From NCBI RefSeq assembly GCF_000317025.1, contig NC_019689.1:4635501-4699500 (forward strand): 64,000 nucleotides of DNA, given 5' to 3'. The translations under genes and the position numbers were made by a program. This document shows positions 1 through 64,000 of this stretch, one piece after another (within the stretch, counting starts at the first letter, position 1; each line of letters starts with the position of its first letter). The DNA is from Pleurocapsa sp. PCC 7327. GTDB taxonomy: Bacteria; Cyanobacteriota; Cyanobacteriia; Cyanobacteriales; Microcystaceae. The notes beneath the pieces are model-generated. The model had not been told where the DNA came from and made no database searches. It saw only the letters and a list, made by a program, of their open reading frames with translations.

Positions 1-1926
1 GTCGCCGTCATCGTATATTTTCTTTCTAGTCTTGCTCAGTTTTATGAGATTATCTTGAAAATCTAAAGTATGGTGAGCAATTGTTCGGAACCAAACATGT
101 ACGTTTGGCTTGAGTGACTCTATAGCTTGCTGGCGTGGAAAACCTGCTTCTTTTGCATAAGAATAAACCACATATTTTATAGATTTTGAAACTAGATAGT
201 CAGCTAAAACTTCACTTCCTTGAAAGAAAGGCATCCCTGGCGGGGGACTAGCTCCACCAGGCCAGTCAACTACAAAAATTTGATTCCGCTTAAAATTCAG
301 GAGAAAAGGTTTTTCTAGTCTGACTAAAATAGTTGTCGACTCTGGAATAGATTGCTGCATTTTGAGATATTGCTCAATTTCTTGAGCGGAAACTAACGGC
401 CTATTACTTAATCCCACTCTGATATTGCCAATTAATAAGTTTGCATACCTCTGCCAGTTAACATGACTAATTGCATCGCTACCTCCTATGAGCAAACCGA
501 GCATCAGCATAGCAATAAGCAAAAAACTGGAAGCCGAAACCTTGTTTTTATTTGTATCTTCTGGGTTAGCACAAGCATTGATTAGCAATATAAATATTGC
601 CGTATAAAGAAAAGGAAATGGATAGCGATAGAAGCTGCTAGATGAACCTCCAGCAGATAAAGTTACCACTATCGTTCCTAATCCAACGCTAATTATTAAA
701 GAAGGAATCAAGCCCCGTTTATTAACAAACTGCGGTAGGAATAAAAAGCACAACAAGCCAAGTACTATAAAAACAAAAAAATAAATCCAAAATATTAATC
801 TAATAATAATTTGAATTGAGCTAGAAAATGTTAGCTCGCTTGAAGGTGATAGATAAGTACCATATACAGATCCATGATAGCCTTTGCCTAAAAGTGGATA
901 TAATAAAGTTCCTGATGATTGGTACATTGATATCATCCAAGGCAAAAGAAATACAAACACTAATATAAACGAGATAATAAATTCATAGATTGCTGTTTTG
1001 CATTGCCTTCCAGAACCAAGAATATAAAAAAAATAACTAGAAAAAAATAAAAGGCTACAAGTTGGAATCAGACTAGCTTTTAACGAGCAGATTGCTGCTG
1101 CAATAATTGCTATAATCAAAGCCTTAGAAAAAAAAATGTTTGATTTTAAGTCATCGCAATCAAGCAAAACAAAAAAACTCAAAAAAAGAGCAACAGGAGT
1201 TACAGTACTTGAAATATTCGGCTTGGGATAAGGAAGAATCAGAAAGACGATAAGTAGAAAAATAGAGAGATACTTAGATATATGTTTTTTTCTGAGATAA
1301 CCTATCAGAATCCCTAGGGATATGACTAAAGCAATTCCCGGATCGATAAGATTCAAATTTTGAGTTTCAAGCATACTAAGAACGAGAGTTTGTAAGAATG
1401 ATTGTCCTCCTAACGCAACCATTCTTCTTTCGTTAAAAGGATCGGCTCCGATAGATCCTATCTGGAGCATCTTCTGAGGAAAGACTAAATAGCCTTGGTA
1501 ATCATCGCTGCGTTCAAATATATGAGTACGCACCCAGCCAGTACACTCTACTAAAATCAGTAAGAAAACGATAAAAACGCCAAGAATAAATAGCTTATCT
1601 TGGAAACAGTTGCGTACCCGATTGAAAAAATTTCTCAATGATCGTCTATTTTGGTAAAAATCGACTAGACAATTAAGAAAACCTGCTCCCAAGTAAATTA
1701 AAATTGTTGTGCGCGAAATAGTCCAAGTAAGATTTAATACTCCGCCGACACAAACACTAAAAGCCATCCCCCAAGCTGCTCTTTGTCCCCAATCAACTTG
1801 GTTCCTAGGAAAAAGGAAGCGATTAATGGCTCCTCCCCAACCAATAAAAGATAAAAAAATAAAAGTTCCCCAGGTAAAGGCGAATAAATATGAAGTTACT
1901 GCTATAGCGCGATTGAGAATATTCAT
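1..1926 (-). CDS. Polytopic membrane protein, glycosyltransferase-C-like (partial, runs off window start)
   Basis: The reading frame opens with ATG at 1926 and stays open to base 1, giving at least 642 codons; the 3' end is outside the window. The translation has about eleven hydrophobic segments, then a more soluble C-terminal part from about residue 520. After the third hydrophobic stretch is a polar segment with DYQGYLVFPQKML and DPFNERRM, a loop type seen in large cyanobacterial membrane proteins of unknown function that resemble GT-C glycosyltransferases. I recognise no catalytic motif with certainty. It is the last visible gene of the minus-strand operon and begins 53 bases after the GMC oxidoreductase stop. 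It may transfer or polymerise a lipid-linked sugar, but that is inference from context. The frame is intact, so this is a real gene. Confidence 0.75.
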   Translation of the reverse strand, partial: MNILNRAIAVTSYLFAFTWGTFIFLSFIGWGGAINRFLFPRNQVDWGQRAAWGMAFSVCVGGVLNLTWTISRTTILIYLGAGFLNCLVDFYQNRRSLRNFFNRVRNCFQDKLFILGVFIVFLLILVECTGWVRTHIFERSDDYQGYLVFPQKMLQIGSIGADPFNERRMVALGGQSFLQTLVLSMLETQNLNLIDPGIALVISLGILIGYLRKKHISKYLSIFLLIVFLILPYPKPNISSTVTPVALFLSFFVLLDCDDLKSNIFFSKALIIAIIAAAICSLKASLIPTCSLLFFSSYFFYILGSGRQCKTAIYEFIISFILVFVFLLPWMISMYQSSGTLLYPLLGKGYHGSVYGTYLSPSSELTFSSSIQIIIRLIFWIYFFVFIVLGLLCFLFLPQFVNKRGLIPSLIISVGLGTIVVTLSAGGSSSSFYRYPFPFLYTAIFILLINACANPEDTNKNKVSASSFLLIAMLMLGLLIGGSDAISHVNWQRYANLLIGNIRVGLSNRPLVSAQEIEQYLKMQQSIPESTTILVRLEKPFLLNFKRNQIFVVDWPGGASPPPGMPFFQGSEVLADYLVSKSIKYVVYSYAKEAGFPRQQAIESLKPNVHVWFRTIAHHTLDFQDNLIKLSKTRKKIYDDGD

Positions 1927-1979
1927 TATTTTTTTGTTCCGATCCAAGCAAAAAGAAATCTATTATTGTCTTTTTTTCT

Positions 1980-3560
1980 TTAGCTATTGGATGCAATTCT
2001 GTGAGCATTCGCCATGACAGTTAAAGTGATAGTTGTTGCTGGAATAGAAGGAAAAACTGTAGCGTCTACGACATGAACCTTTTCAAACCCCAGCGGTCGT
2101 CCCAGAATATCGCTTTCAAAATCTGAGGGATTTAATCTCATGGGAAAAACGCCGCCGCTATGGAAACTTCTTCCAGCTTTGGCGATGCGTAACAATTGCG
2201 GGATCGGAATTCCCTTCAGATATTTTTGCTGACTCAATAGCTTAGCGATAACTCCTCTGATAACTTTTTTAGTCAGATCGTTTTGATTAGCACTGAGAAT
2301 CAATTTGCTCGTAGATTCACCGCTATTTTTTTCTAATCGTACCGAAATAGTTGGTGAAATATCTGAATGGAGATATCCCTGTATAACCATCAACCTACCG
2401 AGTAGTTCTTCTGTTGGAATCTTAAAAAGTGGATATAGAGAACCCGTTATTTTCTGAATGAACGATAAATATAGATCGTTATATGTATAAATTCCTAAAT
2501 GAATAGTATGCTCGCTTAAACTTTTATCGAATAATTCAATAAAAACTTGTGCTAGAGTATGAAGTTTTTCATTGACTATATCCTTTATATTTTTATAGCG
2601 AAGAAATGGTAGGAGAAAATATTGGCTATCTTTAATCGACAAAGCGCGATCGTAAGCTTGCAAAGATTCAAGAATTATTTTAGTGGTTGACAAAACTCCA
2701 CAGGCTAAATACACTTTTTCAGCTTCAAAATTCAACGATTCGTCAGTTATTCTAGAGCGAGCAACGATTGTTGCGCTCCCGTTTGATTCAACTATCTTTT
2801 GAACGACGACATCTTTAATGTAATTAAAGTTTTTAGCTTGTTTGAGTTGTTCTAGGGTCGATGAAGTATTGTAGATTAAACCATAAGGACAGCCATACAT
2901 GCATAACCCGCAGTAGACGCACCCGAAGTCATTTGTCTTGGGTTGGGTACGAATGGCTAGGCGAGAATAGCCGAATTTAAACCCTTGCGCTTCGAGTCTA
3001 TTTTGGTTTCGCTTCAAATCTTCAATCAGTGCTATCGCCTGTTTGCTCGGACATAGTTTTTGGTAGTTACTACCGTACAAGGGAAAAAGCGATTCTAGAT
3101 CGTCTTTGACTGCCGAGAAAGGCATGAATGAGAGCACGGATTCGTAGTGTGGTGCTAAGTCGGCAGTTGAAATCGGCCAGTCTGCTATGTCCGATTGTAA
3201 ATAAGGGAGAAGCCCCGCTCCCCACACATTGCTTAAACCTGCTTTTGCTAAAGAGGGATTGCTTTCAACTCCCTCTTGAACGATGGGAATATATTTGTCG
3301 GTTTCGCGATAGGGAAAGTCGGAACCATAAATAAGTTTGAGAGGAACGCCCTTGCTTTCAATCGCCATCCCTTGGCGGATAAAATTTAGGCGAGCCGCAT
3401 CCCACTCTTGGGATTGACTTTTACTTAATTGCTCGACAACTTCTCTTCGCTCAGGTTCTAGCTCTAAACCAGCGTCAATAATTGTCACATCCAAACCTTT
3501 TTGGACTAGCGCATGGGCACAAGCTACTCCGGCAGGACCAGAGCCAATGACATATCTCAC
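1980..3560 (-). CDS. GMC-family FAD-dependent oxidoreductase
   Basis: 526 residues. The N-terminus has a Rossmann FAD-binding motif (GSGPAGVACA, residues 6-15) followed by an acidic strand end (TIIDAG). The C-terminus has the family's second FAD block, VVDATVFPSIPATT. In the middle, four cysteines are spaced C214-x2-C217-x2-C220-x3-C224-P. This ferredoxin-like spacing also occurs in other GMC alcohol oxidases and may bind a cluster or be structural. GMC enzymes oxidise a hydroxyl to a carbonyl with FAD. The gene lies 17 bases after a DegT-type aminotransferase, so the product may supply the keto group that the aminotransferase converts to an amine. The substrate is unknown; a sugar or cyclitol is a guess from the neighbours. 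Confidence 0.85.
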   Translation of the reverse strand: MRYVIGSGPAGVACAHALVQKGLDVTIIDAGLELEPERREVVEQLSKSQSQEWDAARLNFIRQGMAIESKGVPLKLIYGSDFPYRETDKYIPIVQEGVESNPSLAKAGLSNVWGAGLLPYLQSDIADWPISTADLAPHYESVLSFMPFSAVKDDLESLFPLYGSNYQKLCPSKQAIALIEDLKRNQNRLEAQGFKFGYSRLAIRTQPKTNDFGCVYCGLCMYGCPYGLIYNTSSTLEQLKQAKNFNYIKDVVVQKIVESNGSATIVARSRITDESLNFEAEKVYLACGVLSTTKIILESLQAYDRALSIKDSQYFLLPFLRYKNIKDIVNEKLHTLAQVFIELFDKSLSEHTIHLGIYTYNDLYLSFIQKITGSLYPLFKIPTEELLGRLMVIQGYLHSDISPTISVRLEKNSGESTSKLILSANQNDLTKKVIRGVIAKLLSQQKYLKGIPIPQLLRIAKAGRSFHSGGVFPMRLNPSDFESDILGRPLGFEKVHVVDATVFPSIPATTITLTVMANAHRIASNS

Positions 3561-3577
3561 ACCAGAATCTCCTTTAT

Positions 3578-4837
3578 CTAATTCAGACCAAAATATTTGC
3601 GTATAACTGCAATATTCTTTTCCACTTCAGAGCGAGAATACCGGGGATAGGTTGGTAAAAAGATTAACTCCTCAGAGACGTGCCTTGCATTGGGGCAATC
3701 GCGATAAAATTCTTTAAATGCTGATAAATCGGCGTTATTGTGATAATGTTGAGCCGCCACATCGCGACAATGCTTCATCATGAACTTGAGAAGCTCGTCT
3801 CTTTTGGCATATTGAATCGGGAAATAGGTATAAATATGGGAAAAATCGCGGCGATCGGGAGGGATAATTAATTCCTTAAGATCTTTGAGTCCCTCATAAT
3901 AAGTCAGACCATTTTCAATCCTCACCTTGCTATCGCGATCGATCTTGTCGAGCTGAGATAAGGCAAGGCGAGCTTGAAAGGAAGTAAACTGAGATTTATA
4001 TGATTCGGGAAGTTTATCTTTTCGACTCGCATCGAGTTCGATGCGGACAATTTTATTGATAAATTCAATATCGTTGAGGAAGCCAAATCGAAAAATCCAG
4101 TAGGTAAATAATTTAAAAACAAGGGGATTAGTGGCAATGTCGGCCAACAAGCCTGACTTGACTTTTTGAAATAAATATGGTACGGGAGGATAGGCAAAAC
4201 TCGCTAACTCGGTACGGATTTTTTCAATGACATCTTGGCGATTGGAAATTACGGCTCCTCCTAGCCAGGCATTGATATTTTTGTACATGCCAAAGCTGAA
4301 TACGCCTGCATCCCCGATCGCGCCTACTGGCTTTCCCTGCTCTCTGGTGCCAAATCCCTGGGCGCAATCTTCAATCAAAGGAACGTTAAAGCGATCGCAG
4401 ATTTCTTTAATCCGGTGCGCCTCGGCAGCCAGCCCGTGTAGGTGAGTAATCAAAACTGCCCCCGTATTGGGATTGATAAGGCGTTCGACTTCGGCAACGG
4501 AGATATTACACGTCTCGCGGTCAACGTCGGCAAATACCGGACGACCACCCGCACTAATCACCATATTGGTGATATCGACAATCGTGTAGGGAGACATGAT
4601 GACTTCCTGACCTGGCTTTATCAGCGCCTTGACGGTGAGGTAAACGCCTACCCGATTCTGAGGGACGCAGACCGCATACTCGGTGCCAAATCTGCTACAG
4701 AGTTCTTTTTCCAGAATTTCAATTTCTTTGCGGTCTTCCTGAGAGCGTTTTCTCAGTAGTAAATCTTCTAACAAGAAAAGATAGCTATTTCGATTAGTGT
4801 AAATTCGATATCGAGGATTGGGTGCAAAAGTTAACAT
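3578..4837 (-). CDS. DegT/DnrJ/EryC1/StrS-family PLP-dependent aminotransferase
   Basis: 419 residues, fold-type I aminotransferase of the sugar aminotransferase family. The PLP-contacting Asp is D157 in PLIEDCAQGFG. The predicted Schiff-base lysine is K186 in SFGMYKN, followed by WLGG, which replaces the usual GEGG. The N-terminal part has the usual VPQNRVGVYLTVKAL and PGQEVIMSPYT blocks. These enzymes aminate keto-sugars or keto-cyclitols with glutamate or glutamine as donor. It sits between a flippase-like membrane protein gene (29 bases upstream) and the GMC oxidoreductase gene (17 bases downstream), all on the minus strand. The non-standard residues after the lysine could mean an unusual substrate. 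Family assignment is firm; the substrate is unknown. Confidence 0.88.
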   Translation of the reverse strand: MLTFAPNPRYRIYTNRNSYLFLLEDLLLRKRSQEDRKEIEILEKELCSRFGTEYAVCVPQNRVGVYLTVKALIKPGQEVIMSPYTIVDITNMVISAGGRPVFADVDRETCNISVAEVERLINPNTGAVLITHLHGLAAEAHRIKEICDRFNVPLIEDCAQGFGTREQGKPVGAIGDAGVFSFGMYKNINAWLGGAVISNRQDVIEKIRTELASFAYPPVPYLFQKVKSGLLADIATNPLVFKLFTYWIFRFGFLNDIEFINKIVRIELDASRKDKLPESYKSQFTSFQARLALSQLDKIDRDSKVRIENGLTYYEGLKDLKELIIPPDRRDFSHIYTYFPIQYAKRDELLKFMMKHCRDVAAQHYHNNADLSAFKEFYRDCPNARHVSEELIFLPTYPRYSRSEVEKNIAVIRKYFGLN

Positions 4838-4866
4838 CGTTAATATGCCTCACGAGGTAAACGTAT

Positions 4867-5820
4867 TTAGGAGCGATCGGGTTTGACTAGATTTAGATAC
4901 ATATAGAGTCCCAGCCCTACTACTACCAAGCTCCCCATCAGAAAAACTTGGATAGCCGTTGCTGCGGCAATGCCCTGTGCAGGCTTGTAAGCCAATAAGC
5001 CCAACGTGAAAGCGAAAGCATACTGATAGGTGCCGACGAAGCCGGGAGCAGATGGAATGAGAGAACTCAAGCTAGTCACGCCCGTTACCAGCAGCATTTC
5101 CCATACACCCAGAGATACATTAACCGCCTTTAATACCGCCCAAATAACAAGCGCCTCCAGCAGCCAAATAATGAGAGAAAGATTGACAACCCGCACCGCG
5201 CCAACTCCGCGCATCACGCTCAAGCCTTGGCGAAAACTTTCTACGCGGCTAGAAATAGCAGACGGAAAACGGTCAAACCAATCCTTTGCCGACCCAGACT
5301 TTTTCCCCAAAAGCAAAAGGGCGATAAAAATACCGATAAAAAGTAGGGCGCTGACTGCCGTAAGACTGCTTAGGAGTGGATGATCGGGAATAAATAACTG
5401 TCCCAGAACCAAGCAAAGTACGACGATCAGACCATCTAAGACTCGCTCTGCCAAAATAGAACCGACAATTGCAGAACGGGACAGACGATAGCGCCGCCCA
5501 GCAAAATCTGCTCGGACTAATTCGCCCAGGCGAGCAGGCAAAACGACGTTGGCTGCATATCCCACTATCAGCGCGATTGCGACAGATTGAAGCGAGAGAG
5601 TTTTGACATCCTGGAGCAAGACGCGCCAACGCGATCCTCTCAGCCAAAGATCGGCAACGTAGAAACCAAGCGAAATAAACAGCCATCCCACATTAGATTG
5701 GGAGAGAATCGTGCTTACTTGCTCCAAACTGGTTTGGCGCAGGGCAAGCCATAAAAAAGCTGCGCCGATCGCAATTCCGATCGCTCCACGGGCAAAATTA
5801 CGCCAATGACCGATGGTCAT
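4867..5820 (-). CDS. Lysylphosphatidylglycerol synthase TM / UPF0104-type flippase-like membrane protein
   Basis: 317 residues with eight or nine hydrophobic segments. The characteristic NVVLPARLGELVRADFAGRR stretch near residue 95 and a later LIPSAPGFVGTYQYA stretch identify the membrane family shared by the flippase half of MprF and by AglD-like proteins. No soluble synthase domain is attached. Members of this family often accompany polyprenyl-phosphate glycosyltransferases and are thought to move lipid-linked sugars across the membrane. The stop of the upstream methyltransferase gene is only 5 bases before this start, so the two are almost certainly cotranscribed. A role in flipping the product of the DPM-like enzyme two genes upstream is inferred from context. 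Confidence 0.82.
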   Translation of the reverse strand: MTIGHWRNFARGAIGIAIGAAFLWLALRQTSLEQVSTILSQSNVGWLFISLGFYVADLWLRGSRWRVLLQDVKTLSLQSVAIALIVGYAANVVLPARLGELVRADFAGRRYRLSRSAIVGSILAERVLDGLIVVLCLVLGQLFIPDHPLLSSLTAVSALLFIGIFIALLLLGKKSGSAKDWFDRFPSAISSRVESFRQGLSVMRGVGAVRVVNLSLIIWLLEALVIWAVLKAVNVSLGVWEMLLVTGVTSLSSLIPSAPGFVGTYQYAFAFTLGLLAYKPAQGIAAATAIQVFLMGSLVVVGLGLYMYLNLVKPDRS

Positions 5821-5825
5821 AAGTT

Positions 5826-6500
5826 TTAAGTTTCAACGTAATATAACAGGTTTGATATCGGACCAAAGAGCCGGAAATGTTTTTTAGTCACTTTAACATC
5901 CGCTGGAAAAAAACTTAACATGTCTTTTTCCGAGAGGATATTAAAATGCTCTTCCCTAGCCCAAAAATCCTGACCGACCCAGGTCAGAATTTGGCGAAAC
6001 CAAGCAGGAGGCAGCCAGTGAATCAGGGGAAACCCCGTGACTAAATCGACTGGATACCAGCGGTTTGGCGTAGTAATGAAACAAGTCCGTCCGACGCGAC
6101 AGAGTTCGCGAACGAAAGCTTTTTGTTTTTCGCGGCTTCCTACATGGGCGATGGTTGCAAAACTGACGACCAGATCGAAGCTTTTATCGGCAAATGGCAA
6201 ATTCAGCCCATTGGCTTGTACGAATTTTAGTCCTGGGTAATCTTGCTCTAGAAATGATGCGTCCTCCATTCCCGAAGCTGTAAGGCTTTGAGGATAGGGA
6301 TAGAGCCGCTCAAAAAAATTGCAATCTTCGCGACGATCTGAAGTGACTCCCACATCCAACACTGTGGTTTCTGGCGTTACACGGGCTACTTGCATCAGCG
6401 ACTCAAACATTTTTTGACGAGCGTACCAAGAGAGTTTGGTAGCAAAACCGCCAATTTTAGGTCCGATGTAAGGGCTTTCTTTATAGGTCGAGGAAGTCAT
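5826..6500 (-). CDS. Class I SAM-dependent methyltransferase
   Basis: 224 residues. Motif I is VLDVGVTS (near residue 48), a variant of the usual GxGxG loop. The post-motif acidic region is followed by SFDLVVSFATIAHVGSREKQ, the normal motif IV/V area of small-molecule methyltransferases, and then FITTPNRWYPVDLVTGFPLIHWLP, which is common in methyltransferases of glycan clusters. It probably methylates a sugar or lipid-linked intermediate from SAM. It sits between the GT2 gene (37 bases upstream) and the flippase-like gene (5 bases downstream) in the minus-strand operon. The substrate cannot be read from the sequence. Confidence 0.82.
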   Translation of the reverse strand: MTSSTYKESPYIGPKIGGFATKLSWYARQKMFESLMQVARVTPETTVLDVGVTSDRREDCNFFERLYPYPQSLTASGMEDASFLEQDYPGLKFVQANGLNLPFADKSFDLVVSFATIAHVGSREKQKAFVRELCRVGRTCFITTPNRWYPVDLVTGFPLIHWLPPAWFRQILTWVGQDFWAREEHFNILSEKDMLSFFPADVKVTKKHFRLFGPISNLLYYVET

Positions 6501-6537
6501 AAGCTAAGCCGTTCTAGTAGTCAGGTTTACTGAAAAA

Positions 6538-7728
6538 TCAAGCAATTTCTCGGTGCTTTAATCCTAGTACGCTCAAAAAGAAGCTCGATAGAACGATCTG
6601 AAAACCAAGCGACAGCGAAGTCACTGCCGGGATAACGATTCGCATCGTCTTGGAAGGGTCGAGTACGCCAAAATCTTGGGTTCCCCAAATGCCAAAAGCA
6701 TAGATAGAACCCCCTATTCCGGCTAACAAAAGCAGACTGCCGACAATCAGTCCTTTCTCTAAGTCGATATAGCGAAATAACCTGCTCAATCGGGGATCTT
6801 CAGGTAGTAGTCCTTCGCTAATCGCAAAGATTTTGGTGAATACGGCGAAAAGAACGGCTTGGAAGCCCACCAGAATTGCCGTCGCTGCGAACAAGAGCGT
6901 GTGGATGTCGAAGGGTCCTCTCGGTCCTGGTAAAAGCCAAAGTCCGACGACTAAACCCAGAAGCATCAGCAGTGCGCCAGGATAGAGAAACAGCCAGCGC
7001 GGACTGTAGAGCAGCAGGAAACGCAAATGCCGCCAACCATCTCGCCAGCTACGCAGGTGCGGAGGACGGCTGCGACCGTCGGGAGAGAGCGTGGTCGGGA
7101 CTTCAGTAATTTTCATCTTATGCAGGGTGGCTTTAACCACCATTTCACTGGCAAATTCCATCCCAGTGGTGCGCAAGTCGAGTGCTGCGATCGCGTCTTT
7201 TCTAAAACCCCGCAGTCCGCAGTGAAAATCGCCGCAGGGACTGGCAAAAAATAGTCGCCCTACCCACGTCAGCACGGGATTTCCTAAATATTTGTGCAAA
7301 GGCGGCATCGCCCCTGGTTTGATGCCGCCTTGAAAGCGATTTCCCATCACCAAGTCGTGACCTGCACGCAGTTGTTCGAGAAAGGGAGCTAACTGAGTAA
7401 AGTCGTAACTATCGTCGGCATCGCCCATGATGATATACTGGCCCTTGGCGGTAGCAATTCCACCCCGCAGGGCGCTACCATATCCCTTCTGCTCGACATA
7501 AACGACGCGAGCACCCATGCGAATAGCAATCTCCTGCGAGCCGTCAGTACTGCCGTTATCAGCAACGACAATTTCACCAGCAATCTGGTGTTGGTCTAAG
7601 TATTGCTGAGCTTTCTTAATGCAGGTGGCTAGAGTTTCTGCTTCATTTAAGCAAGGCATGACAATAGAAAGTTCGGGAGAGAGAGTTTTACTGTCAGGCG
7701 ACTGGCTGAAATTTAAGTGATTTATCAT
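6538..7728 (-). CDS. GT2 glycosyltransferase, dolichyl-phosphate mannose synthase-like, with C-terminal membrane segments
   Basis: 396 residues. The N-terminal 220 residues are a GT2 domain: SIVMPCLNEAETL, VVADNGSTDGS, GYGSALRGGIA and the nucleotide/metal motif GDADDSYDF. The second half carries about four hydrophobic segments, as in the polyprenyl-phosphate glycosyltransferases that keep the product in the membrane. The likely reaction is transfer of a sugar from a nucleotide sugar to a polyprenyl phosphate on the cytoplasmic face. It is the first gene of the six-gene minus-strand operon, with 296 bases of intergenic DNA upstream up to the divergent MFS gene, so the operon promoter should be there. 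Sugar specificity is unknown. Confidence 0.88.
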   Translation of the reverse strand: MINHLNFSQSPDSKTLSPELSIVMPCLNEAETLATCIKKAQQYLDQHQIAGEIVVADNGSTDGSQEIAIRMGARVVYVEQKGYGSALRGGIATAKGQYIIMGDADDSYDFTQLAPFLEQLRAGHDLVMGNRFQGGIKPGAMPPLHKYLGNPVLTWVGRLFFASPCGDFHCGLRGFRKDAIAALDLRTTGMEFASEMVVKATLHKMKITEVPTTLSPDGRSRPPHLRSWRDGWRHLRFLLLYSPRWLFLYPGALLMLLGLVVGLWLLPGPRGPFDIHTLLFAATAILVGFQAVLFAVFTKIFAISEGLLPEDPRLSRLFRYIDLEKGLIVGSLLLLAGIGGSIYAFGIWGTQDFGVLDPSKTMRIVIPAVTSLSLGFQIVLSSFFLSVLGLKHREIA

Positions 7729-8024
7729 GATTTATTCAACCTGGCTCGCTATTACGAGCTAATGCGAAGTAAATCTTGCGCTATTGAAGAATTTTAACTT
7801 TACTCGCTAAACCTCTGAATCAATTCAGACCGTCAAAATTGCGGATAAATCTAGATAAATATCCAAAAAAACTAGAAAATTTGTTACTTATGCTGGAGTA
7901 AAGTAGTCAACAAGTTCAGTATAGTGACGGATTTTATTTAGTCAAGAGTGGTTAAGATATTTGAAGATTTATTAAAATTATGTAAATTAAAGAATTTTTT
8001 AGCGTTCTAGAACCCGTCTAACCC

Positions 8025-9287
8025 GTGAAAGCTCTTAAAACTTTTAAGACACTAAAACCAGAACAACTGAGCAATCTGCTCGTTTTATTTGCGACTGGTC
8101 TATTCTTTTGGACGAGTATCACTACCTTGCTGCCAACTTTGCCCGCCTATGTTGAGGATCTTGGCGGAACGCCGCAGCAGGTGGGAATAGTAATGGGCTG
8201 TTTTGCGATTGGTCTGTTGCTCTCCCGAACTTGGTTGGGACAATTAGCAGACCAAAAAAGTCGTAAGGTAGTCGTGCTAATTGGAACTGTGGTCGGCGGG
8301 ATTGCACCATTGGGTTATCTGTTCGTGGAATCTATTTACCCTTTAATGGCAATACGAGCGTTTCACGGGATTAGTATTGCTGCGTTTACAACGGGATATA
8401 GCGCTTTAGTAGTAGACATATCGCCCGTGAAGCAACGAGGCGAGTTAATCGGTTACATGAGTTTAGCCGTTCCTATCGGTATGGCAATCGGTCCCGCTTT
8501 GGGGGGATATTTGCAAGCTTCCGTCGGTTATACGCCTCTATTTTTGGTTTCTGCCAGTTTGGGTTTTTTGGGTTTTGTCTTAGCCAGTCGAATAACACAA
8601 GACAGTCAGCAAACTATCTCTTCTAAGCAACTAGAAGATGAATTCACTCCACTTCAAAGTCGAAAGTTTTGGGAAATTTTCATGGCTCCTTCTTTTCTGG
8701 TGCTAACCTTAATTATGTTGCTTGTTGGCTTGTTGTTTGGAACGCTAGCATCATTCTTACCACTATTTATTCGAGAGATCAAGCTCGATTTGAATGCAGG
8801 ATTATTTTATACGGCAGCCGCGATCGCTAGTTTTTCCGTCCGCATTTTTGTCGGTAGAGCAAGCGATCGCTACGGTCGAGGACTATTCATCACAGCTAGT
8901 TTAACCTGCTATAGCCTATCGATGCTACTATTAAGCTTAAGCTCCGCGACCACGCCGTCTTTGTTTATTCTTGCTGCAATTTTAGAAGGGGCGGGAGGCG
9001 GCGTGCTGATTCCCATGACGATTGCTTTACTTTCGGATCGTTCTTACGACGGCGAACGCGGAAAAGTTTATGCGGTTTGTATTGGCGGGTTTGATGTCGG
9101 GATCGCGCTTGCGGGTCCAATTCTAGGAGCCTTAGCAGCAATTATAGGCTATCGAGGCGTATTTTCTATGGGGATTAGTTTAGCCTCGATCTCCTTAGCA
9201 TTATTTATTACCCTATGCAACAAAAACTTGAGCGATTCTCTTCGCTTTGCTTTCGGTAAAGGAAAGGATCTTTATGCTTTAGATTAA
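8025..9287 (+). CDS. MFS transporter, drug/metabolite exporter type
   Basis: 420 residues, twelve predicted membrane segments. The loop between segments 2 and 3 carries the MFS signature GQLADQKSRKVV, and a second copy-like signature GRASDRYGRG lies between segments 8 and 9. The start is GTG at 8025; the preceding bases offer no better ATG, and the N-terminus MKALKTFKTLKPEQL leads directly into segment 1. The substrate is unknown; the closest group in general character is the multidrug or arabinose-efflux type. It is transcribed away from the glycoconjugate operon, and 12 bases separate its stop from the convergent epimerase gene. Confidence 0.88.
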   Translation: MKALKTFKTLKPEQLSNLLVLFATGLFFWTSITTLLPTLPAYVEDLGGTPQQVGIVMGCFAIGLLLSRTWLGQLADQKSRKVVVLIGTVVGGIAPLGYLFVESIYPLMAIRAFHGISIAAFTTGYSALVVDISPVKQRGELIGYMSLAVPIGMAIGPALGGYLQASVGYTPLFLVSASLGFLGFVLASRITQDSQQTISSKQLEDEFTPLQSRKFWEIFMAPSFLVLTLIMLLVGLLFGTLASFLPLFIREIKLDLNAGLFYTAAAIASFSVRIFVGRASDRYGRGLFITASLTCYSLSMLLLSLSSATTPSLFILAAILEGAGGGVLIPMTIALLSDRSYDGERGKVYAVCIGGFDVGIALAGPILGALAAIIGYRGVFSMGISLASISLALFITLCNKNLSDSLRFAFGKGKDLYALD

Positions 9288-9299
9288 TTCAAATTCTCC

Positions 9300-10253
9300 C
9301 TATATTCCTGTTTGAGAAATTCCACGAGTTTTTAAAATATCCGTCACCGTACAACAATAATTCATTAAGCCAAAGCTTTCAGGGCTAGTGATATTTTGAT
9401 AAGTAGAATGCCGATTATTAAGAAGAAACCTATCCCAAGCAGCCATTTGAACCCGAAATACAGCTATAAAAAAATTAGCCAACCAAACATATAAAGGAAT
9501 GCGAAAATAAATTCTTTTATTAAAATAAGCACAAATTTCTTCTATAGCTTCATTAACGGTTGTCTGTTGATATCCTAAGACAAATTGCCTGTTAGATGCC
9601 TCAGATGGAGGATTATCGACTAAATATCTAATGATTTGAGCGATATCTCGTGCGTGGATGAAGTGAAAGCTGCCGTCTGCTTTAAACCAACGAATTAAGC
9701 CTATCCACTTAACAACATCGGGCAAACCAGCGGCAATATGAGAATAGGGTTTATTTTCATCTCCTCCGAATACTAAAGTGGGAAATACTTTGGTAATTTT
9801 AGATGCCAATGCAAGTTTAGATAATCGAGAATAACATTCATATTTGGTGCGAATATAATCGGTTCCGATTTCGCCTGCTTCTTTGAGCAAATTATTGTTA
9901 CTATCCAAAATACTAGCTGTAGAAAAGTAAATGACTTGCTCGCATATCTTTGGATCGAGCAACTCGATTAAGCAGATCGTTTTGAGAACGTTAATTTCAA
10001 ATGATTCAACGGCTCCACCCCAACTGGTAGCTGCTAAAATAGCAACTTCTATCGTTTTAAGCAACTCGCTATAGTTTTCGATCTCTTGCAAATTTCCCTG
10101 TAAAATCGCTATTCCAGGACGCGCCTTATAATCAAATTTCAGCTTATTTGGATTTCTAACTAATAAAAATAGTTCGTGTTTAGTTTCCTGAATTAGTGCC
10201 TCCGCCAGATAGTGACCGATACAGCCACTCGCACCTGTTAAAAAAATTCGCAT
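9300..10253 (-). CDS. NAD-dependent epimerase/dehydratase (extended SDR)
   Basis: 317 residues. The N-terminal NAD(P)-binding motif is FLTGASGCIG (residues 4-13) and the catalytic pair is in DYIRTKYE, with the Tyr-x3-Lys spacing of short-chain dehydrogenases. A FSTASI strand precedes it as expected. The later half (HFIHARDIAQIIRYL and RQFVLGYQQTTVNEAIEEI) matches the substrate-binding lobe of nucleotide-sugar epimerases and related reductases. It acts in the cytoplasm, possibly on a nucleotide sugar or a polyketide or terpenoid carbonyl. It stands alone on the minus strand, convergent with the MFS gene, so neighbours give no substrate clue. Confidence 0.82.
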   Translation of the reverse strand: MRIFLTGASGCIGHYLAEALIQETKHELFLLVRNPNKLKFDYKARPGIAILQGNLQEIENYSELLKTIEVAILAATSWGGAVESFEINVLKTICLIELLDPKICEQVIYFSTASILDSNNNLLKEAGEIGTDYIRTKYECYSRLSKLALASKITKVFPTLVFGGDENKPYSHIAAGLPDVVKWIGLIRWFKADGSFHFIHARDIAQIIRYLVDNPPSEASNRQFVLGYQQTTVNEAIEEICAYFNKRIYFRIPLYVWLANFFIAVFRVQMAAWDRFLLNNRHSTYQNITSPESFGLMNYCCTVTDILKTRGISQTGI

Positions 10254-10347
10254 ATAAAGATTAATTTTGCCGTTTAAATTTTAATATTTTCTCCTGTAGC
10301 ATCGACGCGCGCGATTTGGACTAAAGACAACAGCCCTCTAACCATTG

Positions 10348-10369
10348 TTCCCAGGCAGCAGCCTGGGAA
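10348..10369. repeat. Perfect 9-bp stem-loop in the hemE-epimerase spacer
   Basis: TTCCCAGGC at 10348-10356 pairs perfectly with GCCTGGGAA at 10361-10369 around the loop AGCA. It lies in the 200-base gap between the hemE stop and the epimerase start. There is no T-run directly after either side, so a classic intrinsic terminator is not convincing. It resembles the short GC-rich hairpins at 18456 and 19705 and may be one of a dispersed family. Confidence 0.5.
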
Positions 10370-10453
10370 AGAGAAGTTTGAGGTTTTATCTTAAGAAACT
10401 ATGTACAAATGGCTTGTCCCAGAAGACCTTAATCCAAAGTCCAAAATTCCTCG

Positions 10454-11533
10454 TCAACTGATACTTCCGACTGCATATTTCGCTTCTTCGTATCTAACTT
10501 GTTTTGCCGTCTCAAAGAAGTAAGCCACATTTTCTTCTGGCGTGTTTGGGAGAACGCCATGACCGAGATTGAGAATGTGTCCCCAGTTACCAGCCTTTTT
10601 AACGGTGTCAAAAATGCGACCGCGAATAAATTCCTTAGAGCCAAATAGCACGCCGGGGTCGAGATTTCCCTGGACTTTCACCTGCTTGCCCAATCTTGCC
10701 CGCGCCTCTGCCATATCCACCGTCCAGTCTACCGTGACAACATCTGCGCCTGAGAGAGCCATTCGCTCCAGCAGGCCTGCGCTGCCGCTAACGAGAAGAA
10801 TTAAGGGCGTATCTGGATGGGTTTGCTTCACCTGCTCGAATACCCGCTTTTGATAGGGAAGGGCAAAGGTATCATAATCTTGCGGAGATAATTGACCTGC
10901 CCACGAATCAAACATTTGTACTACCTGAGCGCCACAGTCAATTTGGTAGCGGACATAGGTTGCGATCGCATCTGCAAGTTTTCCGAGCAACCGATGCAGT
11001 ATTGTTGAGTCTGAGAATGCCATGCTTTTGATGATGGAGTAGGTTTTGGAACCTTTTCCTTCCACTGCATAAGCCGCTAGCGTCCAAGGCGCACCCACAA
11101 AGCCTAAAACTGTAGATTGATTGCCAACTTCGGAGCGCAGAGCCTGTAAGATAGTTTTGATAAACGGTAGAGACTCTTCTGGTTCGAGGGAACGTAGGTT
11201 ATCGACTTGTTCGGATGTGCGTATGGGAGCGTGAATAATCGGTCCTTTCCCTTCGGCAATATCCATGTCGATGCCCAAACCAGGCAAAGGCGTGACGATA
11301 TCGGAAAACAAAATTACGCCGTCTGGCTGGAAGGCTTTCCAAGGTTGCAGAGAAATTTCAATCGCCACTTCTGGGATTTCCGAGCGATCGCGAAAAGAAG
11401 GATACTTCTCTCTTAAATCTCGATAGGCTTTCATATAGCGCCCCGCCTGCCGCATCATCCACACGGGAGGACGGTCTACTGCTTCGCCACGTGCTGCTCT
11501 TAAAAGATAGGGTATCTCCGTTGACCCAGCCAT
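10454..11533 (-). CDS. hemE: Uroporphyrinogen decarboxylase
   Basis: 359 residues from the chosen ATG at 11533. HemE decarboxylates the four acetate side chains of uroporphyrinogen III to give coproporphyrinogen III in heme and chlorophyll synthesis. Diagnostic blocks are the N-terminal [12 protein letters not shown], the [15 protein letters not shown] segment, [12 protein letters not shown], and the C-terminal [15 protein letters not shown]. The frame is open for 20 more codons to 11593, but the ATG at 11533 has an AGGAG ribosome-binding site five bases upstream and gives the normal N-terminus, whereas the longer form begins with unrelated residues. It is preceded on the same strand by the VKOR gene and its probable terminator, so it is likely transcribed on its own. 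Confidence 0.95.
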
Positions 11534-11644
11534 ATAATCTCCTAACCAAAAAAATTTTGTGTTATCGGGGCATTTTATGTGTCTGTGTGGCACATTCGTT
11601 TAGCTTATCATTGTTGATTCCCGTCTCGACAAAATCTTCCCAAG

Positions 11645-11670
11645 AATAAAATAGCCCGCCTGAGCGGGCT
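11645..11670 (-). terminator. Rho-independent terminator downstream of the VKOR gene
   Basis: On the minus strand a GC-rich stem AGCCCGC/GCGGGCT (arms 11664-11670 and 11653-11659, four-base loop) is followed by ATTTTATTCTT. It lies about 40 bases beyond the VKOR stop codon and upstream of hemE, so it should separate the two genes. Confidence 0.7.
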
Positions 11671-11711
11671 GAGTTCGTTTTGTCTAAAGATTGTCTAAAG
11701 ATCGGTGTTGT

Positions 11712-12701
11712 TTACCGTCCCAGCATCGTATACTTAAAGTTTGTTGGACCTTGATAGCCCGAAAGCTCGGCTAATTCTTCCGGTAATTTAACGCCTTGAT
11801 GCATCTTCCCGTTAATCTCCCAAGTTGGGAAAGACTGAATCTTGGCATCGGCGCAGGCTTGAGGTTGTGGATTATTGCCTTGGGGATCGCACTCGATATA
11901 GTTAATTTCTTGGAAGGCTTCTTGTCCTAGTAGCTGTTTTTGTTCGTAGCAGTGAGGACACCAAAATGCCCCGTACTCTTTCGCGCCGATGGCTTTTAAA
12001 TGTTTTGCCAGGGCAATTTCTGCTTCTCCAGAAGTTGTGGTGATTTTCCAGCCATAGGGGGGTTGAGGATTGGTTTTCGCTTGGGGAATGGGAATGCGTC
12101 CCCCTTGTGCGGTTGGAAGGGTATCGACATTAGCGTATACGGCTAAAGTTCCCACAATCGTTATAGTTCCAACGATAATTGCGGTGAAAACAATTTGCCC
12201 TAACTCTTCCCATTCGCGCCCGACAATGGTTAGCACCAACAAACTGAGGGAAAATATGGCGGAACCTATACAATACGGACAGGGGGTTTTGAGTTCGGTG
12301 GCTAGAATAAACATTAAATAGCCGCTGAAAACTGTCATTGCCGTTGCGCCTATCAGTAAGAGCAGCCAAGTCCAGTCTTCTAGTTGTTTCCTCAGTCCTT
12401 TGTTGGTTTCTGGGCTAACAAACAACGGACTCAAAGCAAAGGTCGCCATACCGATATAGGCGAGGCTGCCAAAGAGGGACAGAGGTGGTCCAGAACGACC
12501 GAACGGATAGGCATAGGCGCTATCTAGCACGTCTTTACAGCCCCCTGCCGCTTGGGCAGCCTCAGCGGTGCAGGCAACGTCTCCGCCTGTTAATTTTGTG
12601 ATGGTTAAATAGGCGGTGAGGATCGCTCCAACAATAGCGATCGCGCCAATGATTGGACGCGACCAACGATGAATCCAGGGAAGAGTACGTCGGCGACTCA
12701 T
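11712..12701 (-). CDS. Vitamin K epoxide reductase-thioredoxin fusion (VKOR/LTO1-type)
   Basis: 329 residues. Residues 15-190 form the membrane VKOR domain: the loop cysteines C44 and C55 and the active-site pair CPYC (C141, C144). After a linker, residues about 218-325 form a thioredoxin-like domain with CPHC (C248, C251) and a further pair C271 and C283. This architecture is the known cyanobacterial VKOR homologue, which uses quinone to oxidise the thioredoxin domain and so drives disulfide formation in the thylakoid lumen or periplasm. All key cysteines are present. The IS605-type element lies directly upstream, its left hairpin about 65 bases before the start codon, and may have changed the promoter region. 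Confidence 0.92.
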   Translation of the reverse strand: MSRRRTLPWIHRWSRPIIGAIAIVGAILTAYLTITKLTGGDVACTAEAAQAAGGCKDVLDSAYAYPFGRSGPPLSLFGSLAYIGMATFALSPLFVSPETNKGLRKQLEDWTWLLLLIGATAMTVFSGYLMFILATELKTPCPYCIGSAIFSLSLLVLTIVGREWEELGQIVFTAIIVGTITIVGTLAVYANVDTLPTAQGGRIPIPQAKTNPQPPYGWKITTTSGEAEIALAKHLKAIGAKEYGAFWCPHCYEQKQLLGQEAFQEINYIECDPQGNNPQPQACADAKIQSFPTWEINGKMHQGVKLPEELAELSGYQGPTNFKYTMLGR

Positions 12702-12765
12702 AGTCAGTTACCAGTTATCGGTAGTGGCTTTTAACTATCAGCGATTTTAACATCCTTGCGGGAAG

Positions 12766-12796
12766 TCCCCCAGTGCAGGGAAACGGAACTGGGGGA
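12766..12796. repeat. Left-end hairpin of the IS605-type element
   Basis: TCCCCCAGT (12766-12774) pairs perfectly with ACTGGGGGA (12788-12796). It lies 22 bases beyond the tnpA stop, at the correct side and distance to be the subterminal left-end hairpin that a Y1 transposase binds in single-stranded form. It could also act as a transcription stop for tnpA, though no T-run follows. Confidence 0.6.
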
Positions 12797-12818
12797 TGAA
12801 AGCAAGGGCAGGATATAG

Positions 12819-13232
12819 TTAGCTACGCGGAGAATCTTGTTGCTTGATAGATTTTTTCAAAACATCAAGCGATACTCCGCCACTGGAATTGACCAAGTAT
12901 GAGCTAGACCAAAAAACAGGTTTCCAGTAGTATTTGTCAACATGAGACTTGAACTCCTTGCGAATTAGTCTGCTTGATGACGCTTTAAGAACTTTTACAA
13001 ACTCAGAAATCTGGTTGTCTGGAGACAGACTGACCAATAAATGAACATGGTCTTCTTCGCCATTGAACTCAATCAAAATGCTTTTTTGTTGTTCGCAGAG
13101 CTCCGTGAAAATTGTTTGCATTCTAGTGAGAATTTCAGAAGTAATCACCTTGCCTCGATACTTCGTTACCAATACAATATGCAAGTGAATACAAAATAGA
13201 GCATGAGAACTCTTTCTGAGCAAAGGTTGCAC
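12819..13232 (-). CDS. tnpA: IS200/IS605-family Y1 (HUH) transposase TnpA with Ser at the catalytic Tyr position
   Basis: 137 residues, the normal length for this family. TnpA cuts and rejoins single-stranded DNA. The metal-binding HUH motif is present as H62-V-H64 in EEDHVHLLVS. The usual FWSSSY segment follows at 107-112. In family members the helix after this ends in Y-I-x-x-Q, where Tyr is the nucleophile. Here the corresponding residues are S128-I-K-Q-Q132, so the nucleophilic Tyr is replaced by Ser (codon TCT, 12849-12851). The start shown is GTG at 13232; no ATG gives a proper N-terminus. If the alignment is right the enzyme should not form the 5'-phosphotyrosine intermediate. Frame and length are otherwise intact. 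Confidence 0.85.
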   Translation of the reverse strand: MQPLLRKSSHALFCIHLHIVLVTKYRGKVITSEILTRMQTIFTELCEQQKSILIEFNGEEDHVHLLVSLSPDNQISEFVKVLKASSSRLIRKEFKSHVDKYYWKPVFWSSSYLVNSSGGVSLDVLKKSIKQQDSPRS

Positions 13233-13263
13233 TGGGCGTTAAGTGAATGGTACGCTCGCACCC

Positions 13264-14514
13264 ATGAGAGTAACACGTAGAACCACCTTTCGCTTATATC
13301 CAACTAAATCTCAGGAGTCGAAATTGCATTATTGGCGACGACTTCATAAAGATTTGTTCAAGGCCTGTCTTTACCACAGAAAGACAGAATATCAGCGTTT
13401 TGGGAATTCTATTAGCTACTATGACCAGCAAAATATTCTGCCAGATTTCAAAGAATGTTGGCCTGAATATAAAGAATTAGGTGCGCAAGCTTTACAGGCA
13501 ACGGTAAAGGGTGTTGACTATGCCTTTCAACGTTTTTTCCGTGGATTGAGTGGATACCCAAAATTCAAGTCTGCACGACATGATCGTGGTCGGACTTATC
13601 CAGGAATAAGTGGATGGAAAGCGCATACATCAGGCGATAACGGCTACCTGGAATTGTCTAATTTAGGACAAATTCAGATGAGAGGTAAAGCTAGAACTTG
13701 GGGGACACCAACAACTTGTACAATCATCTGGAAACCAGGTAAATGGTATGCTTCAATCACTGTAAACTGCGAACCAAAACGAGAAACTAGCACTGGTGCT
13801 ATAGGTTTAGATTTTGGTACTCACCACGCTATTGCTTGTTCAGATGGAACAATAATTGCTCCTCCGAAATTTTTAGCCAAAACTCAACAAAAAATAAAGC
13901 AATTATCTAAGAGATTGCGTCGCAAGCGTGCGCCTAATTTCAAAAAGAAGATTAAAGCATCTAAACGTTGGAGAAAAGCCAGGAAACAAATTAGTAGACT
14001 TCAAAGTAAAGTGACCAATCAAAGACAAGATTGGCAACATCAAGTAGCTACACAGATAGGAAAGAGTAATTCACTGGTAGCTACTGAGAAGTTGAACATC
14101 AAAGGGATGACTCGTAAAGCAAACAAGGGCAGCCAAAGAAAACATCAAAAAACAGGACTCAATAGCTCGCTGTTAGATGTTGGGATTGGCAATCTAACTT
14201 CACTAATCAGATCTAAGCTCAGTGAATGTAGTGGGGTATTTGTTGAAGTACCTCTCAAAATTGCACCATCCCAAACTTGCCCTCGGTGTGGTTACAAAAA
14301 GAAAAAAGAGTTAGCCGAGCGTGTGCATCATTGTGAAAACTGCAACTTCACTGCGGCTCGTGATGTGGCAGCATCAATGGTAATGCTCAATTACGCTTTG
14401 GGGTTAGGAACTAGCCTCTCAAACGCTGATGCTGAACCTCTTTCTAAGACCCCACAGCATTGTGGAGGGTTTAGGAAAGTTCAGCAGGTGAAGCGTCAGA
14501 AACCTCGGAGGTAG
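13264..14514 (+). CDS. tnpB: TnpB (OrfB) RNA-guided endonuclease of the IS605-type element
   Basis: 416 residues from ATG at 13264; a GTG at 13243 would add seven residues but ATG gives the usual MRVTRRTTFRLYP start. The RuvC triad is intact: D183 (AIGLDFG), E275 (VATEKLNIKGM) and D367 (AARDVAAS). The zinc finger CPRCGY...CENCNF lies between the last two. An arginine/lysine-rich bridge-helix-like segment is at about 205-260. TnpB proteins are the ancestors of Cas12 and cut DNA using a guide RNA made from the element's right end. The gene looks fully functional, unlike tnpA. The C-terminal coding part overlaps the long hairpin at 14431-14485 that may belong to the guide RNA. Confidence 0.92.
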   Translation: MRVTRRTTFRLYPTKSQESKLHYWRRLHKDLFKACLYHRKTEYQRFGNSISYYDQQNILPDFKECWPEYKELGAQALQATVKGVDYAFQRFFRGLSGYPKFKSARHDRGRTYPGISGWKAHTSGDNGYLELSNLGQIQMRGKARTWGTPTTCTIIWKPGKWYASITVNCEPKRETSTGAIGLDFGTHHAIACSDGTIIAPPKFLAKTQQKIKQLSKRLRRKRAPNFKKKIKASKRWRKARKQISRLQSKVTNQRQDWQHQVATQIGKSNSLVATEKLNIKGMTRKANKGSQRKHQKTGLNSSLLDVGIGNLTSLIRSKLSECSGVFVEVPLKIAPSQTCPRCGYKKKKELAERVHHCENCNFTAARDVAASMVMLNYALGLGTSLSNADAEPLSKTPQHCGGFRKVQQVKRQKPRR

Positions 14515-14545
14515 CGCAAGCGAAGTCCGTAGGTAGTTCATCAAT
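14431..14545 (+). ncRNA. Candidate omega RNA (TnpB guide RNA) scaffold at the 3' end of the IS element
   Basis: GCTGAAC (14431-14437) pairs with GTTCAGC (14479-14485), enclosing an imperfect stem TTTCTAA...TTAGGAAA and an inner CCACA/TGTGG stem around GCAT. A second small hairpin (14502-14512) and GCGCAAGCG follow, then the element's end at about 14540. In characterised elements the omega RNA starts inside the end of tnpB and runs through the right end, with the guide taken from flanking DNA. The guide here would therefore be the end of btpA and beyond. The structure is seen; its function as omega RNA is inferred. Confidence 0.5.
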
Positions 14546-14548
14546 GTC

Positions 14549-15397
14549 TCACTGAGTTAGCTTAACAGAAGTTACAGATTTAAATTTTTCTTTGGCGGCC
14601 GCGACTTGGCGCGCCGCTTCGACAAACTGAGCGACTCGAATCGGATCGATGGGTTCGGTAATTTTTCCGTTTCGTTTAAGGGAACTAGCAACGATCGCGC
14701 CGTCGGCAGCTTTCATCAGTTGACCGATATTTTCCCACGTCGCGCCGCTGCCGATGAGAACGGGGGTTCCCTTTGCCGCAGTAGTTGCCAGTTCTAAGTC
14801 CTCGAAACTCGGTGGACTTCCCGTTGCCCAGCCGGAAAGAATGACTGCATCGGCTAAACCCCGTTCGATGGTTTCTTGGACGGCTGTCGTCAGATTAGGC
14901 ATTCCCAAAGGACGGGCGTGTTTGACGAGTACGTCTGCTAGAATCGCTACGTCAGCGCCCAGTTCTCGACGGTAGCGCATCAGTTGATGGGCTTGTCCTT
15001 CGATGAGTCCTTGATCGGTCGCCATTACTCCGGTAAGCACGTTGACGCGGATAAATTGAGCGTTGACGCAAGACGCGATCGCGAGGGCACTTTTGGCATC
15101 GTTGCGCAATAGATTGATCCCTACTGGCACGACTACCAAATTCATAATGCGATCGACAATCAACGTCATCGCGCTCACCACTGCCGGATCGACGCAATCT
15201 TTCGCAAAGGGAGCGTCAAAGAAATTTTCGACTATAATTCCGTCTACGCCTCCGGCCGCTAATGCGGTTGCTTCCTGTTCTGCTCGCTCGATAACCGCTT
15301 TCAGGCTGCCCCCCCAACGCGCCGAGGTGGGCAACGGCAACAGATGAACAACGCCGATAATTGGATTGGGGGTGTTAAAAATTTGGGTTAAGTTCAC
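14549..15397 (-). CDS. btpA: BtpA-family photosystem I biogenesis protein
   Basis: 282 residues, a TIM-barrel-like protein of the BtpA/SgcQ family. Recognised blocks are GVVHLLPLPTSARWGG near the N-terminus, AGGVDGIIVENFFDAPF, VPVGINLLRNDA, and the C-terminal VLIGSGATWENIGQLM. In Synechocystis BtpA is an extrinsic thylakoid protein needed to stabilise the photosystem I reaction-centre proteins. The start ATG at 15397 gives the standard MNLTQIFN N-terminus. The right end of the IS605-type element is within about ten bases of the stop codon, so this gene narrowly escaped interruption and may have lost a native downstream terminator. Confidence 0.92.
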   Translation of the reverse strand: MNLTQIFNTPNPIIGVVHLLPLPTSARWGGSLKAVIERAEQEATALAAGGVDGIIVENFFDAPFAKDCVDPAVVSAMTLIVDRIMNLVVVPVGINLLRNDAKSALAIASCVNAQFIRVNVLTGVMATDQGLIEGQAHQLMRYRRELGADVAILADVLVKHARPLGMPNLTTAVQETIERGLADAVILSGWATGSPPSFEDLELATTAAKGTPVLIGSGATWENIGQLMKAADGAIVASSLKRNGKITEPIDPIRVAQFVEAARQVAAAKEKFKSVTSVKLTQ

Positions 15398-15589
15398 TGA
15401 AATCTACCTAATGCACCGACTGTTTATCTGCCATCTGCTTTATGTCCAATAGAAAATTGTATCGAGAATGGGACTCGGATGGCGAGCGAAATTTTTACTT
15501 CGAGATCTGCGCTCGTTTCCAAAATCAGTTAAAATATCTTAATAAATTGCGAGAAAATTATTGCCAACTCTTTCTAAATTTTAAATCGA

Positions 15590-16912
15590 ATGGGCAACAA
15601 GCCAACTATTGCCATTTCCCATTTGGGCTGCGAGAAAAATCGAATCGACTCCGAACACATGTTGGGCTTGCTGGCTAAAGCTGGCTATCGAGTAGACGCC
15701 AACGAAGATTTAGCTGATTACGTTATCGTCAATACCTGTAGTTTTATTCAAGCCGCTAGAGAAGAGTCCGTTCGTACCTTAGTCGAACTAGCAGAAGCCG
15801 ATAAGAAAATTATTATCTCCGGGTGCATGGCGCAGCATTTCCGCGAACAACTACTCGAAGAGTTACCGGAAGCTGTTGCCATCATCGGAACTGGAGATTA
15901 TCACAAAATCGTTGAAGTGCTCGAACGAGCAGAGGCAGGCGAACGAGTCAAAGAAGTTTCTGACCGACCGACGTACATGGCCGACGAAACGACCCCTCGC
16001 TACCGCACGACAAACGAAGGAGTCGCTTACCTGCGAGTTGCTGAAGGGTGTGACTATCGCTGTGCTTTTTGTATCATTCCCCATTTGCGAGGCAACCAGC
16101 GATCGCGCTCCATCGAATCGATCGTCACAGAAGCCCAACAACTGGCCGATCAAGGCGTACAAGAAATAATCTTAATTTCCCAAATTACAACCAATTATGG
16201 GTTAGACTTGTATGGAGAGCCAAAGCTAGCCGAACTCTTGCGGGCGCTGGGAAAAGTTGACGTTCCTTGGATTCGGATGCACTATGCTTATCCGACCGGA
16301 CTGACTCCAAAAGTTATCGACGCTATTCGAGAGGTACCCAACGTTCTGCCCTATCTAGATTTACCCTTACAGCACTCCCATCAAGATATTCTCAAAGCAA
16401 TGAATCGCCCCTGGCAAGGGGGCGTTAACGATGCTATTATCGAACGCATTAAAACTTCGATTCCAGAAGCCATCTTGCGAACGACTTTTATCGTCGGCTT
16501 TCCTGGAGAAACCGACGAGCATTTTGCCCATTTAGTCGATTTTGTCAAGCGCCACGAATTCGACCACGTAGGCGTTTTTACTTTCTCGCCGGAAGAAGAA
16601 ACACCAGCCTACAGCATGCCCAATCAAATTCCTCAGGAGGTGATGGAGGAGAGGCGCGATCTTTTAATGCAAGTGCAACAACCCATTTCCGAAAAGAAAA
16701 ATCGCGCTTGCGTCGGGCAAATCGTTGAAGTCCTCATCGAGCAAGAAAATCCTGAAACGATCGAATTTATTGGACGTTCGGCGCGCTTTTCCCCGGAAGT
16801 GGACGGAGTGGTTTACGTTCGAGGAGAAGGGGCATTAAATTCAATCGTGCCGGTGAAGATTATCGATTCCGATATCTACGACCTCTATGGCGAAGTTGCT
16901 TGGGAAGAATAA
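15590..16912 (+). CDS. rimO: Ribosomal protein uS12 methylthiotransferase RimO
   Basis: 440 residues, the usual RimO length. RimO adds a methylthio group to an aspartate of ribosomal protein S12 using two iron-sulfur clusters and SAM. N-terminal MTTase cysteines are C14 (HLGCEKN), C50 (VNTCSF) and C79 (SGCM). The radical-SAM cluster is C154-x3-C158-x2-C161 in [14 protein letters not shown]-terminal TRAM-like domain covers about 375-440. [12 protein letters not shown] and [12 protein letters not shown] are typical of RimO rather than MiaB. It is monocistronic by position: it diverges from btpA with 192 bases between them, and the helicase gene follows after 95 bases. Confidence 0.96.
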
Positions 16913-17007
16913 AACGGCTTAAACTGACATAAATTCGCTAAAAATAGAGAGTTTAAGGTCAAATTTTCAATTTTGAACGCATAATCAACCAATAATCACG
17001 CTTAATT

Positions 17008-18426
17008 ATGACTATTTCCTTCAAAAGCTTAGGATTATCAGACACTAGAGTCAAACAGTTAGAAAATTTAGGTTTTATCAATCCTACAAATATTCAAGCC
17101 CAGGCAATTCCCCTGCTACTAGAAGGTCGCGATGTTGTCGGTCAATCGCAAACCGGAACGGGAAAAACCGCAGCCTACTCGCTGCCAATCCTCGATGCGA
17201 TCGATACGCAAAATTCTGCCGTGCAGGCATTAGTTTTAACGCCGACCAGAGAATTAGCCCAACAAGTTGCCGAAGCGATTAAAGATTTTACAGGCGATCG
17301 CCGACTCTTCGTTCTTACCGTCTATGGCGGTCAATCGATCGAACGTCAAATCCGCAGTCTGGAGCGAGGCGTTCAGATCGTCGTAGGCACTCCCGGACGT
17401 GTTATTGACCTGCTCGATCGCAAAAAACTCATCTTAGACCAACTTCGTTTTGTCGTACTCGACGAAGCCGATGAAATGTTGAGCATGGGTTTCATCGACG
17501 ACGTGAAAAAGATCCTCAAACAGACGCCAGCAAATCGTCAGACGGCTTGTTTCTCAGCAACTATGCCGCGAGAAATTCGCGAGTTGGTCAATCAATTCTT
17601 ACTATCTCCCGTCACCGTCACCGTAGAACAGCCGCAAGCAGCTCCCGCTAAAATCGAGCAGCATGTTTATATGGTTCCTCGTGGCTGGACGAAACTCAAA
17701 GCCCTGCAACCGATTCTAGAAATAGAAAATCCAGAATCTGCCATTATCTTTGTACGTACCAAGCAAACGGCAGCCGAACTGACCAGCAAGCTACAAGAAG
17801 CTGGTCAATCCGTCGATGAATATCATGGCGATCTCAGCCAAATTCAACGGGAAAGACTCGTGCAGCGCTTCCGGGAAGGGAAGGTTCGCTTAGTGGTAGC
17901 AACTGATATTGCCGCGCGGGGTCTGGACGTGGAGAATTTGTCTCACGTGATTAACTACGACCTGCCCGATAATACAGAAACCTACATTCACCGCATCGGT
18001 CGCACCGGACGAGCAGGTAAGACAGGAACGGCAATTGCTTTGGTAGAGCCGATCGATCGCCGAGCGCTCAAGCAAATCGAACGCCGCCTCCGCCAAAATA
18101 TAGAAGTCAGCCGCATTCCAACTCGCTCTCAAGTAGAAGCCAAGCGCTTAGAAAAACTGCAAGCGCAGATTAAAGAGTCTTTGGCAGGAGAACGGATGGC
18201 TTCTTTCTTGCCCCTCGTGCGGGAATTAAGCGCTGAATACGACCCGCAGGCAATCGCGGCAGCAGCTTTGCAAATGATGTACGACCAAAACTGTCCCAAT
18301 TGGATGAAAACGGATTGGGAAGTCCCTGCGGCAGCTCCCTTACCCAAACCCAATCTCAAGCGCAAATACAACAAAAACAATCGCTCGTCAGACAGAAAGC
18401 CTGTCTCTCAGAATCAACTGCGCTAA
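17008..18426 (+). CDS. DEAD-box ATP-dependent RNA helicase (CrhR/DeaD group)
   Basis: 472 residues. All core motifs are present: the Q-motif region INPTNIQAQAIP, Walker A SQTGTGKT (47-54), PTRELA, TPGR, DEAD (152-155), SAT, then RGLDVENLSHVINYDLP and HRIGRTGRAG. The C-terminal tail after about residue 370 ends in a basic segment (LKRKYNKNNRSSDRK), as in cyanobacterial helicases of the CrhR type that rearrange RNA under cold or redox stress. It unwinds RNA in the cytoplasm, likely in ribosome assembly or mRNA turnover. I do not assign crhR because orthology cannot be settled by eye. A perfect hairpin lies 30 bases past the stop. Confidence 0.93.
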   Translation: MTISFKSLGLSDTRVKQLENLGFINPTNIQAQAIPLLLEGRDVVGQSQTGTGKTAAYSLPILDAIDTQNSAVQALVLTPTRELAQQVAEAIKDFTGDRRLFVLTVYGGQSIERQIRSLERGVQIVVGTPGRVIDLLDRKKLILDQLRFVVLDEADEMLSMGFIDDVKKILKQTPANRQTACFSATMPREIRELVNQFLLSPVTVTVEQPQAAPAKIEQHVYMVPRGWTKLKALQPILEIENPESAIIFVRTKQTAAELTSKLQEAGQSVDEYHGDLSQIQRERLVQRFREGKVRLVVATDIAARGLDVENLSHVINYDLPDNTETYIHRIGRTGRAGKTGTAIALVEPIDRRALKQIERRLRQNIEVSRIPTRSQVEAKRLEKLQAQIKESLAGERMASFLPLVRELSAEYDPQAIAAAALQMMYDQNCPNWMKTDWEVPAAAPLPKPNLKRKYNKNNRSSDRKPVSQNQLR

Positions 18427-18455
18427 CGCATCGACTAAAGGGAAAACAGTCGAGA

Positions 18456-18477
18456 GCCAGGAACTTAAGTTCCTGGC
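18456..18477. repeat. Perfect 9-bp stem-loop after the helicase gene
   Basis: GCCAGGAAC (18456-18464) pairs with GTTCCTGGC (18469-18477) around TTAA. It follows the helicase stop by about 30 bases and may stop transcription or protect the mRNA 3' end, but only an A/T-mixed tract follows, not a T-run. Its arms differ from the hairpin at 19705-19726 by matched changes on both sides, which suggests that the stem itself is conserved. Confidence 0.55.
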
Positions 18478-18626
18478 AAATTATTAGGTTATGTATGTCG
18501 CCGCTTTTAAAGTATTAAAAGTTGTAACTATTTTGTGAAAGAACGGGAACGAGCTATTAACTCCAGTCAAGCACTGCGATACCCTAGATCGAGTCCCTTA
18601 TTGATGCTTCGCTAACAATACATTTT

Positions 18627-19589
18627 ATGACCGTTTCTAGTCCTAGCCGCACCATTCGCATTGGTTCTCGCAAAAGCCAATTAGCCCTCGTTCAGACTTA
18701 CTGGGTGCAGGAACAACTTCAAAAACACTATCCCGACAGGCAGTTTGAAGTTGAAACCATGAGTACCCAAGGCGACAAAATTCTCGATGTCGCTCTCGCC
18801 AAAATTGGAGATAAGGGACTATTTACCAAAGAACTCGAAGTGGGAATGATCGACAAGCAAATCGATCTAGCCGTCCATTCTCTCAAAGATCTGCCCACCA
18901 AGTTACCCGAAGGCTTAATTTTAGGTTGCGTCACCGAACGAGTTAACCCCGCCGATGCTTTAGTTGTCAACGAAAAGCACAAAGATAAGCAGTTGGAGAC
19001 TTTACCAGAAGGCGCTGTGATTGGAACCTCCTCGCTGCGGCGCTTGGCCCAATTGCGCCATCATTTCCCTCACCTTACTTTCAAGGATGTGCGCGGAAAT
19101 GTCAATACCAGACTCTCTAAACTCGACGCGGGAGAGTACGACGCAATTATTCTAGCAGTTGCAGGATTGCAGCGATTGGGAATGGGCGATCGCATTCATC
19201 AGGTTATTTCCTCTGACATTTCGCTTCATGCCGTCGGACAAGGCGCGTTAGGGATTGAATGTCGCGCTGATGATGCAGAAGTTCTGGAAGTTCTGAAAGT
19301 ATTGGAACATGCCCAAACCCGCGATCGCTGTTATGCGGAACGGGCTTTCTTAAGAGAATTAGAAGGCGGATGTCAAGTTCCCATCGGAGTCAATACCAAA
19401 ATCGAAGGCGATACTCTCACCTTGACCGGAATGGTAGCGAGTTTGGATGGCAAAAATCTGGTCAAGGATACGATTAGCGGTCAACCCAGCGATGCCGAAC
19501 AATTGGGACGCGAATTAGCTATCCGCGTGCGTAACGCTGGCGCAGAGGAAATCTTGGCAGAAATTTTCGCGCAAATTGAGAGGGGTTAG
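18627..19589 (+). CDS. hemC: Porphobilinogen deaminase (hydroxymethylbilane synthase)
   Basis: 320 residues. HemC joins four porphobilinogens into hydroxymethylbilane in tetrapyrrole synthesis. Visible hallmarks: [15 protein letters not shown] at the N-terminus, the catalytic Asp D88 in HSLKDLP, the arginine-rich [28 protein letters not shown], and C249 in [10 protein letters not shown], which holds the dipyrromethane cofactor. It acts two steps before HemE, whose gene is about 7 kb away on the other strand. A 200-base spacer with a hairpin separates it from the helicase gene, so it probably has its own promoter. Confidence 0.96.
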
Positions 19590-19632
19590 TCATTAGTCAT
19601 TAGTCATTGGTCATTCGTCCTTGAAAAAGGAC
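19588..19632. repeat. Heptamer short tandem repeats (STRR type), left edge of accessory island
   Basis: Three successive copies of a TAGTCAT-like heptamer start right after the hemC stop, followed by a GTCCTT/AAGGAC hairpin (19617-19632). The reverse complement of the same motif (repeated AATGACT) recurs at 19977-20000 just before the Uma2 gene, and a related stretch is at 28155-28190. Heptameric tandem repeats of this type are known in cyanobacteria. Confidence 0.65.
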
Positions 19633-19704
19633 AAGTGATGTTGGTTTCGTTAATATCGGAATAATAATCACTATAAACTCAGAGCTTACACCTTTGGCAT
19701 CAAC

Positions 19705-19753
19705 GCCTAGAACTAAAGTTCTAGGCTCAAAGCTCAACTCGATTAAAATCGAC
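19705..19753. repeat. Two adjacent stem-loops in the hemC-Uma2 spacer
   Basis: GCCTAGAAC (19705-19713) pairs with GTTCTAGGC (19718-19726) around TAAA. A second short stem, CGATT/AATCG, follows at about 19739-19751. The first hairpin matches the one at 18456-18477 in layout (GCC-3 nt-AAC, 4-nt loop, GTT-3 nt-GGC), with compensating changes in the three variable pairs. Confidence 0.55.
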
Positions 19754-19834
19754 TGAAATTCCTATCGGGTCTTCTTTAGAAGACTTTTTGATCGGTTAAT
19801 TACAACAGTAGTTGTTAAGAAGGGTGCAAGATCT

Positions 19835-19910
19835 CGTCTTATAGGACTTGATATTTGGGTTCCAAAAAATTTATTTCTTGGTGAAATCAAGTCACAATGA
19901 AATAACCCTG
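19835..19910 (-). repeat. Structured dispersed repeat, copy A (inverted relative to copy B)
   Basis: Read on the minus strand this 76-base stretch matches 22983-23069 almost base for base, apart from an 11-base gap and a few substitutions. It includes GTTATTTCATTGTG, CCAAGAAATAAATTT and AAATATCAAGTCCTATAAG. It lacks the third hairpin found in copies B and C. It lies 100 bases before the Uma2 gene and, with copy B, bounds the Uma2/small ORF/ATPase cassette in inverted orientation. Confidence 0.8.
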
Positions 19911-20009
19911 CATCCATAAAGAGAGAGAAAAGAAAGAAATAAAATCTAATGGCGACAAATTGCCATAACAAAAAACAATGACTAATGACTAATGACAAAG
20001 GACAAAACA

Positions 20010-20627
20010 ATGACTTCAATTTTACTCAAAGATATTGTAGATGAATTTGAGTCTCAAATAGACGATCCAGAGGAAAAATTTATTACTACAGGAGTCAGCT
20101 GGGAACAGTATGAAAAGCTACTTGACAGACTCGGCGACAGTCTTCGATATCGGGTAACTTATTTAGACGGCATTTTAGAAATTATGTCTCCTAGTCGCCG
20201 CCACGAACGAAGTAAATCAGTAATTGCTTCTCTTCTAGAAGCCTACTTTCAAGAAAGGCGTATTCAATATTTTCCTCTTGGTTCAACGACGTTGTGTAAA
20301 GAAGAGAAAAAAGGTGGTACGGAACCAGATGAATCTTATTGTATTGGTATGGATAAAGAAATTCCAGATTTAGCTATTGAAGTAGTAGTAACCAGTGGTG
20401 GCGTAGATAAGTTGGCAGTATACAAAAAGCTAGGTGTTAGAGAAGTCTGGTTTTGGCAAAACGATCGATTTTCGGTTTACTGTCTGCGAGGAGACGAATA
20501 CGAAAAAATTCCAGCTAGTGAATTGTTACCAAATCTAGATTTGGAGCTATTATCACAGTATGTAACCCATACCGATATCCTAGAATCAATCTTAGAATTT
20601 CGGGCACAAATTCGTCAAAATAAATAG
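20010..20627 (+). CDS. Uma2-family (DUF820) PD-(D/E)XK nuclease-like protein
   Basis: 205 residues from ATG at 20010; an in-frame ATG at 19992 falls within heptamer repeat DNA and is less likely. The DUF820/Uma2 signature is clear: VSWEQYEKLLD, YLDGILEIMSPSRRHE, FPLGSTTL, GTEPDESYCI, then the active-site run IPDLAIEVVVTSGG and DKLAVYKKLGVREVWFW. Uma2 proteins have a PD-(D/E)XK fold and are very numerous in cyanobacteria, but their role is not established. The small ORF and the ATPase gene follow on the same strand with gaps of 33 and 75 bases, and inverted repeats bound the three genes. A working nuclease partner for the ATPase is a hypothesis only. Confidence 0.88.
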   Translation: MTSILLKDIVDEFESQIDDPEEKFITTGVSWEQYEKLLDRLGDSLRYRVTYLDGILEIMSPSRRHERSKSVIASLLEAYFQERRIQYFPLGSTTLCKEEKKGGTEPDESYCIGMDKEIPDLAIEVVVTSGGVDKLAVYKKLGVREVWFWQNDRFSVYCLRGDEYEKIPASELLPNLDLELLSQYVTHTDILESILEFRAQIRQNK

Positions 20628-20660
20628 ATAAAGATTAACGAGCAAGACACTCCACTACTA

Positions 20661-20834
20661 ATGACTAACGACTCCAATATCGATCGCGTTCAAGAACCTA
20701 TCGTAACGGCTCCACCAGAAGTTCGACAAATTATCGAAAAAGTTTTACAACTCGAGAAGGACAAACTTTATTTAAAAGCTCCTCGAAATATTAATGATGA
20801 TGTTCTCAAAATTGTGAAAGAGGTTATTCAATAA
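20661..20834 (+). CDS. 57-residue hypothetical protein upstream of the SMC-like ATPase
   Basis: ATG at 20661 opens a frame of 57 codons ending with TAA at 20832-20834. The protein is acidic and mostly helical, with VRQIIEKVLQLEKDKLYLK in the middle and INDDVLKIVKEVIQ at the C-terminus, and it has no membrane segment. I do not recognise the family. It sits 33 bases after the Uma2 gene and 75 bases before the ATPase gene on the same strand. There is no strong Shine-Dalgarno sequence, which is common in cyanobacteria. A small partner or regulatory subunit for the ATPase is possible; an antitoxin-like role for Uma2 is an alternative. Codon choice looks like its neighbours. Confidence 0.6.
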   Translation: MTNDSNIDRVQEPIVTAPPEVRQIIEKVLQLEKDKLYLKAPRNINDDVLKIVKEVIQ

Positions 20835-20909
20835 TTAGCGTTCTAAACGCGCGTTGCGTGCCTTTAAAATATATCGTCAGAGTTTTTGGAGTAAATTTAT
20901 TAGACTTCT

Positions 20910-22979
20910 ATGAAGCTTCTCTCGATTAAACTGTGTAATTTTCGACAATTTTATGGAAAAACTCCTGAAATAATTCTGGCTTTTGGGAAACAAAATACAA
21001 CGATTATTCATGGGAATAATGGTGCGGGTAAAACAACTCTCCTCAATGGGTTTACCTGGGCACTTTATGAGAAATTTACGGCTGCTTTTGCATCTCCTCA
21101 TTTATTGATTAATAAACGAGCAATTCATGAAGCGAATATTGGCGTATCGGTTGATTGTTGGGTAGAAGTTCAATTCGAGCATGAAAATAAACGCTATCAA
21201 GTCAAGCGTAAATGTTACGCTTGTCGCGATAAGGATAACAAGATTCAATATAGCCAAAGTAAGTTTTTTATGTTGATAGCGGGAGATGACGGACGTTGGT
21301 ATCCTCCGCTGCAACAGCCAGACGATATTATTAATAGAATATTGCCAGAAAGTTTGCATCAATATTTTTTCTTTGATGGAGAACATATCGACCATATTTT
21401 TCGAGCGAGTGAAAAGAGTAATATCGCCGAAGATACCAAAGAGTTATTAGGCGTTAAAGTTTTAGATCGCGCGATCGAGCATTTGAAAAAAGCTAAAAAA
21501 GCTTTACAAGAAGAATTGAAAGAGATTGGCGATCCAGATACAAAAAAGCTCTTGCAAGCGCAATCAAAATTAGAAAAAGAGAAAGAGCAATTACAGCAAA
21601 GCCGGCAACTAATTATTCAAACATTAACTCAACAGGAAGGGTTGAAAAAAAGCCTTTCTCATCGTTTATTAGAGTTGAGCGGGGCAGAAGAATTAAAACA
21701 ACTTAAAGAAAAACTAGAAAAACAAGAAAATGTCTTACGACAAAATCTATTAGAAGCAAAAAAGAAAATTCAGCGATCGCTCTCAAATCGAGGCTATAGT
21801 ATTTTCCTTCCTGAAATTATCTCACAATTTAATTCTTTAATTGACGAACTGCGAAAAAGAGGAGAGTTACCTAGTGGCATTAAACAACAATTCGTTCAAC
21901 AGTTATTAGACAGAAAACGCTGTATTTGTGGAATCGAACTTGTTGAAGACAGCGATCCTTATAAACAAGTTCAAGAATGGATGAATCGAGCCGGAATGGC
22001 TGATGTAGAAGAGTCAGCAATTCGTTTAGAATCTCAGGTTATAGAGATTGAAAAACAAGCTTTAGAATTTTGGCAAGAAGTCGATACAGAACAAGCAAAA
22101 ATCAATCAATGGAGAATAGAATTAGCACAAGTTGAAAATGAATTAGACGAGATCGGTAATAAATTTAGACATTATCCCGATGAAGAGATTAAAGCCATTC
22201 AAAAACAAGTAGATGAAATAGAAGACGCTATTAAAGAATTTATTTTAGAACAGGGGTCTCATCAACATCAAATAGAAGTCATCGAAAAGGAAATTGAGGA
22301 AATTGCTAAGCAGATTTCTAAGCAGAAAATCAAGGAAGAAAAACAAGTATTAGCCCAGAGACGAATTCGAGCAACTGAGGAGGCGATCGCGCGGTTAATA
22401 GAAGTCAAAAATCGTCTAGAAAAACAATTCCGTCTCTCTTTAGAAAAGCGAGTTAAAGAAATCTTTAGTTCGATTTCTTTTACCCCTTATATTCCTAGAA
22501 TTAGCGATAGTTATGAACTCAATCTTGTAGAAAATACATCGGGAATCGCCGTTCCCGTTGCTGCCTCTACAGGAGAAAATCAGATTTTGAGCTTATCATT
22601 TATCGGAGGAATTATCGATAGAGTAAGAGAATGGAGTCAAAAAAATACTCTTATGGGACCCGATAGCAGTACCTTTCCAATTGTCATGGATTCTCCCTTT
22701 GGAAGTTTAGATGAAATCTATCGACGGCAGGTGGCAAAAACTATTCCTCAATTAGCCAATCAATTGCTCGTTTTAGTGACAAAAACGCAGTGGCGAGGAG
22801 AATTAGAAGAAGAAATCAGCAATTATATCGGTAGAGAATATGTTTTAGTTTATAACTCTCCCAAACCAGATTGCGAAGAAGATGCGATCGCGCGAGGTGG
22901 AAAGCGTTATCCTTTAGTTAAGCGAAGTTCTAATTCGTTTGAATATACCGAAATAATTGAAATCGAAAAAGATGGTTAA
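20910..22979 (+). CDS. SMC/Rad50-like AAA ATPase, DndD-type
   Basis: 689 residues with the layout of a small SMC-like ATPase. Walker A GNNGAGKT is at 35-42. The DndD-type signature FFFDGEHID is at 153-161. Long coiled coils (about 185-290 and 360-515) flank a CxCG hook (C338, C340). The ABC signature STGENQILSLSF is at 553-564 and Walker B IVMDSPFGSLDE at 591-602, followed by VLVTKTQW. All ATPase motifs are intact. DndD proteins work in DNA phosphorothioation or phage restriction, and related ATPases act in DNA repair and other defence systems. No dndB, dndC or dndE gene is beside it. It forms an apparent unit with the Uma2 gene and the 57-residue ORF. Defence or repair is inferred from family and setting. 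Confidence 0.85.
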   Translation: MKLLSIKLCNFRQFYGKTPEIILAFGKQNTTIIHGNNGAGKTTLLNGFTWALYEKFTAAFASPHLLINKRAIHEANIGVSVDCWVEVQFEHENKRYQVKRKCYACRDKDNKIQYSQSKFFMLIAGDDGRWYPPLQQPDDIINRILPESLHQYFFFDGEHIDHIFRASEKSNIAEDTKELLGVKVLDRAIEHLKKAKKALQEELKEIGDPDTKKLLQAQSKLEKEKEQLQQSRQLIIQTLTQQEGLKKSLSHRLLELSGAEELKQLKEKLEKQENVLRQNLLEAKKKIQRSLSNRGYSIFLPEIISQFNSLIDELRKRGELPSGIKQQFVQQLLDRKRCICGIELVEDSDPYKQVQEWMNRAGMADVEESAIRLESQVIEIEKQALEFWQEVDTEQAKINQWRIELAQVENELDEIGNKFRHYPDEEIKAIQKQVDEIEDAIKEFILEQGSHQHQIEVIEKEIEEIAKQISKQKIKEEKQVLAQRRIRATEEAIARLIEVKNRLEKQFRLSLEKRVKEIFSSISFTPYIPRISDSYELNLVENTSGIAVPVAASTGENQILSLSFIGGIIDRVREWSQKNTLMGPDSSTFPIVMDSPFGSLDEIYRRQVAKTIPQLANQLLVLVTKTQWRGELEEEISNYIGREYVLVYNSPKPDCEEDAIARGGKRYPLVKRSSNSFEYTEIIEIEKDG

Positions 22980-22982
22980 TTC

Positions 22983-23105
22983 CAGAGTTATTTCATTGTG
23001 ACTTGATTTCACCTTGATTTCGCCAAGAAATAAATTTCTTGTCCCCCAAATATCAAGTCCTATAAGACGGACTTTAGCATCTTAGACAAAGAATTTATTC
23101 TCTGG
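22983..23105 (+). repeat. Structured dispersed repeat, copy B (three hairpins)
   Basis: This begins four bases after the ATPase stop. It carries hairpin 1 (CAAGAAAT at 23024-23031 with ATTTCTTG at 23034-23041), hairpin 2 (AAGTCC at 23055 with GGACTT ending at 23074) and an imperfect hairpin 3 (23087-23104). The first 87 bases match copy A in inverted orientation; the order of hairpins matches copy C at 58324-58479. The outer right arm seen in copy C is missing. Confidence 0.82.
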
Positions 23106-23192
23106 CTACTTTGAGGCGCACTCAGAAAGAAGATGACGGGCAAATTAATCGCTGGTTGTTACAAAAATTTAATTAAAATTTATTAAGCCTAA

Positions 23193-24578
23193 ATGATGAA
23201 GGGTCGCGAGATCCGCGCTCAACCACCGCTAGAATTCATTCCTCCTTCTCTCAATCCTATAGTTTTGCGAGGTTCTCAAATCATTTTGCCGCTGTGGTTG
23301 CGGTGGAAAACGAATATTGCTAGCATTCAAGCCGATCGCGTCGAAATTTTAGCCGATCTTTACCATCAGTTTCAACAAGGAAAAATTCGTTTTTTGATGG
23401 CATTTCGCCATCCCAATAGCGAAGATCCCTACGCCATGGTTTATCTTCTTTGGAAATTACTTCCCCAGGTGGCAAGAAGACAAGGGATCTCGCTACAAAC
23501 TCCTACCCACGCCCATTTTATCTACGATCGCGGCATTCCTCTTTGGGCAGGCGAGAGGATAGGATGGCTTTACTCTCAGTTGGGCGGCACTCCCATCGTG
23601 CGCGGCAAAATGGACTTGATGGGATTGCGATCGGCGCGTCAGTTGTTTGCAGAGGGTCGTTTTCCTATGATGGCAGCACCAGAGGGAGCAACCAACGGTC
23701 ATAACGAGATTGTCAGTCCTATAGAACCAGGAATTTCACAACTCGGCTTTTGGTGCATTGAAGATCTACAAAAAGCCCAACGTTCCCAACAAGTTCTCAT
23801 TGTCCCCGTCGGCATACAGTATCGTTACGTTACTCCTCCCTGGAAAGAAATAGAAAAACTCTTAACGCAATTAGAAATCGAAACTGGTTTAACCACTCTC
23901 CAAACATCAGAAGCATCCGATGAAAAGATTCTCTATCAGAGACTTTATCGATTGGGAGAGCATCTTTTATCGCTGATGGAGGAATTTTATCGAGAGTTTT
24001 ATCATCAAACCTTACCACAACCGAAGACAGAAACAAGCCAGTTAGATGCTGAGGCAGTCTTATCAATTCGATTGCAGAATTTACTAGACGTTGCTCTCAA
24101 GGTTGCAGAAGAGTTTTTCGTCTTACCACCAAAAGGTAACTTTATCGATCGCTGTCGTCGTCTAGAACAAGCGGGATGGGATTATATTTATCGCGAAGAA
24201 CTCAAATCCACCCATAATCTCTCGCCAGTAGAACGGGGATTGGCCGATCGCATTGCTGAAGAAGCCAACTTGCGGATGTGGCATATGCGACTGGTAGAAA
24301 CTTTTGTTGCCGTTACGTGGTACTACGTGCAGGAAAAACCGACGGCAGAGCGAATTGCAGAGACAACCTTACTGTTGTGGGATTGCGTCACTCGCATCAA
24401 AAGTGGAAACCCTTTCTTTCGCCCTCGCCTGGGAAAACAGCAAGTTCATATGACAATTGGCGAACCGATTTCTGTTTCAGATCGTTGGCATGACTATAAA
24501 CAAAATCGCCGTCAAGCCGTTGCCACGCTAACGAAAGACTTACAAATGGCATTGGAGAGTACGATCGCAAAAAATTGA
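23193..24578 (+). CDS. Phospholipid/glycerol acyltransferase (PlsC-like) family protein
   Basis: 461 residues. The acyltransferase motif H-x4-D is present as HPNSED (about residue 73), and APEGATNGHN (about 165) corresponds to the substrate-binding EGT motif. A further VPVGIQYRYV block fits motif IV. The second half, from about residue 210, is a helical region of unknown role, so the protein is longer than a typical PlsC. Members transfer an acyl chain to glycerol-3-phosphate or lysophosphatidate at the membrane. Two ATG codons lie in tandem at 23193 and 23196. It is the first gene to the right of repeat copy B, and its stop almost touches the convergent secreted-protein gene. Confidence 0.85.
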   Translation: MMKGREIRAQPPLEFIPPSLNPIVLRGSQIILPLWLRWKTNIASIQADRVEILADLYHQFQQGKIRFLMAFRHPNSEDPYAMVYLLWKLLPQVARRQGISLQTPTHAHFIYDRGIPLWAGERIGWLYSQLGGTPIVRGKMDLMGLRSARQLFAEGRFPMMAAPEGATNGHNEIVSPIEPGISQLGFWCIEDLQKAQRSQQVLIVPVGIQYRYVTPPWKEIEKLLTQLEIETGLTTLQTSEASDEKILYQRLYRLGEHLLSLMEEFYREFYHQTLPQPKTETSQLDAEAVLSIRLQNLLDVALKVAEEFFVLPPKGNFIDRCRRLEQAGWDYIYREELKSTHNLSPVERGLADRIAEEANLRMWHMRLVETFVAVTWYYVQEKPTAERIAETTLLLWDCVTRIKSGNPFFRPRLGKQQVHMTIGEPISVSDRWHDYKQNRRQAVATLTKDLQMALESTIAKN

Positions 24579-24582
24579 GCGG

Positions 24583-24993
24583 TTACCTTTGGTTGTTCCA
24601 TTGCTCTAACTCTATGAGAACTCGAACTTTCTCATCATTGATATCTCTTCCAGGAGGCACTGAAGGATTGAAAAAGAGATCGCGATCGCCGATATTTTCT
24701 CCTACGTCAACTTTAAACTCTTCGCCAAACGCTTCAAATTCGGCATCGTACATCGACAAATTACCAACTGTGCCTTCAGAAAAGTAAGGAGCTGTTTCCT
24801 GCGAAATCTCAGGGAAAAAAACTTCCGGATCGTTCGCGAAACTGCGATTTTCAATCCTGTCGAAAAAGTCCCGCGTCGATCTTTGTACTCTTTGCGCCGT
24901 AATTGTTTTTTCTACTGGTTCTGCTTGAGCTGTATTGGCACAAATCGTCAAAAAGGCTCCTATGCCTAAAATTAGACTAATTTGGCGGAGCAT
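24583..24993 (-). CDS. Small secreted hypothetical protein
   Basis: 136 residues from ATG at 24993, which has GGGGGA seven bases upstream; the frame continues five codons to a TTG, but that adds nothing. Residues 1-24 are a clear signal peptide (MLRQISLILGIGAFL, ending TAQA), so the mature protein should be in the periplasm or lumen. The mature part is acidic and rich in Phe and Asp, with DFFDRIENRSF, DPEVFFPEIS and VGENIGDRDLFFNPS. I do not recognise the family. It is convergent with the acyltransferase gene, with 4 bases between the stops. Confidence 0.75.
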   Translation of the reverse strand: MLRQISLILGIGAFLTICANTAQAEPVEKTITAQRVQRSTRDFFDRIENRSFANDPEVFFPEISQETAPYFSEGTVGNLSMYDAEFEAFGEEFKVDVGENIGDRDLFFNPSVPPGRDINDEKVRVLIELEQWNNQR

Positions 24994-25157
24994 AAAACTT
25001 TCCCCCAATACTTTATCTATCTCTATGTTATTAACGCGTACAATCGCTTTTGCGACAAAAATGGCAAGGTTTGCATGGTGTATCGCACGAGCGTTTACAT
25101 AGCCAAGGCATCTGCCTAATCTAGCAATCTAGCAAAAAGGAGTATGATTCCCCTTTT

Positions 25158-26327
25158 TCATTCACTAGAACGACGGTTACGCAAGAAAGACGGGAGATCG
25201 ACCGAACCCTGAGCTTGCAATTTTTGGGTAGAAGAAATTATCGGTGAGGGCCAGTTTGGGCGAGGCGGGGTAGTAATTTGAGAATTGGGATTTGAATTGG
25301 GGGTTTCAGCGTCAGACTCGTCTATTTCCAAAACCTCAGAAGCATCGATCTCCATAATGAATGCTTCTTCTAGTGGCTTGTCGAGACTAGAATCGATTGC
25401 ATTGGCATCTTTTGGTGGCGAGGGGGGAAAGCGATCGCTTTGGCTCGACCAAGGTTCGATCGCGGTAACTTTAGAAGTCACAGGGGGAGTTAGGGAAAAA
25501 TTAGACGACTCACTGAGGACAACGCGAGCGTCTGAGGCGCCTAAATACTGCTCTAGTGCCGCTTTGTACTCCAAGGCATAGCGCTGCTGGCGATGAAGTC
25601 GAGACCATAATTCCCGAATATGTTTTTCCATCGCGAGGAGTTTTTGGTCTTTGTCGTTGCAGTCTTCTTGGAGCAGGGCGCATTCTCGTTCTAAGCGAGC
25701 AATTTGTTGTTGGGCGAACTCAAGCTGTTGCGAGAGAGTGGCAATCTTCAGTTGCTGGCGTTCGACCTGCTGCTGGGAGGCATCTAATCGAGCCACTAAA
25801 CGGGCAATATGGTTTTGGGCTTGCTGAAGTTGTTCTGCCTGTTGGGCGATCGCTTCCTCTGCGCTTTGCGATCGCTCCTGTAACTGTTGCTGCGATTCTT
25901 TTAGCGCTTGTCTGAGTTGAAGGATGGTTCGATCGCGTTCTTGGTTTTGTTCTTCGAGTTGATGGGCGATCTCAAACCAATCAGTGTCTCCTTCTAGTCG
26001 TTCGCTATACCAGTTACTGTCAGCCTCGACTAAAGAAGCCTCTAGTTCGACTGTCTCAGATTTAATTCCAGGAGATGGCGGCTCCGAGGAATCAATCGTT
26101 TCCATCAGAGAACAGAGTTGCTCCTCCAGCGTCTGCTGGCGTTCGGAATCGTCCGAATTTTCAGGCAACTCGTCGTCTGTAGAGTTTGCCAACTCTATGA
26201 GGGATAAAAGTTGTTCTTCTAGATTCTCATCTGGTATCGGAACGCTTCGGTTTTCCGACAAGTCGCTGTCGGCAGAAGAAAAATTGGATTGTGAAGGAGG
26301 AATATTTGAGGAATTAGCGTCACTCAT
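25158..26327 (-). CDS. Cyanobacterial coiled-coil hypothetical protein
   Basis: 389 residues from ATG at 26327; a GTG directly before it is the only alternative. The N-terminal 110 residues are acidic and rich in Ser and Glu, with two LEEQL repeats. Residues about 110-260 form a long Gln-rich coiled coil (for example QLEEQNQERDRTILQL and HIRELWSRLHRQQRYALEYKAAL). The rest is a low-complexity linker ending in VDLPSFLRNRR. There is no signal peptide or membrane segment. I cannot name a function; a scaffold or structural role is plausible. It is monocistronic, with csaB 341 bases upstream on the same strand. Confidence 0.8.
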   Translation of the reverse strand: MSDANSSNIPPSQSNFSSADSDLSENRSVPIPDENLEEQLLSLIELANSTDDELPENSDDSERQQTLEEQLCSLMETIDSSEPPSPGIKSETVELEASLVEADSNWYSERLEGDTDWFEIAHQLEEQNQERDRTILQLRQALKESQQQLQERSQSAEEAIAQQAEQLQQAQNHIARLVARLDASQQQVERQQLKIATLSQQLEFAQQQIARLERECALLQEDCNDKDQKLLAMEKHIRELWSRLHRQQRYALEYKAALEQYLGASDARVVLSESSNFSLTPPVTSKVTAIEPWSSQSDRFPPSPPKDANAIDSSLDKPLEEAFIMEIDASEVLEIDESDAETPNSNPNSQITTPPRPNWPSPIISSTQKLQAQGSVDLPSFLRNRRSSE

Positions 26328-26671
26328 CACAGGTCAATTCGTTAGAACCTATCGGAAACTCTCTCGTTGTTTTGAGATTCGTTAACGCGATCGCGCTTTA
26401 GTTACGCGCCGCTAGCATTGGCTACGAGTGTCAATGACCGCAGAATTTGCGTTTTTGTTCCCCCAGTTGGGAAAGACAAAGGGAAATCGGAATTCGGAAT
26501 TCGGAAGTAGGGGGAGTGTGGGAGATGTGGGGAGTGTGGGGAGAGGAGGGGACAATTAACTACTAACCACTGTACGGGCGGGTTTTTGACAGTAACTGTG
26601 GGGAAATCTCTCGTGTTTTTAGATAAACCCATCCCTACTGACTAATCCAAAATCCAAAATCCCAATAGCTC
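26328..26671. other. Intergenic region with AATTCGG repeats and a G-rich run
   Basis: 344 bases lie between csaB and the coiled-coil gene, both on the minus strand. The stretch 26488-26504 has overlapping AATTCGG heptamers. From 26510 to 26551 the plus strand has five runs of three to five G in a purine-rich context (26510-26514, 26520-26522, 26529-26532, 26538-26541, 26548-26551), a possible G-quadruplex. No gene is supported here. Confidence 0.5.
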
Positions 26672-27706
26672 CTAACAAACCTTTGCTAAAATTTCCCGAT
26701 GCATCAGAGCGCGATCGACTAGAGACCGAATTTGAGCGGGTGTCAAAGATTCCCCATTGACATAGTGTTCCAACCAGGCGGTGCTAATGACGTTGGGATC
26801 GTTGGGAAGGTCTTCTAATTCCCATCCGGGCAGATTAATTTCTTCCATCAACCGACTCACTTTGGGATCGTAACTGAGGGCAAAACAGCGACATTCTTCA
26901 GCAGCTGCCATGATGAGGCTATGGTAGCGCATCCCGATCGCCATTTCTACGCCTCGGAATAATCCCTTTAATTCCCTGGGATCTTCGAGGGAAATGAGAT
27001 GACGCTCTCCGGGAAGTTGCTCGGCAATAGAACGGGCGATCGCCAGATCCTGAGACGCTTGGAAAGGAACGAGTAAAATACAGGTTTTCGTCGCTTTCTG
27101 AAAATCGATTAATGCCTGAGTCAGATTGGCAAGGCGTTGAGGAGTCAGTTGTGGATGAGAGCGCAAATTGACAGCGACTCTGGGAGCGGGCAAATCCCAC
27201 AACCCTTGAACGGGTTTTGCTTCCATTGCCCAAACCGGATCGGGGGCAAGAATGGGAGAAAGGTTCCACTCAGCTACTAGGGCAGCCGAGACGCGATCGC
27301 GAACGCTGATAGCCGTGCATCCTTGCAAAACCCGTTTCGTCATCGATCGCGTTATCGAACGCTTGAGAGGACCGATTCCCTGCGCCCAAGCGATCGTTTT
27401 TAAGCCTCGCTGCTGCGCCAATGCCATCAATCCAATATAATAAAAAGGACTGGCAAAACTGGTAACGTCTTGGATCAAGCTGCCGCCTCCCCAAATAAAC
27501 AGTTCTGACGCTTTGAGCGCCCGCAAAACCGGAAAAGCCGAACGGCGATCGCAACTTTCTACCCCATAGCGCTTGCTAGTCTGGGCTGGATTGCCGGAAA
27601 GGACGATGGGAGTTATCCGTTTGGGCAACATTTGTACTAAAGACACTAATAAGGCTTCATCTCCGGCATTTCCTTTCCCGTAATATCCACAAATGACTGC
27701 CCGCAT
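26672..27706 (-). CDS. csaB: Polysaccharide pyruvyl transferase CsaB
   Basis: 344 residues. CsaB-family enzymes add a pyruvyl ketal from phosphoenolpyruvate to sugars of cell-surface polymers. The N-terminal CGYYGKGNAGDEALL and the ELFIWGGGSLIQDVTS block are family signatures; IAWAQGIGPL and MRYHSLIMAAA (the conserved C-terminal substrate site) are also present. Length and frame are normal. In cyanobacteria the product is thought to decorate secondary cell wall polysaccharide that anchors SLH-domain proteins. It is monocistronic, with a repeat-rich spacer of more than 600 bases upstream. Confidence 0.9.
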   Translation of the reverse strand: MRAVICGYYGKGNAGDEALLVSLVQMLPKRITPIVLSGNPAQTSKRYGVESCDRRSAFPVLRALKASELFIWGGGSLIQDVTSFASPFYYIGLMALAQQRGLKTIAWAQGIGPLKRSITRSMTKRVLQGCTAISVRDRVSAALVAEWNLSPILAPDPVWAMEAKPVQGLWDLPAPRVAVNLRSHPQLTPQRLANLTQALIDFQKATKTCILLVPFQASQDLAIARSIAEQLPGERHLISLEDPRELKGLFRGVEMAIGMRYHSLIMAAAEECRCFALSYDPKVSRLMEEINLPGWELEDLPNDPNVISTAWLEHYVNGESLTPAQIRSLVDRALMHREILAKVC

Positions 27707-28328
27707 TACTTTTTGTCCTTGTTTGTTGGAAGATTTTTGCTCGATCGTTTATATTTTCTCAACAATTGGCTCAGTGTCATCCCAATTCGCAATTCACAAT
27801 TGGAGCTATTAGACCTTTTATGAAAAAAGATTTTCATCTTCGATTGTGAGCGCGATCGCCATCATGCTCGTCTCTTGCCAAAATATTTAGATATCATGTT
27901 GAGCAATCGCTCAACATTTCCCAGATTCTTCCTCTTTAATTGCGAATTGTCAACCGCCCCGGACGGAGCGAAGCTCCGAGGATCGCTTCTCCAAGAATTG
28001 TTTCGATCGACAACTGACTGCCAGCGCGATCGGATAAGCTGGATAAAGACTTCCTCGATATTCGCGAGAATATAGACCTCATACCGTTTTCTCTTTCTAA
28101 GAGAGGTACAGTCTAATACCATTTTGGATGAAAGGATTTTGGATTGGGGATTGGTCAATTGTCCTTTGTCATGGGTCATTAGTCATTTGATGAAAGGATT
28201 GATTCTCCCTGTACTTCTGACTTCTGCCTAAAAGCCTTCAAACTTCTGTCTTCCGAATTCCGACTCCGCCGCGCAGGACTAACGTCCGAGCAGCGCCGAG
28301 TTCCGACTTCTGAGAGAGAACTGCTATC
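27707..28328. other. Repeat-rich intergenic region between csaB and rsmB
   Basis: 622 bases without a supported gene. It holds several inverted repeats: GTTGAGC/GCTCAAC (27898-27915), CGGAGC/GCTCCG around GAA (27965-27979) and GGAC/GTCC around TAAC (28276-28287), plus heptamer-like TAGTCAT sequence near 28170. The open frames across it have no family resemblance and are antisense to one another. It must include the promoters of the two divergent genes csaB and rsmB. Confidence 0.5.
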
Positions 28329-29669
28329 ATGCCAACTCCGCGTCAACTGGCTTTTGATGCTCTCCATGCTATTTATCGACGGGGAGCTTATACAGATGTT
28401 GCTCTAGATCGCGTCTTGCGCCAAACTAACCCTAGCGGTGCCGATCGCGCTTTGGTTACAGAATTAGTTTATGGTATCGTCCGCCGACAGCGATCGCTCG
28501 ATGCTTTAATCGACCAACTCGGCAAAAAGAAAGCCTCTCAACAACCGCCAAATTTACGCATTATTCTCCAGATCGGTTTATACCAGTTACGCTACCTCAG
28601 TCACATTCCCGCTTCTGCCGCTGTCGATACCAGCGTAGAATTAGCCAAAAAAAACGGATTAAAATCGCTGTCTGGCGTAGTTAACGGACTTTTGCGCCAA
28701 TACGAACGTCTAGCGGCCCAAGGTAGCGATCCTCTAGAATTGCCTACAGATCCCGTTCAACGACTGGGAATCGCCTACAGCTTTCCCGACTGGATTATCC
28801 AGCTTTGGCTAGCGCAATTCGGAGTTGCAGAAACGGAAAAGTTATGCGAGTGGTTTAATCGACCTCCTGAGATCGACTTGCGGGTCAACATTCTCAAAAC
28901 GACTATCGATGAAGTCGCAACTGCCTTGGCTGATGCTGGCATTACTGTCTCTCGCGTTCCCTACTTACCGCAGGCGTTAAGATTAATAGGAGGAGCGCGA
29001 TCGATTCAACAATTACCCGGTTTTCAGGAGGGATGGTGGACGGTGCAAGATAGTAGCGCCCAGTTAGTCGCCCATTTGCTCGATCCCCAACCCGGAGAAG
29101 TCGTCATCGATGCCTGTGCCGCACCGGGAGGCAAAACAACCCATATTGCCGAACTGATGGGCGATCGCGGTACGATCTGGGCGTGCGATCGCGTCGAATC
29201 TCGCTTGCGCAAACTTCAAGAAAATATCCAACGCTTGCAACTCCAATCGATTCAAATTTGCACGGGCGACAGTCGTCAGTTTTCCCAATTTAGGCAAAGG
29301 GGCGATCGCGTTTTGCTAGATGCTCCCTGTTCTGGACTGGGAACGCTGCACAGGCGACCTGACATTCGTTGGCGACAAACCCCAGAAAAGATCGCTCAAC
29401 TGTCTCGCCTACAAGAAGAACTGTTAACGCAAACAGCCACCTGGGTAAAATCTGGAGGTACATTAGTATATGTAACTTGTACGCTCAATTCCCTAGAAAA
29501 CGAAACAGTAGTACGAGCTTTTTGCGATCGCCATCCCGATTGGCAAATTCAACCGCCATCTCCCGACTCTCCCGCCGTCCCCTTTACAACCAGCGAAGGA
29601 TGGATTAAAGTTTTACCTCACCTACATCAGATGGATGGTTTTTTTATGGTGAAGTTGAAGAAAAAATAA
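28329..29669 (+). CDS. rsmB: 16S rRNA (cytosine(967)-C(5))-methyltransferase RsmB
   Basis: 446 residues. Residues 1-140 form the NusB-like RNA-binding domain (RQLAFDALHAIYRRGAYTD, ALVTELVYGIVRR). The rest is the Rossmann methyltransferase: motif I DACAAPGGKT, the catalytic motif DAPCSGLG with RRPDIRW after it, and the second conserved cysteine in YVTCTLN followed by ENE. RsmB methylates C967 of 16S rRNA (E. coli numbering). The start ATG at 28329 gives the usual PRQLAFDAL N-terminus. The TerB-like gene follows 55 bases after the stop on the same strand. Confidence 0.95.
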   Translation: MPTPRQLAFDALHAIYRRGAYTDVALDRVLRQTNPSGADRALVTELVYGIVRRQRSLDALIDQLGKKKASQQPPNLRIILQIGLYQLRYLSHIPASAAVDTSVELAKKNGLKSLSGVVNGLLRQYERLAAQGSDPLELPTDPVQRLGIAYSFPDWIIQLWLAQFGVAETEKLCEWFNRPPEIDLRVNILKTTIDEVATALADAGITVSRVPYLPQALRLIGGARSIQQLPGFQEGWWTVQDSSAQLVAHLLDPQPGEVVIDACAAPGGKTTHIAELMGDRGTIWACDRVESRLRKLQENIQRLQLQSIQICTGDSRQFSQFRQRGDRVLLDAPCSGLGTLHRRPDIRWRQTPEKIAQLSRLQEELLTQTATWVKSGGTLVYVTCTLNSLENETVVRAFCDRHPDWQIQPPSPDSPAVPFTTSEGWIKVLPHLHQMDGFFMVKLKKK

Positions 29670-29724
29670 AAGATATCAGAAGAAACCTTTCTTGTAGGAC
29701 AAGTTAGATACGTAATATTTTTTA

Positions 29725-30150
29725 ATGATGAAAAAAGACGTGGACGCAAAACAACTCCTAAAAATTTTGGTTGGTGTTGCTTGGCTAGACGGCATCATTC
29801 AACCAGAAGAACGAAACTATTTACGCCGCATGGCAGCCAACACTGGAATAGCTGATGACCCAGAAATTCAATCGCTTTTATCCGAACTCAAACCCGTAAA
29901 ACCAGCAGAATGTTACCAGTGGCTAGAGGACTATGTAGGCAAAAATCCTTCTCAGAAGGATTATTATGGATTGTTAGAAGCCATTAGCGCTCTAATTTAC
30001 AGCGATGGCGATATTCCAACGCAAGAAGCTAAATTGCTAACTAAAGTACAGCTTCTCGATCCGTCTAGCGAATCTCCCAAATCGACTGGTGACAAAGTTC
30101 TTAAAACCATTCAAAAACTATATCGAAAAGCTATTAGCGAGCATGCTTGA
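29725..30150 (+). CDS. TerB-like (tellurite resistance TerB superfamily) protein
   Basis: 141 residues, or 140 from the second ATG at 29728. The pattern LLKILVGVAWLDGIIQPEERNYLRRMA near the N-terminus and ISALIYSDGDIPTQEAKLL later match the two acidic metal-binding repeats of TerB-like helical bundles (WLDG..., SDGD...). Members bind calcium or other divalent metals at the membrane; their exact role is open. It lies 55 bases downstream of rsmB on the same strand. No other ter genes are near, so true tellurite resistance is unlikely. Confidence 0.8.
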   Translation: MMKKDVDAKQLLKILVGVAWLDGIIQPEERNYLRRMAANTGIADDPEIQSLLSELKPVKPAECYQWLEDYVGKNPSQKDYYGLLEAISALIYSDGDIPTQEAKLLTKVQLLDPSSESPKSTGDKVLKTIQKLYRKAISEHA

Positions 30151-30424
30151 GCGAAGGCACGAGCGGGTTCGTTCATAACTCACTCATCATCGGTTTTGCT
30201 TTCTCTAGCTTTATTTTCTATAGAAATGCAGAGTGTTCGGCTTTGACCGAAGCAGCCAAATTTGTAAGCCACAGTGACAGGAAAAAACACTGGTTTGTGG
30301 AGCGAGGGATAGAATAGAAGAAAAGTCGCGATCGCAAGTGAGATATTCACCGGAGTAGAAAATCTTTAAGCTCTTATCAATCGGACTCGATCGCAAGTGC
30401 GAAGAAGTAGAACTTTAAGCATTA
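30151..30424. other. Intergenic region after the TerB-like gene
   Basis: About 270 bases between the convergent TerB-like and dps genes. Short open frames here show no family signal. Apart from the dps terminator at its right edge, I see no defined element. Confidence 0.4.
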
Positions 30425-30450
30425 AAAGCCTGCCACAAGCGGCAGGCTTT
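30425..30450 (-). terminator. Rho-independent terminator of dps
   Basis: AAAGCCTGCC (30425-30434) pairs perfectly with GGCAGGCTTT (30441-30450), a 10-bp stem with a six-base loop. Read on the minus strand it is 23 bases beyond the dps stop and ends in CTTTTAATG. The symmetrical A/T ends could also serve the convergent TerB-like gene. Confidence 0.75.
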
Positions 30451-30472
30451 GTTTGTTAATCGCTAGAACCGA

Positions 30473-31018
30473 TTAGCCGACTACATCCCCTTTTTTAACT
30501 AAGTGAGCTTCTAGGAACCACAAGCGCTTGTCGATGTCGCGGGAAATTTCGGTGTAAAGATCGGCGGTGTCTGCATCTCCCAGCTCGTCAGTTTTGTCGA
30601 TTGCCCCCCGAAGGTGAGCGGCATATTGAGCGTAACGTTCTGCTAAGGCTGTTACATGCTCTGCGCCATCTACAATATCATAAGGGTATTCTGGTAGGAT
30701 GGACTGTGCTGCGGCAATGCGAGCCGTTCCCATCGCCGTAGCGCCAAGCGCGGTAACTCGTTCGGCAACCAGATCTACATACCCTTCCAACTCGGTAGCT
30801 AGTTCGTCAAATAGCTCGTGCAATTGGTAGAAGTGCATGCCCTTAACATTCCAGTGAGCTTGTTTGACTTGGGTTTTAAGATCCAACGTGGCAGCCAGGG
30901 TTTGATTGAGAATTTCTACTACTGACTTGCGAATGTCAGCCGATAAATCGATGCGAGTCGGATAGAAACGTGTAGACAATGCAGATTTGCCCGTTTGAGT
31001 TACTTGTGTTGTCGCCAT
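30473..31018 (-). CDS. dps: Dps-family DNA-binding ferritin-like protein
   Basis: 181 residues. Dps assembles as a dodecamer that oxidises and stores iron and protects DNA from peroxide. The ferroxidase ligands are all present at the family spacing: H55, H67, D71, D82 and E86, within KQAHWNVKGMHFYQLHELFDELATE and VDLVAERV. The N-terminal tail of about 25 residues has little positive charge, so DNA binding may be weak. The ATG at 31018 has AAAGGAG nine bases upstream. It lies 53 bases downstream of the ZIP transporter gene on the same strand, probably as the second gene of an operon under the promoter at 31945-31974. Confidence 0.95.
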   Translation of the reverse strand: MATTQVTQTGKSALSTRFYPTRIDLSADIRKSVVEILNQTLAATLDLKTQVKQAHWNVKGMHFYQLHELFDELATELEGYVDLVAERVTALGATAMGTARIAAAQSILPEYPYDIVDGAEHVTALAERYAQYAAHLRGAIDKTDELGDADTADLYTEISRDIDKRLWFLEAHLVKKGDVVG

Positions 31019-31071
31019 GATGATTTCTCCTTTCTCTTATTAAGCTTTACAAGATTAGCGATCGAATGTCA

Positions 31072-31845
31072 TCAGCCAAACGCTGTATCCATAAACATCA
31101 TCGCTACGAATCCGGTCATCACTCCAAAGGTTCCCTCTTGAGCCAAACCCTTACAATTAATTTCCGGAATAATCTCATCCACGATAACGAATAACATTGC
31201 GCCCGCAGCAAACGCCATTGCCCAAGGCAATATCGGTTGAGCTAGACTGACTACACTCGCTCCAACAATCCCGCCAATTGGCTCGATTAAGCCTGTTAAG
31301 AAGGAAACGCCTAAAGAGTAACTTACTGAATATCTTAAGTTTCTCAAGGCAAGCGCCACAACTAATCCTTCTGGCATATTTTGCAAGCCAATTCCAGTTG
31401 CTAAGGCTAGTCCGCCGCTAGGATTTTCGCCGCCGAAACCAACGCCAACTGCTAATCCTTCTGGAAAGTTGTGTAGGGTGATGGCAAGGATAAATAGCCA
31501 AATTCGCTCAAAATTTTGGCGCGTAGCTCCTTTCTGTCCTTTGAAAAAGTGTTCGTGCGGAAAGTTTTCGTGAGCTAACCAAATTAATCCAGCTCCTAAC
31601 AAAATCCCTACGCTGAGAATAAAAGCTGCTTTGGGTTTAGAATAACCCTGTGCGATCGCGGCTTCTACTCCCGGAACGATTAGAGAAAAGGAAGTCGCTC
31701 CTAGCATCACCCCACCCCCCAATCCTAACAAAATCCCCTGAAACCGTTCGGTCATATTGACGGTTAACAAGATAGGTAGGGCGCCAACGCCAGTTGCTAA
31801 TCCTGCGATTAAACTAGCAACGAAACCAATAGCAACTGTTTCCAT
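31072..31845 (-). CDS. ZIP-family divalent metal transporter (GufA-type)
   Basis: 257 residues from ATG at 31845; the frame continues to a GTG at 31908, but that adds a charged segment that does not fit a membrane N-terminus. About eight membrane segments are present. The metal-site motifs are HNFPEGLAVG (segment 4) and GLQNMPEGLVVAL (segment 5), the latter with Gln as in the GufA branch. A His-containing loop, HENFPHEHFF, follows segment 3. ZIP proteins bring Zn, Fe or Mn into the cytoplasm. It is followed by dps and preceded by a promoter with a paired operator, which suggests metal- or oxidant-dependent control of uptake together with storage. Confidence 0.88.
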   Translation of the reverse strand: METVAIGFVASLIAGLATGVGALPILLTVNMTERFQGILLGLGGGVMLGATSFSLIVPGVEAAIAQGYSKPKAAFILSVGILLGAGLIWLAHENFPHEHFFKGQKGATRQNFERIWLFILAITLHNFPEGLAVGVGFGGENPSGGLALATGIGLQNMPEGLVVALALRNLRYSVSYSLGVSFLTGLIEPIGGIVGASVVSLAQPILPWAMAFAAGAMLFVIVDEIIPEINCKGLAQEGTFGVMTGFVAMMFMDTAFG

Positions 31846-31911
31846 CCTTTCTTTGTGTATTTTAAAACAAAAACGGGTTTTGGAGTAGTAAAGATTGCTC
31901 GTCGACACAAT

Positions 31912-31974
31912 TCGTATTCGTTACGAGTTTGTTCTACTTTCTAAAGTGTACTCATAACGAATACGACTTGTCAA
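31912..31974 (-). promoter_or_regulatory. Promoter with paired 17-bp operator upstream of ZIP-dps
   Basis: On the minus strand, TTGACA (31974-31969) and TACACT (31950-31945) are 18 bases apart, a good sigma-70 promoter. The spacer contains the 17-mer TCGTATTCGTTATGAGT (31966-31950). Its inverted partner lies at 31912-31928, identical but for one base, and falls about 10-26 bases past the expected transcription start. One site lies between -35 and -10 and one just past the start, which fits a repressor, perhaps acting by cooperative binding or a short loop. The regulator is unknown; the motif is not a Fur, Zur or SmtB box that I recognise. Confidence 0.75.
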
Positions 31975-32064
31975 GGGAGTTTTTAAAAGAATTGGCTTGA
32001 AAATTGCGATCGCCTTTTCTCGTAGCTGTTCTCAATTCAATGCGGTACAATCAAAGAATTTTGG

Positions 32065-33273
32065 ATGACTTTTAATATGTCCAAACATTATATTTTTTTT
32101 ACTAGAAATGTCTTGCCCCAACCCGAAGCCCATATCATTCACGATGTTAATACGGCTAATGCAGCAGCCAATTTGGGGTATCCAGCAATTTTAGTCTATA
32201 TTCAGCAGGGAAAAAAAGCTCTCAATCCTCTCGATTGGTTTTATCCATTTCGACCGAAAAAACCGTCAGAAGAATTGATTAACTTTTACAATATTCAAGA
32301 CAAACTAAAGGTTATTCCCCTCTCAATGCCATCGCCGATTAGCGAAAAGGGAGGAAAATGGACTCATCCAAGCACCTACGTTTGCAAGTACTATTTTCCC
32401 GTTCATATCTTTCCCCATACTAAAATATTGCATACTTTAGACTGGAATTTGGTAAAAACAGCGATTAGAGCTGGCATTCCTGTTATTTACGAGCGAGAAC
32501 ACGATCGCAACGGCAAATACGAACCGGAAATTGTTAATAGTCCTCTTTTTCAGGTAGCAATTACCGTTGCCGATTCAGTCAGAGAAAACATGATTCAAAA
32601 TGGCATGCCGCCAGAGAAAATCGTCAAACTTCATCTGAGCTACAATCAATCCTTTTTAGTCAGACAACCAGAAGCGGCGGCAGAATGGCGAAAAAAATTG
32701 CTGGTTGACGCAAGAGAGCATTTAGTCGTTTACTCTGGGGGATTGTACAAGTTTAAAGGAGTCGATTTGTTATTGGATGTTGCTAAAGAATTACCCCGCC
32801 TTCAGTTTGCCTTTGCTGGGGGGAATAAAACTCAACTGAAAGCCTATCGTCAGTTAGTGCAAGAAAAGCAAGTTAAAAACGCTATCTTTTTAGGCTACAT
32901 ACAACACGAACGACTGCCCAGTTTGCTCCAAGCGGCGGATATCCTAGCTCACCCTCATCTTTCCGGGCAGGCAGCGACTTTTACCTCTCCCCTCAAATTC
33001 TTTGAATATTTGGCTTCTGGAACGCCAATCGTTGCCTCTGAGATTCCCCCGCTAAGGGAATTCAAAACGGCAAACATCGTGGCTGGTTGGTGCGAGACTG
33101 ATAGCGTTGCTGCTTATACCCGCGCTCTGAAGCAGGCGTTAGAAACGCATCCCAGAAAAGTTGAGGGATATTCCGAACAAATCGAGTTCGCACGCCAGTT
33201 TTCCTGGGAAAGCAGATTGGCGAAAATTATGAGCTATGTAGACGAGTCGCTGCAACCGTCTATTGTTTATTAA
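32065..33273 (+). CDS. GT4-type glycosyltransferase (group 1)
   Basis: 402 residues, GT-B fold. The C-terminal domain is clear: VVYSGGLYKFKGVDLLLDVA, FAFAGGNK, the domain's acidic-region equivalent, and PLKFFEYLASGTPIVASEIPPLREF, the nucleotide-sugar binding segment of GT4 enzymes. The N-terminal half (NTANAAANLGYPAILVYI, HTLDWNLVKTAIRAGIPVIYE) is the acceptor lobe. A second ATG at 32077 gives an equally good N-terminus (MSKHYIFFTRN). It stands alone, divergent from the ZIP promoter, about 4 kb before the main polysaccharide locus. Acceptor and donor are unknown. Confidence 0.88.
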   Translation: MTFNMSKHYIFFTRNVLPQPEAHIIHDVNTANAAANLGYPAILVYIQQGKKALNPLDWFYPFRPKKPSEELINFYNIQDKLKVIPLSMPSPISEKGGKWTHPSTYVCKYYFPVHIFPHTKILHTLDWNLVKTAIRAGIPVIYEREHDRNGKYEPEIVNSPLFQVAITVADSVRENMIQNGMPPEKIVKLHLSYNQSFLVRQPEAAAEWRKKLLVDAREHLVVYSGGLYKFKGVDLLLDVAKELPRLQFAFAGGNKTQLKAYRQLVQEKQVKNAIFLGYIQHERLPSLLQAADILAHPHLSGQAATFTSPLKFFEYLASGTPIVASEIPPLREFKTANIVAGWCETDSVAAYTRALKQALETHPRKVEGYSEQIEFARQFSWESRLAKIMSYVDESLQPSIVY

Positions 33274-33452
33274 TTTGTCGGATCTTGGGGAAAGGTTGCC
33301 TTGTATTCTTCTAGCAACTCGTCCAATTCTTCCAAAGCTTGGGAAACATCAAGACGCAAGGTTCCCAAATTGGGTTTCTCCAAAAGTTGGACTAGGAACT
33401 CTCGCTTTTTGGCAACGCGATCGACTTTCTCTTGAAGGGCGGCTTTATCCAT
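33270..33452 (-). CDS. Small coiled-coil hypothetical protein
   Basis: 60 residues, overlapping the stop of the GT4 gene tail to tail by four bases. The protein is a single charged heptad helix (MDKAALQEKVDRVAKKREFLVQ, then LDVSQALEELDELLEEYKATF), with good amphipathic periodicity and a normal ATG. The opposite-strand frame is rich in Cys and Arg and looks like noise, so this strand is preferred. Such short conserved helical proteins are frequent in cyanobacteria and have no known function. Confidence 0.65.
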   Translation of the reverse strand: MDKAALQEKVDRVAKKREFLVQLLEKPNLGTLRLDVSQALEELDELLEEYKATFPQDPTN

Positions 33453-33688
33453 GCTGCTATTTCCTATGGGTAACTCTAGCTTTTATTTAACACATTTTTT
33501 ATGGCGATTGCTTGTTGATTTCGGCTAGTAGTTCTTTAACCGTATTACTGCAAGGGGTTTCTCTTATCTTTCCCCTATTTGATGTTAGGATAATGACCCG
33601 TTTCACGCCTTTATTTGTAAAGTAGAAATTAGGGCAGCGATTTTGCTACGCATCGATTGCTTAATTACCTATGGATCGTTAACTTACT

Positions 33689-34336
33689 ATGAAGAATTCC
33701 GCTTATGTTAATACTGGCAACGCCTGGGACTTGGATCTTTTCAAGCCCCAACCGACACAGGACAGCGAGTTTCTCAAACTGCTGGGTTTTCTTCCTGGAC
33801 TTAAAGAAATCCTGATGTTACGCCAAGTGCATGCCCTAGAACATGCTACCGTTTGGATTTTAAGCGAGACAAGTCAGCTTGGGGAGGAACAAGGTCCAGA
33901 AAATTCTCATCCGCAGGATAACGAAACCTTGGGCGGCTTGTCTACCGACCGGGGATTTTATCTCTACGGTCAAGTCAACCAGTTAGACTTACAGCGAGCC
34001 GTCCGCATCGCTCTTCAAAAACTTCAAGGGGGCGAATGGGATTTAGCAGTACACCCTCGCTGTGGGACTAATCTTTCAGTCTCAATGCTTTTAACGGCAG
34101 GATTAGCGTTGGGCGCTCACTTCCTTTTGCCGAGAGGTCCAATCGAACAACTAATCGGGTTAGGTCTAGCCGCTACCGTAGCGACTCAATTAGCCCCCGA
34201 TTTAGGACTCACCGTTCAAAAGTATCTGACTACCGCGATTCCCTTTAATCTGAAGCTAACCGATATATCAGCAACCAAAGACCTCTGGGGACGTTCTGCC
34301 TATTTTGTTGCAGTACAATGGCAAGAGCCGCAATAA
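33689..34336 (+). CDS. DUF6391-type cyanobacterial protein
   Basis: 215 residues. The central block LRQVHALEHATVWIL is followed by LGGLSTDRGFYLYGQV and later HPRCGTNLSVSMLLTAGLALGAHF. Two hydrophobic segments in the C-terminal half suggest membrane association. The conserved His and Cys residues (HALEHAT, HPRCGTN) look like a metal site. This matches a widespread cyanobacterial family of unknown function, which I recall as DUF6391. It precedes psaE on the same strand with a gap of 145 bases. A photosynthesis-related role would be a guess. Confidence 0.78.
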   Translation: MKNSAYVNTGNAWDLDLFKPQPTQDSEFLKLLGFLPGLKEILMLRQVHALEHATVWILSETSQLGEEQGPENSHPQDNETLGGLSTDRGFYLYGQVNQLDLQRAVRIALQKLQGGEWDLAVHPRCGTNLSVSMLLTAGLALGAHFLLPRGPIEQLIGLGLAATVATQLAPDLGLTVQKYLTTAIPFNLKLTDISATKDLWGRSAYFVAVQWQEPQ

Positions 34337-34481
34337 AACTTAAACTTTTGAGTCGCTAGGGAGTTCAGATCCAGTAGTACGCTTTTATAGAAGAAAAGAA
34401 AAATCTAGGTGCCTGTCCTTCTCAAGGATAAGGTACTAGCAATCTTGAATTGGATACCGATATATCAAGGAAAACAAACTT

Positions 34482-34715
34482 ATGGCAATCGAACGTGGAG
34501 CAAAAGTTAGAATTCTTCGCAAAGAATCCTATTGGTACGGAGATGTAGGCACTGTCGCCAGCGTTGAAAAAGGCGGCATTATTTATCCTTACATCGTTCG
34601 CTTTGATAAGGTCAACTACACTGGGTTTAGCGGCAACGCTAGCGGGGTAAATACTAATAACTTTGCCGAACACGAACTTGAAGTAGTTGCAGCTCCTGCG
34701 AAGAAGGCCAAATAA
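34482..34715 (+). CDS. psaE: Photosystem I reaction center subunit IV (PsaE)
   Basis: 77 residues. PsaE is a small SH3-like protein on the stromal side of photosystem I, which helps dock ferredoxin and supports cyclic electron flow. The sequence [43 protein letters not shown] and [10 protein letters not shown] is diagnostic, with an Ala/Lys-rich C-terminal tail. AAGGAAAAC just upstream of ATG can act as ribosome-binding site. Downstream, GGTTGAGG (34725-34732) can pair with CCTCAACC (34754-34761). mutM follows 120 bases later, an adjacency found in several cyanobacteria. Confidence 0.97.
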
Positions 34716-34835
34716 AGTGACTATGGTTGAGGTTGGGAGCCAAATTTCCTTGCCCTCAACCAACCGCTTAGTAGAAGAGGGTATTGCAACACCCCCTTAA
34801 CCTATTCCTGCGTTAACGAGCGAACGGACTTAATC

Positions 34836-35684
34836 GTGCCAGAACTGCCCGAAGTAGAAACCGTCTGTCGGGATCTCAATCAACTGACCCAAAAGCAAGT
34901 TATTTGGGGTGGGGAAGTATTACTCAAGCGTACTCTTGCCTACCCTCTTTCTACGTCGGAATTTTGCCAAAACATTGTAGGAACTAAGATCGCTTGCTGG
35001 CAGCGACGCGGTAAATATTTGTTGGCTCAACTGACGAACGCTTCATCAGAAAGTGCTGGTTGGTTGGGCATTCACCTGCGCATGACCGGTCAACTGTTGT
35101 GGTTGGAGCGCGATCGCCCTTTGCAAAAACACGTGCGCATTCGCCTGTTTATGGAAGGCGATCGCGAGTTGCGTTTTGTCGATACGCGGACGTTCGGTAA
35201 GATTTGGTGGGTGCCGCCAAAAGAGTCGCCAGAAAGGATTATTACGGGTTTGAAAAAATTGGGTGTCGAACCGCTTTCTCCCGATTTTTCTTGGCAATAC
35301 CTCCAACAAAAGCTGCAAAATAGCTGTCGTCCGATTAAAATCTTTTTGCTCGATCAGAAAATTATCGCAGGCATTGGCAATATTTATGCCGACGAAGCTT
35401 TGTTTAAAAGTCAGATTAGACCAACTGCGATCGCACGAGATCTAACCCCAGAACAAATCGAACGCTTGCGACTGGCAATTATTGAAGTTTTGCAAACAGC
35501 TATTGACAAAGGCGGCACGACCTTTAGCAATTTTCGAAATGTCAAGGGAATTAATGGCAACTATGGCGGCGTCGCTTGGGTTTATGGTCGTGGCAACCAA
35601 CCTTGTCGTCTCTGCGCAACTGCGATCGCGCGAGTGAAATTAGGCGGTCGTTCTACTCATTTTTGTCCTCAATGTCAACAGTAG
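34836..35684 (+). CDS. mutM: Formamidopyrimidine-DNA glycosylase
   Basis: 282 residues. The enzyme removes oxidised purines such as 8-oxoguanine and cuts the resulting abasic site. The N-terminal PELPEVETV provides the catalytic Pro and Glu, RRGKYLL the conserved Lys, and the C-terminal zinc finger is CRLCATAIARVKLGGRSTHFCPQC. GIGNIYADEALF is the helix-two-turn-helix region. The start codon is GTG at 34836, fixed because the Pro must be exposed after Met removal. It lies between psaE and the DUF3119 gene, all on the plus strand. Confidence 0.96.
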   Translation: MPELPEVETVCRDLNQLTQKQVIWGGEVLLKRTLAYPLSTSEFCQNIVGTKIACWQRRGKYLLAQLTNASSESAGWLGIHLRMTGQLLWLERDRPLQKHVRIRLFMEGDRELRFVDTRTFGKIWWVPPKESPERIITGLKKLGVEPLSPDFSWQYLQQKLQNSCRPIKIFLLDQKIIAGIGNIYADEALFKSQIRPTAIARDLTPEQIERLRLAIIEVLQTAIDKGGTTFSNFRNVKGINGNYGGVAWVYGRGNQPCRLCATAIARVKLGGRSTHFCPQCQQ

Positions 35685-35787
35685 CTTGGCAGCGATCGCC
35701 AATGCCACTCCATGCCTTACTCAAGGACTTTCCGTGAGGAACTGTTAAAATAGACTGTGTTCTAGAGTAGGGTAAACTTTTCTAACC

Positions 35788-36186
35788 GTGACTTCAGTTC
35801 AACCTTCTCCGGCAACCGGACAAACTGTCGAACTGGCACCGAGCTACAAAATCCCCTTGGTGCTAATCGTAGCTGCAATTCCGATCGCTTGGATACAAAT
35901 TTGGGTAGGTTTAGTTATCTCTCTGTTTGGGCTGTTTTTAATGCTTCAGACAGCAACTATTCGACTACAATTTACGAAAACGGCGCTAGATGTCTACCGC
36001 TCTGGAAAATTAATTCGGAATTTTCCTTATGCCGAATGGCAAAATTGGAAAATTTTTTGGGATCGAGTACCAATATTATTCTATTTTAGGGAAATTAAAA
36101 GCATTCACTTTTTGCCAATTCTATTCGATCCAAAAACTCTAAAAGCTTGTCTAGAAAAATACTACCCGCTAGAAAGATCGAATTAG
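35788..36186 (+). CDS. DUF3119-family cyanobacterial membrane protein
   Basis: 132 residues from GTG at 35788. Two hydrophobic segments (about 22-58) are followed by a soluble domain with VYRSGKLIRNFPYAEWQNWKIFW and FYFREIKSIHFLPILFD, which is typical of DUF3119. The family is found in cyanobacteria and some plastids and its role is unknown. The DUF3086 gene follows 52 bases downstream; the two are often neighbours in cyanobacteria, suggesting a shared function. Confidence 0.85.
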   Translation: MTSVQPSPATGQTVELAPSYKIPLVLIVAAIPIAWIQIWVGLVISLFGLFLMLQTATIRLQFTKTALDVYRSGKLIRNFPYAEWQNWKIFWDRVPILFYFREIKSIHFLPILFDPKTLKACLEKYYPLERSN

Positions 36187-36238
36187 GAATACAGTAAAGC
36201 AGGTATAGATCGCAGAATTTTAAGAGATTATTCGATTA

Positions 36239-37435
36239 ATGAATTCAGACGAATTACCCACCCAAAAATCAGATTTAACTCCTAAGACACCAGATAAATC
36301 AAAAGAGTTTTTAGCGAAAGAAGTGGAAGCTGAAAAAATCGAATCGCAACCCGAAGCTTCGGATTTTTCTGAAGTAGAGTTTGTCGAACAAATCATAGAA
36401 GAAATCTCGCATGAATCAGCTTCGCCAGTTTTAACAGAATCGAGTCAACCCAAGGTAGAACAACTAACTCAACAAGTTGCCGACCTAGAACGCCAAAAAC
36501 AAACCCTCGAAGCAGAAATTAAAGAATTACAACAGAGAAAAGCTCAAATGCTTTCCGAACAGATCGCCGAAACCCAAGAAACCCTGAGACGCATGGTTCA
36601 GGAAGCAATGAAAGAACTCGAAGGACGCAAACAAGCTCTAGAAATCTCAATCGAGCAACTCGAACGCCGTAGAGATCGCATTCGCGAAGAAATGCGTACC
36701 AGTTTTGCCGGAGTATCCCAAGATCTAGCGATTCGAGTACAAGGATTTAAAGATTACTTAGTCGGTAGTTTGCAAGATTTAGCGGCGGCAGCAGAACAGT
36801 TAGAATTACCCGCCTTTGAGAAATGGGAAAAACCAACAGAGACAGCGGCAAGACCCGAACCTCCCTCTGAAGAATCCCTCGCACCGCAATTTGCCCAACA
36901 GAGATTTCAAGATCGAACCAGAGAAATTCAAAGAATTTTAGAACAATATCGCACTCGTCCCGACTATTACGGTCCTCCTTGGCAATTGCGACGTACCTTT
37001 GAACCAATTCACGCCGAACGAGTACAAAACTGGTTTTTCTCTCAAGGCGGACGAGGAGCAATTCGCAGTATGGGCAGCCGCTTGCAAAATATCCTGATTG
37101 CTTCGGCAATAATTTCAGTATTGCACAGGATTTATGGCGATCGCTCTCGAACGCTGGTACTGGCAAATACTCCCGAACGATTGGGAGAATGGCGGCGGGG
37201 ACTGCAAGACTGCTTGGGAATCTCTCGCAGCGATTTTGGACCAGAACGCGGCGTGACCCTGTTTGAGTCCGCAGAAGCGTTAGTCCAAAAAGCCGAACGC
37301 CTGGTCGAGAATAAACAACTTCCCCTGGTTATTATTGACGAAACCGAAAATGAAGTGAATCTTTCTCTTCTACAGTTTCCTTTGTGGATTGCTTTTGTTG
37401 CCGATCCCCAACAAATGTCTAGCTACACGTATTAG
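36239..37435 (+). CDS. DUF3086-family cyanobacterial protein
   Basis: 398 residues. The N-terminal 60 residues are acidic. Residues about 65-150 form a coiled coil (QQVADLERQKQTLEAEI and neighbours). The C-terminal 180 residues carry the DUF3086 core: RPDYYGPPWQLRRTFEPIHAERV, WFFSQGGRGAIRSMGSRLQN and the ending LPLVIIDETENEVNLSLLQFPLWIAFVADP. No membrane segment is seen. The function of the family is unknown; the C-terminal part looks like a globular ligand- or nucleic-acid-associated domain. It follows DUF3119, and 148 bases separate it from the polysaccharide locus. Confidence 0.88.
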   Translation: MNSDELPTQKSDLTPKTPDKSKEFLAKEVEAEKIESQPEASDFSEVEFVEQIIEEISHESASPVLTESSQPKVEQLTQQVADLERQKQTLEAEIKELQQRKAQMLSEQIAETQETLRRMVQEAMKELEGRKQALEISIEQLERRRDRIREEMRTSFAGVSQDLAIRVQGFKDYLVGSLQDLAAAAEQLELPAFEKWEKPTETAARPEPPSEESLAPQFAQQRFQDRTREIQRILEQYRTRPDYYGPPWQLRRTFEPIHAERVQNWFFSQGGRGAIRSMGSRLQNILIASAIISVLHRIYGDRSRTLVLANTPERLGEWRRGLQDCLGISRSDFGPERGVTLFESAEALVQKAERLVENKQLPLVIIDETENEVNLSLLQFPLWIAFVADPQQMSSYTY

Positions 37436-37583
37436 GTAGGATTAGTGGTTAGTTGTTAGTTTAATTGCTAAATCCATTGTCAGTGCCACTCAATTGACTG
37501 AAAATTAACCGACTTATGTTTTAAACTAACCTTCAACCGCTATGACAGCTAGAGTCTATGAAGATTGAGGGATTATCTAAAAC

Positions 37584-39077
37584 ATGAGCCTAAGACAAAA
37601 GGCACTAAAAGGAGTCATTTGGTCGGCAATTCAGAATGGAGGTAGACAATTACTCAGCTTAGCCGTTTTTTTCATTCTTGCTCGTCTACTCGCTCCTGAA
37701 GCGTTTGGTTTAGTCGCTTTAGCGAGCGTCTTTATTGCTTTACTAGAAGTTTTTCTCGATCAAGGATTTTCTGCAGCCATTATTCAACGTCAGGACTTGC
37801 AGTCAGAACATCTCGATACTGCCTTCTGGACTAATCTGTTTATTGGCACCCTTATAACCTCGTCTAGCATCGCTACTGCTAGCTTAGCGGCTAGCTTTTT
37901 TAAACAACCAGAGTTAACATCGATTATCCGTTGGCTATCTGTGAGCTTTTTGCTTCGCTCTCTTTGTGCGGTGCAAGATGCTATTTTTCAGCGCAATCTT
38001 GCTTTTAAAACCTTAGCCATACGCTCGCTCGTTGCCGAAAGCATTGGCAGTTTGGTTGGCGTGACAATGGCTTTTATGGAGTTTGGCGTTTGGAGTTTGG
38101 TCACTCGGCAATTAGTTAGCGATGTTGTTCAAGTTTTGGTTCTTTGGTGGGCAAGCGATTGGCGACCTAAATTTAAATTTTCCCAAAAGCATTTTCAAAA
38201 TCTTTTTTCTTTTGGCATCAATATCGTTGGGATTAATTTACTGCTATTTTTTAATAAAAGAACTGACGATTTTTTAATTGGTTATTTTCTCGGTCCCATT
38301 CCTTTGGGATACTATGCGATCGCTTATCAGGTCTTTACTATCATTACGCAATTGTTGTCTTATGTAACTGGTTCGCCTGTAGCGAGGTCTCTATTTTCTA
38401 GATTACAGCAAGAGCCAGAACGTTTGCGACAAGCTTTTTATACAGTAACTCGCGTTGCTAGTCTAATTGCTATTCCGACTTGTATAGGCGTAACGCTGCT
38501 TGCTCCTGAGCTAGTCAAAGTTTTGTTTGGAACTCAGTGGACGAAGAGTATTCCCGTCATACAAATTCTTTCCTTTGTTAGCGTAGTCAATTCCATCGGC
38601 AGCTTTAGCAACATTGTGATTCAAGCTTGTGGCAAACCTTCCTGGAATTTGTTATTAGGACTAATCAATACTCCTGCGAATCTAATTGCTTTTTCCGTAG
38701 CTGTACGCTGGGGTATTGTAGCAGTCGCTTTAGCTTTTGCCATTCGTGCCTATCTATTTTTCCCTATTCCTTTATTCTGCGTGCGCCAGCTAATTGACAT
38801 TAAACCACTCGTCTATTTTCGTCAGTTTCTTGTTCCATCAGTAGCTTCATTAATAATGGCTGCTACTATATTTGTAGCTCAATATGCTTTGAGAAATTTG
38901 TTAAACAATTCTTTGCTGTTAGGTATTTGTATAGTTTTAGGGATGTCGATTTATTTAATAACAACTTGGCTAATCTCACCCAATCTTATTAGAGAAGTTT
39001 TTAAAATTGCCAACATTCATAAATTTTTTCCAAAAAGAGTAACCCCGAATAAAAATTCGGTAATTTTCAGAAAATAA
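37584..39077 (+). CDS. MOP-superfamily lipopolysaccharide flippase (WzxC-like)
   Basis: 497 residues with about fourteen hydrophobic segments. The N-terminal SLRQKALKGVIWSAIQNGGRQ and LARLLAPEAFGLVALASVF are typical of WzxC/TuaB-type exporters, as is DAIFQRNLAFKTLAIRSL. Such proteins flip lipid-linked repeat units or move polysaccharide across the inner membrane. It is the first gene of the first polysaccharide block and is followed after 16 bases by a GT2 gene. A second, unrelated-looking flippase opens the second block, so two glycans or two lipid-linked substrates may be handled. Substrate unknown. Confidence 0.9.
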   Translation: MSLRQKALKGVIWSAIQNGGRQLLSLAVFFILARLLAPEAFGLVALASVFIALLEVFLDQGFSAAIIQRQDLQSEHLDTAFWTNLFIGTLITSSSIATASLAASFFKQPELTSIIRWLSVSFLLRSLCAVQDAIFQRNLAFKTLAIRSLVAESIGSLVGVTMAFMEFGVWSLVTRQLVSDVVQVLVLWWASDWRPKFKFSQKHFQNLFSFGINIVGINLLLFFNKRTDDFLIGYFLGPIPLGYYAIAYQVFTIITQLLSYVTGSPVARSLFSRLQQEPERLRQAFYTVTRVASLIAIPTCIGVTLLAPELVKVLFGTQWTKSIPVIQILSFVSVVNSIGSFSNIVIQACGKPSWNLLLGLINTPANLIAFSVAVRWGIVAVALAFAIRAYLFFPIPLFCVRQLIDIKPLVYFRQFLVPSVASLIMAATIFVAQYALRNLLNNSLLLGICIVLGMSIYLITTWLISPNLIREVFKIANIHKFFPKRVTPNKNSVIFRK

Positions 39078-39093
39078 TATCGCTAAAGTAGTT

Positions 39094-39903
39094 ATGACAG
39101 TCAATTTAACTATCGGTATTATTACTTGTGGTAGACCCGATCGCATTAGTAAATGCCTCAATAGTATTAGCAAATATACTGATTTGGCTCATTCAATTTT
39201 GGTTGTAGACAGTAAAATCACTAGCGAAAACTTAGAAATTTATCAAGGCTTTCCAAACATCACAAGTATTACTTTTGAGTCTCCTATTAGTCCTGCTGCT
39301 GCTAGAGCGATCGTTGCTCAAAATGTATCTACTCCATATATTTTATTTTTGGATGATGATATTCAAATCATGCAGGGCACTGTATCAAAAATGGTTGAAT
39401 ACTTAGACAAAAATTTAGAGGTCGATATTGTAGGAGGAGCCTGGCTAGAAAGAGGGAAATATCGAGAAATAGGGCAATTCTTTAATTTGGGAACGGTAGG
39501 CGATCGCCCGATTATTTACAAAAGCTTTTTAAGTCTGAATGAAGCTATAAAATTAAACCTAAGTAGCGTGCGAGTGGATGGCGTACAAGCTACATTTTTA
39601 GCTAGAAAAAAAATTTTCGATCGCGTTCAATTCGATCCTAGATATGGCTTTTATTTTGAATTGTTTGACTTTTTTTTACAATGCAAGCAGCAAAATATTT
39701 ATTTAAAAGCTTTACCCGATGTTATTTTTGAACATAATCCCACTACTTACCGCATTCCTACTTTAAGACAAACCAGCGATAGCGAAAGCGATCGACAAAA
39801 ATTCATTGATAAATGGGGAATTTATCCAATTGGTTCGTTAGGAGGAAGATTAGTAAAACTTTCTGAACCCCAAAAATTTCGCTTATTTCACTTTTTCAAA
39901 TAA
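39094..39903 (+). CDS. GT2-family glycosyltransferase
   Basis: 269 residues. GT-A fold with TIGIITCGRPDRISKCLNSI at the N-terminus, LVVDSK in place of the first nucleotide-binding acidic motif, and LFLDDDIQIM as the metal-binding DxD segment. VGGAWLERG and FYFELFDFFLQC follow the order seen in GT2 enzymes with an ED-like catalytic acid region. There is no membrane segment, so it is cytoplasmic or peripheral. It lies 16 bases after the flippase and 7 bases before the sulfotransferase gene. Confidence 0.85.
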   Translation: MTVNLTIGIITCGRPDRISKCLNSISKYTDLAHSILVVDSKITSENLEIYQGFPNITSITFESPISPAAARAIVAQNVSTPYILFLDDDIQIMQGTVSKMVEYLDKNLEVDIVGGAWLERGKYREIGQFFNLGTVGDRPIIYKSFLSLNEAIKLNLSSVRVDGVQATFLARKKIFDRVQFDPRYGFYFELFDFFLQCKQQNIYLKALPDVIFEHNPTTYRIPTLRQTSDSESDRQKFIDKWGIYPIGSLGGRLVKLSEPQKFRLFHFFK

Positions 39904-39910
39904 AGAAAAG

Positions 39911-40867
39911 ATGGAGACAAATACTAAAAGTCCTATTTTTATCGTTGGCTGTCCTCGTTCGGGAACGACGTTGCTTCAGCAGATGTTAGATGCTCATCCC
40001 GATATTGCGATCGCGCCTGAAACACATTTTATTCGTAACTTTTATCTCAAGCGAGAAACCTATGGAGATTTAACTCAAGATGTTAATTACTGTCGATTAA
40101 TTGAAGATATTGTAGCGCTGCCTGTATTTCTAGAAATGGGACTCAACGCCGAGTATTTTCGCGAAGCGGCATGGAAAATTGAAAGAAGTTATGCAGCCAT
40201 TTTCAATCTGATATTACAGCAATTTGCTTATACCAAAAACGCTCGAATAGTTGGTGAAAAAACGCCAAATCATTTACTATACATGTCAATATTAGAGCAA
40301 TTTTTCCCTACTGCCCGATTTATTCACATAATCCGAGATCCACGTGCAGTCATCAACTCTTGGCGAAAAGTTCCTTGGTCTAATGGCAGCTTGCACGAAG
40401 ATGCGGAAGTTTGGCGACGCTATATGGCAACAGCTCGACTTTCGCCGCCTTCTCAAGCTCCGATACTAACTCTACACTACGAGCAATTGGTATTAAATCC
40501 TGAAATGAGCCTGCGTTCTGTTTGTGATTTTTTAGGTTTGCCCTTCGAGCGAGTAATGTTGTCGTATCATCTACTTCTATCCCAAACTATCAATACAGTA
40601 CGAGAACCCTGGAAAAATCAAGCAACTCAGTCAATCAGTCAAAAATCTCTAGATCTTTGGAAAAAAGAGCTATCGCCGTCTATGGTAGCCGAAATTGAAG
40701 CGGTTGTTTGGTCAGAAATGAAACTTTTCGGATATCAAACACAAACCCCGCTACTACAAATTCTAATCAAGTCCATACCAAACCAGACAAAACGTAACTT
40801 CAGGCAGATTAAAAATCGCTTGTTTCAAAGCATTCAAACTCGCTTAAAAACGATCGCAACAGATTAA
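39911..40867 (+). CDS. PAPS-dependent sulfotransferase
   Basis: 318 residues. The 5'-phosphosulfate loop is IVGCPRSGTTLLQQML (residues 11-26), with the conserved Arg-Ser-Gly-Thr core, and the 3'-phosphate segment is IIRDPRAVINSWRKVPW. GEKTPNHL and DFLGLPFE complete the usual pattern. The enzyme would transfer sulfate from PAPS to a sugar hydroxyl. Its place in the locus suggests a sulfated polysaccharide, a known feature of cyanobacterial extracellular polymers. It is cotranscribed with its neighbours, with gaps of 7 and 4 bases. A sulfated lipid is an alternative product. Confidence 0.9.
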   Translation: METNTKSPIFIVGCPRSGTTLLQQMLDAHPDIAIAPETHFIRNFYLKRETYGDLTQDVNYCRLIEDIVALPVFLEMGLNAEYFREAAWKIERSYAAIFNLILQQFAYTKNARIVGEKTPNHLLYMSILEQFFPTARFIHIIRDPRAVINSWRKVPWSNGSLHEDAEVWRRYMATARLSPPSQAPILTLHYEQLVLNPEMSLRSVCDFLGLPFERVMLSYHLLLSQTINTVREPWKNQATQSISQKSLDLWKKELSPSMVAEIEAVVWSEMKLFGYQTQTPLLQILIKSIPNQTKRNFRQIKNRLFQSIQTRLKTIATD

Positions 40868-40871
40868 ACGG

Positions 40872-42149
40872 ATGAAGATTGGCTATTTGCAGATTGGCTC
40901 TTCTGAGCACGGGGTTTGCCGCTACGGCAAGTTACTGGCACGAGAAGCTCAAAAGCGAAAAAATTTAAATGTTACTGAAGTCAACATTACCTTAAAAAGA
41001 GACTGGAAACACAATCGTGCCATCCTTACTGATGCTGCCAAGCAACTTTCAGCAGCAGATGTCGTTCATTTTCAATATAGTCTTGGTAACAATAAAAATC
41101 TTTGGGGTCAAAGTTGGTTAAAGTTATATTCTCTTTGGGTGTTTGTCAGCCTTTGTTCTAGTCCCTTAGTCGTGACACTCCACGATATTTATCCTCTCCC
41201 TTCTTTTAGTACAGAAGCATTTAACTTTATCAATCGTTGGTTTCAACCTACTGTTTCAACTACAACCCAAAAAAACACCGTTGCATCTTCTGTCGCTTCA
41301 ACTCCCAAAAAAATAAAATTAAGCAATCCTATCTCCAAGTTATTTGCCACGTTACGACGCATTTCCGGAGCAAATTTAGAGGCTTTTACTCTCCGTTGGC
41401 TATTGAATCGAGTAGAATTCGTTTTTGTCTGCTCGGAAGTAGAAGCACAACGACTAAAAGTAATTGTTAATAATAATAAGACTCGAATCGTGCCTATTTA
41501 TGTTGAAGAGAGGTCTATAACTATAGATCGACAAAAAGCACGCGAACTTCTGAAACTAGACAAAAATCAAAAAATCATAACATTGCTAGGATTTATTCAT
41601 CCTCGTAAAGGGCATCAGTTGATAGTCGAAGCAATGTCAAAATTACCTGCTGATGTCATAGCAATTTTTGCTGGAAGCACCAGTCCCGATCCTTATGCGC
41701 AAGCATATCTAGAACAGCTTTTTACGTTAGCAAAAGCTAGCGGAGTCCAGTGTCGTTTGCGAGTAACAGGCTATTTATCTGAGGAAGAATTAGAGTTATA
41801 TTTATTAGCTACTGACCTTGCCGTTTGTCCTTTTAAAAATCTTTCTGCCTCAGCCTCGCTGTCAACCTGGATTTCTGTGGCTCGTCCTATTCTAGCGTTT
41901 GATTTACCTCAAATAGCAGAATATAATAAGCTTGAACCAGGCGCAATTAAGACTTTTAGTCCTTACACTTCAGATGCTTTGGTCGATGCGATCGCAAACT
42001 TTCTAAATGCAAATCATGAAGAAATCGATCCGGCTGTAGATCGTCTTCGGACAAAGCTTTCCGTCGCAACGATTTTCGATCGACTTCTAACATACTACGG
42101 TAGTATGACAAACAAATACGAATCGCTCGGATCGAGTCCAAATTTGTAG
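40872..42149 (+). CDS. GT4-type glycosyltransferase
   Basis: 425 residues, GT-B fold. The N-terminal lobe has DVVHFQYSLG and PLVVTLHDIYPLP. A low-complexity insert of about 45 residues near position 130 is rich in Thr and Lys. The C-terminal lobe has IITLLGFIHPRKGHQLIVEAM, IAIFAGSTSPDPYA and LLATDLAVCPFKNLSASASLSTWISVARPILAFDLP; the E-x7-E segment is degenerate, with S residues where acidic ones are usual. The enzyme may still be active, since GT4 families vary here. It starts 4 bases after the sulfotransferase stop. Confidence 0.83.
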   Translation: MKIGYLQIGSSEHGVCRYGKLLAREAQKRKNLNVTEVNITLKRDWKHNRAILTDAAKQLSAADVVHFQYSLGNNKNLWGQSWLKLYSLWVFVSLCSSPLVVTLHDIYPLPSFSTEAFNFINRWFQPTVSTTTQKNTVASSVASTPKKIKLSNPISKLFATLRRISGANLEAFTLRWLLNRVEFVFVCSEVEAQRLKVIVNNNKTRIVPIYVEERSITIDRQKARELLKLDKNQKIITLLGFIHPRKGHQLIVEAMSKLPADVIAIFAGSTSPDPYAQAYLEQLFTLAKASGVQCRLRVTGYLSEEELELYLLATDLAVCPFKNLSASASLSTWISVARPILAFDLPQIAEYNKLEPGAIKTFSPYTSDALVDAIANFLNANHEEIDPAVDRLRTKLSVATIFDRLLTYYGSMTNKYESLGSSPNL

Positions 42150-42210
42150 AAAAAACGAGCAAAAAACTTAGCTTTGCTCGCGAATGTAAAACATAATTGG
42201 AAGAATTCTC

Positions 42211-43287
42211 ATGAAAATTTTAATTCCCGATCTTTGCGTTCCTAATACATATATTCACGACTTAGCTTTTGCCCTAGAAGAATTGGGACATGAAGTTCTT
42301 TGGAATAGCGACAATCTTTTTTTTAGTCAATGGGTGCCCGATGTTATTGTCAGTCAATGGGCAGAAGGTTATTTTCGCACTTCTTCCTTTCTCAAGGAAA
42401 TTACAAATTTACAGCCTCATCATCTAGAATTTCTAGAGAATAAGTTAAAGCAGATAAAAAAGAAAACGTTAATCCTTGCCTTCGTTCATAATGTTAAACC
42501 TAGACCTACTGGAATTCGTCAATTCGACAAGAACCTAGAGAAACTGTTCCAAATTAACTATGACAGCGCTCATGCTTTCGTACACCTTGGCAAGCAGAGC
42601 ATATCCGAATTAAGCACCTACTATCCTGAGTATATATACAAAAATAAGCCTTTACTGACGATTTCTCATGGCTTGCACGAGCAGCTCAAGCTTAACTATC
42701 TTCCGCTCGATCGACCAATTGACAAAGCCGATAGTTTTCGCATTTTTGTGCCAGGAGCGATAAGATTTTGGTCGGAATTAACTTTTTTAATTCGGGCCTT
42801 TATTAAAGCTAAAATTCCCAAAAAACAGTCGATTATTGCGGGTAACGGGTATGTTCTTGAAAGAAGTCCCCTAAAGCCTTTGCGACGTACATTGATTAAA
42901 AGTATCCCCGGAGTCTTTTTATATGGTCGTCGTCTTGATGACAAAACACTCTGTCGCGAAACCATCGCTGCCGACTTGGTAATAGCGCCTCGACTTCAAG
43001 CAACGAATTCGGGAATTCCTTATCTGGCGGCAACATTTGGTAAGCGTTGTCTTGGTCCTAATGTTGGCAATATTCCAGAAGCATTAAAGGAGCTGAATGG
43101 GATTCTTTTTGAACCAGGAGATATATCTTCACTGGCAAGAGCAATGGAAAAAGCCTATCACGAACGCGATTACTTCTCACTACCAGAGCCACCTTGTCCA
43201 TCATGGAGAGAAATTGCTCAACAGATAGAGAGTTTTATTTTCACGCTAAAAAATCGAAATTTAGTGTCAAATAAGAGTTTTAATTAA
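42211..43287 (+). CDS. GT-B glycosyltransferase-like protein
   Basis: 358 residues. The N-terminal ILIPDLCVPNTYIHDLAFALEELGHEVLW is the typical first strand and helix of a GT-B enzyme. LAFVHNVKPRP and LTISHGLHE follow in the acceptor lobe, and FRIFVPGAIRFWSELTFLIRAFI starts the donor lobe. Near the C-terminus, VIAPRLQATNSGIPYLAATFGKRCLGPNVGNIPE matches the donor-binding region, with the usual catalytic Glu not obvious. It ends the first polysaccharide block. Donor and acceptor cannot be deduced. Confidence 0.75.
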   Translation: MKILIPDLCVPNTYIHDLAFALEELGHEVLWNSDNLFFSQWVPDVIVSQWAEGYFRTSSFLKEITNLQPHHLEFLENKLKQIKKKTLILAFVHNVKPRPTGIRQFDKNLEKLFQINYDSAHAFVHLGKQSISELSTYYPEYIYKNKPLLTISHGLHEQLKLNYLPLDRPIDKADSFRIFVPGAIRFWSELTFLIRAFIKAKIPKKQSIIAGNGYVLERSPLKPLRRTLIKSIPGVFLYGRRLDDKTLCRETIAADLVIAPRLQATNSGIPYLAATFGKRCLGPNVGNIPEALKELNGILFEPGDISSLARAMEKAYHERDYFSLPEPPCPSWREIAQQIESFIFTLKNRNLVSNKSFN

Positions 43288-43740
43288 GCAGCGCTATTAA
43301 CTGTTCCTAAAAGATTGATTTTCGCTTTCTGCAATGCAGTTGGTACAATTTATATTGACATTCGGTATTTCGCTGGCATCGCCTTCCTAGAAGTGAATCC
43401 GGTAGAATAGCCAGTCGATTTGACAGGTTGTCCCAAAAGTATAAAATGTCATATCGAGCGTCGCGATCGCGAAGCGAAACATCTTATAGCATTCGCAATT
43501 GGCAATTATCAGTTCGCAATTGGGAATAGAGATGGATTCTAGCTAGAAATTCAATGTTTTTAGATTTTAATGGCGAATGGCGAATTATCAATTGCGAATT
43601 ATCAATTAGTCAGCAGCTCTGGGTGTAAGGCTTTTTCCTCGAGCATCTGTAGCGTTCTTTTTTAGAGATGGTCTTATAAAGTTATGGATTAGCCGATTCC
43701 CTGTAGCGATCGCGTCGAAAAAGAAGAGTCAGAATGGATA
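43288..43740. repeat. Repeat-rich spacer between polysaccharide blocks
   Basis: 453 bases without a supported gene. From about 43490 to 43605 there are repeated GCGAATT, CAATTGC and AATTATCAATT units in both orientations, such as AATTATCAATTGCGAATTA, the kind of heptamer-like short repeats also seen near 27785. The rest shows nothing I can name. Together with the coiled-coil gene and the next spacer, it divides the locus into two blocks. Confidence 0.55.
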
Positions 43741-44058
43741 TTAAGGATTGCCGATGAGTCCGAACAGCTTGGCAAATCCACCGAGAATAGCGACGATCAA
43801 ACCAATTAATACTCCTCGACTCAGGAATTCTTGATTTTCCATTCGTTTGTCGAGTCCATCGATCTTGGTTTTCACCGTTGCCATATCGATGCTTAATTTA
43901 TCTACCTTTTCATCAACCTTGTCTATCTTTTGCTCGAGCTTATCTAGCTTTTGCTCGAACTTTTCATCGGTTTTATCTATTTTTTGCTCAAGCTTATCTA
44001 GTTTTTGCTCAAATCTGTCTAAGTATTCTTTTAAGTCTTGTTCGATGGTTAGGCTCAT
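43741..44058 (-). CDS. Coiled-coil protein with C-terminal membrane anchor
   Basis: 105 residues. Residues 10-75 are a strong heptad coiled coil in which an 18-residue unit (FEQKLDKLEQKIDKTDEK) occurs twice in a row with one change, so the DNA is a 54-base tandem repeat. A single hydrophobic segment (LSRGVLIGLIVAILGGFAKLFGLIG) ends the protein. The family resembles short membrane-anchored coiled-coil proteins common in cyanobacteria, with no known function. It is on the minus strand between the two polysaccharide blocks, which suggests it is unrelated to them. Confidence 0.72.
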   Translation of the reverse strand: MSLTIEQDLKEYLDRFEQKLDKLEQKIDKTDEKFEQKLDKLEQKIDKVDEKVDKLSIDMATVKTKIDGLDKRMENQEFLSRGVLIGLIVAILGGFAKLFGLIGNP

Positions 44059-44169
44059 GAGTGTTACACTTCAATTAGGTCAAGAATTTTTCCTGTCCCC
44101 TAGTTACCCCTGGGGGGTTGTTTTTATTATCTCGTATTCGGCGAATGCCCTAGTGCAACCAAGCCAAAA

Positions 44170-44232
44170 TTGGAATTAAGCGTGAAACAAATAGCAGCAG
44201 CATTAGGTCGTTCAGTTGAACGAATTAGGTAG
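44170..44232 (+). pseudogene. Possible 3' remnant of a gene with a helix-turn-helix-like tail
   Basis: In one frame the sequence reads LELSVKQIAAALGRSVERIR and stops with TAG at 44230. This resembles the short C-terminal helical motif of Rpn-type recombination-promoting nuclease relatives (LSVEQIAEALGLS...). No matching upstream coding part is present in frame. It is too short to be sure and is offered as a relic only. Confidence 0.25.
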
Positions 44233-44370
44233 GTTTTTTAGGATTGCGATCGATCGCGCTAGCGGATTTGTTGTACCCTCCTAGATTCCATTACGTCGAT
44301 ATAGAAAGGTTCGGAACAAAGTGTGTTATCAGCCAATAATCTGTTAATTTTTAATAAAAGTTATTCAATC

Positions 44371-44400
44371 TTGACAGACATAATGTTATGCAAATATACT
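44371..44400 (+). promoter_or_regulatory. Sigma-70 promoter for the second polysaccharide block
   Basis: TTGACA (44371-44376) and TATACT (44395-44400) are separated by 18 bases, near the consensus. Transcription would start about 50 bases before the flippase ATG at 44459. The genes from there to 57841 are all on the plus strand with small gaps or overlaps, so this may drive the whole block. Confidence 0.65.
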
Positions 44401-44458
44401 CTCTGCTAGGAACAAGAATTAAAATTAACGAGACTGATGGTAGCTGTAGCAAAGTGTG

Positions 44459-45814
44459 ATGTTTAAAAAATTGGCTCAGGTCAATCAAAAGCTTAGCCCT
44501 GAGTTACGCAAGGTGATTGGAAATATAGGATGGCTATCGGTAGAAAAAATCTTCACGATTGTAATGTCTTTATTTGTGGGGATTTATACGATCCGATATC
44601 TTGGAACGGAAAGCTTCGGCAAACTCAGTTACGGTGTTAGCTTTGTGAGTTTATTTGAGGCAATTGCTAAGTTAGGGTTGGATGGAATCGTAATCCGCAA
44701 TTTAGTCCAAAAAGAAGAGTCAATCCAAGAAATATTAGGTACGGCTTTTGTACTGAAGCTTATTGGTAGTTTAGTGACGATTGTCTTGGTTGGCTGTGCT
44801 GCCTTCACTTTCAACCATGATTCTCAACTTCGCTGGATAATTCTCATTATTGCTGTTGGATTATTATTTAGCTCTTTTGATGCGATTGATTATTGGTTTC
44901 AGTCAAAAGTCAAGTCAGGTGCGATCGCAATAACGAGAAGCTTTCAACTAATTTTAAGTTCATTAGCTCGGATATTATTTATCGTACTTGGACTTCCTTT
45001 GATAGCATTTGTTTGGTTAATTTTGGCAGATGTTATCTTAAAGGCAATTGGTATGATTTGGATTTATACAAAGAGCGATCGATCAATTTTACGCTGGAAA
45101 TTCAATGGGTCAAAAGCCATAGAAATGCTTAAAGATTCATGGCCGCTCATCTTTTCTGGTCTAACGATTGCTCTTTATATGAAAATCGATCAAGTAATGC
45201 TAGGTAATATGACAAGCAATGAAGAGGTAGGGAATTATGCAGCAGCAGTGAGATTATCAGAAGTTTGGTATTTTATTCCAATGGTAATTTGCTCTTCTGT
45301 ATTTCCAGCAATTCTTCGTGCAAAAATCAGAAGTAAGCACGAATATTATTCTAAATTACAACAACTATACGATTTAATGGCATGGATTTCATTATTAGTG
45401 GCAATACCGATGACATTTGGCTCAGAAATTTTGATGACTGCCTTGTTAGGCGAGCCTTACAAAAGAGCAGGAGAGATTTTAGCCTTGCACATCTGGGCAG
45501 GACTATTTGTATTTTTAGGTGTCGCTGTTAGCCAATGGTGGATGGCAGAAAACTTGACGAAGTTTAGCGCTATATCAACATCATTGGGAGCTGGAACTAA
45601 TATCGTATTAAATTTTTTATTAATCCCATCTTATGGTGGTGTGGGAGCAGCAATAGCAACTATCATATCTTATGCCATTGCTTCTCATGTCTTATGTCTT
45701 ATTTGTCCTTTTACCTTTAAAACTGGCTGGATGCTAACTAAGGCTTTATTTGTGCCGCTACGAATCTCTAAAAATTTAACCTACCTCAGTCAGTTAAAAA
45801 AATATATAGTTTAA
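44459..45814 (+). CDS. Flippase, MOP superfamily (Wzx/RfbX-like)
   Basis: 451 residues from ATG at 44459; a GTG directly before it would add one residue. About twelve to fourteen hydrophobic segments. The N-terminus NIGWLSVEKIFTIVMSLFVGIYTIRYLGTESFGKLSYGVSF is classic for O-antigen unit flippases, as is LGNMTSNEEVGNYAAAVRLSE. It would move lipid-linked repeat units from the cytoplasmic to the outer face. It heads the second block, behind the promoter at 44371. It belongs to a different branch from the flippase at 37584. Confidence 0.9.
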   Translation: MFKKLAQVNQKLSPELRKVIGNIGWLSVEKIFTIVMSLFVGIYTIRYLGTESFGKLSYGVSFVSLFEAIAKLGLDGIVIRNLVQKEESIQEILGTAFVLKLIGSLVTIVLVGCAAFTFNHDSQLRWIILIIAVGLLFSSFDAIDYWFQSKVKSGAIAITRSFQLILSSLARILFIVLGLPLIAFVWLILADVILKAIGMIWIYTKSDRSILRWKFNGSKAIEMLKDSWPLIFSGLTIALYMKIDQVMLGNMTSNEEVGNYAAAVRLSEVWYFIPMVICSSVFPAILRAKIRSKHEYYSKLQQLYDLMAWISLLVAIPMTFGSEILMTALLGEPYKRAGEILALHIWAGLFVFLGVAVSQWWMAENLTKFSAISTSLGAGTNIVLNFLLIPSYGGVGAAIATIISYAIASHVLCLICPFTFKTGWMLTKALFVPLRISKNLTYLSQLKKYIV

Positions 45815-45826
45815 AAAAATGTCATT

Positions 45827-46669
45827 ATGTTGAAAAGTAAAATTAAACAAAAAATTTGGATTCTATTAAGATGGGTGTTCGCAAGAAAAAAATTCTATCG
45901 TTTAAATAAAATTCTATATCAACTAAGCTTAAATGGTTTAGGTATTTTAAATTATGAAAACAAGCGAGTTAGTGGAGAGTATAATTTCCTAGCAACAGTT
46001 GTAAAAAATCTTGACAAGAATGCAGTTGTCCTAGATATAGGAGCCAATATAGGAGAGTATTCAAATTTAATCAAAAAAATGAGACCAGATACACAACTTT
46101 TCGCTTTTGAACCTCATCCTAAGACTTTTAAAATTCTAGAAAAGCATGCAAAATTACATAATTATTGTGCTTTCAATTTAGCCTGCGGCAAAGAAAAGGC
46201 AAAATTAAAATTATATGATTACGAGGAATTAAATGGATCGCAACATGCTTCTCTTTTTAGTGAAGTTATAGAAGAAATTCATGGCAGCAAATTTATTGAA
46301 TATGAAATAGAAGTTATAAATTTGGATAGCTTTATCAAAGAGCAAAATATTAAAAAAATTAATTTTATTAAAATTGATGTTGAAGGTAATGAGTATAGCG
46401 TTCTAGAAGGACTTTATGAGGCAATAAAAAATAATCTTGTTGAAATAATTCAATTTGAGTTTAATGAAATGAATGTTGTTAGTAGAAGTTTTTTTAAAGA
46501 TTTTTATGGAATATTATCCGAATATACATTGTTTAGAATGCTTCCTGACGGAATTGTTCCATTAGAAAAGTATAATCCACTCTTTTGTGAAATTTATGCT
46601 TTTCAAAATATAGTAGCAATACATAAAAAATTAAATTGCGTATCTAAAAAGATGGATATCGTAGTTTAA
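45827..46669 (+). CDS. FkbM-family methyltransferase
   Basis: 280 residues. SAM motif I is VVLDIGANIGEYS; QLFAFEPHPKTFKIL follows as the adenosine-binding strand. The FkbM hallmark NFIKIDVEGNEYSVLEG is at about 180-200. FkbM enzymes methylate hydroxyl groups of sugars or polyketides. The coding sequence is very AT-rich, with many AAA and TTA codons, clearly unlike the hem and rim genes of this window, which points to recent transfer. It begins 13 bases after the flippase. Confidence 0.88.
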   Translation: MLKSKIKQKIWILLRWVFARKKFYRLNKILYQLSLNGLGILNYENKRVSGEYNFLATVVKNLDKNAVVLDIGANIGEYSNLIKKMRPDTQLFAFEPHPKTFKILEKHAKLHNYCAFNLACGKEKAKLKLYDYEELNGSQHASLFSEVIEEIHGSKFIEYEIEVINLDSFIKEQNIKKINFIKIDVEGNEYSVLEGLYEAIKNNLVEIIQFEFNEMNVVSRSFFKDFYGILSEYTLFRMLPDGIVPLEKYNPLFCEIYAFQNIVAIHKKLNCVSKKMDIVV

Positions 46670-46692
46670 TTACTTTTGCTCAAAATTTAGCA

Positions 46693-47586
46693 ATGAGAAC
46701 ACCTGTCGCCTTCCTGATATTTAATAGACCAGATACGACTAAGAGAGTATTTGAAGCTATTCGTCAGGCAAAACCATCAAAGCTTTTAGTTGTCGCAGAT
46801 GGTCCTCGTAAAAATCGACCTGATGATAAGAAAAAATGTGCTGATGCTAGAGCTGTTATCGAGCGCGTTGACTGGGATTGCCAAGTTCTGACTAATTATT
46901 CTGACACTAATTTAGGATGCAAGCAAAGAGTATCGAGTGGATTGGATTGGGTATTTAGTCAAGTTGAAGAAGCAATTATCATCGAAGATGATTGCATTCC
47001 TCATCTTAGCTTTTTTCGGTTTTGTGAAGAGTTACTCGAATATTATCGAGACGAAGAAAAAGTTTGGCATATTGCTGGAACTAATCTAACACCAATTAGC
47101 GATTTGAAATCAAGTTTTTTATTCTCTCGATTAGTCCCAATTTGGGGATGGGCAACCTGGAAAAGGGCATGGCAACATTATGATATTGAAATGAAGTTAT
47201 GGTCAAAATATAAGCATAGTGAAGATCTTAAATATTTTGGTAGCCAACAGCAAAATGTTTATCAAGTTTTTGAAAATAATTATCATAGTCTTATAGATAC
47301 TTGGGATGGTCAATGGGCTTTTAGTTGTGTAGCCCATCAAAGTCTTTCTATTATTCCCAAAACCAATCTAGTAACGAATATTGGTTTTAGATCGGATGCT
47401 ACTCACACAAAAGGCAAGAGTAAGTTTGCTTCTATTCCAGTTCGAGGTCTAGACTTTCCCCTAGTAAAACCTTTGAATATGATTCCCAATCAAGAATTTG
47501 ATGAAAAATTCTTAAGCTTTCTGAATGGCTCTGAATTTAGTTTGGTTAGTAAAATTAAACAACTTATTCGGAAAACCGTATTATGA
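46693..47586 (+). CDS. GT2-type glycosyltransferase (GNT-I/HlpA-like)
   Basis: 297 residues. Begins TPVAFLIFNRPDTTKRVFEAI, with LLVVADGPRKNRPDD, NLGCKQRVSSGLDWVF and the metal motif IIIEDDCIPHLSFFRFCEELL. WGWATWKRAWQHYD completes the pattern of this GT-A group, often annotated as hemolysin-like HlpA in sugar clusters. It is cytoplasmic. The stop overlaps the next gene's start (ATGA), so translation is likely coupled. Confidence 0.85.
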   Translation: MRTPVAFLIFNRPDTTKRVFEAIRQAKPSKLLVVADGPRKNRPDDKKKCADARAVIERVDWDCQVLTNYSDTNLGCKQRVSSGLDWVFSQVEEAIIIEDDCIPHLSFFRFCEELLEYYRDEEKVWHIAGTNLTPISDLKSSFLFSRLVPIWGWATWKRAWQHYDIEMKLWSKYKHSEDLKYFGSQQQNVYQVFENNYHSLIDTWDGQWAFSCVAHQSLSIIPKTNLVTNIGFRSDATHTKGKSKFASIPVRGLDFPLVKPLNMIPNQEFDEKFLSFLNGSEFSLVSKIKQLIRKTVL

Positions 47587-48329
47587 ACCAAAAACTCGAC
47601 TACAGTCGCTACTATCTAAAATGGCATTCTGATACACCCCAGCATACTCAAAGTATGAAGTCCTTTTATCAAAGCATGTTTTCTAGATTTCTACCTGCTG
47701 ATAGAAATCTTTCTATATTAGACATTGGCTGCGGCATGGGGTTTGCCTTACTAGCATTACAAGACATGGGATATTTAGATGTAAAAGGAATTGAAATTGA
47801 TGACGCACAAGTTAAATCTTGTCTTGAGAAAGGAATAAAAGTTATTAAAGTCGCTAATTCTATTGAATATCTAGCTAAAAAAAACAATAGTTATGAATTG
47901 ATTTTATGCTTGGATGTGATCGAGCATATTCCCCACGAAAAACAATTAGAATTTGTTAAAGCTATTCAAACTTCTTTGAAACCGGGAGGTAAACTAATTT
48001 GTACTGTTCCTAATGCCAATTCGGGATTAGCAAGCCGATGGCGTTACAATGACTGGACTCATCATATTAGCTTTACAGAACATAGTTTAGACTTTTTGCT
48101 ATTTAATGCTGGTTTTGAGAAAATTGAAATTTATGAGACTGAATTTTTTAAAAATCCTGGCATTAAAGGTTTGATAAAAGTTAAACCCTTTCTTCATTGG
48201 TTACTATTTCTTTTAGTTCGTAGTCTCCGAAGATTGGAAATGATAGCCGAATTAGGCTGGGAACAAGGGAAAAACATTCCTCTGTCGCTTAACCTTTTAG
48301 CAACAGCAGAAAAACAAAAAACTTTATGA
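47583..48329 (+). CDS. Class I SAM-dependent methyltransferase
   Basis: 248 residues. Motif I is ILDIGCGMGFALLAL, followed by VKGIEIDDAQVKSC, the motif-II region LILCLDVIEHIPHEKQ and LKPGGKLICTVPNANS. HHISFTEHSLDFLLFNAGFEKIEIYETEFF is usual in the UbiE/COQ5-like enzymes of sugar clusters. A C-terminal hydrophobic patch (FLHWLLFLLVRSLRRL) may attach it to the membrane. It overlaps the GT2 gene before it by four bases and the HAD-domain gene after it by four bases. Confidence 0.88.
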   Translation: MNQKLDYSRYYLKWHSDTPQHTQSMKSFYQSMFSRFLPADRNLSILDIGCGMGFALLALQDMGYLDVKGIEIDDAQVKSCLEKGIKVIKVANSIEYLAKKNNSYELILCLDVIEHIPHEKQLEFVKAIQTSLKPGGKLICTVPNANSGLASRWRYNDWTHHISFTEHSLDFLLFNAGFEKIEIYETEFFKNPGIKGLIKVKPFLHWLLFLLVRSLRRLEMIAELGWEQGKNIPLSLNLLATAEKQKTL

Positions 48330-50314
48330 AAACAGTAGTTTATTCGTTCGATGTTTTTGATACAGTCCTAGTTCGTATCTGGGCTAAACCTACCGACCTG
48401 TTTTGGGAATTGGGTAACCAACTCCAGCAAAAAAAACTAATTACCATTTCAGTAGAAGCTTGGATGAACTTGAGAGTGGAAGCTGAAAGACAAGCCAGGA
48501 AAAAATCGGTGACAGAAGAAGTAACTATTGAAGAAATATATAAACCCCTCGCCGAATACCTAGATTGGTCATCAGATACTGTTGCCAGAGTTATCCAACA
48601 AGAAATAGATTTAGAACTTTTAAGTTTACGTCCTGTTCCAGAAATAAAAAAAAGAATTCAAGAACTTCATCAATGCCGGGAAAAAATAATTTATATTTCA
48701 GATATGTATCTCCCTAAAGAGGCAATCGAACTTTTTCTACAAAAAAATCAGCTTTGGGAAGATGGCGACCGATTGTATTTATCCTCAGAAATGAGATTGA
48801 CTAAAGCCTCGCGGAAACTGTTTGAGCGATGTTTGGATCAAGAATATCTTAAACCATATCAGTTGACTCACATAGGAGACAATTTATATTCCGATGTTAA
48901 AGTTCCTAAAAAGCTTGGTATTCAAACTAAACATTTCACTCAAACTCACCTAAACCGTTATGAAAAGCTAGTATCCGAAGCAATAGATGTGCCTCTAAAA
49001 TTCCGTTCGCTATTAGCTGGAACGAGTAGGTTAACCCGCCTGCAATGTCAGGAAAATAGCTTACACAAAAAAGTTATTTGGGATACAGCAGCAAGTGCGA
49101 TCGCACCAATCTTGTTTGGTTTCGTTTATTGGTGTTTAGAACAGGCGCAGCATCTAGGGATAAAAAGACTCTATTTCGTTGCTAGAGATGGTCAAGTTTT
49201 ACTAAAAATAGCTAAGATTATTTGTCATAATTGGAATTATGAGATTGATTGTCGATATTTGTACGGTTCTCGGCAAGCATGGCACTTTCCAGCTATTCAA
49301 GAAATTACAGAAAAAGAACTAGACTGGATATTCGATCCAACGTTATTTTTATCAGTAAAGTCAGTCTGTGAAAGGGTTAATCTTAACCCAGAAGAGATAA
49401 AAGATTGTCTTGTTAAAAATGGCTTTTTAGAAGAGGTTTGGAATATAAACTTAAACAAGCGCCAAAGAGAAGCTTTAAAAAGCTTATTTCAAAAGGTTGA
49501 AATATGCGATCGCATTGTAACCCGGGCAAAAGAGTATAGATTGAATGTGATTGGTTATTTTTGTGAAGAAGGATTAGGCGATAGAGTACCTTTTGGGATA
49601 GTTGATATCGGTTGGAATGGAAGGCTTCAGCGATCGCTTAGTAACCTACTTGCAACTGTGGATATGTACCCGGAAAATGGTGTGTGCGGATTTTATTTTG
49701 GCTTATCCCAGCGTTTAAAAGCTTATCCTATCGATCGATTATTAGCCTATTTTTCCGATCCAGACCGACCTTTAGAAAGAGATTATCTATGCTCTCACAG
49801 AGGTTTAATTGAAGTATTAGTATCTGCCGATCATGGCAGCACAGTAAAATTTGAGAAAAGTAGTGATAGTTACAGGCCAATTTTAAGGTCGAAACAAAAT
49901 GAATTAGCAATTAAATGGGGAATAGAAACATACCAAAGAGTTTTAGAAGAGTGGGTTGACAATTTTACTCTTAAAGTAGACAAATCTTTATGCAAAGCTA
50001 ATTATTTTCTAAGAATATCAGAATTGCTCATGACTGCTTTTTTCGAGCATCCAACTCCTGAAGAAGCACAAACATTTGGTAGTTTTTTATTGTCCGAAGA
50101 TCAAGCCGAAACTATTTATTATAGAATTGCTCCTTGTTATCATATCCATGAAGCTATTAAATTATTGATTTTAAGAAAAAACAAAAGTAATTTTGCCTGG
50201 CTGCCAGCATCAGCACTTCTCAGTGGTTCTATAGCAAGTTTTTTTTTAAAACTATACTTAATTCAATCGAAATTTAAAAGATATATAAAAGCTATAAAAT
50301 TTCAATCAAAATAA
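48326..50314 (+). CDS. HAD-superfamily hydrolase-domain protein of polysaccharide loci (COG5610-like)
   Basis: 662 residues. The N-terminal 215 residues form a HAD domain: motif I SFDVFDTVL (nucleophile D9), motif II YISDMYLP, and motif IV HIGDNLYSDV. The residue two after the nucleophile is Phe rather than Asp, which in other HAD groups argues against simple phosphatase chemistry. Residues about 245-660 form a second domain of unknown function, with LYFVARDGQVLLKIAKII and VDIGWNGRLQRSLSNLL. Proteins with this two-domain layout occur in bacterial polysaccharide loci. Reaction unknown. It overlaps the methyltransferase gene before it. Confidence 0.8.
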   Translation: MKTVVYSFDVFDTVLVRIWAKPTDLFWELGNQLQQKKLITISVEAWMNLRVEAERQARKKSVTEEVTIEEIYKPLAEYLDWSSDTVARVIQQEIDLELLSLRPVPEIKKRIQELHQCREKIIYISDMYLPKEAIELFLQKNQLWEDGDRLYLSSEMRLTKASRKLFERCLDQEYLKPYQLTHIGDNLYSDVKVPKKLGIQTKHFTQTHLNRYEKLVSEAIDVPLKFRSLLAGTSRLTRLQCQENSLHKKVIWDTAASAIAPILFGFVYWCLEQAQHLGIKRLYFVARDGQVLLKIAKIICHNWNYEIDCRYLYGSRQAWHFPAIQEITEKELDWIFDPTLFLSVKSVCERVNLNPEEIKDCLVKNGFLEEVWNINLNKRQREALKSLFQKVEICDRIVTRAKEYRLNVIGYFCEEGLGDRVPFGIVDIGWNGRLQRSLSNLLATVDMYPENGVCGFYFGLSQRLKAYPIDRLLAYFSDPDRPLERDYLCSHRGLIEVLVSADHGSTVKFEKSSDSYRPILRSKQNELAIKWGIETYQRVLEEWVDNFTLKVDKSLCKANYFLRISELLMTAFFEHPTPEEAQTFGSFLLSEDQAETIYYRIAPCYHIHEAIKLLILRKNKSNFAWLPASALLSGSIASFFLKLYLIQSKFKRYIKAIKFQSK

Positions 50315-50325
50315 TCTATTGTTAT

Positions 50326-51150
50326 ATGAAACTATTAAATATTGGTTGTGGTACTGTATTTCATTCAGCTTGGGTGAATGTTGATATAGTCTCTTCTTCA
50401 CCAGATGTTAAAGTTTGCGATATCCGAAAAAAATTGCCTTATCCTGATGCTGAATTTGATGCTTGTTATAGTTCTCATGTAATCGAACACCTCAAACAAG
50501 AAGAAGCAAATCAATTGCTAGCCGAGTCTTGGCGTATCCTTAAACCAAAAGGTGTTATTAGAGTTGTCGCTCCCAATCTTGAAGCGATAGTTAGAGAATA
50601 TTTGAAAGCTTTAGAAAAGGTTGAAGCTGGTGTTAAGGAAGCTGAATTAGATTATGATTGGATGATGCTAGAGCTTTACGATCAGGTAGTTCGTAGCTTT
50701 CGAGGAGGACAAATGGCTTGTTTTTTGGACAATCCTAATATTCTCAACAAAGATTTCGTGTTCTCTCGTATCGGTTACGAAGTAGAAAATCATGCAGCAA
50801 GGAAATTAGCAAAAAAATCTTTATGGGAGAAACTGAAAGCTGAAAATTTATTTTGGCTAATCCAAAAAGTGCGAAACAATATTGCTAAATATTTAGTCAC
50901 TATAGTAGCAGGTAGTGAAGCCAAACAGGCACTAGAAGAAGGGTTATTTCGTAATTCGGGTGAAATTCACCGTTGGATGTACGATCGCTTTTCATTACGA
51001 AGATTGCTTGAACGAACAGGGTTTGTAGATATTCGGGTTTGTCGTGCTGATGAGAGCAGAATTTTAGATTTTAATAGCTATAACTTGGATATAGTAGATG
51101 GCAAGGTTCGCAAACCAGATTCCTTGTTTATGGAAGCGATTAAGCCATGA
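50326..51150 (+). CDS. SAM-dependent methyltransferase-like protein
   Basis: 274 residues. KLLNIGCGTVFHSAWVNVDI is a shortened motif I; LPYPDAEFDACYSSHVIEHLKQEEANQLLAESWRILKPKGVIRVVAPNLEAIV is the typical mid-domain of small methyltransferases that modify sugars. A helical insert, residues about 90-220, is larger than usual. HRWMYDRFSLRRLLERTGF ends the domain. It begins 11 bases after the HAD gene stop and overlaps the next GT4 gene by four bases. Substrate unknown. Confidence 0.83.
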   Translation: MKLLNIGCGTVFHSAWVNVDIVSSSPDVKVCDIRKKLPYPDAEFDACYSSHVIEHLKQEEANQLLAESWRILKPKGVIRVVAPNLEAIVREYLKALEKVEAGVKEAELDYDWMMLELYDQVVRSFRGGQMACFLDNPNILNKDFVFSRIGYEVENHAARKLAKKSLWEKLKAENLFWLIQKVRNNIAKYLVTIVAGSEAKQALEEGLFRNSGEIHRWMYDRFSLRRLLERTGFVDIRVCRADESRILDFNSYNLDIVDGKVRKPDSLFMEAIKP

Positions 51151-52415
51151 AAATTTTACTTCTAAGTACCTATGACTGGCAAGGAGGGGCAGCCAAAGCA
51201 GCTTACAGACTTCATCAAGCACTGCGAAGAACTGGTATCGATTCTCAAATGCTAGTACAAAGTAAATTGAGTGACGAAGAGACTGTTATTACTTCGGCAA
51301 CTAAATTCCAAAAAGGACTGGCTAAATTAAAACCTTCTTTGGATATTCTGCCTCTAGGATTATATTCTGGGCGCGATCGCGTTACTTATTCCCTCCAATG
51401 GTTTCCAGATACTGTTGCTTCTCAAGTAGCTCAAATTAACCCTGATATTATTAACTTACATTGGATTAACGCGGGCTATCTACGGCTTGAAACTCTAGCA
51501 AAATTCAAAAAACCGATTGTTTGGACGCTCCATGATATGTGGCCTTTCACTGGAGGATGTCACTATAGTAGTGATTGCGATCGCTACACTAAATCCTGTG
51601 GTGCTTGTCCCCAATTACGTAGCACTAGGGAATGGGATATATCCCGTTGGGTTTGGCAGCGCAAAGCAAAAGCTTGGAACAATTGTAATCTTACTATTGT
51701 CACGCCTAGTAACTGGTTAGCTAAATGCGCTCAAGAGAGTTCTCTGTTTCAAAACTTTCGGATAGAAGTGATTCCTAACGGTTTAGACATCCAAAGATAT
51801 AAGCCAATTGATAAACAGTTAGCTAAAAATCTGCTGGGATTGCCTATAGATAAACAAATCATACTGTTTGGCGCGGTTAATGCAACGAGCGATCGCCGGA
51901 AAGGTTTTCATCTACTATTGCCAGCTTTGCAAACGCTCGATCGATCTCAATGGCAAGAGAAAATAGAGCTAGTTAGTTTTGGCGCTTCCCAACCCGTGGA
52001 ACCTCCAAATTTTGGTTTTAAGGCTAACTACTTAGGAAAGTTAAGCGATGAAATTTCTCTATCCTTGGTCTATGCGGCAGCAGATGTTTTTGTTGCTCCT
52101 TCACTTCAAGACAATTTACCCAATACGATTATGGAAGCTTTAGCCTGCGGCACTCCTTGCGTTGCTTTTGAGATTGGTGGAATGTCCGATATGATAGAAC
52201 ACAAGCAAAATGGATACCTAGCTCGACCTTATGAAGTAGGTGATTTAGCCAAGGGGATTACTTGGGTGTTAGAAGATAGGGAAGGGTGGAGAAAATTGTG
52301 CGATCGCGCTCGCGAGAAAGTTGAACAAGAATTCAGTCAAGAATTACAGACAAAGCGCTATTTATCATTATTCAGTCGGCTTTGTAGCCCAAAAAACTCA
52401 CAAATTCAACTTTAA
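51147..52415 (+). CDS. GT4-type glycosyltransferase
   Basis: 422 residues, GT-B fold. ILLLSTYDWQGGAAKAAYRLHQAL at the N-terminus, NLHWINAGYL, WTLHDMWPFTGGCHY with a Cys-rich loop (C-x5-C-x6-C-x2-C), VIPNGLDIQRYKP, and the donor site NTIMEALACGTPCVAFEIGGMSDMIEH. The Cys-rich loop after LHDMWPFTGGCHY is characteristic of one GT4 subgroup in exopolysaccharide loci and may bind a metal. It overlaps the gene before it (ATGA), and the polymerase gene starts 2 bases after its stop. Confidence 0.9.
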   Translation: MKILLLSTYDWQGGAAKAAYRLHQALRRTGIDSQMLVQSKLSDEETVITSATKFQKGLAKLKPSLDILPLGLYSGRDRVTYSLQWFPDTVASQVAQINPDIINLHWINAGYLRLETLAKFKKPIVWTLHDMWPFTGGCHYSSDCDRYTKSCGACPQLRSTREWDISRWVWQRKAKAWNNCNLTIVTPSNWLAKCAQESSLFQNFRIEVIPNGLDIQRYKPIDKQLAKNLLGLPIDKQIILFGAVNATSDRRKGFHLLLPALQTLDRSQWQEKIELVSFGASQPVEPPNFGFKANYLGKLSDEISLSLVYAAADVFVAPSLQDNLPNTIMEALACGTPCVAFEIGGMSDMIEHKQNGYLARPYEVGDLAKGITWVLEDREGWRKLCDRAREKVEQEFSQELQTKRYLSLFSRLCSPKNSQIQL

Positions 52416-52417
52416 TC

Positions 52418-53521
52418 ATGTTTCAAGCAGAAACTCCATTTGTCTTATTCGAGTGTTTGTATTTAATTGTTGTTTTGTGTTATGTATTTACTCAATCAAA
52501 ACTTGTATGCTGGTTAGCCTATGGTTTGGCTGGATTGAAATACTCTCTTTCATCTCTTGAAACTATTGATATTATAAACTATGAAAGGATTTACGAGTCA
52601 GTGCAACAATTGGGATTTGAGCCTTTCATGGGTTTAGAGGGAGGATACGCAAGCTTATTATATTTTGCCAAAATAGCTAATCTATCACTAACTTTAATTC
52701 ACGGGATTACTGTCGTAGTTTTTTTAGTTGCAGTTACTTTTTTATTTCAAGTTTTTCTTCCGAAAAATAAAGCCATAGTCATCAGCTTGTTTTTTGGTTT
52801 TGTCCCAGTTGGTGGAGAGCTTAATTTGTATTTGTTAAGGCAGCTGCTGTCAACTGCTATTATTTTTTTTGGCATGGGTTTCTTATTTAAAAACAAGCCA
52901 TTTAGAGCATTAGTAATCTATCTTTGTGGTTTCTTATTTCATTCAAGTACAGCTATTTACTTTCCACTATTTATTAGCGTTTTTTTTAGAAATAAAATAA
53001 TTAAAGCCTTGATTGTCATAGGTAGTTACCTTTTAGTTTTTGTGCTGGCCTCTAATTTTGAATTAGGATATGAGCTAATTTCAGGACTTACCGGACAAGA
53101 GTCTTTATATTATACAAAGTATCAAGCATACACTTCATTTTCCGGTAAAGCAGGATGGAGAGATGAAGGAAGCATGGGATTGCTTACTATAGGAATGATT
53201 TTATACTTCATTGCTATAAATGCCTGGAATCGGCTCTATTTTTTTAGAAGTCAAATCTGGTTTTTTTATTTATTTAGTTTTACTATGGTAATTTTTCAAT
53301 TTGCCTTGGAAGCCTTTAGACTTTTCTGGATTTCTTCTAGATTAAATTTCATCTCAGATTCATTACTTTTAATATCTAATATTTTGATTAGTTTAGAACT
53401 CATACCCAAAAAATATCATCAGTTAACGATTGTTTTTTCAATCGTAGCAATTTTTTGGGTTTCGGTCTACGCTATCGTCATAGGATACGATCGATATGGG
53501 CTTTATAGATTTTCACTTTGA
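52418..53521 (+). CDS. EpsG-family polysaccharide polymerase (Wzy-like)
   Basis: 367 residues with about ten hydrophobic segments. GGELNLYLLRQLLSTAIIFFGMGFLFKNKPFRAL followed by GFLFHSSTAIYFPLF is the EpsG/Wzy pattern, in which a conserved Arg-Gln and a His-Ser pair lie in adjacent segments. EpsG-type proteins polymerise lipid-linked repeat units on the outer face of the inner membrane. It is the only polymerase candidate in the locus. It starts 2 bases after the GT4 stop. Strongly AT-rich. Confidence 0.82.
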   Translation: MFQAETPFVLFECLYLIVVLCYVFTQSKLVCWLAYGLAGLKYSLSSLETIDIINYERIYESVQQLGFEPFMGLEGGYASLLYFAKIANLSLTLIHGITVVVFLVAVTFLFQVFLPKNKAIVISLFFGFVPVGGELNLYLLRQLLSTAIIFFGMGFLFKNKPFRALVIYLCGFLFHSSTAIYFPLFISVFFRNKIIKALIVIGSYLLVFVLASNFELGYELISGLTGQESLYYTKYQAYTSFSGKAGWRDEGSMGLLTIGMILYFIAINAWNRLYFFRSQIWFFYLFSFTMVIFQFALEAFRLFWISSRLNFISDSLLLISNILISLELIPKKYHQLTIVFSIVAIFWVSVYAIVIGYDRYGLYRFSL

Positions 53522-53575
53522 GAAAATTTTTCCATCGATGCCAAGAAGCATGTCGATCTAGTTTTAGATTATCAT

Positions 53576-54454
53576 ATGAATATGAAAAGCACAGACTTAA
53601 ATCTTACTCTACCCTTAAAAGAAGGTGGACTACAAACTCAAAATAAATTTAAATTTTCGACGGAAACCAAGCCATTAATTTCTATTATAACTATAGTATT
53701 TAATAGAAAAGATTTATTGGAAATAACAGTTCAATCAGTTATCGGTCAGTCTTATGAAAATATCGAGTATATTATTGTAGATGGTAGCTCAACTGATGGA
53801 ACTGTTGAAGTTATTAGACAATACGAAGACAAAATAGATTATTGGGTTAGCGAACCAGATGAAGGAATTGCAGATGCTATGAACAAAGGGATAAACCTGT
53901 CTTCAGGCATTCTGATCGCTCATCTTCATGCAGGAGATAGATTTGCTTCTCAGGACATAGTGTCACAAATTGTTGAATCATATAAAAATGAAAAATGGAG
54001 ATGGTGTTTTGGTAATCAAGCATTAGTAAACTCCACAGGTGATATTGTTAGTTTTTACCATCCACCCAAGTATAGTAAAAGAATCTTGCATTTAGCTAAT
54101 ATTATTCCTCATGCAACAGTTTTTGCTGAAAGGAGTTTATTTCAAGAAGTAGGTGGTTTTGACAAAAGTTTCAAATGTGCAATGGATTATCATCTTTGGC
54201 TTAGGTTGGCACAAATATCTGAGCCAAAACAATTTGATTTAACTATTGCATTATTTTTACTTGGTGGTTTTTCTGCCAATATTAAATTGGCATTGCAGGA
54301 GGAATTTAGAGCAAGAGTTGAAGTCTTAAAACAATCTTCTGTTGAAAAATTAATTTCTTTTTGTGTAATTTGTATTAGAATTTTAAAAAGATGGCTTAAT
54401 ATTACAACCTTTGTAAAATTTAATGGTTCAAATTCAAAAATGACAAACTTTTAA
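53576..54454 (+). CDS. GT2-family glycosyltransferase
   Basis: 292 residues. After a 35-residue N-terminal extension the GT-A core reads PLISIITIVFNRKDLLEITVQSV, EYIIVDGSSTDGTVEVI, DYWVSEPDEGIADAMNKGINLSSG and LHAGDRF, with H-x-G-D replacing a simple DxD. HATVFAERSLFQEVGGFDKSFKCAMDYHLWLRLA is the conserved acceptor-side block. This type is close to WcaA/WbbD-like transferases. It is 2 bases before the following GT4 gene. Donor unknown. Confidence 0.88.
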   Translation: MNMKSTDLNLTLPLKEGGLQTQNKFKFSTETKPLISIITIVFNRKDLLEITVQSVIGQSYENIEYIIVDGSSTDGTVEVIRQYEDKIDYWVSEPDEGIADAMNKGINLSSGILIAHLHAGDRFASQDIVSQIVESYKNEKWRWCFGNQALVNSTGDIVSFYHPPKYSKRILHLANIIPHATVFAERSLFQEVGGFDKSFKCAMDYHLWLRLAQISEPKQFDLTIALFLLGGFSANIKLALQEEFRARVEVLKQSSVEKLISFCVICIRILKRWLNITTFVKFNGSNSKMTNF

Positions 54455-54456
54455 TT

Positions 54457-55530
54457 ATGAAAATAGCTTATGTTTTGCCCAGATTAAAATATAGCGGCAT
54501 GACCAGGATTGCTTTTTTATTAGCTACTAATCTTGCTAAAACTTGTGACATTAAGGTATTTTACTTTGGCGAAACTTCTCCCTCTGAAAAAATCTTAAAT
54601 TTTAAGGTTCCCGTTCAAAAAATTAAATTCACTGAGTTTTGTCATGAGTTAAATGACTATAATATTATTCACTCTCATGGTTTAAAACCAGACCTATATA
54701 TTTATTTAAATAAAAATAAAATAAATGCTACTGCAATTACGACAATACATGGTTATCATATAGAAGAATTAAGCTACGATCGAGGCCTTATATTTGCTTT
54801 GATTTTTGGAAATATATGGAATTTTGCCTGCCGCAACTTGGATTTAGCAGTTTGTATATCTCAAACAATGGAAGAGCATTATCAAAAGCTAGGATTTAAT
54901 AATACAAAAACTATCTATAATGGAATTCAAGTACCAATTGTTAATAGCGCGTTCAACAAAAATAATATTTCTAATCACTCAAATAGAGATTACATTAAAA
55001 TCTCGACAGTATCGATTCTCAATAAAAGAAAAGGAATTGAACAGATAATTAAATTATTAAAAATAAATAAAAATTGTTATCTAATAGCTATAGGTGGTAA
55101 TGAAAAAGATATAAATCGCTTACGAAACCTAGCAAGCGAATTAGGAGTAACCAATAGATGCAATTTTGTAGGCTATAAAGAGAATCCCTGGGAAACTGCT
55201 ATTCATAGTGATGTGTTTATTTTTCCATCTCGTTCGGAAGGATGTCCTTTAGCATTAACCGAAGCTGCTGCTTTGGAAATTCCGATCCTATGTTCTGATA
55301 TTCCTACATTTCGTGAAATGTTTGAAGAAGATGAAGTAACCTTTTTTAAGCTTGACGATATCGATGATTTAAATCAAAAAATAATAAAATTAAATGAGAT
55401 AAAAACTAAAGTAATAAAAGCAAAGTTAAAAGTAAAAGAAAAGTTTGATGTTGAGCAAATGTGCCGCAATTACTTTCAGCTTTATCTCGAATTAACTAAG
55501 TCTAAATTACAAAAAAATATGTCGGTATGA
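54457..55530 (+). CDS. GT4-type glycosyltransferase
   Basis: 357 residues, GT-B fold. IAYVLPRLKYSGMTRIAFLLATNLA, NIIHSHGLKPDLYIYL, ITTIHGYHIEEL and VCISQTMEEHYQ make up the acceptor lobe. STVSILNKRKGIEQIIKLL, NFVGYKENPW and FIFPSRSEGCPLALTEAAALEIPILCSDIPTFREMF contain the conserved donor-site E-x7-E-type segment, here complete. It overlaps the next methyltransferase gene by four bases. Confidence 0.88.
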   Translation: MKIAYVLPRLKYSGMTRIAFLLATNLAKTCDIKVFYFGETSPSEKILNFKVPVQKIKFTEFCHELNDYNIIHSHGLKPDLYIYLNKNKINATAITTIHGYHIEELSYDRGLIFALIFGNIWNFACRNLDLAVCISQTMEEHYQKLGFNNTKTIYNGIQVPIVNSAFNKNNISNHSNRDYIKISTVSILNKRKGIEQIIKLLKINKNCYLIAIGGNEKDINRLRNLASELGVTNRCNFVGYKENPWETAIHSDVFIFPSRSEGCPLALTEAAALEIPILCSDIPTFREMFEEDEVTFFKLDDIDDLNQKIIKLNEIKTKVIKAKLKVKEKFDVEQMCRNYFQLYLELTKSKLQKNMSV

Positions 55531-56207
55531 TAGTTGGAAGTTGTAACTTGTGTGGGTTTCCAGTTATTAAGATAAATAAAGATAACTTTGGTACTCGTTG
55601 TATTAATTGTAAATCTACCAAGATCCATAGAGCAGTTGGATTTGTTATCAAATCATTAGATTTATCCGAGCGCATTTTTGTTTACGAACTATCTTCTAGA
55701 GGTGCTTTGTATAAATACCTCAAAAGCCAATTTAAAAACTTTTACTACTCTGAATATTTTGACGATGTTCCACCAGGATTAATTAAAAATTCTATAGTAT
55801 GTCAAGATGTTCAACATCTTCTTCTCAATGATGAATCTTTCGATTTGGTAACTTCTACTGAGGTTTTTGAACATGTACCGAACGATAAAAAAGGCTTTTG
55901 CGAAGTCTGCCGGATTTTAAAAACAAACGGATATTTCATTTTCACCGTACCTTTATCAGATAATTTAACAACTGTTGAACGATGTTATCAAAAACCCGAT
56001 GGTACGATTGAGCATATACTTGACCCGGAGTATCACGGAGACAGAATTCGCGGACGCGGACAAGTTCTGGCTTTTAGAAATTATGGTTCTGATATTGTGG
56101 AGAGACTAAAGGATTGCGGTTTCTCTGCTGAGATTCGTAATATTAACTGCGATCGCAATTCAATCAATAATCAAAAGGTAATCGTAGCAAAGAAAATATC
56201 TATTTAA
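55527..56207 (+). CDS. Class I SAM-dependent methyltransferase with N-terminal zinc-ribbon-like cysteines
   Basis: 226 residues. The first 30 residues carry four cysteines in two pairs (CNLC and CINC), a zinc-ribbon pattern. The usual motif I glycine loop is poor (VYELSSRGALYKYL), but VCQDVQHLLLNDESFDLVTSTEVFEHVPNDKKGFCEVCRILKTNGYFIFTVPLSD is a standard methyltransferase core. DPEYHGDRIRGRG is conserved in this group of sugar-cluster enzymes. The degenerate SAM loop leaves activity open. It overlaps the GT4 gene before it. Confidence 0.78.
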   Translation: MIVGSCNLCGFPVIKINKDNFGTRCINCKSTKIHRAVGFVIKSLDLSERIFVYELSSRGALYKYLKSQFKNFYYSEYFDDVPPGLIKNSIVCQDVQHLLLNDESFDLVTSTEVFEHVPNDKKGFCEVCRILKTNGYFIFTVPLSDNLTTVERCYQKPDGTIEHILDPEYHGDRIRGRGQVLAFRNYGSDIVERLKDCGFSAEIRNINCDRNSINNQKVIVAKKISI

Positions 56208-56227
56208 GTGATTTCTATATCAAAAGT

Positions 56228-57007
56228 ATGAGACTTAGCGCATCACTTGTTCTTTATAAGAATGAACCAAAGATGGTTCTTAAGGCGGTTGAATCTTTAT
56301 TTAATACACCATTAGAAATAAATCTTATAGTGATTGACAATTCTCCTTCAGCAGAATTATCAGAGATATTTAGTAATTTAAGCAACTTTAAAATTGATTA
56401 TTTTTATCAAGATGGAAGAAATCTTGGATTTGGTAAAGGTCATAATTTGGCATTGTCAAAAATTCAAAATTCTGATTATCATTTAATTTTAAATCCTGAT
56501 GTTTATTTCGAGTCGCATACTATTATCGAACTAATTGACTATTTAGATAAAAATCCAGATATCGGTCTCATACAACCTAAGATTTACTATCCTAATGGCG
56601 AGTTACAATATCTTTGTAAGCGCTATCCTAGTTTTTTTCTCTTATTTGCTAGAAGATTTGTCCCACAATATTTAAAAGGGCTATTTAAAGATTACCTGAA
56701 TTGGTATGAGATGCGAGATACTGGTTACAATCGGATAATAGACGTTCCTTATTTATCGGGATGTTTCATGCTATTTCGTAAAAAATATTTAGATGAAATT
56801 GGCTATTTTGATGAAAATATTTTTATGTATCTTGAAGATGCCGATCTAACTCTTAGAATGTCACAGAAATATAGAACAGTTTTTTATCCAGATGTTTGGA
56901 TTTACCATCACTGGGCTAAAGGTTCGTATAAGTCTCTTAGATTGATGCTAATCTCTATTAGATCGGCATTCTATTTTTTTGGCAAGCATGGATGGCGATT
57001 TTTCTAA
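56228..57007 (+). CDS. GT2-family glycosyltransferase (rhamnosyltransferase-like)
   Basis: 259 residues. ASLVLYKNEPKMVLKAVESL, NLIVIDNSPS, NLGFGKGHNLAL and LILNPDVYFE are the hallmarks of the WcaA/rhamnosyltransferase branch of GT2 (the NPDV motif is the metal site). YLSGCFMLFRKKYLDEIGYFDENIFMYLEDADLTLRM contains the catalytic acidic ED motif. HHWAKGSYKSLRLMLISIRSAFYFFGKHGW ends the domain. Donor is probably a deoxy-sugar nucleotide, by family. It is 24 bases before the oxygenase gene. Confidence 0.9.
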   Translation: MRLSASLVLYKNEPKMVLKAVESLFNTPLEINLIVIDNSPSAELSEIFSNLSNFKIDYFYQDGRNLGFGKGHNLALSKIQNSDYHLILNPDVYFESHTIIELIDYLDKNPDIGLIQPKIYYPNGELQYLCKRYPSFFLLFARRFVPQYLKGLFKDYLNWYEMRDTGYNRIIDVPYLSGCFMLFRKKYLDEIGYFDENIFMYLEDADLTLRMSQKYRTVFYPDVWIYHHWAKGSYKSLRLMLISIRSAFYFFGKHGWRFF

Positions 57008-57031
57008 CAATATTTTCACTGGAGACTAATA

Positions 57032-57841
57032 ATGAATAGAACAGAACTTGCCGATTATATTACTAAAAGACTCGATCTACTCTTCTCTGAGAAAACAGAA
57101 GAATTCTGTCAGTCCGGTCGGATTAATAGTTTTATAGTTGATGATGTTCTACCTGAGTCATTAGCATTGCAAATTTACAATGCTTTCCCAAAAAAAGAAG
57201 AAATGATTCGCAAACGAAGCCTGCGAGAAAATAAGTATGTTGCTGCTCAGATGAATTTATACAATCCTATTTTAGAGGAAGCTATCTACGCGTTCCAGGA
57301 TCTTAGAGTTGTGTCCAGATTATCAGAAATTACAGGGATAAAAGAGCTAATAGCTGATAAATATCTTTATGCTGGCGGCATAAGCCTGATGGACAAGGAC
57401 TGTTTCCTGAATCCCCATATTGATAACTCTCATGACAAAGATCGGAGTAATTATCGAGTACTAAACTTACTCTACTACGTGACACCAAATTGGAAACTAG
57501 AGTATGGTGGAAACTTGGAACTCTGGGATAATGGTTTAAAAGGTAAACCCAGAACTATCTGGAGTAAGTTCAACAGATTAGTGGTAATGATTACTACTAG
57601 ATCTTCTTTTCATTCAGTAAGTCCAATCAGACATGAAGGACAAAGATGTTGCTTGTCTAACTATTATTTCTCCCCGACTTCCATAGATGGAGAAGAGTAT
57701 TTTCATATTACCGCTTTTAGGGGAAGACCAGAACAAAAGCTGAGAGATATTTTGTTAAGAGGTGATATTGCTTTAAGAAGTGCCATTCGCAAACTCTTTC
57801 CAAAAGGAATTCTTCCGTTGTTTCATGTTTATAAAAAGTAA
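57032..57841 (+). CDS. 2OG-Fe(II) oxygenase (prolyl 4-hydroxylase-like)
   Basis: 269 residues. The Fe(II) triad is H129-x-D131 (NPHIDNSHD) and H194 (SSFHSVSPI); R205 in QRCCLSNYYF likely binds 2-oxoglutarate. VLNLLYYVTPNWKLEYGGNLELWD is the conserved double-stranded beta-helix segment of this superfamily. Such enzymes hydroxylate with O2 and 2-oxoglutarate. Its place at the end of the block suggests modification of a sugar or an amino acid on the glycan, which is unusual and inferred. There is a purine-rich ACTGGAGA upstream as ribosome-binding site. Confidence 0.85.
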   Translation: MNRTELADYITKRLDLLFSEKTEEFCQSGRINSFIVDDVLPESLALQIYNAFPKKEEMIRKRSLRENKYVAAQMNLYNPILEEAIYAFQDLRVVSRLSEITGIKELIADKYLYAGGISLMDKDCFLNPHIDNSHDKDRSNYRVLNLLYYVTPNWKLEYGGNLELWDNGLKGKPRTIWSKFNRLVVMITTRSSFHSVSPIRHEGQRCCLSNYYFSPTSIDGEEYFHITAFRGRPEQKLRDILLRGDIALRSAIRKLFPKGILPLFHVYKK

Positions 57842-57936
57842 TTCTTGCCGATCTAATAAAAACTGTTTTAGTGACGGATGAAATAAGCGATAGGCTATGT
57901 ATTTTTTAAAACTCATTATTGAAGAAAAGATTTAAT

Positions 57937-58239
57937 CTATAAAGAAACCCCCTTACAGCAGGAAACAAGATACTGCTTTAGCCTTATTTTATAAGCTTCG
58001 AGATCGCTGTCGCGATCGCACTCAAACATTGCCACCCCAATCTCGCTTATTTGCTCCAACAACTGTGTTTGCTGATGTTCGGATAAAGCGATCTCAGGCG
58101 CAATTTCTTGAGCCAGTTCTTCTATTTTAGGAATAAAGCGATCGCTCTGAACTCCAAGACAATATAGCTCCGGCGCGATTGTTTCCCGATAGTAAGTCAA
58201 AACCTCATTGAGCAGAAACTGCCTCGCATTCTTAATCAT
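57937..58239 (-). CDS. Hypothetical helical protein
   Basis: 100 residues from ATG at 58239. The frame is open to 58332, but its first 31 codons are unlikely because the upstream end lies in the MITE-like repeat, and the segment MIKNARQFLLNEVLTYYRETIAPEL makes a natural start. The protein is alpha-helical with no membrane segment (KIEELAQEIAPEIALSEHQQ, ISEIGVAMFECDRDSDLEAYKIRLKQYL). I do not recognise a family. It is on the minus strand, convergent with the end of the polysaccharide block. Confidence 0.5.
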   Translation of the reverse strand: MIKNARQFLLNEVLTYYRETIAPELYCLGVQSDRFIPKIEELAQEIAPEIALSEHQQTQLLEQISEIGVAMFECDRDSDLEAYKIRLKQYLVSCCKGVSL

Positions 58240-58323
58240 CTTGCATTCAGAGTCGTTCCTAGCTACTCTATTAGCGTTCCCAAAATCTCGTAAAAATTTA
58301 AAGCTCAAAGGCGAGCGGCAGTA

Positions 58324-58479
58324 CTGAATCAATTCAGAGTTATTTCATTCTGATTGCACTTAACCAAGAAATGAATTTCTTGGCTCAAAATTTAAGTCCG
58401 TCTTATAGGACTTAAGGAATTAGACAGAGAATTTATTCTCTGGCTTTCGAGAATGAAATAGCTCTGTGAATCAATCCAG
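58324..58479 (+). repeat. MITE-like structured repeat, copy C (terminal inverted repeats, three hairpins)
   Basis: About 156 bases. The ends are inverted repeats: AGAGTTATTTCATTCT (58336-58351) pairs with AGAATGAAATAGCTCT (58450-58465) with one mismatch, and the pairing extends outwards through AATCAATT-type sequence. Inside are hairpin 1 (CCAAGAAAT 58364-58372 with ATTTCTTGG 58375-58383), hairpin 2 (AAGTCC 58394-58399 with GGACTT 58408-58413) and hairpin 3 (CAGAGAAT 58425-58432 with ATTCTCTG 58435-58442). The order matches copy B; hairpin 2 is inverted relative to B. No gene is inside. Confidence 0.85.
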
Positions 58480-58813
58480 TCCACAATTCTAGCAATAATT
58501 CCCTAACTTCAGCTAAGGGCTTGCATCGGGTCGAAATCTCGATCTTCCCTCTTTCTCCATTAATACATTTAGAAGCCCTGCCTTGCAGGAAAATCCCTTC
58601 TTCCTCGCAACTGCTGCGGACGAGTAACCTTCATTAATTCTCAATTGTGGGGACTTTAGAGGAAATATTAATTTTTGTAAGAAAATGAATAATTGTCATT
58701 GGTTTGTGCAGAGTCACCAATAGAGGTTTCCAATGCTTAGCGTGGCTAGCAATAAATGGCTAAATCTCTATCGACGTTTTGTACTTCCAGTACAACTTGG
58801 CATTGATATTTAA
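58480..58813. other. Intergenic region between repeat C and the methyltransferase gene
   Basis: 334 bases. A short CCTGC/GCAGG stem lies near 58577-58589. Nothing else is convincing. It is downstream of the minus-strand methyltransferase gene. Confidence 0.4.
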
Positions 58814-60028
58814 TTATTTGCTCAAAACAATCAACTGCCGTTGTTGGAGCGATCGCACTGCATCTAAATCGAGTTTGACAGCGTTTAAAATCTCTAAAAT
58901 CTCGCCAACCGTGCGCTTTCGAGATGAATTCGCATCGCAAGCTTCTAAAAAGGTAAATTCTGCTTCCGACAAGCGGACGGGTTGATAGTCGCAGTCGAGC
59001 AAATTTTGACTGGGATAGCCCATCAGACAAGGATGGCGTTCGGGAATGGCTGCTAATAGGGTTTCGTCAACCGACCAATCTGCTTTTAATAAGGGCGGTT
59101 TGCCCAAGAAAAATTCATAGTGGGTAATTTCGGGATCTAGCAGTTCGATCAGTCGATAGCGATCGCGATCGCTCATTTGCTTTGCTCTTTCCATCAACTC
59201 TGGCGATTTTCCGAGCAATCTTTCCAATTGCCAATATCGGGGATTGGAGAAGCCAATAAATTCTAACCCAGAAGCCTCAATTAACTCAAACAACGTCTCG
59301 ATGTTGTAATCGACTTCTTGGGGATGGACGTACATATCTGCAAACGATTCGTCCCGATGATTTTCCATCGACCAACGTTCTTTTTCTCTCTTGACAATTC
59401 GGTTATTTTCTGGTAAAGAGGCAAAAATTTGACGACCGACAAACACGCCATCGCGGTAATCCCCTCGTCGGTCTCCTTGCAAAAGTGCGATCGCTTTTTG
59501 CATGAGTTGGATTTCCCAGCGTCCTAACTCAGCATAAACGAATACGTGCAACAATCCGCCAGGAGCCAATTTTTCTGCCAAAGCACGAATTCCCTTGACG
59601 GGATCGGGCAAATGATGCAACACGCCAACGCAGTTAATCAGATCGAATTCGCCGGGTAATTGAGTTGCCTCTTCGACTTTGAGGAGATGAAATTCAACCG
59701 ACCGAGCGCGGTTTGCTAGCACTCCCGAACGGCGACAGCGTTCTTTTGCCACTTCCAGCGCTTTTTCGCTCAAATCGATCGCGACGATTTCCGCTTCTGG
59801 ATTGAGATGGATTAGATAATCGGTTCCCGAACCCGTCCCGCATCCGGCATCGAGAATGCGAATATCTTGCCGCAAGGGTTTTTGACCCGTACAGAAATTA
59901 TAAGCGGCTATCCAATTCCAGCGCCAATTGTATCCCGGTGGTGGTTCGTCGGAAAGGGGATCTGGCGGAAACGGATAGGTATTGTAGAGTTTGGCAACGG
60001 CAGCGTTGATAGCTTGGGAATCGAACAT
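58814..60028 (-). CDS. Class I SAM-dependent methyltransferase with C-terminal extension
   Basis: 404 residues. Motif I is RILDAGCGTGSGTDYLI, then VAIDLSEKALEVAKERC, FDLINCVGVLHHLPDPVKGIRALAEKLAPGGLLHVFVYAE. After residue 190 is a longer helical C-terminal region (ESFADMYVHPQEVDYNIETLFELIEASGLEFIGFSNP) that recurs in a group of bacterial methyltransferases of unknown substrate. The tail VGEILEILNAVKLDLDAVRSLQQRQLI looks like a small winged-helix or PqqD-like fold. The N-terminus AKLYNTYPFPPDPL is typical of this group. Its neighbours give no clue to the substrate. Confidence 0.87.
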   Translation of the reverse strand: MFDSQAINAAVAKLYNTYPFPPDPLSDEPPPGYNWRWNWIAAYNFCTGQKPLRQDIRILDAGCGTGSGTDYLIHLNPEAEIVAIDLSEKALEVAKERCRRSGVLANRARSVEFHLLKVEEATQLPGEFDLINCVGVLHHLPDPVKGIRALAEKLAPGGLLHVFVYAELGRWEIQLMQKAIALLQGDRRGDYRDGVFVGRQIFASLPENNRIVKREKERWSMENHRDESFADMYVHPQEVDYNIETLFELIEASGLEFIGFSNPRYWQLERLLGKSPELMERAKQMSDRDRYRLIELLDPEITHYEFFLGKPPLLKADWSVDETLLAAIPERHPCLMGYPSQNLLDCDYQPVRLSEAEFTFLEACDANSSRKRTVGEILEILNAVKLDLDAVRSLQQRQLIVLSK

Positions 60029-60208
60029 GCTAAGAAAAATGACTGCAAAATAGAGTTTATCCGATGTTGACCCAAATAGTTCAAAATTCGGCGTTGCCTA
60101 AATGCGGGAAGTTTTATATCTGGATTCAACACTTCTGAATTAAGCAGTGATGGTTCCGTAGTCATAAAGGCTATGGTAGTTGGGGTGAGATTTAATTAAA
60201 GTTGGCTC

Positions 60209-61174
60209 TCAGCCCAAGTGTAGAATAAATCGTTCGAGAAGATGAGAATTGAGGGGACGTCGTTTATAACTCGCCATCGAAAATACAAAATCCGTCTCAC
60301 AATCATGTTGTTGAAAAGCATTCAATTTAGCTAGATTGAGAGCCGTCAAAGAACTATTAAAATAAAATGAAAATCAAGTTTAGTTAGATCGCGAGCTTGA
60401 CAATCAGCTAAACCAGTAAACTGTTTACCATCACGGAACAAAAATTCAATTTGAAAACGAGCCTTATAGTAGAGATAGATCGAGTAAGCATCTAGTTCGA
60501 GGTCAGTGGAGAACAAAACCGCATAAGTACTCGCATGAGAACCAGAATTTTTAAGTAGGTAAACATTTCTAACTCCATCAACCCATTTGATTTTACTGTA
60601 AAAGCCATCGGTGACTACATAGCGCCGTGAAGTGGGAAGATAAGGGCGAGTTGCTTCAAGTTGTCTGAGATAGTCATTGATTCTCGTCATTTCCAATTGT
60701 TCGGTTTTCTTGGAAGACGAAGTTGTTTTGACGAATTGATTGGCAGGTGTTGGCTGAACGCTCAGACTGTAGCCGATGTTGTTAGTTACATCTACTACTG
60801 CCATTGCCGAGATTTCCAACCCTTTTTCGATATGATATGGGCTGCACTACCGTTATAGAAGTAATCCAAACCATAAGTGTGTTTTCCACTTTTAGGAAGG
60901 AACGAACAATCCACTGCTAAGATTGTTTGAGCTTGTGGTGGGATGGCTTGTCCAATCAATTCTCCGTTGAACTTCATAAAGTTGAACGAGCGTTGATCTT
61001 GTCTACGAGCGGTTTGCTCATTAAGCTGGCTGTAACGACTTAAATTGGTGAAATTTGCTCGTCCACAAACGATGATAAGAGTCGAAAATAAGGTGAGAAC
61101 AAATTTCTGTTGGGGTTGGCTAAATCGCCCACTGAAACCAGTAGGCTTTGTATAATTGTCTTGATGCTATCCAT
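60209..61174 (-). pseudogene. IS4-superfamily (YREK) transposase, disrupted by frameshifts
   Basis: Translation in the three minus frames recovers one protein broken at three or more points. It starts MDSIKTIIQSLLVSVG at 61174, shifts frame into RFSQPQQKFVLTLFSTL and on through ILAVDCSFLPKSGKHTYGLDYF, shifts again near 60820 into EISAMAVVDVTNN and YVVTDGFYSKIKW, and shifts near 60355 into SSLTALNLAKLNAF, ending at 60209. The first Asp (LAVDCSF), second Asp (VVTDGF) and the Y-x2-R-x3-E-x6-K signature (YKARFQIEFLFRDGK) identify an IS4-type DDE transposase. The gene cannot make a full protein without multiple frame corrections. Confidence 0.85.
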
Positions 61175-61334
61175 TTTCGGTAATTGCTCCACACTTTTAC
61201 CTTATCTGAGGGATAGCTTTTTTTGTCTTTTTTTCTCAAAATTGTCCGAACCATCGATCGTAAGTTATGGCAATATAATAATTATTTATTGTCTGCCGCG
61301 ATCGCACTAAATTTTAATCTACTCGCTTGTTTAG

Positions 61335-62846
61335 ATGATCTTAAAGTTACTTCAGATTGATGAGTCTTATAATTCTCCTAAGTTATCCTCTATAAACTGG
61401 GAAAAGTTAGCTCAAGAATATCAAGATCGAAAAGTTGCAGAATCGGGAGTATCTTATCAGTCTAAACCCTTAGGATACCCGAAAATTCCTACCGATCTCC
61501 AACTGCGAGACTATCAGCAAACTGCCATTATTAGTTGGTTTCGTAACAAAGGACGAGGAACGCTAAAAATGGCAACGGGCAGTGGAAAAACCATTGTCGC
61601 CCTCGCGATCGCAACCGAACTATACCAAAAAATTGGTTTGCAGGTTCTTTTGGTAGTTTGTCCTTATTGCCATCTAGTCACGCAATGGGCAAGAGAATGT
61701 GAAAAATTTAATTTAAAACCTATTTTAGCGTTTGAAAACGTTCATAACTGGCAAAGTCAACTGTCTGCACAATTATATACTCTTCGTTTATATACTCTTC
61801 GTTGTGGAAATCAATCTTTTCTAACGGTTATTACGACCAATTCCACCTTAATGGGAGAAGGATTTCAATCCCAACTTAAGTTTTTTCCTGAGAAAACTCT
61901 GATTGTTGGCGATGAAGCTCATAACCTCGGTTCGACTCGTTTAGAAGAGAGTTTACCGCGAAAAATTGGTCTGCGACTAGCTCTATCGGCAACGCCAGAA
62001 AGATATTTTGATGAAGATGGAACGAAAGCTATATTAAATTATTTTGGCGAGATTTTACAACCTGAATTTACGCTTGCCGATGCGATTGATAAAGGGGCAT
62101 TAGTTCGCTATTATTACCATCCTATTTTAGTAGAATTAACGCTATCAGAAGCTTTAACTTATGCTAAATTGACGCAACGAATTGGTTGGGCATTAGAAGA
62201 TAACGCGGATTGGACAAAAAATGAGATGTTAACTTCATTATTGATGCAGCGATCGCGTTTAGTTGGCGCAGCAGCGAATAAATTAGAAGCTTTGCGAAAT
62301 TTAATGGTTAAACGCTTGCATACTCGCCATACACTTTTTTATTGCGGCGACGGGTATGTCGATAATTCTTCTTCTGCGATTTATAGCCGTCAATTAGAAG
62401 CCGTGACGCGCATTTTAGGGACAGAATTAGGCTATCGAGTTAATACTTATACTGCTCAAACGCCACTAGAAGAAAGAGAAAAAATGCGACAACAATTTGA
62501 AAGCGGAGAGTTACAAGGTTTAGTTGCGATTCGCTGTTTAGATGAAGGAGTCGATATTCCCGCCATTCAAAACGCCGTAATCTTAGCCAGTACCGGAAAT
62601 CCCCGTCAATTTATTCAGCGTCGGGGGAGAATCTTGCGTCCTCATCCCGGTAAAACCCATGCAACCTTATTTGATACGATCGTTATGCCACCAGAATTAG
62701 ATCGAGAAATTTGGGAAGTCGAACGCAATTTATTGCGAAAGGAATTAAAGCGTTTTATTGAGTTTGCCAATTTAGCCGATAATGCTGAAGAAGCTAAAGC
62801 AAAATTAAAAATCGTTCAAGAGAAATATGATTTGTTAGATAGTTAA
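61335..62846 (+). CDS. Superfamily 2 DEAD/DEAH-type helicase of restriction/repair type
   Basis: 503 residues. Motif I is MATGSGKTIVALAIA, preceded by the Q-like LRDYQQTAIISWF. Motif II is GDEAHNLGS, motif III LALSATPERYFD. The second domain has YTAQTPLEEREKMRQQF, VAIRCLDEGVDIPAIQNAVIL and RQFIQRRGRILRPHPGK (motif VI). It resembles the helicases of restriction systems, including one type linked to DNA phosphorothioation, but this cannot be fixed by eye. A 15-base tandem duplication (61773-61802) gives YTLRL-YTLRC inside the first domain without breaking the frame. It is convergent with the Anbu gene. Confidence 0.87.
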   Translation: MILKLLQIDESYNSPKLSSINWEKLAQEYQDRKVAESGVSYQSKPLGYPKIPTDLQLRDYQQTAIISWFRNKGRGTLKMATGSGKTIVALAIATELYQKIGLQVLLVVCPYCHLVTQWARECEKFNLKPILAFENVHNWQSQLSAQLYTLRLYTLRCGNQSFLTVITTNSTLMGEGFQSQLKFFPEKTLIVGDEAHNLGSTRLEESLPRKIGLRLALSATPERYFDEDGTKAILNYFGEILQPEFTLADAIDKGALVRYYYHPILVELTLSEALTYAKLTQRIGWALEDNADWTKNEMLTSLLMQRSRLVGAAANKLEALRNLMVKRLHTRHTLFYCGDGYVDNSSSAIYSRQLEAVTRILGTELGYRVNTYTAQTPLEEREKMRQQFESGELQGLVAIRCLDEGVDIPAIQNAVILASTGNPRQFIQRRGRILRPHPGKTHATLFDTIVMPPELDREIWEVERNLLRKELKRFIEFANLADNAEEAKAKLKIVQEKYDLLDS

Positions 62847-62924
62847 TAGTTCATGGTTAGTCGTTACTTGATAGCAATTATTTGTATTTTTCCACTAACT
62901 AATAACCAATAACTAATATAACAA

Positions 62925-63692
62925 CTAATCAATCAAAATATCTTCTACAGATGCTTCGGTTTCGCGCTGCCATTCTATATTCGGCATTGCTTCAAATGCT
63001 TGGCGAACAAAGTCTTCCCATAACTTGCGTATCTTAGCTAAATAGGGATCTCCCAAGCGCAACTCTAAGGTATGGCGAACGACCAAACTGTCAGCTTTGT
63101 ACATGACTAAATTAATCGGCGGACCGACAGAAATGTTAGATTTCATCGTCGAGTCGATTGACAGGAGAGCGCACTTAGCGATCGCTTCTAGCGGTGTATC
63201 GTAAGTAATCGTGCGATCGAGAATGGGTTTGCCGTATTTAGTTTCTCCAATTTGTAAAAATGGCGTTTCTTTGGTTGCCTGAATAAAGTTTCCCTGAGGA
63301 TAAATTAAGTAAAGCTGGGGTTCCTCCCCTTTAACTTGTCCTCCCAAGAGAAAGTTACATTGAAAATCAATATTATCCCTTTCTAACCATTGGCGATCGC
63401 GATCTTGAATCTGCCGACTTTTATGACCGATATAGCGAGCAATATCATACATACTGGAAAGATTATGCAGATTCACTTCCTCGTGGTTTTGAATATCTCG
63501 CCGTAATTCAGCAATCACCCCCTGCGTCATCGAGAGATTTCCAGAAGTGCAAATCAAAAGCACTCGTTCTCCCGGTACGGAAAAATCGAAGAGTTTTTTG
63601 TAAGCAGAAATATAATCAACTCCAGCATTAGTCCGAGAGTCTGCTGCAATCACGATCCCAAAGCAATTAATGATTCCCAAACAGTATGTCAC
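62925..63692 (-). CDS. Anbu (ancestral beta-subunit) proteasome-type protease
   Basis: 255 residues from GTG at 63692. Anbu is a bacterial relative of 20S proteasome beta subunits with an N-terminal nucleophile fold. From this start the protein begins MTYCLGIINCFGIVIAADSRTNAGVDYIS, placing Thr2 at the N-terminus once Met is removed, as the mechanism requires. An ATG at 63707 would add MDFRG before it and bury the Thr unless processed. SRTNAGVDYISAYKKLFDFSVPGERVLLICTSGNLS, FNFLLGGQVKG-like and SIDSTMKSNISVGPP blocks match the family. Physiological substrate and role are unknown. Confidence 0.85.
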   Translation of the reverse strand: MTYCLGIINCFGIVIAADSRTNAGVDYISAYKKLFDFSVPGERVLLICTSGNLSMTQGVIAELRRDIQNHEEVNLHNLSSMYDIARYIGHKSRQIQDRDRQWLERDNIDFQCNFLLGGQVKGEEPQLYLIYPQGNFIQATKETPFLQIGETKYGKPILDRTITYDTPLEAIAKCALLSIDSTMKSNISVGPPINLVMYKADSLVVRHTLELRLGDPYLAKIRKLWEDFVRQAFEAMPNIEWQRETEASVEDILID

Positions 63693-63876
63693 GCCTCTAA
63701 AATCCATCTAGAGCTACCAACGGTTATTCTATCTTTCTTTAATGCAACAAGAGGACGGTCAATTTATTGACTGGTGAATTGTTGCCAAGAGCAAACATCG
63801 CGCTACTCTATATATCTACACAGTTAACAGCTACAATTGTAGAATTTAAAATAGGAAAATGCGATCGAGGTCAAAA

Positions 63877-63990
63877 ATGCTTACTCTTACTTACGAGTAC
63901 AAATTGAAACCAACCCAAAAAAACAAATAGCGGTGAGCGAGAGTTAGCCAGCTTTTTTAAAGGCTGGTATTCGAGCGAACTTAGGGGTTT
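63877..63990 (+). pseudogene. tnpB: Decayed tnpB start with IS605-type end (non-autonomous remnant)
   Basis: ATG at 63877 opens 17 codons reading MLTLTYEYKLKPTQKNK and then stops with TAG at 63928. This matches the start of IS200/IS605 TnpB proteins (MLTLTYEYKLKPT...), after which the reading frame is lost. A CCAGC/GCTGG hairpin near 63951-63969 and the end-like GAGCGAACTTAGGGGTTTTAACC follow. I read it as a deletion derivative of an IS605-type element unlike the one at 12751-14545. The window ends shortly after it. Confidence 0.65.
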
Positions 63991-64000
63991 TAACCTCGTT

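What the first reader, a model, noticed from the sequence alone, without database searches (positions are those of the whole stretch)
19835..23105. Uma2 nuclease / 57-aa protein / DndD-Rad50-like ATPase cassette bounded by inverted structured repeats
Three same-strand genes (20010-20627, 20661-20834, 20910-22979) lie between two inverted copies of one repeat (19835-19910 minus, 22983-23069 plus; nearly identical over about 76 bases). The ATPase has intact Walker A and B, an ABC signature, the DndD-type DGEHI motif and a CxCG hook. Uma2 has a PD-(D/E)XK fold. A nuclease-like protein, an SMC-like ATPase and a small third protein recall the general plan of Lamassu and Dnd-linked defence, but neither known system is complete here: no dndB, C or E. 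The repeats may have moved or duplicated the cassette. This is my best candidate for an undescribed system; the function is inferred.
Basis: partly seen in the sequence, partly recalled or inferred. Interest (0 to 1): 0.75.

Follow-up and report, generated by a model that had tools for sequence, protein, structure and literature searches.

The report
Scattered cyanobacterial DNA-sulfur defence partner genes
The small protein and the ATPase look like two parts of a DNA-sulfur (phosphorothioate) linked system whose other parts lie scattered around the same chromosome, yet cyanobacteria tend to keep or lose the parts together; the neighbouring nuclease gene is only an occasional companion.

Summary
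The three genes and inverted repeats are real, but the cassette is misread. The 689-aa ATPase is PbeC-type (PADLOC PbeC 1057 bits; DndD model 142 bits, under its cut-off). The 57-aa gene is its partner at the PbeB position: upstream in 79 of 80 cyanobacterial loci, overlapping by 1-4 nt in 71. The window's Uma2 subfamily adjoins the pair in only 3 of 80 loci; other Uma2 genes adjoin it in 12 more, so Uma2 may be an optional accessory. The repeat is a dispersed element; its left copy is missing at the same site in Hydrococcus rivularis. The partners are elsewhere on the chromosome: a PbeA-like helicase in this window (61335-62846), a DndE-fold PbeD candidate, DndC, and DndD with DndE. In 58 near-complete genomes chosen from the order, PbeC and PbeD occur in the same 49, although in 21 of those no two of PbeA, PbeC, PbeD and DndC lie within 10 kb. 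The PbeC tree nearly follows taxonomy. PbeA here lacks the PLD/HKD nuclease part that longer relatives show. Best reading: a near-vertically inherited, chromosome-scattered, nuclease-poor variant of Dnd-Pbe, not a new system; function inferred.

The parts
20661..20834 (+). 57-aa small protein at the PbeB / SP position
   Evidence: Upstream of the ATPase in 79 of 80 loci (overlap of 1-4 nt in 71 of those 79) and in 45 of 49 near-complete genomes; mean column identity 64% in 22 sequences; dN/dS 0.04-0.07. No family-library hit to PbeB or SP; homology to the operonic SP not shown statistically.
20910..22979 (+). 689-aa PbeC-type (CxC-hook) ABC ATPase
   Evidence: PADLOC PbeC PDLC02753 1057 bits over 1-648/648; TIGR03185 DndD 141.6 bits, under its cut-off of 245.85; hook and ABC positions conserved; predicted Rad50/SMC-like head and coiled coil.
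61335..62846 (+). 503-aa PbeA-like SF2 helicase without the PLD/HKD nuclease part, 38.5 kb from the ATPase
   Evidence: TIGR04095 656.8 bits, over its cut-off of 600; PADLOC PbeA matched from profile position 224 on; helicase/ResIII Pfam domains only, while 3 of 3 longer relatives also show PLDc_2 and match PADLOC PbeA from its start; ORF.
19992..20627 (+). Uma2-family nuclease-like gene; close-relative neighbour, optional accessory at most
   Evidence: PF05685 78.3 bits; PADLOC PDC-S17 278.9 bits; same subfamily beside the pair only in L039-L041 of 80 loci; 22 Uma2 matches in the genome.
19835..19910 (-). copy of a dispersed non-coding repeat, not a cassette border
   Evidence: at least 32 matches in the genome; absent at the orthologous site in L039; no Rfam match.
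22983..23069 (+). second copy of the dispersed repeat, with an 11-nt insertion

Best explanation
The 57-aa protein and the ATPase are the PbeB-position protein and the PbeC ATPase of a Dnd-Pbe system whose genes are dispersed over the chromosome: PbeA helicase (window 61.3 kb), a PbeD candidate with a DndE-like predicted fold (contig 4.786 Mb), DndC (4.039 Mb), and DndD with DndE (2.64 Mb). Shown: the gene set, its co-retention without linkage, near-vertical inheritance of PbeC, purifying selection on B and C, and the lack of the PLD/HKD part in this PbeA. Inferred: DndC/D/E with a cysteine desulfurase put phosphorothioates into host DNA; PbeC with PbeD clamps and scans DNA, the small protein sets the complex's activity, and PbeA translocates or remodels DNA at unmodified sites, blocking replication of incoming DNA as reported for haloarchaeal PbeABCD, possibly helped in some lineages by an adjacent Uma2 nuclease.
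For: PbeC model match. Small protein upstream of PbeC in 79 of 80 loci. In other cyanobacteria the same pair sits with a helicase cluster upstream (42 of 80 loci; its scanned representative is TIGR04095/PbeA) and a cluster downstream (25 of 80; representative TIGR04062), with DndC in 13 of 80 loci. G000 holds PbeA, the PbeD candidate, DndC, DndD and DndE. PbeC and PbeD occur in the same 49 of 58 near-complete genomes; PbeA in 47 of those 49; DndC in 48 of those 49 (Fisher P 9e-11 for PbeD, 5e-9 for PbeA, 4e-8 for DndC). In 21 of the 49 none of the six gene pairs among PbeA, PbeC, PbeD, DndC is within 10 kb, circularity counted. In the family's 50 genomes 28 have all five genes, 14 none, 8 a partial set. 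PbeC tree 14 label changes against a minimum of 13; PbeD tree 17. The PbeD model's four best PDB matches are DndE structures. dN/dS 0.04-0.10 for B and C.
Against: No activity data. The 57-aa protein matches no PbeB or Sp-DndD model, and its profile match to the operonic SP is weak (probability 3%). The PbeD candidate matches no PADLOC model (the operonic DndE-like ORF of L132 matches none either), and its DndE fold match has Foldseek E 0.13. DndB was not found; the cysteine desulfurase was not searched for. PbeA is missing in G060 and G347, DndC in G214; three genomes have PbeC with no small gene seen directly upstream. Vertical inheritance, wide occurrence and no nuclease domain are unusual for a defence system. 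Co-occurrence within one order is inflated by shared ancestry; the Fisher tests treat genomes as independent, and the 58 genomes were chosen with their PbeD state already known.
Confidence: 0.72

Rival explanations
1. The scattered Pbe set has been domesticated: it is no longer phage defence but a housekeeping machine that reads or positions phosphorothioates, for genome maintenance, replication control or oxidative-stress protection.
For: The PbeD candidate is present in 331 of 388 genomes of the order that were searched; PbeC tree near-congruent with taxonomy; genes dispersed; PbeA without the PLD/HKD part; an antioxidant origin of cyanobacterial dnd was argued in PMC8569181 (passages).
Against: The genes are absent together in 14 of 50 family genomes, so they are dispensable; relatives act against viruses (PMC6459918, passages).
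Confidence: 0.4
2. One reading: Uma2, the 57-aa protein and the ATPase form one defence cassette in which Uma2 is the effector nuclease.
For: Same strand with short gaps; Uma2 matches PADLOC PDC-S17 and is under purifying selection (dN/dS 0.11-0.14); some Uma2 gene lies within 300 nt of the pair in 15 of 80 loci, mostly just behind PbeC in Microcoleus-like genomes; 6-7 label changes on the PbeC tree.
Against: The window's Uma2 subfamily is beside the pair in only 3 of 80 loci; 65 of 80 loci have no adjacent Uma2; 22 Uma2 matches in this genome.
Confidence: 0.12
3. A Rad50/SbcC-like repair ATPase unrelated to phosphorothioation, kept by chance beside a small ORF.
For: Rad50 structures are the best PDB matches by fold and by sequence.
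Against: PbeC model match, the small-protein link, and co-retention with PbeA, PbeD, DndC and DndD.
Confidence: 0.05

Closest known systems
PbeABCD with DndCDEA (haloarchaea; PMC6459918)
   Same: PbeC-type ATPase, a small protein of similar size directly upstream, a ResIII/SF2 helicase homologous to PbeA, a DndE-fold protein of PbeD size, Dnd modification genes in the same genome.
   Different: Genes scattered rather than contiguous in this genome; no two of the four markers within 10 kb in 21 of 49 near-complete genomes; PbeA lacks the N-terminal PLD part; near-vertical inheritance within an order.
CxC-ABC ATPase / DndE systems with HKD-helicase and SP (PMC10853773)
   Same: CxC hook, SP, DndE-like partner, helicase.
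   Different: There the ATPase is described as universally linked to DndE, the SP as rapidly evolving and PbeA as HKD-fused in the vast majority (passages); here PbeC and the PbeD candidate are over 10 kb apart in 32 of 49 genomes, the small protein is well conserved, and PbeA has no such part.
TIGR04095 and TIGR04062 phosphorothioation-dependent families (ProPhylo 2011, PMC3226654)
   Same: The same helicase and PbeD-candidate families, found there by co-occurrence with DndD.
   Different: The passages read do not name the 57-aa protein or PbeC, and the term cyanobacteri has no occurrence in the main text.
Lamassu (LmuA nuclease, LmuB SMC-like ATPase, LmuC; recalled)
   Same: General plan of an SMC-like ATPase with a nuclease and a small subunit; distant fold similarity (Lamassu entries at ranks 39-40).
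   Different: The ATPase scores as PbeC/DndD in the 25 shown of 70 PADLOC matches; Uma2 not obligate.

Membership tests
PbeABCD | PbeC-type ATPase | tested here: met
   PDLC02753, 1057 bits, full model length
PbeABCD | PbeB small protein | tested here: inconclusive
   Position and size fit in 79 of 80 loci; no PADLOC/Pfam/NCBIfam PbeB or SP match; weak profile match to the operonic SP
PbeABCD | PbeD, the DndE cognate | tested here: inconclusive
   TIGR04062 208 bits in the genome; DndE structures are the four best fold matches, best E 0.13 and probability 0.97; profile match to the operonic DndE E 2.4e-4, probability 44%; no PADLOC match
PbeABCD | PbeA with PLD/HKD nuclease fused to SF2 helicase | tested here: not met
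   Helicase only: PADLOC profile matched from 224 on, no PLD domain in Pfam; control: 3 of 3 longer relatives show PLDc_2 (27.4, 24.4, 24.8 bits, cut-off 27) and match PbeA from its start. Open frames are 456-544 aa in the 47 genomes
PbeABCD | four genes contiguous | tested here: not met
   PbeA 38.5 kb and the PbeD candidate 128 kb from PbeC in G000
PbeABCD | phosphorothioate modification genes in the same genome | tested here: met
   DndC 704 bits, DndD 693 bits, DndE PF08870 151.5 bits; DndA/IscS not searched
PbeABCD | phosphorothioate-dependent block of virus replication | not testable with these tools
   needs experiments
CxC ABC ATPase clade | CxC hook at the coiled-coil apex | tested here: met
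   C338 and C340 invariant in 28 sequences, in the stretch between long predicted helices
CxC ABC ATPase clade | operonic link to a DndE | tested here: not met
   PbeD candidate within 10 kb of PbeC in 17 of 49 genomes, not in G000
DndD | TIGR03185 over its cut-off | tested here: not met
   141.6 bits against 245.85
Lamassu | LmuB-type ATPase with obligate nuclease partner | tested here: not met
   PbeC/DndD fill the 25 shown of 70 PADLOC matches; no adjacent Uma2 in 65 of 80 loci

The most novel reading that the evidence does not exclude
Most Cyanobacteriales carry one ancient, vertically inherited phosphorothioate-reading machine whose genes (PbeA, PbeB-PbeC, PbeD, DndC, DndD-DndE) lie scattered over the chromosome in many lineages yet are kept or lost as one set; having no PLD/HKD nuclease part, it works by clamping and remodelling unmodified DNA, serving as core genome surveillance rather than as mobile defence, with Uma2 nucleases recruited in some lineages.
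Probability: 0.4. Interest if true: 0.8.

Novelty: new variant of a known kind. Interest (0 to 1): 0.58.

Why it matters
Tools that look for clustered genes would call a scattered but co-retained system orphan or incomplete. PMC8569181 (passages) states that PT restriction systems are absent in Cyanobacteria, where its PT R component is dndFGH; 'Pbe' has no occurrence in its main text. Here the PbeD candidate is found in 331 of 388 genomes of the order searched, and PbeC goes with DndC in 48 of 49 near-complete genomes. PMC10853773 (passages) calls CxC ATPases universally linked to DndE; in 32 of 49 genomes here the two are over 10 kb apart. It makes a question testable: what does a Pbe set without the PLD/HKD nuclease do in a photosynthetic bacterium, and is it defence at all?

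Tried and rejected
Considered and rejected: a Uma2 cassette as a unit; repeats as mobilisers; the repeat as a known RNA (no Rfam hit at 19000-24000); canonical DndD; Lamassu; an orphan PbeBC without its system, my first reading, overturned when PbeA, the PbeD candidate, DndC and DndD were found elsewhere in the same genome. Led nowhere: PDB sequence searches with the small protein and the PbeD candidate (nothing convincing); profile comparison of the small protein with the operonic SP (weak). Literature: searches listed no paper on Pbe in cyanobacteria beyond those cited; one search listed 15 of 68 papers and one search listed 16, most of them unrelated; of these I opened only the papers cited.

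Rows dropped and limits: L041 (broken ATPase frame) was left out of the trees and the ATPase alignment; G023 (masked N over the start of PbeC) was left out of the PbeB and tree counts but kept in presence counts; G040's weak PbeD match (3.6e-11) and the DndC fragments in G011 and G017 were treated as absent. In one search only the best 80 of 326 relatives were returned, so the 80-locus counts lean to close relatives. The 58 genomes were picked by me for few contigs from those listed: 49 with PbeD and 9 without. Neighbour counts come from my ORF clustering, with one representative of each cluster scanned. The Uma2 profile was built from Uma2 genes of these same loci, so other Uma2 types, near or far, may be missed. 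One search scored 40 of 68 candidates, so 32 repeat matches is a lower bound. No species tree was compared; family labels of the tool served instead.
Full report
What is in the sequence. The window lies at 4,635,501-4,699,500 of a single 4,986,817-base contig, G000; the closest named relative returned was Hydrococcus rivularis NIES-593, with an ATPase 96% identical. I recall that Pleurocapsa sp. PCC 7327 has such a genome, but no call names the organism.

What the ATPase is. It matches PADLOC PbeC PDLC02753 over the model's whole length at 1057 bits, while the DndD equivalog model gives 141.6 bits against a cut-off of 245.85. In 28 orthologues most ABC motif positions and the two hook cysteines with the following glycine are invariant. 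The predicted model (mean pLDDT 78.0, pTM 0.54) has Rad50 and SMC-like structures as best PDB matches. It has the marks of the CxC ABC ATPase that PMC10853773 equates with PbeC (passages). PMC6459918 mentions a resemblance of PbeC to an SMC protein of H. rivularis, 24% identical (passages), perhaps this gene's orthologue.

What the 57-aa protein is. In the best 80 of 326 relatives it is found upstream of the ATPase in 79, with a 1-4 nt overlap in 71 of the 79. In near-complete genomes of the order it was found in 44 of the 48 fetched, plus the window: 45 of 49. It was not seen directly upstream in G331, G057 and G141, and G023 is masked there. In 39 of those 44 the two genes overlap by 4 or 1 nt; in the window they are 75 nt apart. 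It is conserved (mean column identity 64% in 22 sequences; the ATPase has 70% in 28) with dN/dS 0.04-0.07 against two relatives, so it is not rapidly evolving here, unlike the SP described in PMC10853773. It matches no PbeB or SP model. A 67-aa SP of an operonic system in the same genus matches PF20306 Sp-DndD and PbeB weakly, and the profile comparison between the two is weak; PbeB identity therefore rests on position.

Where the partners are. In other cyanobacteria the pair stands behind a helicase cluster (42 of 80 loci, 41 within 1.5 kb; scanned representative TIGR04095, 657 bits) and before another cluster (25 of 80; representative TIGR04062, 186 bits), with DndC in 13 of 80 loci. In G000 the same genes exist but apart: PbeA-like helicase at contig 4,696,979-4,698,334 (window 61335-62846), TIGR04062 at 4,786,345-4,786,797, DndC at 4,039,226-4,040,560, DndD at 2,644,301-2,646,277 with DndE within about 1 kb. 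No DGQHR/DndB match. TIGR04062 fits PbeD: the four best PDB matches of its model (mean pLDDT 75.2) are DndE structures, the best with probability 0.97 but E 0.13, and its profile matches the operonic DndE with E 2.4e-4 and probability 44%. It matches no PADLOC model.

Are the scattered genes one system? I chose 58 near-complete genomes, 49 with TIGR04062 and 9 without. PbeC is in exactly those 49; PbeA in 47 of them (missing in G060, G347) and in none of the 9; DndC in 48 of them (missing in G214) and, as a partial match, in G077 of the 9. In 21 of the 49 none of the six pairs among PbeA, PbeC, PbeD and DndC lies within 10 kb, circularity counted; PbeC-PbeD are within 10 kb in 17 of 49, PbeC-PbeA in 19 of 47, PbeC-DndC in 14 of 48. 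In the family's 50 genomes, 28 have PbeC, PbeA, PbeD, DndC and DndD, 14 have none, and 8 have a partial set (tabulated). Of these 8, G007, G014 and G016 are under 90% complete, G011 and G017 have DndC fragments, and G023 is partly masked; G028 lacks only PbeC, and G045 has only DndC and DndD. Genera g4 and g10 contain both states, and all five genes change together there, apart from a weak PbeD match in G040. Across the order TIGR04062 is found in 331 of 388 genomes searched, 330 over its cut-off. The PbeC tree of 48 rows needs 14 changes of family label against a minimum of 13 (families f33, f17 and f8 are not single clades), the PbeD tree 17, with none of 200 shuffles as low. Distances between PbeC and PbeD sequences correlate (r 0.74; largest of 1000 permutations 0.25). 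Shared ancestry contributes to all of these numbers; the joint changes inside genera are the stronger point.

What differs from known Pbe. PbeA in this set lacks the N-terminal PLD/HKD part: the match begins at PADLOC profile position 224, and Pfam shows only helicase/ResIII domains above cut-off. As a control, three longer relatives (680-686 aa) from the family, one from the same genus, all show PLDc_2 (27.4, 24.4, 24.8 bits; cut-off 27) and match PbeA from its start. The 47 open frames are 456-544 aa. An operonic set of the longer type lies beside DndC in a genus relative (L132, where its PbeA is only 564 aa and shows no PLD domain), and the corresponding island is broken in G000.

Uma2. The window's Uma2 subfamily is beside the pair only in L039-L041: two are titled Hydrococcus; the third is titled Gracilibacteria but holds a broken 79% copy like that of G021, a genome of the same genus. 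G000 has 22 Uma2 matches. Against a purely chance reading, some Uma2 gene lies within 300 nt of the pair in 15 of 80 loci, with 18 in 804 kb further out (profile built from these loci), the PbeC tree needs 7 label changes, at least 6 forced by well-supported branches, and the window's Uma2 is under purifying selection. A recurrent optional accessory is the fairest reading.

Repeats. The element has at least 32 matches in the genome, no Rfam match, and its left copy is missing at the orthologous site of H. rivularis although all three genes are present. A pair this close by chance is about as likely as not.

What is known. PMC3226654 (passages) built TIGR04062 and TIGR04095 as strictly phosphorothioation-dependent families. 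PMC8569181 (passages) reports vertical dnd inheritance in Cyanobacteriales and disordered operons, and states that PT restriction systems are absent in Cyanobacteria; 'Pbe' does not occur in its main text. PMC8546630 (passages) reports dndBC and dndDE on separate contigs in Microcoleus, citing Microcystis, with a type III enzyme nearby. Scattering of dnd genes is therefore not new. In the listings I saw no paper that joins PbeB/PbeC to the scattered set in cyanobacteria; most subscription papers are not held, and no supplements were read.

Verdict. Not an undescribed Uma2-ATPase system, but two parts of a scattered, co-retained, near-vertically inherited Dnd-Pbe variant without the PLD/HKD nuclease part. 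Steps shown: gene identity (firm for PbeC, PbeA, DndC, DndD, DndE; by position for PbeB; by fold for PbeD), co-retention, dispersal, purifying selection. Steps inferred: complex formation, DNA scanning, replication block, regulatory role of the small protein.

Noticed in passing
G000 contig 4,032,700-4,040,700 (L127 4706-12699), outside the window: A second, operonic-type Dnd/Pbe island: the longer PbeA and its ATPase are in pieces, while DndC, a DndE-like ORF, an SP-like ORF and a Uma2 gene are open; a genus relative holds a longer PbeA (L233, 680 aa) and another holds an open ATPase beside DndC (L132).
   Followed up: partly
window 13243-14514 +: IS605 OrfB/TnpB-type gene (PF01385 and the Cas12f1-like TNB domain), 423 aa from a GTG start.
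   Followed up: no
window 19835-19910, 22983-23069, 58335-58399 and further genome places (at least 32 in all): Dispersed non-coding repeat of about 76 nt with an internal near-palindrome; origin and mover unknown.
   Followed up: partly
L062, L063, L085, L086, L095, L098, L102, L103, L105, L113, L116, 3' end of the ATPase gene: A Uma2 ORF (earliest start codon) begins about 10-46 nt before the end of the PbeC ORF, suggesting co-transcription in Microcoleus-like lineages.
   Followed up: partly
L152 (G331), L179 (G057), L180 (G141): PbeC without a recognisable 57-aa gene directly upstream; whether the gene is elsewhere in those genomes was not searched.
   Followed up: no
G045 contig C26: DndC and DndD about 3.3 kb apart without PbeA, PbeC or PbeD, in a genus whose other listed members lack the set; may be a later acquisition.
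   Followed up: no
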